Source: a virus. From it: a stretch of 26,560 nucleotides of DNA. Numbering within the stretch: the stretch's first letter is position 1; the number at the start of each line of letters is the position of its first letter. Made by a program: the position numbers and the translations under genes. Under the pieces are notes generated by a model. That model did not search any database. It was given only the letters and a program-made list of their open reading frames with translations, and had not been told where the DNA came from. Positions 1 through 26,560 of this stretch are shown piece after piece. The stretch covers positions 1 through 26,560 of IMG/VR virus record IMGVR_UViG_3300025326_000181; one strand, 5' to 3'.

Positions 1-276
1 CTCGCCGTGCGACTCGGCGAGGTACGGCTAGCCGAGAAGATCAACGCGACCGAACAGGGCGACCGGAACCTGCGTGACTACCTCGCCTTTATCCAGGACA
101 CGCTACGGGCCGAGGATCACGCGGCGGAACGGGCCGAGCTGGCCGACGAGACACGACGGAACGAAGAGAAACGCAAGCCGATCAGGATGCTTCCGACGCC
201 GATCGAGATCACGCCCGAAGATGCCGACCGGATCGCTCGTGAATACATGGCTGAGTTCGGGAGGCAGCCGGCATGA
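1..276 (+). CDS. Hypothetical protein, 5' end cut by the window
   Basis: The frame is open from base 1 and ends at a TGA overlapping the next gene by ATGA (273-276), so it is probably the end of a gene that begins upstream. A GTG at position 7 would be the first start inside the window, but no ribosome binding site can be seen before it. The visible part (about 90 residues) is highly charged, rich in Glu, Arg and Asp, and probably helical, with a short segment near the end (PTPIEITPEDADRIAREYM) that looks like a small helical domain. I do not recognise the family. The tight overlap with the downstream small genes places it in the same accessory operon. Real coding is likely; function is unknown. 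Confidence 0.6.
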   Translation, partial: LAVRLGEVRLAEKINATEQGDRNLRDYLAFIQDTLRAEDHAAERAELADETRRNEEKRKPIRMLPTPIEITPEDADRIAREYMAEFGRQPA

Positions 277-545
277 CGTACCGACCGACCGTAGCGGAAG
301 CGCAGGCGATGGGCGTCTGCTGGCTGGCTCGCCAATCCGGCCTGCCAGACCTCCACACGATCCGGGTCAGCGTCGTACAGCTCCACCCATTGGCATGCGG
401 CTGGTGCGACTACCCGCTACCGGACCTGTTGGCGATGATCCGCACCTTCCGTCCAATGGCCGTCGAGGAGTCGCGCTGGTGGGCCATGCCCGGCCAAGTG
501 CGACTCGCCGCGATCAAGCTCGCGCAACACGGGCCGACGACATGA
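273..545 (+). CDS. Hypothetical small protein with a CGWC motif
   Basis: A 90-residue protein. It starts at an ATG overlapping the previous stop as ATGA, and its own stop overlaps the next start in the same way (542-545), which is the best evidence that it is real. It has Cys-rich patches (VCWLAR and ACGWCDYP) and a Trp-rich stretch (EESRWWAMPGQ). The CGWC pair resembles a thioredoxin-like or metal-binding CxxC, but with no second CxxC pair there is no firm basis for a fold. No signal peptide or membrane segment is seen. I do not recognise the family. Confidence 0.6.
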   Translation: MTYRPTVAEAQAMGVCWLARQSGLPDLHTIRVSVVQLHPLACGWCDYPLPDLLAMIRTFRPMAVEESRWWAMPGQVRLAAIKLAQHGPTT

Positions 546-856
546 CCCGTCGTGACCCCGTAACCCCCGAGCTCCACGCCGCCGTGCTCGTCCGGGATCG
601 TCGCTGCGTCCAGGCGCAGTTGGACATCACCCACACCTGCAAGGACATCTGGGGCAACCCCCACCTATCGGAAGCCCTCGAGCGGCTGACCCTCGATCAC
701 GTCCAATCCGCCTATGGCCGGATGGGCCGGCGCGCTCCGTCCACGATGGCGACGCTCGTGAGCCTGTGCGGCCGTGCGCATCTGGGCGGCTGGGCAACCT
801 CGCACCGGCCCGAGCTGCGCGCCTACCTGGCACGCATCGAAGGAGGGACGGAATGA
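542..856 (+). CDS. HNH-like endonuclease domain protein
   Basis: A 104-residue protein. I chose the ATG at 542 because it forms an ATGA overlap with the preceding gene, although the frame stays open much further upstream. The order of motifs fits a small HNH nuclease: a Cys in VRDRRCVQAQ (about residue 20), a second Cys in HTCKD, then LDHV with the DH pair expected for the catalytic His, and LCGRAHLGG at the end resembling the C-x-x-x-H metal site. The central Asn of a classical HNH is not obvious, so it may be divergent or inactive. Small HNH proteins often lie near terminase genes and can assist packaging; this one is about 2.9 kb upstream of the small terminase, so that role is only possible. 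Family assignment is moderate. Confidence 0.55.
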   Translation: MTRRDPVTPELHAAVLVRDRRCVQAQLDITHTCKDIWGNPHLSEALERLTLDHVQSAYGRMGRRAPSTMATLVSLCGRAHLGGWATSHRPELRAYLARIEGGTE

Positions 857-1350
857 AGGCCCGAGAGGTAGAGCGGATCGCGGCTTGGAGGCGGCACTTT
901 CCCGAACGGGAGTGCTGCGCCGCGCCTGAGTCGTGGCAGCACCAACTCGGCTCGCTCCGCTACCGGCACGCGAACATCGCAAGCACGGACCCGGCCAACG
1001 GTAATCCGATGCGGATGTGCGCCAATGACCGGGGGGCATGGCCGTGTCAAACCGTCAAGGTAATCGACCTCGCCGCATCGTTCCTCGACAGCCGGAGAGC
1101 CGACCTACGGGCTGCGGTGGAGGCGCTGCGGATCACCGGGTCGGACTACGCAACGCGGTACGGGCACGGCTACAACGACGCGCTGGACGCCGTCCTCGCC
1201 CTGCTCTCAGCCCAGCCCGTACCCCCGGAGCCGATGGCTCGCGGCGACAACGAAGGTTGGGACGACACCACGATCTGGCCCGTACCCCCGGAATACGGCG
1301 CAGCGGCCATTCCCGGCATGAACCGCGTCTACAAGGCGGACCCGCGATGA
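853..1350 (+). CDS. Hypothetical protein with a Cys-rich N-terminal half
   Basis: A 165-residue protein. The start is the ATG at 853, which overlaps the upstream stop (ATGA 853-856) and follows a strong AGGAGGG about 5-8 bases before it; longer upstream starts would run through the HNH gene. The first half has ECC, MCANDRG and AWPCQTV, compatible with a small metal-binding site of a type common in phage accessory proteins. The middle (DLRAAVEALRITGSDYATRYGHGYND) is a likely helix pair with a YGxGYNDALDAVL pattern. The C-terminal 45 residues are Pro- and Trp-rich and probably unstructured. I cannot name a function. Confidence 0.6.
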   Translation: MKAREVERIAAWRRHFPERECCAAPESWQHQLGSLRYRHANIASTDPANGNPMRMCANDRGAWPCQTVKVIDLAASFLDSRRADLRAAVEALRITGSDYATRYGHGYNDALDAVLALLSAQPVPPEPMARGDNEGWDDTTIWPVPPEYGAAAIPGMNRVYKADPR

Positions 1351-1565
1351 GCCGCCTCGCCATCGCGCTGATCGCCGCAGGGCTCGGGGCGTGGGTGGCC
1401 GTGTGGCTCGCTTGGCGGTGGCTGGTGGAGCCTGAGCCGGTGGAGCCGCGGGATGAGCCGTTCGAGTGGCCGGCCGACTTTGCGCTCACCGAAAGCACGC
1501 CTGCGATCCCTCCGGGGTGGTGGGAGCGCGCTCAGGCCACGCAATCGCGCACGGTGGTGCTGTGA
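1347..1565 (+). CDS. Small single-pass membrane protein
   Basis: A 72-residue protein starting at an ATG in an ATGA overlap with the previous gene. Residues 4 to about 26 are a clear hydrophobic helix (Leu, Ile, Ala, Val, Trp), followed by an acidic, Pro-rich stretch (EPEPVEPRDEPFEW) and a Trp-containing tail. This is the build of a small inner-membrane protein with an extramembrane tail. It precedes the lysis-type genes by only two genes, so a role in membrane perturbation or superinfection control is possible, but nothing in the sequence shows it. Its stop overlaps a GTG start downstream. Confidence 0.6.
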   Translation: MSRLAIALIAAGLGAWVAVWLAWRWLVEPEPVEPRDEPFEWPADFALTESTPAIPPGWWERAQATQSRTVVL

Positions 1566-1735
1566 TCGACGCTCGCGCTCGATGCGAGGCCACCGTCAAG
1601 CGGGCCGAGTATGGCTGGGCGACCGAGGAACCGGCCTACCGTGACGAGCCGTGCGGGCGCCTGGCAAAGTCGACGGTGAAGGTCGGCGTCCGAACCGTCC
1701 AGCTTTGCCACGTCCACGATCGCCGGTTCCGATGA
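1562..1735 (+). CDS. Very small Cys/His protein, possible zinc binding
   Basis: A 57-residue protein. The start is GTG at 1562 in a GTGA overlap with the upstream stop, and the end is in an ATGA overlap with the barrel protein, so both ends are fixed by coupling. It has RCEATV, EPCGRLA and LCHVHDRRF; the spacing of three Cys and two His suggests a small zinc-binding fold, as seen in many short phage proteins. It is basic overall. No function can be assigned. Confidence 0.55.
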   Translation: MIDARARCEATVKRAEYGWATEEPAYRDEPCGRLAKSTVKVGVRTVQLCHVHDRRFR

Positions 1736-2325
1736 CCGGCCCCATTCGCTTCGCCGATACCTGGTCAACCCCGCTCGACCTCATTCGCCGCGAGCGCCGA
1801 CGCTGGCAGCGGGTGGCGCTGGCCGGCATCGCGATCGCGTTCCTCGCGGGCCTGCTGGCCGGACGTGCCTCCGCGACTCCCCGGCCCGCTCCTGTCATCC
1901 CGGCTGCCCCTTCGTTCTCGGGGCACGGCGAGCCGGACCAGGGGCGGACCGAGGCGCCGCTGAGCATGGGCACCAGCCCCGCACCGACCATCTCACGCCC
2001 GGAAGGGCAGGTAACGGCGCGTAGCAGCGGCGCCTCACTTGCCGGGATCGCGACGTGGTTCTGCCTCGCGGGTCGGTCGCCGTGCACCCGCGGCTACCCC
2101 GACGGCCTGTACGCGGCCGCGGGTCCCGCGCTGCGGGCATGGCTCGGCGCGGACTGGCGCGGGCAGCAGGTCACGGTGACGGCGGACGGGCGCTCGGTCG
2201 TCGTCACGCTGGTGGACTGGTGCCGATGCGGGGGCGGCAGGATCATCGACCTGTACGCGGCGGCCTTCCGGACGCTCGCGCCGCTGTCGCGGGGTGTGCT
2301 GCGGGTGACGCTGAGCGCCGGTTGA
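1732..2325 (+). CDS. Membrane-anchored double-psi beta-barrel (RlpA-like) protein
   Basis: A 197-residue protein. Residues 1-27 are basic, residues 28-44 form a hydrophobic anchor, residues about 46-104 are a Pro/Ser-rich linker, and residues 105-196 look like an RlpA-like double-psi beta-barrel: GIATWFC, GLYAAAGPALR, VVVTLVDWCRCGGGRIID and LAPLSRGVL follow the barrel pattern. Asp162 in VDWC is where the catalytic Asp of related murein-acting barrels sits, and paired Cys (in SPCTRG and DWCRC) could form disulfides outside the cytoplasm. RlpA-type proteins act on peptidoglycan as lytic transglycosylases or bind it. With peptidase and holin genes next to it, an envelope or lysis role is likely; enzyme activity is inferred. 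It starts in an ATGA overlap and is followed by the one real gap of this region. Confidence 0.72.
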   Translation: MTGPIRFADTWSTPLDLIRRERRRWQRVALAGIAIAFLAGLLAGRASATPRPAPVIPAAPSFSGHGEPDQGRTEAPLSMGTSPAPTISRPEGQVTARSSGASLAGIATWFCLAGRSPCTRGYPDGLYAAAGPALRAWLGADWRGQQVTVTADGRSVVVTLVDWCRCGGGRIIDLYAAAFRTLAPLSRGVLRVTLSAG

Positions 2326-2411
2326 CAGGTACGGCTAGGATGGGTCTGTGCTAGAAGGTGTCGCGCCGGGCCGGTTGCCTTCCTCCGCGGCCGGCCCATC
2401 CTTCTGACGCC
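2326..2411 (+). promoter_or_regulatory. Non-coding gap with TTGACA and a GC-rich hairpin
   Basis: This 86-base gap follows the barrel gene. TTGACA at 2322-2327 matches a -35 box, and TAGGAT at 2336-2341 resembles a -10, but only 8 bases separate them, so they do not form a standard promoter together. A perfect 7-bp inverted repeat, GGGCCGG (2368-2374) and CCGGCCC (2391-2397), can form a hairpin with a 16-base loop. A near copy lies at 12608-12643 after the capsid gene. There is no T-run after it, so a simple intrinsic terminator is uncertain; RNA processing, translation control or attenuation are alternatives. Confidence 0.4.
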
Positions 2412-2684
2412 ATGCCAGAGCTCGGTGAACGCGTGACGCGCCTCGAGGTGCTAGTCGAGGAGCTGGTGAAGCAGATCAGCCGCGAGTTGGCGGTGGCATC
2501 GGAGATCCACGCGGGGATAGAGCGTAGCGTGGCCCAACTCACCGCCATCGTCCAACGCCAGGATGAGCGGCTCGCCCGCATCGATACGACGATTGCCAAG
2601 GTGCTCGGCGGAGTCGCCGTTCTGCTGATCGTCTTCCAGTTGGTAGCTCCGGCCCTACGCCACGCTTTCGGGCTGCCGACATGA
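2412..2684 (+). CDS. XhlA-like coiled-coil membrane protein
   Basis: A 90-residue protein. I place the start at ATG 2412; a GTG at 2358 is in frame but its 18 extra residues read through the hairpin and look non-coding. Residues 3-60 are a long amphipathic, coiled-coil-type helix (RVTRLEVLVEELVKQISREL), and residues about 64-80 are one transmembrane helix near the C-terminus. This matches the XhlA/hemolysin-like family, which works with a holin at the membrane in host lysis. A cysteine peptidase and a holin follow shortly. No good ribosome binding site precedes the ATG, so expression may rely on structure or coupling. It ends in an ATGA overlap with a micro-ORF. Confidence 0.65.
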   Translation: MPELGERVTRLEVLVEELVKQISRELAVASEIHAGIERSVAQLTAIVQRQDERLARIDTTIAKVLGGVAVLLIVFQLVAPALRHAFGLPT

Positions 2685-2761
2685 AGTTCTTGCGCCGGTT
2701 CGTGGCGTGGCTTCGGCGACCTAGTCGGGTCAGGACCCGTCTCCGAAGGTACGTCGGGTGA
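2681..2761 (+). CDS. 26-residue strongly basic micro-ORF
   Basis: The ATG at 2681 overlaps the upstream stop (ATGA 2681-2684), and the TGA at 2759-2761 overlaps the GTG start of the next gene (GTGA 2758-2761), so the frame exactly fills the space between two real genes. The product begins MKFLRRFVAWLRRPSRV and has nine Arg and one Lys in 26 residues, with hydrophobic residues spaced as in an amphipathic helix (F3, L4, F7, V8, W10, L11). It resembles a membrane-active cationic peptide, and its place between an XhlA-like protein and a peptidase suits a lysis accessory. It could instead serve only to couple translation. No peptide family is recognised. Confidence 0.5.
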   Translation: MKFLRRFVAWLRRPSRVRTRLRRYVG

Positions 2762-3411
2762 TCCCGCAGTTCACCCAGGGCGTATTCAGCCAGCAGCTAT
2801 GGCGTGGGGTCGGTGACGTCGATGATTGCGCCGTGCTGGCCGATATCACCTGCGCCCACGCCTGCGCCCCGTGGTCCTCGCTGCCATCGGCCACGGCCTA
2901 CCGCTCTGCGGCTGGCAATCCTGATGATCCGAGCGCCGCTGATGGACTCTCGCAAGCGCAATCGGTCCAAGCGATCAGGGCCCTCTGGCCGAAGATCGGC
3001 GCGAGACTCACCGTGAGCGCCGGGACCGGGACCTGGGCCGCTTACCTTGCCGCTGTCAAGAGTGGGCGGTGTGCCTCGTCCAGCGTGTTCTCCGCGGCCA
3101 TCGCCACCAAGGACGGCGTGGCGGTCAGGCATCGAGTCTCGATCTACTGGAACGGCTCGCTCCTGCGGATCGTCAACCCGCTCCGCAAGGCGCATTCGAT
3201 CGGCGAGGAGATTACTGAGGCGACGCTCAAGAAGGCGATGGACGACTACCCCGACGCCGGGCTCTGGTACATCCTGTTCCCGACCGTCGAGGAGGCGTTC
3301 ACGACGCATCCGCTGTACATCGCCCCCGGCGGCTTCACTCAGGCCCAGCTCGACGCCGCCGTCGCAACCAACGAGGCGAAGTGGGATACGTGGGTCACCA
3401 CGCATCCGTAG
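2758..3411 (+). CDS. C39/papain-like cysteine peptidase, candidate endolysin
   Basis: A 217-residue protein with a GTG start in a GTGA overlap. Near the start, GDVDDCAVLADI places Cys24 like the nucleophile of C39-like peptidases (usual pattern DC followed by a hydrophobic helix). His125 in VAVRHRVSIYWNG and Asn140 in LRIVNPLRKA follow the usual second and third catalytic positions on adjacent beta strands, so the triad would be Cys24-His125-Asn140. About 55 residues after this core contain an APGGFTQAQLDAAV segment that may be a small wall-binding or linker part. The holin right after it makes an endolysin cutting peptidoglycan cross-links likely. No signal peptide is seen, as expected for a holin-dependent enzyme. 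Fold assignment is by motif only. Confidence 0.55.
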   Translation: MIPQFTQGVFSQQLWRGVGDVDDCAVLADITCAHACAPWSSLPSATAYRSAAGNPDDPSAADGLSQAQSVQAIRALWPKIGARLTVSAGTGTWAAYLAAVKSGRCASSSVFSAAIATKDGVAVRHRVSIYWNGSLLRIVNPLRKAHSIGEEITEATLKKAMDDYPDAGLWYILFPTVEEAFTTHPLYIAPGGFTQAQLDAAVATNEAKWDTWVTTHP

Positions 3412-3421
3412 GGAGGGAACT

Positions 3422-3718
3422 ATGGAACTCGATCTCGCGATGATCCTGACCGCTGCCGGCGCCACGCTCGCGGCGGCGACCATCGCCTCGGTCATCCAGA
3501 TCGCGAAGAAGCTGCCGGTTATCGGTGCCTGGATCGATGCCAAGCACGAGCCCGGCGTGGCGGTCATCCTGAGCGCCGTGCTGGTGGGCTACGCCTACCT
3601 CGCTACAACCCCGAGCATCGATGCCGTCAACGCCTTCGCCGCATTCTTAGCCTGGATCGGCATCGCCGGGCTGGCGGGCAAGACCTACGACGTGGCGGCT
3701 GACGTGGTGGGTGGCTGA
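3422..3718 (+). CDS. Holin-like membrane protein
   Basis: A 98-residue protein preceded by a strong AGGGAGGG just before ATG 3422; longer in-frame starts would lie inside the peptidase gene. Three hydrophobic segments are visible at residues about 7-27, 45-62 and 68-86, separated by a basic loop (QIAKKLPVIGAWIDAKHEPG). Size and topology match small phage holins, which form membrane holes at a set time and release or activate the endolysin. It directly follows the peptidase candidate and precedes the terminase genes, placing lysis before packaging in this genome. Its stop lies inside or next to the start of the small terminase gene. Confidence 0.65.
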   Translation: MELDLAMILTAAGATLAAATIASVIQIAKKLPVIGAWIDAKHEPGVAVILSAVLVGYAYLATTPSIDAVNAFAAFLAWIGIAGLAGKTYDVAADVVGG

Positions 3719-4127
3719 CGTGAGCGGCGAGCCGAACTCCAAGCTGACCGAGCCGCGGATTACCGCGGCCCTGTTGGCACTGGAGAACGGCTGCACTCGC
3801 GGAGCTGCGGCTGGGGCTGCGGGAGTGACGCGATCGACGTTCTGGTTGTGGATGGCCAACGATCCGACATTCTCGGATGCCGTCGAGAAAGCCGAACTCC
3901 TGGCCGAGGCGAAGATGACTGCGGCGGTGGTCTCGAAGGTGCCGACGATCTGGCAGGCCGCAGCGTGGTGGCTTGAGCGGCGCAAGTACCAGGACTACGC
4001 TCGTCGTGATCAGGTATCCGTTTCGATGGACATCACTGCGATCATCCGTCAAGCGGCCGACGAGATGGGCATTGATCCTGACGCCGCGGTGGCCGAGGCG
4101 GAACGCATCCTGGCGGCGTCGAAGTGA
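3711..4127 (+). CDS. terS: Terminase small subunit-like HTH protein
   Basis: About 138 residues from GTG 3711, or 135 from GTG 3720, which has a GGTGGGTGG stretch before it; I cannot separate the two. The N-terminal third contains a helix-turn-helix (GCTRGAAAGAAGVTRSTFWLW) in which GVTRSTFWLW is the recognition helix. Then comes an acidic helical part (AVEKAELLAEAKM) and WQAAAWWLERRKYQDYARRD, a Trp-rich segment seen in many phage small terminases and related DNA-binding proteins. It should recognise the packaging start and bring the large subunit. The GTGA overlap with the large terminase is what one expects for this pair. Confidence 0.75.
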   Translation: MADVSGEPNSKLTEPRITAALLALENGCTRGAAAGAAGVTRSTFWLWMANDPTFSDAVEKAELLAEAKMTAAVVSKVPTIWQAAAWWLERRKYQDYARRDQVSVSMDITAIIRQAADEMGIDPDAAVAEAERILAASK

Positions 4128-5488
4128 CGAGCCTGCTCTACCGCGTCGATCCAGAGACAGCTCGCAAGGCGATCATCGCCGGTGCCATGATCGTTAGGAT
4201 GCGACGGGAGGCTGCGGCCCAGTCCGTCGTCAGTCGACCGCCGTATCCCTGGCAGGTGCCACCCGAGGGTGACTGGACCGTCTGGCTGCTGCTCGGTGGG
4301 CGCGGCTCCGGAAAGACGGAGGCCGGGGCTCGGTATGTCGATGACCATGCCGAGGGCCCGCCCTGCCTGACCGGCAACGGCGTACCGCATCGGATCGCGA
4401 TTGTCGCCCCATCCCACGATGACGCGGTCGATACCTGTGTTCGCGGCGAGACGGGCCTGATCCACGTCAACCGGGCCGTGCGGTTCACGCCGGGCGCGGC
4501 TAAGCAGGCAGACGTGACGTGGCCGAATGGCGCGGAGGCCGAACTGTTCGGCACCTTCGCCCCCGAAGATGTCGAGCGCTTCCGCGGTCCGCAGCACTGC
4601 CTGATCTGGGGTGACGAGTTCGCCGCTTGGCGCAAGCTCGACGAGAGCTGGGACAATCTCCAGCTGGGCCTTCGCCTTGGACCGCATCCACGGATCGTCC
4701 TGACGACGACGCCGAAGCGCCGACCCCTACTGCGGCGAGTGATGGCCGAGCCGTCGACGGTGGTGACGCGAGGGCGGACCTCCGAGGCCACCGGGCTGCC
4801 GCCAGAGCGCGTCGCGGCCCTGTATGCCCGCTACGGCGGTACGACGCTCGGCCGCCAGGAGCTCGACGCGGAGATCATCGAGGACGTCGAGGGGGCACTC
4901 TGGCACCGCCCGATGATCCGCTATCATGCCCCGCCGAAGGTCTACCCCAAGGGCGTCGAGACGCCCGACCTCGGCCGCGTCGTAATCGCCGTGGACCCAG
5001 CGGTGACGTCAGGCGAGGATGCCGACGAGACGGGGATCATGGTCGTCGGCCTCGGCTCAGACGGACGCGGCTATGTCCTCGACGACCTCACCTGCCGGGC
5101 GACGCCGGCCGAATGGGCGCGCCGGGCAGTCGCCGCCTGGCACCGCTTCGGCGCCGATCGGATCGTGGCCGAGGCGAATAATGGCGGTGATCTCGTCTCG
5201 ACGGTGATCGGAGCGGTCGATCCCCTCGCCCCGGTGACGCTGGTCCATGCGGCCCGTGGCAAGCGGACGCGGGCCGAGCCAGTCGCCGCACTCTACGAGC
5301 AGGGCCGGGTCAGCCATGTCCAGCCGTTCCCGGACTTGGAGGATCAGCTCTGCTCGTATTCCGGTGCTCCTGGCGAGGAGAGCCCCGACCGGCTCGATGC
5401 GCTGGTCTGGGGCCTGTCGGAGCTGTTCGGCGTGCGGGTCGACGACGCGAAGGTGTGGGGCGCTGGCCGGCAGTGGGGCAGTGCATGA
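4124..5488 (+). CDS. terL: Terminase large subunit
   Basis: A 454-residue packaging motor. The GTG start overlaps the small-subunit stop. The ATPase half has Walker A GGRGSGKTEAGA (Lys64, Thr65), Walker B CLIWGDEF with Asp164-Glu165, and coupling motif LTTTPK. The C-terminal nuclease of the RNase H fold has Asp291 in VIAVDPAV, Glu350 in VAEANNGGD, and Asp422/Asp425 in SPDRLDALVW. This is the full set for the ATP-driven motor and headful or cos-cutting nuclease, and the length is normal. The portal follows after a short gap holding a possible micro-ORF. I see nothing broken. Whether the phage uses cos or pac sites cannot be read here. Confidence 0.95.
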   Translation: MTSLLYRVDPETARKAIIAGAMIVRMRREAAAQSVVSRPPYPWQVPPEGDWTVWLLLGGRGSGKTEAGARYVDDHAEGPPCLTGNGVPHRIAIVAPSHDDAVDTCVRGETGLIHVNRAVRFTPGAAKQADVTWPNGAEAELFGTFAPEDVERFRGPQHCLIWGDEFAAWRKLDESWDNLQLGLRLGPHPRIVLTTTPKRRPLLRRVMAEPSTVVTRGRTSEATGLPPERVAALYARYGGTTLGRQELDAEIIEDVEGALWHRPMIRYHAPPKVYPKGVETPDLGRVVIAVDPAVTSGEDADETGIMVVGLGSDGRGYVLDDLTCRATPAEWARRAVAAWHRFGADRIVAEANNGGDLVSTVIGAVDPLAPVTLVHAARGKRTRAEPVAALYEQGRVSHVQPFPDLEDQLCSYSGAPGEESPDRLDALVWGLSELFGVRVDDAKVWGAGRQWGSA

Positions 5489-5580
5489 GTGACCGCCACC
5501 CGGTCGGCCTGAGTACGAGTGAGGGCCGAACTACCGGGGACCGTACTCGTCGGTACGCTCACCCGGGGGCGCCAGCATGA
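5485..5580 (+). CDS. 31-residue micro-ORF between terminase and portal
   Basis: ATG 5485 overlaps the terminase stop (ATGA 5485-5488) and the TGA at 5578-5580 overlaps the portal start (ATGA 5577-5580), so one open frame fills the whole gap. The product (starts MSDRHPVGLSTSEGRTTG) is Arg-, Thr- and Gly-rich with no visible fold. The same bases can form hairpins: GAGTACG (5511-5517) with CGTACTC (5542-5548), or CGTAC (5542-5546) with GTACG (5553-5557). These are mutually exclusive, so this may be an RNA control element, a coupling peptide, or both. A coding role is uncertain. Confidence 0.4.
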   Translation: MSDRHPVGLSTSEGRTTGDRTRRYAHPGAPA

Positions 5581-7982
5581 CTACCGAGTGGGACGGCACG
5601 GCGTGGGGAGGGATCACCGTGGCCGAGCCTGAGCGCATCGTTGTCCCGACGGTGACGAAGTCAATCACCGGACCCTTCGTCGCCAACGTGACCTACGGCA
5701 CCCAGCTTGCCTCGCTGGCCCGCAGTCCACAGGCGATCATGCGCGAGGCGCAGGCGCTCTACCACTCCAACCCCTGGATCAGGACCGCGGAGGCGACCGT
5801 CGTTCGGCGGACGGTCGGCCTACCGTGGCACCTGGAGGATGGCGAGGACGAGGAGATTCCCGAGGATGCCACCGGCGAGGCCGGTCGGGTCCGCGACCTC
5901 ATTGAGCGGCCGCAGCGGTTCGTCCAGGTCGGCCGCGAGATGACCCGCCGCGAGATGTGGTCGATCACGACTCGTCATATCGGCCTCTGCGGGATGAGTT
6001 ACTGGTATCTCGACCGGATGGGTACCGAAGGCTTGCCGACCTCGATCCTGTACGTCAACCCAGCACGTGTCTGGCCGGCCGAGGACCAAGCCGGCAACCT
6101 GATCGGCTGGATACTCGACCCGGCCGACTCGTCCGGGCACGGCGGGACACCGCTGACGATGGACGAGTTGATCCCCTTCTACCTCGCCCCGCCCGACTTC
6201 GGCAACCTCGGCACGGGCCTCGTCGCGGCCGCCTTCTTGAAGGCGCAGATCACGACCCTCGCCGATCGCCACGCGGGCTACGTCCTCGGCACCGGCGGCC
6301 GGTTGGCCGGCATCGTCTCGCCCAAGGAGGGGACGATCCCGGACGAGCAATACAACGCTCTCGTCCGCGAGTTCCGCAACGTCAACGAGGCCCCCGACGC
6401 TGCGAAACGGACGACGATTATCCGGGGCCCGATCGACTTCACTAAGACGGCCGCCGACCCGTCGGAGCTGAACCTCGTCGAGATCGCGACGATGAACCGC
6501 GACGACATCATGGCGATCTGGGGCGTGCCGCCGAGCCAGGCCGGCATCGTTACCTCGTCGGGAGGTCTCAACTCGGGCGAGACGCGCAAGTACGAGGAGG
6601 CGACGCTCATGCAGGGCGCCGTCCACGATCGCGTCATCGCCCTGTCCGAGACGATCCAGTTCCGCATCCTCGATCGGTGGCAGAAGGTCGGCCTCACGGT
6701 CGAGTTAGAGATCGAGGAGCCGGAGTTCGACGATCGGACGCCGCAATACGACCTCGCCGCCAAGGCAGTCAACATCCCGCTGACGAACGCCCAGCGTCTC
6801 GCCCTCGTCGGTGAGCCGCCGACGGGTGATCCGAGAATCGACAACGCGATCATGCTGCCGTCCACGATCCTCGAATATGCCGCCGTGCCACTGGCCGGCA
6901 AGGCCCGGACGACGGAGCAGCGCGAGTTCCTGGGCCTGCGCCGCACGCTTGACGCGAGGCTCGTGCCGAGCCTCCGAGATCATCTCGCCGGCGTGCTCGC
7001 CGAGCAGCGCGATGCCATCGCAGCAGCGATCCGGGCGAAGGGCGGTCACCTCGCCGCCAAACCGAATGACGTGTCGGTCTGGTGGAACGCCAAGCGCGAG
7101 GACGACCGGCTGGCGAAGGTGCTCCGGGCGGGCCTCGCCGGCTTGGCCCAGACAGTGGCGGGCCGAGCGCAGGAGCTCCTCCGGCCGGCAAAGGCGGACG
7201 GTTTCGTGGATCGCGTCCTGACCCAGATCCTCGTGGCCACGGGCCTACGGATCAGCGGCATCAACGATACGACCAAGCAGGCCGTCCAAGATGCTATCGC
7301 CGCAGGGTTCGATGCCGGCCTCTCGCCGCTCCAGGTAGCCGAGACGATCGAGTCGCTGCCGGCGTTCGACCTCGCCCGCGCCGAGATGATCGCTCGGACG
7401 GAGTCGATGTTCGTCTACAACGCCGCCGCTCTCGCCTCCTACACCGAGTTCGGCATCGACCGCGTCCAGGCCATCGACGGCGACGGCGACCTCGAATGTG
7501 CCCAACGCAACGGGCAGACCTATTCGATCGACGAAGCCGCCGGGATCGAGGATCACCCGAACGGGACGCTTGATTGGGTACCTGTCGTCGGCAAGGCCGC
7601 CCCGCAGAGCATGGAGATCCCGATGCGCTCAACGACACGACGAGCTCTCGACTCGGTCACCGAACTGCTGCGCGAAGATGCGGCGGCCGACGAGCAGATG
7701 CGCCAGCTCGTGGAGGCGGTCATCGAGGCCAAGTCGCAGCCGGTGGTGGTCGATACCGCGCCCTTCGCCAAGGCTCTGTCGGACCTGCCGAACGAGCCGG
7801 TTGTCGTCCCGGCCCCGATCGTCAATGTCCCAGCCCCGATCGTGAACATCGACATGGCGCCGGTCGCGGCGATCATCGCCGAGCTGCGCGAGGCGCTGAT
7901 GCGGAAGCCTCCGACAATCCGCCGGACCCCGATCCGCAACGAGGCGGGCCAGATCGTCCAGGTCATCGAGGAGGCGGTATGA
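5577..7982 (+). CDS. Portal protein fused to a MuF/gp7-type minor head domain
   Basis: An 801-residue protein. Residues about 30-440 follow the HK97-type portal: an N-terminal wing (SNPWIRTAEATVVRR), MTRREMWSITTRHIGLCG, and the stem/crown motif DIMAIWGVPPSQAG (near 310) followed by the polar helix before NAQRLALVGEPPTGD. Residues about 540-680 match the SPP1 gp7/Mu F minor head domain (ARTESMFVYNAAALASY, DGDGDLECAQRNGQTY, then HPNGTLDWVPV). The last 110 residues hold a helix and a VPAPIVN tandem repeat ending RTPIRNEAGQIVQVIEE. Portals form the 12-fold DNA gate at one capsid vertex; MuF proteins sit inside the head. Usually the two are separate genes, so here the inner protein is delivered as a portal extension. 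Confidence 0.88.
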   Translation: MTTEWDGTAWGGITVAEPERIVVPTVTKSITGPFVANVTYGTQLASLARSPQAIMREAQALYHSNPWIRTAEATVVRRTVGLPWHLEDGEDEEIPEDATGEAGRVRDLIERPQRFVQVGREMTRREMWSITTRHIGLCGMSYWYLDRMGTEGLPTSILYVNPARVWPAEDQAGNLIGWILDPADSSGHGGTPLTMDELIPFYLAPPDFGNLGTGLVAAAFLKAQITTLADRHAGYVLGTGGRLAGIVSPKEGTIPDEQYNALVREFRNVNEAPDAAKRTTIIRGPIDFTKTAADPSELNLVEIATMNRDDIMAIWGVPPSQAGIVTSSGGLNSGETRKYEEATLMQGAVHDRVIALSETIQFRILDRWQKVGLTVELEIEEPEFDDRTPQYDLAAKAVNIPLTNAQRLALVGEPPTGDPRIDNAIMLPSTILEYAAVPLAGKARTTEQREFLGLRRTLDARLVPSLRDHLAGVLAEQRDAIAAAIRAKGGHLAAKPNDVSVWWNAKREDDRLAKVLRAGLAGLAQTVAGRAQELLRPAKADGFVDRVLTQILVATGLRISGINDTTKQAVQDAIAAGFDAGLSPLQVAETIESLPAFDLARAEMIARTESMFVYNAAALASYTEFGIDRVQAIDGDGDLECAQRNGQTYSIDEAAGIEDHPNGTLDWVPVVGKAAPQSMEIPMRSTTRRALDSVTELLREDAAADEQMRQLVEAVIEAKSQPVVVDTAPFAKALSDLPNEPVVVPAPIVNVPAPIVNIDMAPVAAIIAELREALMRKPPTIRRTPIRNEAGQIVQVIEEAV
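7806..7847 (+). repeat. Tandem 21-base repeat in the portal tail (VPAPIVN x2)
   Basis: Two consecutive 21-base units (7806-7826 and 7827-7847) encode VPAPIVN twice with three silent base changes, then a related IDMAP segment. They lie in the C-terminal extension, between two helices, and probably form a short beta or extended spacer. Confidence 0.75.
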
Positions 7983-8293
7983 CCCTCCTGATACGACCCG
8001 AGCATCGTTGGGAGTGCCCGAACTGCACTGCGATCGACGTGACCGTCGACCCTCAGCCGCACACGCGCTACCACGTCTGCCCGGGGCTCCGGAGCCTCAC
8101 GGCGCCGATGGTCCCAGCCGGATCGCGGGCCCGTGTCTACACCCGCGAGCGGGAGGACTACGTCGGCTCGGATCGGGTTCAGACGGACGGCAACGGCCGG
8201 CCGGTCGCGTCCATCGTCACCGAGCGCCCCGACGGGTCCAACGACGTCGCCGTGTTCGCCCCACTTGCGGTCGGATCGGGCCGCGCCACGTAG
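7979..8293 (+). CDS. Zinc-ribbon-like head-region protein
   Basis: A 104-residue protein starting in an ATGA overlap with the portal. Residues about 12-35 have WECPNCTAID and, after a turn, HTRYHVCPGL; two Cys plus His/Cys suggest one small zinc site. Next comes LTAPMVPAGS, then YTREREDYVGSD and a DGNGRPVASIVTERPDGSND stretch that looks like a small beta unit. The same order (zinc pair, TAPMVP, EREDYVG) is familiar to me from small proteins behind portal genes in GC-rich phages. Its role is unknown; DNA or head binding is only a guess. Confidence 0.7.
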   Translation: MTLLIRPEHRWECPNCTAIDVTVDPQPHTRYHVCPGLRSLTAPMVPAGSRARVYTREREDYVGSDRVQTDGNGRPVASIVTERPDGSNDVAVFAPLAVGSGRAT

Positions 8294-8309
8294 GAAAGGA
8301 GCCTAGCCC

Positions 8310-8786
8310 GTGTCCTGGACAGCATCCAAGATCTTCTCGGCCTTCCCGACCGATGCCGTCAACAGCACGGCCTCGTTCAACGTCGACGCCGATAACCTCA
8401 AGGCAGCGCTCTACAACGACTCGATCACGCCGAGCCAGACCGTCACCAGCGCCAACGCGGCCTACGGCGGCGGCGTCTGGACGGCCGGCTCGTCGCCGAA
8501 CATCCAGGACGCCGCCGGCTGGCCGTTCGTCGGTCGCCAACTGCTGTCGGTGACATCGGCCTTCGCCTCGAACGTCTACACCCTCGACGCGGCGGACACC
8601 GTGTCGGCCAACGACACGACGACGATCGCCTCGGCCTTCGGCACCCTCGTCTACAACGACACGCTGGCCGCGCCGGTCGTGGACCAGGGCCTTTCGTACC
8701 ACTACTTCGGCGGGACACAGTCGGTGACCAACGGCCGATTCACGATCATCTGGCACACCTCTGGCATCCTAGCCCTGACGCTGTAA
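8310..8786 (+). CDS. Virion structural protein, unknown function
   Basis: A 158-residue protein with GTG at 8310 and a good GGAAAGGAG at 8293-8301, 8 bases before it. The sequence is low in charge and high in Ser, Thr, Ala, Asn and Gly, with alternating beta-prone stretches (ASFNVDADNLKAALYNDS, AYGGGVWTAGS, GRFTIIWHTSGILALTL). This composition is typical of beta-sandwich virion proteins such as decoration or fibre-base proteins. The pattern KAALYNDSITPSQTVT is a form I associate with phage structural proteins. Its position between portal and protease suggests a head surface protein. Function unproven. Confidence 0.65.
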   Translation: MSWTASKIFSAFPTDAVNSTASFNVDADNLKAALYNDSITPSQTVTSANAAYGGGVWTAGSSPNIQDAAGWPFVGRQLLSVTSAFASNVYTLDAADTVSANDTTTIASAFGTLVYNDTLAAPVVDQGLSYHYFGGTQSVTNGRFTIIWHTSGILALTL

Positions 8787-8790
8787 GCCG

Positions 8791-10188
8791 ATGGCAACCG
8801 TCACCCACGCCATCTCGACGGCGAGCACGGCAGGCGGAACATCGTATGCCTCGGGCGCTTTCACGCCTGCCGCTGATGATCTGCTAGTCGCATTCGTCTT
8901 CGCCACGAGCACCGTGGCGACCGGCACGATGACCGACTCGCAGAGTCTTGGCTTCACGAAGGTCACCTCGGCCGTGAAGGGCGGCACCGCCCACACGCTC
9001 TACGCGTTCGTGGCGAACGCCCTGGCGGCGGCCAGTTCGATGACCGTCACTTTCGACTGCACCGGCGACCCCGCTTCGGGCGCAATCGTCCAGGTGGCCC
9101 GCATCGCGGGCATGAGCAAGACTGGGCTGACGGCGATCCTCCAGTCGGCCAAGTTGGAGAATCAGTCGGCGGGCGGAACGCCCACAGCGACCTTCCCTGC
9201 CTCGGCGCTGACAGGTAACCCAACGCTCGGCGCAGTGGGTAACGGTACCAATCCGGCGACGGTGACCAATCCCTCGGGTTGGACAGAGCGGGCCGACGAT
9301 GGCTACAGCGCGCCTGATGCGGGCCAGGAGTACGTCAGCCGCGACTCGGGCTTCACCGGCACCGTCATTACCTGGGGCAGCACCTCAGCTTCTACGTTCT
9401 GCGACCTCATCGTCGAGCTCGATGCGAGCGGAGCTGGTACCGCGGCCAATGCCGGCAACGCCGCCGGCACGGGTACCGCCCATCAGCCGGCGATCAGCCT
9501 CGACGTCAACGCCGGGCTCGCGTCGGGGACAGGCGTCGCCTACGATGCGACGGTCCTGACCGGCGCCGCTCCTGAGGCCGGCCACGCCAGCGGCACCGGC
9601 ACGGCGTACGGGCCATCGACCCGGGTCGAGCCGGCGATCCAGGCAGCCAGCGGCACCGGCACAGCGAACGCGCCGTCGGCGAGTGTCGGGACTGTGGCCG
9701 GTTCGGCGAGCGGAGATGGCACGGCCTACGGGCCAGCGACCGATGTCGGAGCTCAGGCCGGCAACGCCGGCGGTACCGCCAGCGCCGGCGCTCCGACGGC
9801 TGCCCTGGGCGTCAACGCCGCCGCGGCCCTCCTCGTCGGCGCCGCCTTCGACGCAACCGGCGCCGTAGCCGCCTTCGCCGGGCTCGCCTCGGGCACGGGG
9901 CTGGCCTTCGACCCGACCGTCGAGATCATCGAGTTCGGCGCTGGAACCAACGCGCCGGCTGGACATGCGGCAGGGATCGGCCAAGCATTCGACGCGACAG
10001 TCGCCATCCTGACGTTCGGTGAGGAACCGCGGCGCCGTGGCGGCCGACGACTCGGACCGATCAGCGGCGCGGCGCTGGTCAGCGGCCCGGCTGGCCAGCG
10101 GAAACGCGGTAGCCGGACCGTGCTCATCCTCGACGACCCGGAGGAGCTGTGGCTGCTCGGCCTCGGCGATCCGGTGGGGGACATCTGA
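8791..10188 (+). CDS. Repeat-containing virion surface protein (ASGTGTAY repeats)
   Basis: A 465-residue protein. Residues 1 to about 210 form a beta-rich domain (SGAFTPAADDLLVAFVFA, YAFVANALAAASSMTVTF, then an Ig/jelly-roll pattern). From about residue 215 to 410 there are about nine imperfect repeats of 20-26 residues, each with an AGxASGTGxAY/F-P/D core and a short hydrophobic strand. The last 50 residues are basic (EEPRRRGGRRLGP, GQRKRGSRT) and end in LILDDPEELWLLGLGDP, which could be an attachment point. The first domain resembles parts of the tail proteins at 22930-23630 and about 25180-25820. It is probably a long fibrous head or neck decoration. No ribosome binding site is seen in the 4-base gap before ATG, so it is likely coupled to the previous gene. 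Confidence 0.7.
   Translation: MATVTHAISTASTAGGTSYASGAFTPAADDLLVAFVFATSTVATGTMTDSQSLGFTKVTSAVKGGTAHTLYAFVANALAAASSMTVTFDCTGDPASGAIVQVARIAGMSKTGLTAILQSAKLENQSAGGTPTATFPASALTGNPTLGAVGNGTNPATVTNPSGWTERADDGYSAPDAGQEYVSRDSGFTGTVITWGSTSASTFCDLIVELDASGAGTAANAGNAAGTGTAHQPAISLDVNAGLASGTGVAYDATVLTGAAPEAGHASGTGTAYGPSTRVEPAIQAASGTGTANAPSASVGTVAGSASGDGTAYGPATDVGAQAGNAGGTASAGAPTAALGVNAAAALLVGAAFDATGAVAAFAGLASGTGLAFDPTVEIIEFGAGTNAPAGHAAGIGQAFDATVAILTFGEEPRRRGGRRLGPISGAALVSGPAGQRKRGSRTVLILDDPEELWLLGLGDPVGDI
9436..10020 (+). repeat. Array of about nine diverged ASGTGTAY-type repeats
   Basis: Direct repeats with a period near 60-66 bases encode AG-A-SGTG-A-Y/F-P/D units. The best-preserved units are at roughly 9585-9625 and 9645-9680, sharing a 15-base core (agcggcaccggcaca/g). 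The divergence between units suggests an old array with occasional exchange. Confidence 0.65.
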
Positions 10189-11216
10189 TGTCATACGAAG
10201 CGACGAAGGCGCGGTGGGACACCGCCTACATCAATGACCTGCCGGACTCGGCGTTCGCCGTCATCCTGCCCGGCGGTGAGAAGGACGACGAGGGTAAGAC
10301 AGTTCCGCGGAGCCTTCGCAAGCTGCCCCACCACGACGCCTCCGGGGCGGTCGACATGGCCCACCTTCGGAACGCGACGAGCCGCGAGCCACAGACTGAC
10401 ATGGCCGAGGCGATGCACGCCCGCGCTCACGCCCACCTGATGCGCCATGCCGACGCCGAGGGGATGGGCAAGGCGCTACTGCCGCTGAAGGCCAGCCCAC
10501 TCGACGACGACGCATTCCGGCTCCTGGCGATCCCCTTCGGTGGCCCGATCCCACATCCGGCCTTCCCAGACGGCGTGGACATCGATGGTGAGACGTTCAC
10601 CCCGCGGACCGACATCAAGCCAGACTGGTTGTCCTATCGGGTCACCGACTGGCACCACGGTAGCGACGGCCTGATGCGGCGGACGCCGCTCGGCAAGGCC
10701 ATCGACCTTGGCCGTTTCGACGGGCCATCGAAGGAACCCGACGAGGACGGCTGGTGGGTCACGGTCTGGCTCCACGCTGGCGAGAAGCGCCTCGAGCTGA
10801 TCCGCCGGCTTGCCGAGCGGGGCGCCCAGATCTACGGCTCGTCCGAGTCGGTCGCCGGGCTAGTCCGCAAGGCCGACACGGGCGAGATCCTCGTCTGGCC
10901 CTACTGGCGGCAGACGCTCTCGACCTCGCCCCAGAACACCCTGTCCGTCCTGCGCCCCCTCAAGGCGGTGCTGGCGGACCTCGACAACGACACGCCGGCT
11001 CTCTGGCAGGACTTGGAGATCGCCTTGCGCGACCTCGGCTCTGACCTCCACGCAACCTCCCTCGGGGGCGAGCACGGGGCGAAGGCCGGGCGAGTGCTCT
11101 CGGGCGTGAACCTGGCCGACCTGACCGAGGCGCTGGCAGCGTTCGATGTGGCGATGGCGCGCGTTCGCGTCGTCATCGGCCGCCAACCCGACTACGAAAG
11201 GACCGATACACCATGA
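10188..11216 (+). CDS. Prohead protease with an N-terminal extra domain
   Basis: A 342-residue protein; the TGATG overlap with the repeat protein sets ATG 10188. Residues about 20-100 (VILPGGEKDDEGKT, RKLPHHDASGAVDMAHLRN, then a His-rich helix) look like the helical LPHH-type domain often attached to phage maturation proteins (similar to DUF6582). From about 110, the segments WHHGSDGLMRRTPLGKA (His156/His157), WWVTVWLHAGEKR and AERGAQIYGSSESVAG (Ser218, Ser219 or Ser221) follow the His...Ser layout of HK97-type (S78-like) prohead proteases. It should cut the capsid N-terminal arm and itself during maturation. It sits directly before the major capsid gene, as usual. The exact nucleophile is not certain. 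Confidence 0.75.
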   Translation: MSYEATKARWDTAYINDLPDSAFAVILPGGEKDDEGKTVPRSLRKLPHHDASGAVDMAHLRNATSREPQTDMAEAMHARAHAHLMRHADAEGMGKALLPLKASPLDDDAFRLLAIPFGGPIPHPAFPDGVDIDGETFTPRTDIKPDWLSYRVTDWHHGSDGLMRRTPLGKAIDLGRFDGPSKEPDEDGWWVTVWLHAGEKRLELIRRLAERGAQIYGSSESVAGLVRKADTGEILVWPYWRQTLSTSPQNTLSVLRPLKAVLADLDNDTPALWQDLEIALRDLGSDLHATSLGGEHGAKAGRVLSGVNLADLTEALAAFDVAMARVRVVIGRQPDYERTDTP

Positions 11217-12601
11217 GCACCGGATTGGTCCGCGAGGCGTTCGGCGAGGACAACCTCCCGACCGGCATCGCGGAACAGATCGGGCGAGCCGCCCATCGGC
11301 TCGATGAGATCGCCAACGAGATGTCCAAGGCGAAGGCCGAGGACTCGACGCGCTACGAGGAACTCCGCAAGGAGCAGGTCGCGCAGGCCGCGACCCTCGG
11401 CGAACTCAAGAAGGCCGCCGAGTCCGAGGAGCGCGAGGCGCAGGTCAAGGCCGCCCTAGATACAGCGGCCGAGTGGCGGCAGTTCGCCGCCTCCTACCGG
11501 AGCCCGTCCAAGGCCGGGCTGATCGGCACCGGCTCGGCGTTCTACGCGCCGCAGCCCGCCAAGGCCGGGGCGTTCCTCGGCGCGGTGATGGCCGTCAAGT
11601 CCGGCGACTGGGAGGCCCAGAAGGCCGCCAAGGCGACCCTCCAGGCACTCGGCTCCGGCTGGACGGACGTGCCGACCGACTCAAAGGCGACGCTCGGCAC
11701 CACCGATGCCCTCGGCGGCTGGATCGTGCCGAATGCACTGGTTGACAGTCTCATCAAGCCGGCGACGTACGCCAACCCGTACCGCCGGTTGGTGACGACC
11801 GTGCCCGGCGTCACCGCCCCGTCCATCGACATCCCGTTCCGCCGCAACGCGCCGAACCGGGCCGTCGTGGCGCCGTGGGGCGACGCCAAGGAGAACGTCG
11901 ACCTGGTCTACGAGGGCTACACCGCGACGATGTACACCATCGCCCGGGTGCACGATCTGTCCAAGCAGTTCGCGCGGCAGAGCCAGGGTGCGGCCGAGCA
12001 GGATGTCCTCCAGGAGCTCGCCACCGCCTTCGCCCTCGGCGAGGCGTTCTACATCACCCAAGGCACCGGCACCGGCCAGCCCTATGGCCTCCAGACGGCG
12101 CTCGCCCTCGGTGGCGCCGCGGCGTTCACAAGCGCGTTCACGCCGGGCTCCACCCTCGTCGGCTCGGTCGCCGCGGCGATCGCGACGGCGGCCGGTGCGC
12201 TCGCTGGACGCAACGAGCCGGTCACGGCGGCAGTCCTCGCGGCAACGTCCTACTGGACGATGCTGAGTCAGGGCACCGACGAGGCCGGTTTCTGGTTCGC
12301 CGGCAGCCGTCAGGGCGGGACGCCGGAAGGCATCGATCCGACCACCCTCATCAGCCCGTTCGGCGTCCCGGTCTACCCCGACAGCTCGTCGCTGGCCGGG
12401 ACCGATGACCTCATCGTCGGCAACTGGAAGGCGCTGAAGGTCTACTTCGGCGAGAGCTACCGCGTCGACAGTTCCGACGTGGCCGGCAACCGCTGGGACA
12501 ACAACCTCATCGGCTTCCGCGGTGAGGAGGAGATCGGGCTCGACGCCCGACCGGCCGTCTTCGCCGGCAAGTTCCAGTTCGTCGCAGACGTCATCCCGTG
12601 A
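11213..12601 (+). CDS. Major capsid protein, HK97 fold
   Basis: A 462-residue protein whose ATG overlaps the protease stop, preceded by AAAGGA. Residues 1 to about 85 are a charged coiled coil (delta domain, about RLDEIANEMSKAKAEDS) that acts as a built-in scaffold and is usually removed by the prohead protease. After a hinge come LGTTDALGGWIVPNAL (N-arm/E-loop), TVPGVTAPSIDIPFRR, YEGYTATMYTIARVHDLSK (spine helix region), the P-domain with ALGEAFYITQGTGTGQPYGL, and VYPDSS...GNWKALKVYFGESYRVD near the end. All are characteristic of HK97-like capsid proteins, and size and place are as expected. A hairpin follows the stop. Confidence 0.92.
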   Translation: MSTGLVREAFGEDNLPTGIAEQIGRAAHRLDEIANEMSKAKAEDSTRYEELRKEQVAQAATLGELKKAAESEEREAQVKAALDTAAEWRQFAASYRSPSKAGLIGTGSAFYAPQPAKAGAFLGAVMAVKSGDWEAQKAAKATLQALGSGWTDVPTDSKATLGTTDALGGWIVPNALVDSLIKPATYANPYRRLVTTVPGVTAPSIDIPFRRNAPNRAVVAPWGDAKENVDLVYEGYTATMYTIARVHDLSKQFARQSQGAAEQDVLQELATAFALGEAFYITQGTGTGQPYGLQTALALGGAAAFTSAFTPGSTLVGSVAAAIATAAGALAGRNEPVTAAVLAATSYWTMLSQGTDEAGFWFAGSRQGGTPEGIDPTTLISPFGVPVYPDSSSLAGTDDLIVGNWKALKVYFGESYRVDSSDVAGNRWDNNLIGFRGEEEIGLDARPAVFAGKFQFVADVIP

Positions 12602-12663
12602 GCTATCGCCGGGCCGGTCGCGCCCTCCGCCGGCCGGCCCGGCACCACCAAGGGAGTCCGAAG
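12602..12663 (+). terminator. GC-rich hairpin between capsid gene and glycan cassette
   Basis: The gap after the capsid stop holds a perfect 10-bp inverted repeat: GCCGGGCCGG (12608-12617) and CCGGCCCGGC (12634-12643) around a 16-base loop. It shares GCCGGGCCGG, CTCCGC and CCGGCCC with the hairpin at 2368-2397. No T-run follows, so it may be a partial or rho-assisted terminator, an RNA-stability element or a processing site separating abundant capsid mRNA from the enzymes. AAGGGAG (12650-12656) is the ribosome binding site for the next gene. Confidence 0.5.
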
Positions 12664-13725
12664 TTGCGGGTCCTGCTCCTGACCAGCCACTCGATCGCCG
12701 AATACGACGACCTGCGGATGCTGTCGGACCTCGGTTACGACGTGTTCAGCATCGGCGCCTATACCGATCCGGCTGATCCGGCTGACGACAAGCGTCCGGC
12801 CCTGCCCGGCGTGGCCGCTCATCCCGACCTCGCTGCGCTCTGTGTTGAGCAGCGCGAGCGCTACGGCGAGCCCGGCCCCTACATCGATTGGGCCAAGGCG
12901 ATCCTCCATCCGGCCATCGTCGAGTGGGCCGAGACGATCATCGTCCACCACTACCCGGAGCGCTGGATCGTGCCGCAGTGGCCGTCGATCCGGCACAAGC
13001 GGGTCATCTGGCGGACCTGCGGCCAGTCAAGCCCACCGCTTGAGGCATACATGCGCCGCCTCCGCGACGATGGCCTCGGCATCGTCCGCTATTCACCCGC
13101 CGAACGGCGCGCCTACGAACCGACGGGCTCGTTCGCCGGCGAGGACGCTGTTATCAGGTTCGGCAAGTATCCCGCCGACTGGACTGACTGGAACGGCGAG
13201 GATGCGGTGGTCGGCAACGTGACCCAGGACATGATCGGCCGCGCCGATGCGTGCGGCCTCTCGTTCTGGCAGGCAGCGACGGACGGGCTCCCGGCCCGGC
13301 CCGCCGGACCCCGCTCGGAGCTGCTTCCGGGTGGCGTCGGGGCCCTCGCCTACGACGAGATGCGGGATTACCTCCGTCGCTGCCGCGCCTACCTCTATAC
13401 CGGCACGGAACCGGCGAGTTACACCCTCGGTCTGATCGAGGCACTGATGACCGGCGTGCCAGTCGTGGCGATGAGTGCCGGCAACGCCAACACTCCGGCG
13501 CTGTACGAGGCGGCCGAGCTCGCCCCGATCACGGCCGCCAGCCCGCGCGAAGCCCACGCGACCCTGCGCGACCTGCTGGCCGAGCCTGACCATGCTGCCT
13601 CGGCTGTCGCCCGGGCACAGGCGCTCGCCCTGTTCGACGTGGCGACCGTGGGCGACCAGTGGCGCGATCATCTCGATGCCGGCGTGAGCAATGTCGAGCG
13701 ACGCCTGGCGGGACGCGTGGCATGA
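12664..13725 (+). CDS. Glycosyltransferase, GT-B (GT4-like)
   Basis: A 353-residue protein. I chose TTG 12664, with AAGGGAG 7 bases upstream, because the protein then starts MRVLLLTSHSIAEYDDL, the first strand of a GT-B fold; the GTG at 12598 would add 22 residues through the hairpin. The C-terminal half has RAYLYTGTEPASYTLGLIEA followed by TGVPVVAMSAGNA, the nucleotide-sugar binding part of GT4-type enzymes. Glu249 and Glu259 are spaced E-x9-E instead of the usual E-x7-E. It should move a sugar from a nucleotide donor to a protein or glycan. It is the first gene of a four-gene cassette, linked by ATGA to the methyltransferase. Sugar and acceptor are unknown. Confidence 0.75.
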   Translation: MRVLLLTSHSIAEYDDLRMLSDLGYDVFSIGAYTDPADPADDKRPALPGVAAHPDLAALCVEQRERYGEPGPYIDWAKAILHPAIVEWAETIIVHHYPERWIVPQWPSIRHKRVIWRTCGQSSPPLEAYMRRLRDDGLGIVRYSPAERRAYEPTGSFAGEDAVIRFGKYPADWTDWNGEDAVVGNVTQDMIGRADACGLSFWQAATDGLPARPAGPRSELLPGGVGALAYDEMRDYLRRCRAYLYTGTEPASYTLGLIEALMTGVPVVAMSAGNANTPALYEAAELAPITAASPREAHATLRDLLAEPDHAASAVARAQALALFDVATVGDQWRDHLDAGVSNVERRLAGRVA

Positions 13726-14441
13726 GCATCCGGACCGTCTGGAGTCCGCGCGGCGCGCCGGTCGTACTCCACGTCCGCGACGACTCGTCGGACCTCTCGA
13801 TCGTCTACGCGACCTTCCGGGCCGAGGAGCATGGCGGTTGCGAGGACGAATATGGGCTCGCCGCCTGCCATGTCTCGGGCGTGGCGCTCGACATCGGTGC
13901 CCACGCCGGCTTCGTGACGATGGCGCTGCTGGCCGACAATCCCGACCTTCGGGTCATCGCGGTCGAACCGCTCGACCAGAACCTCGACCTGATGCGCGAG
14001 AACGCGGCTCTCAACGGCTGGGAGGAACGCCTGACGCCCGTGCTCGGGGCCGTGGGGCGGGGCGAGCGGCTGCGGATCGGCTGGGACTTCCGGGGCGAGG
14101 TGGGCGACTTCCGACGGACTAACCGCTTCATCGGCGGCCTGGAGGAGCAACTCGACTTCTCGGACTCGTGGGCCGACGTACCGGCCTACACCCTCTCGGC
14201 CCTGGTCAGGTTGGCCGGCGGCGAAGTCTCGCTCGTCAAGTGGGACTGCGAGGGCTGCGAGTGGGCCGGCCTCGACGACCCGGCCCTCTCCCACGTCGGC
14301 ATCATCGTCGGCGAGTGGCACGGTGACCCGGCGGTGCCGGGCCTCCATGCCCGGCTGGACGCGACGCACACCTTCGAGTCGGCGGATCGTGGCGGCGTGG
14401 GGACGTTCAGCGCCCGGCCAAAGATCATGGTGGCGGCGTGA
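13722..14441 (+). CDS. FkbM-family SAM-dependent methyltransferase
   Basis: A 239-residue protein starting at ATG 13722 in an ATGA overlap. The core Rossmann motif VALDIGAHAGFVTMAL (Asp57) binds SAM, and VIAVEPLDQNLDLMREN is the second strand with an acidic ribose-binding Glu. Further on, SLVKWDCEGCEWAGL (Asp175, Glu177) matches the K-D-EG-E signature of FkbM proteins (usually KIDVEGAE). Family members methylate sugar hydroxyls or related groups, which fits its place between glycosyltransferase genes: it likely caps or trims a glycan by O-methylation. Soluble, no membrane segment. The substrate is inferred from context only. Confidence 0.85.
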   Translation: MSIRTVWSPRGAPVVLHVRDDSSDLSIVYATFRAEEHGGCEDEYGLAACHVSGVALDIGAHAGFVTMALLADNPDLRVIAVEPLDQNLDLMRENAALNGWEERLTPVLGAVGRGERLRIGWDFRGEVGDFRRTNRFIGGLEEQLDFSDSWADVPAYTLSALVRLAGGEVSLVKWDCEGCEWAGLDDPALSHVGIIVGEWHGDPAVPGLHARLDATHTFESADRGGVGTFSARPKIMVAA

Positions 14442-15490
14442 TCCGCATCCTAGCCGACTTCCACCATCACGCACTCTGGGAGTCGCTGCGCCTCGTCTTC
14501 GAGGAACGCTTCGGCTGGGAGCTCTACCGGCCGATCGGCATGGACTGGTTCAGCGAGGGCTACTGGCTGTTTGAGCGCGACTGGCACGGCGACGCCGTGG
14601 CCCGCCAGTACCTCTCTCCCTACGGGGGCGATGCCGACCGCGGCGACTACTCGACCCGACCTGACTCCAAGTATCCCGGCCAGTCTTTCAAGATGGTAAC
14701 CCTCGATCAGTTCCGGGACCAGCGCTGGGACCTCGTGCTCACCACACTCGGCGCGAACGCCGCTGGCTTCGCTCGTCTCGCTCGTGAGAAGGGCGCGCCG
14801 ATCGGTGTCCAGATCGGCAACCAGTGGAACGACCTCGACATGCGCGGCATCGACTTCGTCCTCGCCTCGGCGACGATCCCGACGCCCGCGATCCCGCACG
14901 TCTATTACCACCAGGAGTTCGACCTTGGCATGTTCCGCTACGAGCCGCCGATCGGGTTCGGGCCGGTGGCGTCGTTCCTGAACTGCTTTGCCGAGACGAC
15001 CGAATACCCGCGCTTCCGTGACTTCGCGGCCGCCAGCCCGGACCTCGACTGGCGCTGCTACGGCGCCTACGGGACGGCGGTGCCCGACGAGTACGCGGCC
15101 GGGGACATCGCGGCGGTGCCCGAGATAGCCGACCTCATGCGCGCCTGTTCGGTTGGCTACCACGCCAAATACTGGAGCGATGGCTTCGGCCACGTCATCC
15201 ACAACTGGGCGGCGCTCGGGCGGCCAGTGGTCGGGGCGCGTCGCTACTACGCCGACAAGCTCGCCGGCCCGCTATGGGTCGAAGGCGTCACGAGCTGGGA
15301 CATCGATCACCACTCGCAGGCCGAGACGATCGACTTCCTGCGCGGGCTGCGGTCCGACCCCGAGCGACACGGCCGGATGTGCGAGGCGATGGCCGCCCGC
15401 TTCCGCGAGGTAGTCGACTTCGACGCCGAAGCCGAGTCAATCCGCGCCCTGTGCGAGTGGGCGATGAGCCGGAAGCCGGTGGCGGCATGA
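14438..15490 (+). CDS. Glycosyltransferase-like protein, GT-B
   Basis: A 350-residue protein with GTG start in a GTGA overlap with the methyltransferase. It opens with IRILADFHHHALWESLRLVF, a GT-B-like first strand with an unusual triple His. The middle has VLTTLGANAAGFARLA and GVQIGNQWNDLDMRGIDFVLAS. The C-terminal part has YHAKYWSDGFGHVIHNWA followed by LGRPVVGARRYYADKLAG, the site where GT-B enzymes bind the donor sugar nucleotide. No E-x7-E motif is seen, so it is not a plain GT4 member. It is linked in both directions by 4-base overlaps to the cassette. Function by fold and context; donor and acceptor unknown. Confidence 0.6.
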   Translation: MIRILADFHHHALWESLRLVFEERFGWELYRPIGMDWFSEGYWLFERDWHGDAVARQYLSPYGGDADRGDYSTRPDSKYPGQSFKMVTLDQFRDQRWDLVLTTLGANAAGFARLAREKGAPIGVQIGNQWNDLDMRGIDFVLASATIPTPAIPHVYYHQEFDLGMFRYEPPIGFGPVASFLNCFAETTEYPRFRDFAAASPDLDWRCYGAYGTAVPDEYAAGDIAAVPEIADLMRACSVGYHAKYWSDGFGHVIHNWAALGRPVVGARRYYADKLAGPLWVEGVTSWDIDHHSQAETIDFLRGLRSDPERHGRMCEAMAARFREVVDFDAEAESIRALCEWAMSRKPVAA

Positions 15491-16734
15491 GTCGCATCCA
15501 GTTCTGGGGCGATCTTGCCGGGACGGGCTTCGGGACGGTGACCCAGGACCTCGGCCGGGCGCTGCTCGACGCCGGCCACGACGTCCGCTTCGTCTCGCAG
15601 AACGATCTCGGCGACGACTTGGTAGAGCCGTTCGCCTCGCGGACCTTCCGGGTGACACCCTCGCTCGTCGATGCCGGCGCGGCGGTCGAGTACGGACTCA
15701 ACTCGATGTCCCTGACATCCGAGAGCGTCCTTCAACTGATCCGCGGCAATCTCTGGGAGGACGGCTGGCGCCCAGAAGCGGCGATCGTGCTCGGTGATTT
15801 CGTCAACGTCCGCCGCGTGGTGCTTGGCGATGCCGAGACGGCTGCCGCCTTCGCTTCCCTGCCGACCTACCACTATGTGCCGATCGAGGGAGTCGACCTG
15901 CCGCCAGCGTGGGCGGGCCTGTGGCGGATCGTCCACCCGGTCGCCATGTCCGAGTTCGGGGCCGAGCAGATCGCGACGGTGACAGGCGAGCGGCCGCCAG
16001 TCGTCTATCACGGCGTCGATACCGGGCAGTTCCGGCCCGTCTCGGCCGAACGGCCGCTCTATCTCGGTGAGCGCAAGTTGCGAACGAAAGCCGAGTGCAA
16101 GCGTTTCTTCGGCGGCAACCCGAAGATGCGCTGGGTCCTCCGCACTGACCGCTTCATGCCCCGCAAGCGCTTCGGTTCGTACCTCCGGGCCCTCGCCCCG
16201 GTCCTCGCCGGGCGCCCAGACGTGCTGGTGATGATGCATTGTCGGACGGTCGACGAGGGCGGCAACCTCGGCGATCTCATCTCCAAGTACCCGCCACCGA
16301 TCCGGGCGCGGATGATGGTGACCGGCTTCCACGATCGCATGGGCGGCGCGCCGCGGGACATCCTGACCGCGCTGTATAACGCCGCCGACATCTACGCCTC
16401 CTGCTCAGCTGAGGGTTTCGGTCTGACGATCGCGGAGGCGCTGGCCTGTGGCACGCCGGCGGTCGGAATGGACTACAGCGCGGTGCCCGAGGTCATCGGC
16501 CCGGCTGGTCTACTGGCGCCCGTCAACCGGCTCGACGATAACGAGTACGACCATGCCTGGGCGACGGTCGACGAGCGAGCCTTCGGGGCAGCGGTCGCGA
16601 CGCTGCTCGACAACGAAGTCCAGCGGATTCGGCTCGGCCGGCTCGGGCCCGGTCACGTCCACTCGTCGTTCTCTTGGACCCGGGCCGCCGAGCAGTTCGG
16701 TGGGATCGTCGACCGAAAGGAAGCCGTCGCATGA
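15487..16734 (+). CDS. Glycosyltransferase family 4-like
   Basis: A 415-residue protein with ATG 15487 in an ATGA overlap. The N-terminal domain has FWGDLAGTGFGTVTQDLGRALLDAGHDVRF, with the Gly-rich GTGFG loop. The linker has VVYHGVDTGQFRPV, common where the two GT-B domains meet. The C-terminal domain has RTDRFMPRKRFGSYLRAL and ASCSAEGFGLTIAEALACGTPAVG, with Glu309 and Glu317 forming the E-x7-E motif of retaining GT4 enzymes. This is the best-preserved sugar transferase of the cassette and is likely active. It ends in an ATGA overlap with the connector gene, so the cassette is transcribed with the virion genes. Confidence 0.85.
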   Translation: MSRIQFWGDLAGTGFGTVTQDLGRALLDAGHDVRFVSQNDLGDDLVEPFASRTFRVTPSLVDAGAAVEYGLNSMSLTSESVLQLIRGNLWEDGWRPEAAIVLGDFVNVRRVVLGDAETAAAFASLPTYHYVPIEGVDLPPAWAGLWRIVHPVAMSEFGAEQIATVTGERPPVVYHGVDTGQFRPVSAERPLYLGERKLRTKAECKRFFGGNPKMRWVLRTDRFMPRKRFGSYLRALAPVLAGRPDVLVMMHCRTVDEGGNLGDLISKYPPPIRARMMVTGFHDRMGGAPRDILTALYNAADIYASCSAEGFGLTIAEALACGTPAVGMDYSAVPEVIGPAGLLAPVNRLDDNEYDHAWATVDERAFGAAVATLLDNEVQRIRLGRLGPGHVHSSFSWTRAAEQFGGIVDRKEAVA

Positions 16735-17396
16735 TCGTCACCGCTGCCGCCGTCCGCGAATACATGGCCCTCAGCTCGACGCCTTCGACTTCGCAGTACA
16801 GCGACACGACGCTCGGCTCGAACATCCGGGCCGCACAGGCGACGCTCGAGCGGGCGACAGGCCGGACCTTCGAGGACGTGAGCGCGACCAGGGTATACAG
16901 CACCAATGGCGCGGCGTTCCTGCCCCTCCCGGGACTTCGTTCGGCCTCGGCCGTCACGCTCCAGGGAGCGGCCCTGACCGTCGACTCGACCTACTGGCTG
17001 ATCCCCGACGTGCAGCAGACGGGGGTCTATACTGGCATCCAGTTCCGAGCCTTCGGCACGGCCCGGCAGGGCACGGCGTGGTGGCTGTCCAACCCGGAGT
17101 GGTGGGATCGCAACCTCGACTCGCGGTTCTACCCGGCCAACTACGGCGGCCCGTCCTCCCTCCCGAACGATCTCTCGATCGCCGGATCGTGGGGTTGGAC
17201 CGACAGCGCGATGCCCGAGCCTGCCCGCCATGCTGTCAAGGTCCTAGCGTCGTACTACACGAAACGCCCTGACGCGATCCTGTCGGGCGCGATCACGACG
17301 CCAGACGGCAACTTCGTCAACCTCTCGATCCTCCCGATCGAGGTCCGCGCCTTCATCGACGAGTGGCGCGTCGGGCCGCAGGTGAGCGGGCTGTGA
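16731..17396 (+). CDS. Head-tail connector (gp6-like adaptor)
   Basis: A 221-residue protein, ATG 16731, ATGA overlap. It begins VTAAAVREYMAL, and then SNIRAAQATLERATGRTFEDV, the helix pattern of gp6/gp15-type connectors, followed by a beta insert (VYSTNGAAFLPLPGLRSASAV, YWLIPDVQQTG) and ends with MPEPARHAVKVLASYYTKRPDA, a long helix where family members pack around the portal. The connector ring closes the portal after packaging. Size is larger than the usual 100-110 residues because of the inserted beta part. Order before gp10-like and tail terminator genes supports this. Confidence 0.65.
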   Translation: MIVTAAAVREYMALSSTPSTSQYSDTTLGSNIRAAQATLERATGRTFEDVSATRVYSTNGAAFLPLPGLRSASAVTLQGAALTVDSTYWLIPDVQQTGVYTGIQFRAFGTARQGTAWWLSNPEWWDRNLDSRFYPANYGGPSSLPNDLSIAGSWGWTDSAMPEPARHAVKVLASYYTKRPDAILSGAITTPDGNFVNLSILPIEVRAFIDEWRVGPQVSGL

Positions 17397-17866
17397 GCGC
17401 CTCGTTCCGTCTCGATGGGGCACAGGGCCTCGGCCGGCGCCTGCGGGCGCTCGGCGAAGCACCGCGGGACATCCTGCGTGATGTCGGCGTCCGATCCAAA
17501 ATGGAGGCCAAACTGCTCGTGCCGCGGCGGACCGGCAATCTCGGGCACACGATCCGCATCGGCGCCCACGGTCCCGATTACATCGAGATCCGGGCCGGTG
17601 GCGAGCGCGAGGTCGGCTATGCCGCGGCCGTCGAGTTCGGATCGCGGGCCCGTGTCATCGTGCCGCGGCGCCGAAAGGTCCTCGCCTGGGGTGGTGCCCG
17701 GACGCTCGGCGGTCGGCTCCGCAAGGGTGCCCACGCCGACCACTTCGCCCGCCGCGTCAACCATCCCGGCGCGCGGGCTAGGCCGTATCTCATCCCGGGC
17801 ATCGAGAAGGCGCTGGCACAGGTCGGGCTCGGCGCCCTCGTCGAACGCTGGAACCGGGCCGACTGA
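17393..17866 (+). CDS. HK97 gp10-like neck/tail completion protein
   Basis: A 157-residue protein, GTG 17393 in a GTGA overlap. The pattern PRRTGNLGHTIRI, then YAAAVEFGSRARVIVPRR, and near the end GARARPYLIPGIEKAL is the conserved series (RTG-L, A-VEFG, RPYL) of gp10/minor tail proteins that sit between connector and tail tube. The insert with ARTLGGRLRKGAHADHF is common in this family. It is very basic (many Arg). Function is assembly of the neck. Placement between connector and tail terminator matches well. Confidence 0.75.
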   Translation: MSASFRLDGAQGLGRRLRALGEAPRDILRDVGVRSKMEAKLLVPRRTGNLGHTIRIGAHGPDYIEIRAGGEREVGYAAAVEFGSRARVIVPRRRKVLAWGGARTLGGRLRKGAHADHFARRVNHPGARARPYLIPGIEKALAQVGLGALVERWNRAD

Positions 17867-18327
17867 TGGCGACGACCTTTCGCTCCGACGTTGTGGCGGC
17901 GATCAGGACCGTCCTGCTGGCCCAACAGGCGGCCACGCCGACGCAACTTCGGGCGGTCTACACCGCACGTCCAGGTGCCTTCCCAGAAACACCGTGCGCC
18001 TACATTGGCAACCGCGACGAGATGATCCGCTACGGATCCTCGCTGCGGACGCGGACGATGACCGGCCTGACGGTGGTCATCGTCGACCGACTCATCGATG
18101 CCTCCGAAACGACCGACCGCCTCGACGATCTGGTCGACCTCCTGATTGACCGCTTCACGGCCGCCTATGCCGCCGTGACTGGTGGCGGCTCGCTCGTCCA
18201 GCTCACCTCCATCTCCGATACCGACATAACCCTGACCGGGGAGGCGAACAGCGCGACCTATCGCGGCTGCATCCTCGGCTTCGGCGATCCGGCCAATCCG
18301 ACATTCATCACGGAGGGCCGCACATAA
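17866..18327 (+). CDS. Tail terminator-like protein
   Basis: A 153-residue protein; the ATG at 17866 shares a base with the gp10 stop (TGATG). It shows FRSDVVAAIRTVLLAQQA at the start, a helix packed on a beta sheet made of GLTVVIVDRLIDASETTD and LDDLVDLLIDRF, then SLVQLTSISDTDITL and SATYRGCILGF. The alpha-beta pattern and position just before the tail tube gene suit a tail terminator or completion protein (lambda gpU class). Motifs in this class are weak, so this rests mainly on order and size. A 66-base gap follows. Confidence 0.55.
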   Translation: MATTFRSDVVAAIRTVLLAQQAATPTQLRAVYTARPGAFPETPCAYIGNRDEMIRYGSSLRTRTMTGLTVVIVDRLIDASETTDRLDDLVDLLIDRFTAAYAAVTGGGSLVQLTSISDTDITLTGEANSATYRGCILGFGDPANPTFITEGRT

Positions 18328-18393
18328 GACCTCCGCTCCCGCCGTCCGCAGCTCCAACTCATCGACGTTCGCAGCACCTCGGAGGTACATGTC
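18328..18393 (+). promoter_or_regulatory. Leader with inverted repeat covering the tail-tube ribosome binding site
   Basis: This 66-base gap holds CGGAGGT (18380-18386), a strong ribosome binding site 7 bases before ATG 18394. Its exact complement ACCTCCG (18329-18335) lies at the start of the gap, so the two can pair and hide the site. The loop is long (44 bases), so the structure could be weak. No promoter boxes are clear. This is one of the few real gaps in the late region and is placed before the highly expressed tail tube gene. Confidence 0.45.
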
Positions 18394-19413
18394 ATGCCGA
18401 TCGCGGGCCTCACCAGGCTTCGCTTCAATCAGGTCGCCGAGCAGACGGTCATCGGGACCGCCGTGGCGGCCACCCGCCGCGTCCCGTGGCGCGGCATCCC
18501 GACGTACAACCCCAACCGGACCGACCCCGATGTGGACGTGGGCTCGATCGATCCGGTCATCAGCCCCTATCCCACGGCGGTCGACGTCGATTGGAACCCG
18601 ACGGGGCCGATCACCTTCGACGACCTGCCGATCCGGCTCTCGGCGGGTTTGCTCGGCGGCATCGCGCCGACCGGCGGTGGGACGGCCCGGACATGGGTCT
18701 ACCAGGTCGCCTCCCTGACCGCCGACGACTTCGACTATTTCACCGACGAACAGGGCGACGACACCGAGGCGACCGACGCGATCATCGCCTTTGGCGGCGT
18801 GGCCGACGTGCTGGAGGAGACGCTGCCCGAGGACGGCGGGCCATGGACGATCTCCGACCAGTGGATTTTCGCCGGGGGCACGCTCGGCGCGAATGCGACC
18901 AACGGTCTGACGGTCGACGACTCGCCCGTCTTCGCCTTCGGCACCGACACCGCGATCTACATGGACTCGACGCCGGGCGCGATCGGCGTGACCCAGCTCG
19001 TCGATACCATCCACGGCGCCACGATCCGCGTCTCCAATAACCTTGACCGGAAGCGCTATCAGAACGGGTCGAACACCCGCTTCCAGCTCTCCGGCTACGG
19101 TCGCGGGGCACGCCAGATCGAGCTTGTCCTGACCGTCGCCAAGTCGGCGGCGGCGATCACGGAGGCGGCGACCCTCGACGACTCGCCGGTCCCCAACCGC
19201 TTCTTCAAGGTCAGCACCACCTCGACAGAGCTGGCGCAGGCGGCCACGCCCTACGTCTACGAGCGGCAGGGCGCGTTCCGGCTGTTTGACCGGAGCGACG
19301 GCGAGATCGGTGGCAACGCCACGATCACCCTGACGTACCGGGCGTACTACGATGCGACGCTCGGCTACGCTTATAGGGCCCGCGTCGTCAACCAGCTCAC
19401 GGCCCTGCCATGA
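18394..19413 (+). CDS. Major tail tube protein
   Basis: A 339-residue protein with ATG 18394 after CGGAGGT. Early motifs are RFNQVAEQTVIGTAVAATRRVPWRG and SPYPTAVDVDWNPTGP, then LPIRLSAGLLGGIAPTGGGT, a glycine turn typical of tube proteins. The rest is beta-rich with an alternating pattern (TWVYQVASLTADDFDYFT) and ends VYERQGAFRLFDRSDGEI, NATITLTYRAYYDATLGY. Two beta sheets around an alpha helix is the known tube fold. It is followed by the frameshifted chaperone and the tape measure, the standard order tube-chaperone-tape measure, which supports the call more than any single motif. Length is on the long side and may include a surface domain. Confidence 0.75.
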   Translation: MPIAGLTRLRFNQVAEQTVIGTAVAATRRVPWRGIPTYNPNRTDPDVDVGSIDPVISPYPTAVDVDWNPTGPITFDDLPIRLSAGLLGGIAPTGGGTARTWVYQVASLTADDFDYFTDEQGDDTEATDAIIAFGGVADVLEETLPEDGGPWTISDQWIFAGGTLGANATNGLTVDDSPVFAFGTDTAIYMDSTPGAIGVTQLVDTIHGATIRVSNNLDRKRYQNGSNTRFQLSGYGRGARQIELVLTVAKSAAAITEAATLDDSPVPNRFFKVSTTSTELAQAATPYVYERQGAFRLFDRSDGEIGGNATITLTYRAYYDATLGYAYRARVVNQLTALP

Positions 19414-19883
19414 GCGAGCCCGTAGCGGTGCGCGTCCGGGACTGCGAATGTCCCGGCGCGCCCCACGCGGAGGGGGGCGATCTGGTGTACATCGCCCCTA
19501 CTCCGTCGCTGGCCTGCGGCCTCGAAGCGCAGGCCGACATCATCGAGGCGGCGGGCTCCGGGGCGATGCTCCGGGCCCGTTGGCAGATCACGTTCGTCCG
19601 CCACGGGGCAGTCGGCTGGAACCTGCTGGACGTCGAGGGCGCGGCGATGCCGTTCGACCTCGACGCCCTGCTGGCCGACTACGGCCTCGCGGCGGCCGTG
19701 GCCGAGCGCTGCGACGAACTCTACGGGGACGTGGTGATGCGCCCTTTACTGCGACGACTCGGGAGCATCTCGCCCTCTGGGCCGATGGGCGTCTCGACCT
19801 CTCATCGGAACGGGTCGACGCCCTCGCCGCGCAAGCGATCGTCGCCCGCCACTACGGCGGCTACGGTGCCGTCCGGGCGATGA
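19410..19883 (+). CDS. Tail assembly chaperone, zero-frame product (gpG-like)
   Basis: A 157-residue zero-frame product from ATG 19410 (ATGA overlap with the tail tube gene). Residues 1-113 look like genuine protein (SEPVAVRVRDCECPGAPHAE, AARWQITF-type strands, PFDLDALLADYGLAAAVAER, CDELYGDVVMRPLL). After the slippery site at 19742-19748 the sequence becomes Ser/Pro/Arg-rich (SISPSGPMGVSTSHRNG) and looks like out-of-frame reading. The usual chaperone makes a short form and a longer frameshift form; here the zero-frame tail is about 45 residues long. It should coat the tape measure during tail assembly and not stay in the virion. Confidence 0.75.
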   Translation: MSEPVAVRVRDCECPGAPHAEGGDLVYIAPTPSLACGLEAQADIIEAAGSGAMLRARWQITFVRHGAVGWNLLDVEGAAMPFDLDALLADYGLAAAVAERCDELYGDVVMRPLLRRLGSISPSGPMGVSTSHRNGSTPSPRKRSSPATTAATVPSGR

Positions 19884-20050
19884 GTTTGACCGAGTTCGCC
19901 GCTGCCCGCCAGGTCCTCGTCGAGGAACGGATCGGAACGGCGCTACGTGACGAGCAGCGCGCTGAGGACCGGGCGGCGGCACGGACGAAAGCCGTGCTTC
20001 AGCGGCAGGAGCGAGCGCGGACCCCGAAGGTCCACGGGGAGACGGCCTGA
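19410..20050 (+). CDS. Tail assembly chaperone, -1 frameshift product (gpGT-like)
   Basis: The fusion product is made by a -1 shift at CCCTTTA: 113 residues from ATG 19410, then the -1 frame from 19748 to the stop at 20050, about 213 residues in total. In the -1 frame the reading goes TATTREHLALWADGRL, then AAQAIVARHYGGYGAVRAMS and an Arg/Glu/Ala-rich helix at the end (RDEQRAEDRAAARTKAVLQR). Upstream of the site this frame is Arg/Pro/Gly-rich noise, so the coding signal switches frame exactly at the slippery site. The C-terminal helix is expected to contact the tape measure. Its stop overlaps the tape-measure start by TGATG. Confidence 0.8.
19742..19748 (+). promoter_or_regulatory. Programmed -1 ribosomal frameshift site CCCTTTA
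   Basis: CCCTTTA fits the X XXY YYZ slippery rule in the zero frame (reading cgC CCT TTA). After slipping, the tRNAs pair with CCC TTT and the ribosome continues at 19748 in the -1 frame. Just downstream GCCC (19772-19775) and GGGC (19779-19782) can form a tiny stem with a 3-base loop, and CGCCC (19771-19775) with GGGCG (19787-19791) a second option; either may help pausing. Confidence 0.8.
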
Positions 20051-21864
20051 TGTCCCTGGCCGAGCGCGCCGAGCTCGTCGCCCGGCTCTCGTTGAAGGAC
20101 GACTTCTCAGGTAAGATCCGAGGTGCCTCTGGCGCACTCGGCGGCTTCGAGTCGCGCCTCGGCAGGATCGGCGGCATCGCCAGACAGGGCGTCGGAACCG
20201 CCATCCGCAATCTCGAACGACTAGGCCTCGTCGCGGGCGGCTTGCTCGCCTCGCAGGTCTATGCCGGAGTCCGCTCGCTCGAGGAACTGCAACGGGCGAC
20301 GTATGCCACCGAGGGCGTCATCAAATCGACTGGCGGCGTGGCTGGCGTCACGGCGGAACAGGTCCGCCGACTTGCCGAGCGGCTTGAGGATGTCACGACC
20401 GCGGACGACAAGGTCATCCAATCGGGCGAGAACCTGCTCCTGACATTCACGAACATCGGCAAGGACGTTTTCCCGCTGGCGACGAAGGCGATGGTCGACC
20501 TCGGCATCGCCTTGGCCCAGGGTGACGTCGCCAACGCCGACTTCAAGAACAGCGCCCTCCAGATCGGCAAGGCACTACAGGACCCGGTCCGTGGACTGCT
20601 CGCTCTCCGTCGCTCGGGCGTGTCGTTCACCAAGGATCAGGAAGCGCTTATCAAGAAACTCGTCAAGTCGGGCGATCTCCTTGGTGCTCAGAAGATCATT
20701 CTCGCCGAGCTCGAAAAGGAGTTCGGCAAGGCCGGCGAGGCGGCTGGGCAGGGTTTCGGCGCCGACATGCGGCGCTTTCAGGACGCCGTCGAGGGTGCCC
20801 AACAGGCGCTTGCTACCGGCTTTCTGCCGCTGATCTCGGAGGTGGCGAGGACGCTCCAGACGGAGCTCGCCAAGCCCGAGACGCTGGCGAAGATCCGCGA
20901 GTTCGGCCAGGGACTCGCTGGCGGCTTCCGGGACCTGTTGGACGCGGCCAAGCAGATCCCGTGGGCCTCGATCGGCGACGCCATGAAGCTAGCTGGGGCC
21001 GGGGCCAAGGCGATCTTCGACGCGTTCGTCGGCCTGCCGCCGTGGATCCAGACGGCGGTCATCTCAGGCTGGGGCCTCAATAAGCTGACCGGCGGGGCGC
21101 TCGGCGGGATCGTCGGCGAACTCGGCAAGGGCCTCATCCGCGGCGTGCTGGGGATGAACGCCGGGGTCGTCAACATCAACGCCGGGGTCGTCAACGGGGC
21201 CGGCGGGGCAGCTGGGGCAGCTGGAGCCGCGGGCGGGCTGGCATCGCGCCTGAAGTGGCTCGGTGGCGTAGTCATTTCCGCTGCCGTCCTGACCGAGGCC
21301 CTCGTGTGGGTCCAGGACAACGTCAACATGCCGAAGCTCCAGGAGCAGGCGGGGCGCAACATCACCGGCACCGAGGCGATCATCGCGTCAGGCGATTCGG
21401 CCAAGATCGCTGCCGCTCTTGCGGGTATCCAGAGCAGTGTCGAGAGCCTGAACCCGCTCCAGCGTGCGCTCTACGATCTCAACGCGAACGGCGTGAAGGT
21501 CCACACCGAGGGGTTGGAGGCGGCCCTGTCGGCGGCCCTGATCGCCTCCTCGTCCAAGCGCCAGATCGCGACGGGCGGCGTCGTCTCGGCCGACATGCTG
21601 GAACGCCAGCAGGATGCACTCCGGGAGATCCGCGACGCGAACGATGCGGTCTATGACAAGGTGGAGGCGAACCGACTGACGATCGGGGGAAAGACAGACG
21701 TCCAGACGAGCGCGATCCGGTCCGGCGACTCAGCCATCGTCTCGGCGATTCGCAACCTGCGCCTGTCCAATACGTTCAACCTGACGATCCCGCTGTTCGG
21801 GACCGTCCGCCTCCAGACCGGCACGAGCCTCAGTCGGACCCAGCCGACCCACGACCTGATCTGA
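20050..21864 (+). CDS. Tail tape measure protein
   Basis: A 604-residue protein with ATG 20050 in a TGATG overlap. It starts with ERAELVARLSLKDDFSGKIR, a typical tape-measure opening, followed by Ala/Gly helices and a membrane-like segment near 58-73. LEELQRATYATEGVIKSTG, LTFTNIGKDVFPLATKAM and SGVSFTKDQEALIKKLV resemble the conserved helical domain of these proteins. A second hydrophobic segment is near residue 405-420. It sets tail length and enters the host at infection; at about 0.15 nm per residue the tail would be near 90 nm. It is short compared with many phages. Residues 370-382 contain a duplicated NAGVVN unit. Confidence 0.88.
   Translation: MSLAERAELVARLSLKDDFSGKIRGASGALGGFESRLGRIGGIARQGVGTAIRNLERLGLVAGGLLASQVYAGVRSLEELQRATYATEGVIKSTGGVAGVTAEQVRRLAERLEDVTTADDKVIQSGENLLLTFTNIGKDVFPLATKAMVDLGIALAQGDVANADFKNSALQIGKALQDPVRGLLALRRSGVSFTKDQEALIKKLVKSGDLLGAQKIILAELEKEFGKAGEAAGQGFGADMRRFQDAVEGAQQALATGFLPLISEVARTLQTELAKPETLAKIREFGQGLAGGFRDLLDAAKQIPWASIGDAMKLAGAGAKAIFDAFVGLPPWIQTAVISGWGLNKLTGGALGGIVGELGKGLIRGVLGMNAGVVNINAGVVNGAGGAAGAAGAAGGLASRLKWLGGVVISAAVLTEALVWVQDNVNMPKLQEQAGRNITGTEAIIASGDSAKIAAALAGIQSSVESLNPLQRALYDLNANGVKVHTEGLEAALSAALIASSSKRQIATGGVVSADMLERQQDALREIRDANDAVYDKVEANRLTIGGKTDVQTSAIRSGDSAIVSAIRNLRLSNTFNLTIPLFGTVRLQTGTSLSRTQPTHDLI
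21157..21195 (+). repeat. Exact 18-base direct repeat in the tape measure
   Basis: The 18-base unit aacgccggggtcgtcaac occurs at 21157-21174 and again at 21178-21195, 21 bases apart, in frame. It encodes NAGVVN twice and is followed by a GGAAGAAGAAGG stretch. The exact copy suggests a recent in-frame duplication in a flexible part of the protein, with no effect on reading frame. Confidence 0.85.
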
Positions 21865-23630
21865 TGGCCTACTGGTACACGATCGACGGATCGGACATCG
21901 ATACCGTCCGCCACGAGGACTCGGAACTCGTCGAGAATGCCGAGCTCGGCCAGGTTGGCTCGGGTCGCATCGTCGTCGAGGATGCCGATGGGACGATCGG
22001 GATCGTCGGCCTCAAGGACGTGCTAGTCACGGAAGCGGACTGCGCCGATCCGATCCTCAGTGCCGGCTTCGTCGGGCCGCGGACCTACCGCCGGATGGTC
22101 GAACGCACCGACGGCGCCCGCGAGATCGCGGTCACGGTATGGGACCTCAACGACCTCCTCGGCCAGCGGGTCATCACCGGGACCGACGGCAAGCGTCCGG
22201 CCGAGACGGTCGGCGAGCGCCTGACCTGGTTGCTCGCCTCGGATTACCTCGCCGGGCTCGTCATCGACAACGGCCGCGTCGTCTACCCAGCCGACAAGGG
22301 CATGGACAAGAACATCTTCCGCAACAGCCGGCCGGGCGACGTCCTGGCCGCCTGCGCGACTGCTGCCGCCGGGATGAACTACTATGTCCGTGACTTCGGC
22401 GCTGGCCCCGAGCTCATCTTCCGCAACGACAACACCTCGACTGCCGATGCCTCGACCCTCCGTATCTCGAACATCGAGGCCGACGTCGACACGACGACGT
22501 TTCCGCCGTTCCTCGACACGACCCTGACCCGCGATCCCTCGGAGGTCGCGTCGCAGGTAACGATGAGTTACGCCAAGCTTAGCGTCACCGACACTCGGCC
22601 GGCCACCGCGACGGCCTTCGCCGAGCGCCATGCGACCGCCGACAACTCGGCCATCAAGACGGCGTCGAAGGCTCACGACGAGGCGACCGACTACCTCTGG
22701 CAGCATCACACAGAAACGGATCTCATCCAGACTTCGATCCTACTGCCTCCCGATAGCGTCAACCTCGTCCGGGCGGGCGACCGCATCCAGGCCAAGTTCG
22801 CTCACTTCGCGTCGGAGGGCTATGACTCGTTCGGCTGGTGGCGAGTCCTGGAGCGCCGCGTCAAGCCGCTGCCCAAACCCGCCGCGCTCTACCAGGTCAG
22901 CCTCAAGCTCAGCCCGCAGGAGGCCGCCCCACCCGCAGCCGTCATCGTCCAGTCGGCGTTCGGACGCTCCGGTGAGGGTGGCCTGAACCTCTCGCTGGCA
23001 AACCCTGTGACGGTCGGCAATCTGCTCGTCTTCGCCATCGGCGACCGCGCTCAGCCCGCACCGCCCGCGCCGAACACGGCCCCGACGAAACCGCGTTGGG
23101 GCGCCGGGGCATGGACCAAGATCCCTAATGTCACCATCAACTCGGTCGGTTGGAATGATGGCGTTGCGTTCTGGGTCAAGGAAGCTGACTCGACGGAACG
23201 GACCGGTTACCAGGGATCGACCAACGCCAATATGGGCATCTACGAGATCGCCGTTCCGGACGCTGCGGCCACCATCGCCGCGATCACCTCGGATTACGAG
23301 GACGCGCCGGCGGTGGCGAACCCAATGTCTGTCGGTTCGCTCGGTACCGTGGCATCCGGTGCGATCGCCCTGATGGTCCTCGTCTGGGCCGACCAAAAGA
23401 ACTGGGATGATAGCGGCAACCCGGCTGCCACGATGGCCGATCCCTGGGTCATCGACTGGTTCCGCTGGGCGTATGACGGGCCACTTATCATCCAGAACAG
23501 TCCATATACCGTAATCGCCCACGCCTACGGTGACGGCGGTGCCCTGACCGGCGCCGTAACGCGCACGGGATTGCTCCATCTCGACGGGCTCTGGTGCGCC
23601 GCGGCCATCGTCATCACGCCGACGGCATGA
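21864..23630 (+). CDS. Tail hub/distal tail protein with a C-terminal beta domain
   Basis: A 588-residue protein, ATG 21864 in a TGATG overlap with the tape measure. Residues 1 to about 350 are beta-rich hub-like sequence: SELVENAELGQVGSGRIVVEDADG, VTVWDLNDLLGQRVITG, VGERLTWLLASDYLAGLV, NIFRNSRPGDVLAACAT and LPPDSVNLVRAGDRIQAKF. This resembles Gp37/gp27-type tail proteins of long-tailed phages that follow the tape measure. From about residue 359 (VIVQSAFGRSGEGG) a second beta-sandwich starts, with VTVGNLLVFAIGD, WVKEADSTERTGY and SGAIALMVLVWAD; similar domains occur in the proteins at 8791 and 25008. The extra domain could bind polysaccharide. Assigned by position plus sequence style. Confidence 0.7.
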   Translation: MAYWYTIDGSDIDTVRHEDSELVENAELGQVGSGRIVVEDADGTIGIVGLKDVLVTEADCADPILSAGFVGPRTYRRMVERTDGAREIAVTVWDLNDLLGQRVITGTDGKRPAETVGERLTWLLASDYLAGLVIDNGRVVYPADKGMDKNIFRNSRPGDVLAACATAAAGMNYYVRDFGAGPELIFRNDNTSTADASTLRISNIEADVDTTTFPPFLDTTLTRDPSEVASQVTMSYAKLSVTDTRPATATAFAERHATADNSAIKTASKAHDEATDYLWQHHTETDLIQTSILLPPDSVNLVRAGDRIQAKFAHFASEGYDSFGWWRVLERRVKPLPKPAALYQVSLKLSPQEAAPPAAVIVQSAFGRSGEGGLNLSLANPVTVGNLLVFAIGDRAQPAPPAPNTAPTKPRWGAGAWTKIPNVTINSVGWNDGVAFWVKEADSTERTGYQGSTNANMGIYEIAVPDAAATIAAITSDYEDAPAVANPMSVGSLGTVASGAIALMVLVWADQKNWDDSGNPAATMADPWVIDWFRWAYDGPLIIQNSPYTVIAHAYGDGGALTGAVTRTGLLHLDGLWCAAAIVITPTA

Positions 23631-24997
23631 AGGTCACCGTCCGGACCCCTGATCGAGCGGGTGCGGTGGTCCGCGGTCACATCGCGTCGACGAGGGCGGC
23701 GAGCTCAGGGATTACCGTCACTGACGGCACGACCGAGGTCGATGGCGTCACGACAGTCATCTTCGACAGCGCCCTCGTCTCTGACCTCGACGATGGAACG
23801 GTCCTCGTCACGGTGGGCGGCACCGAACTTCTGGTGCCGACATCGGACATCACCGCGACGAAGGCTGCCGGCAACCCGACCTTCGACGGCGACTTCATAC
23901 CCGAGGACGTCATCAAGGTCGGCTCGACCTATTACTGCATCGGACAGACGTGGACCACCTCGCCTTGGCAGATTCACTTGTGGACGGCTACCGCCGTGGC
24001 CGGTCCGTGGACGGCCTATGGCTCCAACCCGATCTACGAACTGAGCGATGTCCCATGGGCTCTCGGGACGGCCAACGAGATCAACGCGCCGGGGCTCGTC
24101 CTTGATGCCGGGACGTACTATCTGTTCTACTCGGTCCTCAACAGCACGACCGGGCAGGACGGCAAGATCGGCCTCGCCACCGCGTCTGCGATCACGGGTC
24201 CGTACACTGACCACGGGGCGCCGATCGTCTCGGAGGGCGCCCCGTCATCGAATACCTCGCTCCAGGTGGGCGAGGCGTCGGTCATCCACTTCGGCGGCCA
24301 GTGGATCATGGCGCTCATGGCCGAGGACGAAGACTTCGCCTTCCAGTTGTCGGAGAAAATCTACATCTACACCGCAGCCCTGCCCAGCGGCCCGTGGACG
24401 ATCGGCAACTCGGGCAATCCGATCATCGACCACGGCGCCAACGGCGAATGGGACGACGACATGTGCGCCGATCCATTCTTGTTCGCCGAGGGCGGGCGCT
24501 ACTGGATCATGTACTCGGGTGGCGGGAGCGAGGGCGGCACGGGCACGCGCAAGTGGCATCTCGGCCTCGCCTACGCCGACGACCCTGGCGGACCGTGGAC
24601 CAAGCACACGAGCAACCCGATCCTGTCGGCGAGTTCGTCGGGCTGGGATGAGATGGCGGCGTGGCGCGGGTCGCTGTATGAGGACGGCAATATCTGGCAC
24701 GGCGTCTACGGCGGGCTGAACTCGGCCCTGTCGGTCGCCAAGGGCGGTAACTTCGTGCTCGACATCGTGAGCGCCGAAACCCTGCCGCTACGGGCCGACG
24801 ACATCCCGATCGACGACGCGGGCGGGTACTTCACCGGCTCAGAGGTCGAAACCGCGTTGCAGGAGATCGGCGCGATCCTCGACACGCCTGCTGGGGCGGG
24901 CGGACATTATGAAGTGATCGTCGACGGCACGGCCCCGCCAATCGCCGTGACGAATATCGCCGAAGACGATTGGCTGTACGGCTTCGTGGCCGATTAG
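23627..24997 (+). CDS. Tail fibre or spike with a GH43-like propeller
   Basis: A 456-residue protein, ATG 23627, ATGA overlap. Residues 1-80 are a beta fibre-like start (SGITVTDGTTEVDGVTTVIF). Residues about 85-390 look like a five-bladed propeller of the GH43/GH32/GH62/GH130 type: each blade has a YY-x-F/YYS or YWIMYSG strand and G-P-W-T turns. Candidates for catalytic acids are Asp89/Asp94 (FDGDFIPEDVIKV), Glu151 (NEINAPGLVLDAGTYY) and Asp282 (DDDMCADPFLFAEGG). The end (ADDIPIDDAGGYFTGSEVE) is a motif typical of tail-fibre links. It likely hydrolyses a host polysaccharide such as an arabinan or fructan at the tail tip. Substrate and exact family cannot be fixed by eye. Confidence 0.7.
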   Translation: MKVTVRTPDRAGAVVRGHIASTRAASSGITVTDGTTEVDGVTTVIFDSALVSDLDDGTVLVTVGGTELLVPTSDITATKAAGNPTFDGDFIPEDVIKVGSTYYCIGQTWTTSPWQIHLWTATAVAGPWTAYGSNPIYELSDVPWALGTANEINAPGLVLDAGTYYLFYSVLNSTTGQDGKIGLATASAITGPYTDHGAPIVSEGAPSSNTSLQVGEASVIHFGGQWIMALMAEDEDFAFQLSEKIYIYTAALPSGPWTIGNSGNPIIDHGANGEWDDDMCADPFLFAEGGRYWIMYSGGGSEGGTGTRKWHLGLAYADDPGGPWTKHTSNPILSASSSGWDEMAAWRGSLYEDGNIWHGVYGGLNSALSVAKGGNFVLDIVSAETLPLRADDIPIDDAGGYFTGSEVETALQEIGAILDTPAGAGGHYEVIVDGTAPPIAVTNIAEDDWLYGFVAD

Positions 24998-25002
24998 GAG
25001 GT
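24996..25002 (+). promoter_or_regulatory. Strong ribosome binding site AGGAGGT
   Basis: AGGAGGT starts within the stop of the fibre gene and lies 5 bases before GTG 25008. It decides the start of the last gene, whose frame would otherwise be hard to place because it has no stop in the window. Confidence 0.8.
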
Positions 25003-25007
25003 CCATC

Positions 25008-26560
25008 GTGGCAAAGATCGACGCGGTAGTCATTCCAAAGCTCCTGTTCTCGGAGGGCGCCGCACCTTCGACCCCGGCGAGCACGGACGTCTACATGTAC
25101 GCCAAGGCCGATGGCCTGATGTACTCCAAGGACGACGCCGGCACCGAAACCCTGATGTCATCGGGCCTCGCCTCGACGACGACCACGGCACCGACCGTGG
25201 TCGCGGCTGGTGCGTCCGCAACGGGCACCGGGGCGATCGTGCCGGGGCTCCCTGCCGGCCATATCACCAACGACATCCTGTTGCTGTTCGTCCAGTCCGA
25301 CAACCAGACCGCCGCCGCGCCGGCGACGTACACGCAACTCGGCCCGGAGATAGGCATCGGCGTAGCGGGAGCGGCTGCGGCGACTCGCCTGGCCGCGTTC
25401 TGGAAGCGCGACGGTGGGGCAGAATCCAATCCGACCGTGGCCGATACCGGGGATCACACCCTCGCGCAGATGCTCGCCATCCGCGGCTGTCCAACCTCGG
25501 GCGATCCGTTCCGCAACGTCGGCGCGACGATCAAGACGACCGCCTCGACCACGGGTACCGGCTCAGCGGGTGCGACCCCCGCGGACAACTGCCTTGTAGT
25601 CCAGGCGTTCGCCCACGCCCTAGACTCGCCCTCCGCAGTGTTCTCCGGCTGGACGAACGCGAGCCTGTCGAGCATCACCGAGCAGATCGACGTGGCAACC
25701 GCGGACGGCAACGGCGGCGGGATCGGCGTAGCAACGGGCGTCCTTGCCACGGCTGGATCGTTCGTCGCCACCACCGTCACCGAAACCAGCACGGTCGATG
25801 TCGGACTGACGTTCTTCATGCTCCCCTCGGGCTATCTGAACAAGGCCGAGCACATTGACCGGCAGATATTTCTCACCCCCGGCTTCGCCGACACCTGGAC
25901 GCGACCATCGGGCGCCGTACGTTCCGTGATGACCGGCATCGGTGGTGGTGCGTCGGGCTCGGGCGGGCGGAACGCCGCCACCGCGGCGGGTGGAGGAGGC
26001 GGCGGAGGCGGCGGGTGGTATCAGGTGGAGATCGGTGCTGCTCAGCTTTCAGCGACGATGACCGTGACGGCGGGGGCAGGCGGCGCGGCAACTGCACACT
26101 CAGACGGCGCCGCTAGTAACGTCGGCTCGGCATCAACGGTCGTCGGCAATGGGCTGAGTCTCCTCATCTGCGGAGGTGGATCAGCGGCGGGCGTGTCGTC
26201 GTCGGGCTCCGGCGGCCTCGGTGGTAATGGCGGCGGCAAGTTATCGGCAACGGCGGCAGGCGTCGCCAGTTTCACGGACCAGATGGCCGGCGGTGGGACG
26301 GGCGGTACGACCGCTGGCGCTGGTGGCGACAACATAGGCGGTGGCGGTGGCGGCGGCGCGGGAGGCGGCACGTCACAGGCCACGTCCAACGGCGGTCGCG
26401 TCATACGTGGTGGTGGTGGTGGTGGTGGTGGACGGTCGAATACCAACGTTGGCACGGGCGGCAGCTCGCTGAACTTCGATCAGGTGGCGGGCGGCGCTAC
26501 CGCAAGTGCCAACGGCGGTGATTCTCCTTACCCTGAGTTCGGCGGGGCGGGCGGGGCGGG
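25008..26560 (+). CDS. Glycine-rich tail fibre, 3' end outside the window
   Basis: The frame runs from GTG 25008 to the end, at least 517 residues. Residues 1-55 (SEGAAPSTPASTDVYMYAK, LMYSKDDAGTETLMSSG) match fibre-attachment modules. Residues about 60-265 form a beta-sandwich (LPAGHITNDILLLFVQ, ATRLAAFWKRDGG, NCLVVQAFAHAL) related to the other two copies in the window. From about residue 275, FLTPGFADTWTRPSGAVRS starts a Gly-rich domain (Gly_rich_2 type: GTWT-P-G then poly-Gly loops such as GGGGGGGGGWYQVEIGA). Such poly-Gly lattices form receptor-binding tips in some phages. The gene has no stop in the window, so its full length is unknown. Confidence 0.72.
   Translation, partial: MAKIDAVVIPKLLFSEGAAPSTPASTDVYMYAKADGLMYSKDDAGTETLMSSGLASTTTTAPTVVAAGASATGTGAIVPGLPAGHITNDILLLFVQSDNQTAAAPATYTQLGPEIGIGVAGAAAATRLAAFWKRDGGAESNPTVADTGDHTLAQMLAIRGCPTSGDPFRNVGATIKTTASTTGTGSAGATPADNCLVVQAFAHALDSPSAVFSGWTNASLSSITEQIDVATADGNGGGIGVATGVLATAGSFVATTVTETSTVDVGLTFFMLPSGYLNKAEHIDRQIFLTPGFADTWTRPSGAVRSVMTGIGGGASGSGGRNAATAAGGGGGGGGGWYQVEIGAAQLSATMTVTAGAGGAATAHSDGAASNVGSASTVVGNGLSLLICGGGSAAGVSSSGSGGLGGNGGGKLSATAAGVASFTDQMAGGGTGGTTAGAGGDNIGGGGGGGAGGGTSQATSNGGRVIRGGGGGGGGRSNTNVGTGGSSLNFDQVAGGATASANGGDSPYPEFGGAGGA
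26407..26430 (+). repeat. GTG trinucleotide run (about 8 units)
   Basis: Eight GTG units read in frame as seven GGT codons plus GGA, giving a run of eight Gly. Other Gly runs of this gene use mixed codons (ggt, gga, ggc), so the uniform codon here suggests recent slippage. Changes would alter loop length without breaking the frame. Confidence 0.75.

Follow-up and report, generated by a model that had tools for sequence, protein, structure and literature searches.

Predicted virion glycosylation genes, one constant and the others exchangeable, in the head operon of a siphovirus-like phage lineage with probable Chloroflexota hosts

In the late head operon of an uncultured bacterial virus, four genes predicted to encode glycan-modifying enzymes are found between the genes for the major capsid protein (MCP) and the head-tail connector. 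What do these enzymes modify, and are they a regular part of this phage lineage? The stretch of DNA analyzed here (the window) is an IMG/VR virus record of 26,560 bases that may be a fragment. The four enzyme genes lie on one strand in the order GT1, FkbM, GT2 and GT3, and the locus and its boundaries are as follows:

11213..12601, + strand: HK97-type MCP (Phage_capsid 4.6e-19, phrog_10); upstream boundary
12664..13725, + strand: GT1, GT-B/GT4-like transferase (PF13524, Glyco_trans_1_2, 1e-6, over the cut-off)
13722..14441, + strand: FkbM-type SAM methyltransferase (PF05050, 3.7e-9)
14438..15490, + strand: GT2, GT-B transferase without a Pfam family (AlphaFold model)
15487..16734, + strand: GT3, retaining GT4-like transferase (PF13692, Glyco_trans_1_4, 2e-11)
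16731..17396, + strand: head-tail connector (adaptor; phrog_442 head-tail adaptor, 1.3e-12); downstream boundary

The original prediction described the four genes as linked by 4-base overlaps that continue into the connector gene. Such overlaps are present at the last four junctions (GT1/FkbM, FkbM/GT2, GT2/GT3 and GT3/connector, each of the form xTGA), but probably not at MCP/GT1. Although the GT1 reading frame is open from a GTG codon at 12598, overlapping the MCP stop codon, a TTG codon at 12664 is likely to be the true start. First, the TTG is preceded at a distance of 7 nt by the sequence AAGGGAG. Second, this position agrees with the start in related loci. Third, approximately 20 residues at the beginning of the GT1 structural model are of low confidence. 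With this start, MCP and GT1 are probably separated by a 62-nt gap instead of overlapping. A scan of the window for RNA families and tRNAs identified none.

Profile matches, together with structural models of GT1 and GT2, agree with the earlier assignment of three GT-B proteins and one FkbM methyltransferase to this position. As had also been noted, a clean E-x7-E motif is present in only one of the three transferases, GT3: E309-x7-E317, R226 and K227 are invariant among 51 aligned sequences, and PDB profile matches include PimB' (8e-17) and MshA. By this motif and its sequence kinship, GT3 is classified as a GT4-like retaining GT-B transferase; its pN/pS ratio in the three closest pairs is 0.19-0.37. 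In GT1 the motif is incomplete, as an invariant Ala273 replaces the first Glu, with Glu281 invariant among the aligned relatives. The GT1 model (pLDDT 93.6) has a GT-B fold and is most similar to 9v0l (Z 26.3, rmsd 3.0, 305 residues). GT2 has no Pfam match, and its AlphaFold model (pLDDT 96.4) is likewise a GT-B fold, matching TarM (4x7r; Z 24.5, rmsd 3.0, 299 residues). Because T4 DNA alpha-glucosyltransferase (1y8z) scores Z 20 with the same model, the acceptor is not readable from the fold. The FkbM protein scores 37.4 bits with PF05050 (versus a gathering cut-off of 22.7), and its SAM motif residues (D57, G59, G63, E82 and D175-E177-G178-E180) are invariant in 41 sequences. It is a probable sugar O-methylation enzyme, and in the three closest pairs it is frequently far more diverged than the products of neighbouring genes.

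Viral contigs were scanned first with GT1, GT2 and GT3 as baits and then with the GT-independent baits MCP and the tail gene at 18394. A 63% match to GT2 led to a contig in which the capsid, cassette, connector and tail genes are syntenic with those of the window and FkbM precedes GT1. Searching viral contigs with the single MCP sequence returned no relative, but MCP relatives were recovered with two-sequence and 27-sequence alignments. The MCP and tail gene baits yielded approximately 130 related viral contigs. The merged set contains 136 contigs besides the window, and includes three genome contigs and some contigs of other phages with GT homologues only. E-values from hmmsearch are inflated for the proteins of loci L003-L007 because the profiles had come to include these sequences; the hhalign values come from profiles that exclude them.

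GT3 was found between MCP and the connector in all 64 contigs showing both genes. This figure includes 59/59 contigs reached by the MCP or tail gene baits, the alignments for which derive from contigs first found via the GTs, such that remote GT-less kin may be missed. GT3 also precedes 85/85 of the connectors for which 1,300 bases or more of upstream sequence are available. GT1 and GT2 are present in 45 and FkbM in 42 of the 64 contigs. The gene order is FkbM-GT1-GT2-GT3 in 34, that of the window in three and another in eight, while the remaining 19 carry GT3 alone of the four. The recurrence of the same genes in the same slot across related contigs indicates an arrangement beyond chance. In 50,697 phage records, GT1, GT2, FkbM and the tail gene at 18394 had no tblastn match. 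The searches revealed no cellular source of GT3: it had no match in the genome contigs, and none at 1e-60 in 400 Chloroflexota genomes, a search made without a positive control.

The locus has a fixed and a variable part. Pairwise distances for GT3 correlate with those for the connector (r 0.84) and MCP (r 0.70); for comparison, MCP and the tail gene at 18394 correlate at r 0.51. Correlation with MCP is weak for GT1, GT2 and FkbM (r 0.29-0.34). On the MCP tree there are at least five changes between the four-gene and GT3-only states on well-supported branches, and the window order (FkbM after GT1) is found in three separate parts of the tree. A scan of 68 proteins from the GT3-only islands identified 19 Glycos_transf_2, four NTP_transf_3, two CTP_transf_3 and three epimerase (epimerase/dehydratase) matches. 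Also present are a match to FdtA (1.3e-40), a sugar-nucleotide enzyme known from bacterial S-layer and O-antigen loci, hexapeptide and GNAT acetyltransferases, methyltransferases, a GDSL lipase, and a KAS III with a short-chain dehydrogenase. Neither a flippase nor a polymerase is among the 25 Pfam families listed for these islands. A cassette that comes and goes as a unit, a possibility raised with the original prediction, is not supported; rather, the upstream half (FkbM, GT1 and GT2) is exchanged for other glycan genes, including those for GT-A transferases and sugar nucleotidyltransferases, whereas GT3 is fixed.

These patterns bear on whether the locus could be a recently captured moron unconnected with virion biology, which we consider highly improbable. 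The original statement that capsid and connector genes are normally adjacent is supported by the syntenic Streptomyces phage OnionKnight, which has a homologous portal (6e-25), connector (3e-8) and neck protein (3e-25) and a single 93-aa gene in the capsid-adaptor slot. Moreover, GT1 and GT2 homologues are found in contigs without a recognized capsid of this lineage. Both observations would suit a captured cassette. For GT3, however, this origin is already contradicted: the gene persists in all 64 contigs, over which MCP identity to the window falls to 29%, and it carries the same phylogenetic signal as the connector. The GC content and GC3 of the enzyme genes equal those of their neighbours, and recent insertion as judged from composition was therefore rejected. 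Given this match and the constancy of GT3, the earlier description of the cassette as "inserted" is misleading.

The replacement genes also bear on whether the transferases might glycosylate hypermodified bases of phage DNA, as in T4. GT-B folds include the T4 enzyme mentioned above and a glycosyltransferase of phage HY126, and DNA-modifying viral GTs are known, as referred to in PMC12619734 (its reference 46). Nevertheless, the genes sit in the head operon and their replacements would make nucleotide sugars or methyl or acetyl decorations, such that DNA modification appears very improbable. DNA glycosyltransferases require hydroxylated bases, but the thymidylate synthase/hydroxymethylase family (PF00303) was detected in just one of the 25 long records, which are possibly incomplete.

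The explanation that we favour, and consider likely from the sequence comparisons, is that this is a virion glycosylation locus in the late head operon of a siphovirus-like lineage. Hydropathy analysis identified no transmembrane segments in the four enzymes, which are therefore predicted to be cytoplasmic. Predicted late co-expression, cytoplasmic enzymes, a connector-tied GT3 that is never lost and exchange of the upstream genes alone together argue that a virion component is modified. The four enzymes would be produced along with the capsid and connector proteins and would act in the host cytoplasm. GT3 would most likely attach the first or linking sugar to a virion protein, as an enzyme that stays constant while the rest of its pathway varies would be expected to act at the constant point, the acceptor. 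GT1 and GT2 would then extend the glycan using host nucleotide sugars, and the FkbM enzyme would O-methylate it with SAM from the host. In other members, replacement of the upstream genes by other transferases and sugar-nucleotide enzymes would change the type of glycan, with GT3 and the virion genes retained. The particles of this lineage thus probably carry a variable sugar coat.

MCP is the leading candidate acceptor, judging from its abundance, its position and the precedent of mycobacteriophage Corndog. The repeat protein at 8791, suggested earlier as an alternative, is unsuited as a general acceptor as it is encoded in only three of the 63 contigs covering the region. This repeat protein is present in three further partial contigs.

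An alternative target is a surface glycan of the host, modified during infection (for example, to bring about superinfection exclusion) as temperate phages do with their serotype-converting gtr genes. GTs of temperate phages do change host serotype (PMC12619734), GT1 and GT2 resemble TarM, an enzyme that glycosylates wall teichoic acid, and an integrase was detected in five of the 25 long records. Most of these records lack a detected integrase, however, though they may be incomplete. The gtr-type membrane-bound GtrA and polytopic GtrC partner were not encountered at the locus, nor do the four proteins include a transmembrane segment or a membrane partner. Modification of the host surface is also at odds with the late head-operon position, the stop-start coupling into the connector gene and the co-inheritance of a never-lost GT3 with connector and capsid. 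We therefore regard it as unlikely, though less so than DNA modification.

A few actinobacteriophages are known to glycosylate their virions, which shields the particles against antibodies. The closest functional parallel to the window is Corndog, a cluster O mycobacteriophage whose head operon encodes an O-methyltransferase (gp35), two GTs (gp36 and gp37) and a GlcNAc-transferase (gp38) (PMC4351075). In the 2015 paper on this phage, a shortage of capsid peptides was noted and both methyl and glycan modification were proposed (PMC4351075). Later work (Freeman et al. 2023, as described in PMC12363180 and PMC12619734) reported that capsid and tail tube proteins, among them the Corndog capsid, carry glycans. 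Like the window, Corndog has one methyltransferase and three transferases encoded by overlapping genes in the head operon; in Corndog these lie between portal and protease, whereas in the window they lie between capsid and connector. Glycan enzymes are also linked to virion structural genes in the Corndog relatives Firecracker and Dylan, and, as in virion glycosylation of the Che8, Corndog and Myrna type, the window combines intact GT catalytic sites with linkage to virion genes. The Firecracker enzymes (a TylF-type methyltransferase and weakly GT-A/GT25-like proteins) belong to different Pfam families from those of the window, and homology between gp33-36 and the window enzymes was not detectable (hhalign probability <4%). 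The locus thus appears to work like a Corndog-type system, but membership by descent is unsupported. An exchangeable locus such as that of the window lineage is not described in the portions of the Corndog literature consulted. Furthermore, mycobacteriophage glycan sites have been reported at the capsid C-terminus (PMC12619734); as the MCP C-terminus is short and conserved in the lineage characterized here, any glycan would have to be attached elsewhere. The earlier proposal of glycan modification on the virion stands as the best reading, based on comparison, predicted head-operon co-expression and the Corndog precedent, while its acceptor and sugars are what we infer.

Two other phages have related genes in the same slot. 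Pontimonas phage phiPsal1 (MG835450) has the order MCP-group 1 GT-methyltransferase-GT2-neck, and the GT3 profile aligns with its GT (hhalign 99% over 256 columns); these slot genes were left undiscussed in the paper reporting the phage. In contrast to the window lineage, phiPsal1 is an actinobacterial phage, its GT is approximately 24% identical to GT3 and its capsid is marginally similar. Microcystis phage Mae-JY09 (PP395641) has the order MCP-(hyp)-GT-hyp-epimerase-(hyp)-adaptor with a GT3-like GT, and its TerL is 47% identical. It differs in having a cyanobacterial host, a capsid that is not detectably related and no GT1, GT2 or FkbM.

With a fixed GT3 and an exchangeable upstream half, the head-operon glycan genes are arranged in the manner of an O-antigen locus. 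Bacterial loci for O-antigens and S-layer glycans similarly have fixed flanks and a swappable middle, containing GTs as well as sugar-nucleotide, acetyl and methyl enzymes; the window locus differs in its head-operon location and in that its acceptor is presumably a virion protein. A more tentative extension of the favoured explanation is that the locus determines a virion glycotype: the coat would be fixed and essential, GT3 would prime the capsid, and upstream exchange would switch glycan type as in O-antigen loci. The locus looks functional and, as virion glycosylation, is ordinary in kind. What is new, and striking, is that a head-operon GT is obligatory throughout a lineage of siphovirus-like, uncultured bacterial viruses while its partner set is exchangeable. 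Retention of this gene throughout an environmental lineage implies a need for glycosylated particles in natural settings, outside the reach of animal immune systems. With GT3 constant and the other genes exchangeable, the role of the coat and the effect of exchange on interactions with hosts or predators become testable questions.

An actinobacterial setting, as implied by the original prediction, is not supported by the host data. A phylum-neutral scan of 84,980 species genomes with the MCP profile gave three matches, all three in Chloroflexota bins, and a sample of 400 Chloroflexota genomes gave one further strong match and some weaker ones. Although binning error is possible, 3/3 matches in one phylum are unlikely by chance, and this lineage probably infects Chloroflexota; the loci thus offer some clues to the phages of this phylum, a little-known group. 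In two of the genomes (L211 and L223), remnants of protease and MCP genes are found within longer contigs. In L211, these remnants adjoin what appear to be genes of a bacterial two-component system and an ABC transporter, a context consistent with a decayed prophage.

In GT1, one of the glycosyltransferases encoded between the capsid and connector genes, residue 273 is an alanine, invariant among the aligned relatives (51 of 51), that replaces the first glutamate of the EX7E motif typical of GT4-like transferases; the second glutamate is retained. The fold of GT1 is otherwise that of a standard GT4-like enzyme, but its active site is altered.

Homologues of GT1, GT2 or GT3 are carried by contigs L016-L018, L020-L024 and L066, where those of GT2 at times occur in tandem. 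Neither a capsid nor a connector belonging to this lineage was recognised in these contigs, and enzymes of the three types may be passed between phage groups. In two relatives (L032 and L123), genes for a beta-ketoacyl-ACP synthase III and a short-chain dehydrogenase adjoin the glycan genes of the capsid-connector slot, and an acyl or polyketide-like decoration is possible.

Three other regions of the window contain the following:

5577-7982: portal and Phage_Mu_F fusion (801-aa ORF)
8310-10188: Ser/Thr-rich protein (24%), followed by the repeat protein (20%)
23594-24997: glycosyl hydrolase family 43/GINT1_N gene, downstream of the tail genes

The Ser/Thr-rich and repeat protein pair is present in only a few relatives (L150 and L182), and the repeat protein is additionally found in L054, L055 and L149. 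Based on its domain matches (glycosyl hydrolase family 43, E-value: 4e-16, and GINT1_N), the product of the tail-side gene is possibly a tail-borne protein that binds or degrades glycans.

The portal protein and the Phage_Mu_F head-morphogenesis domain are joined within a single ORF. Decayed remnants of the protease and capsid genes lie within bacterial contigs of two Chloroflexota genomes (L211 and L223).
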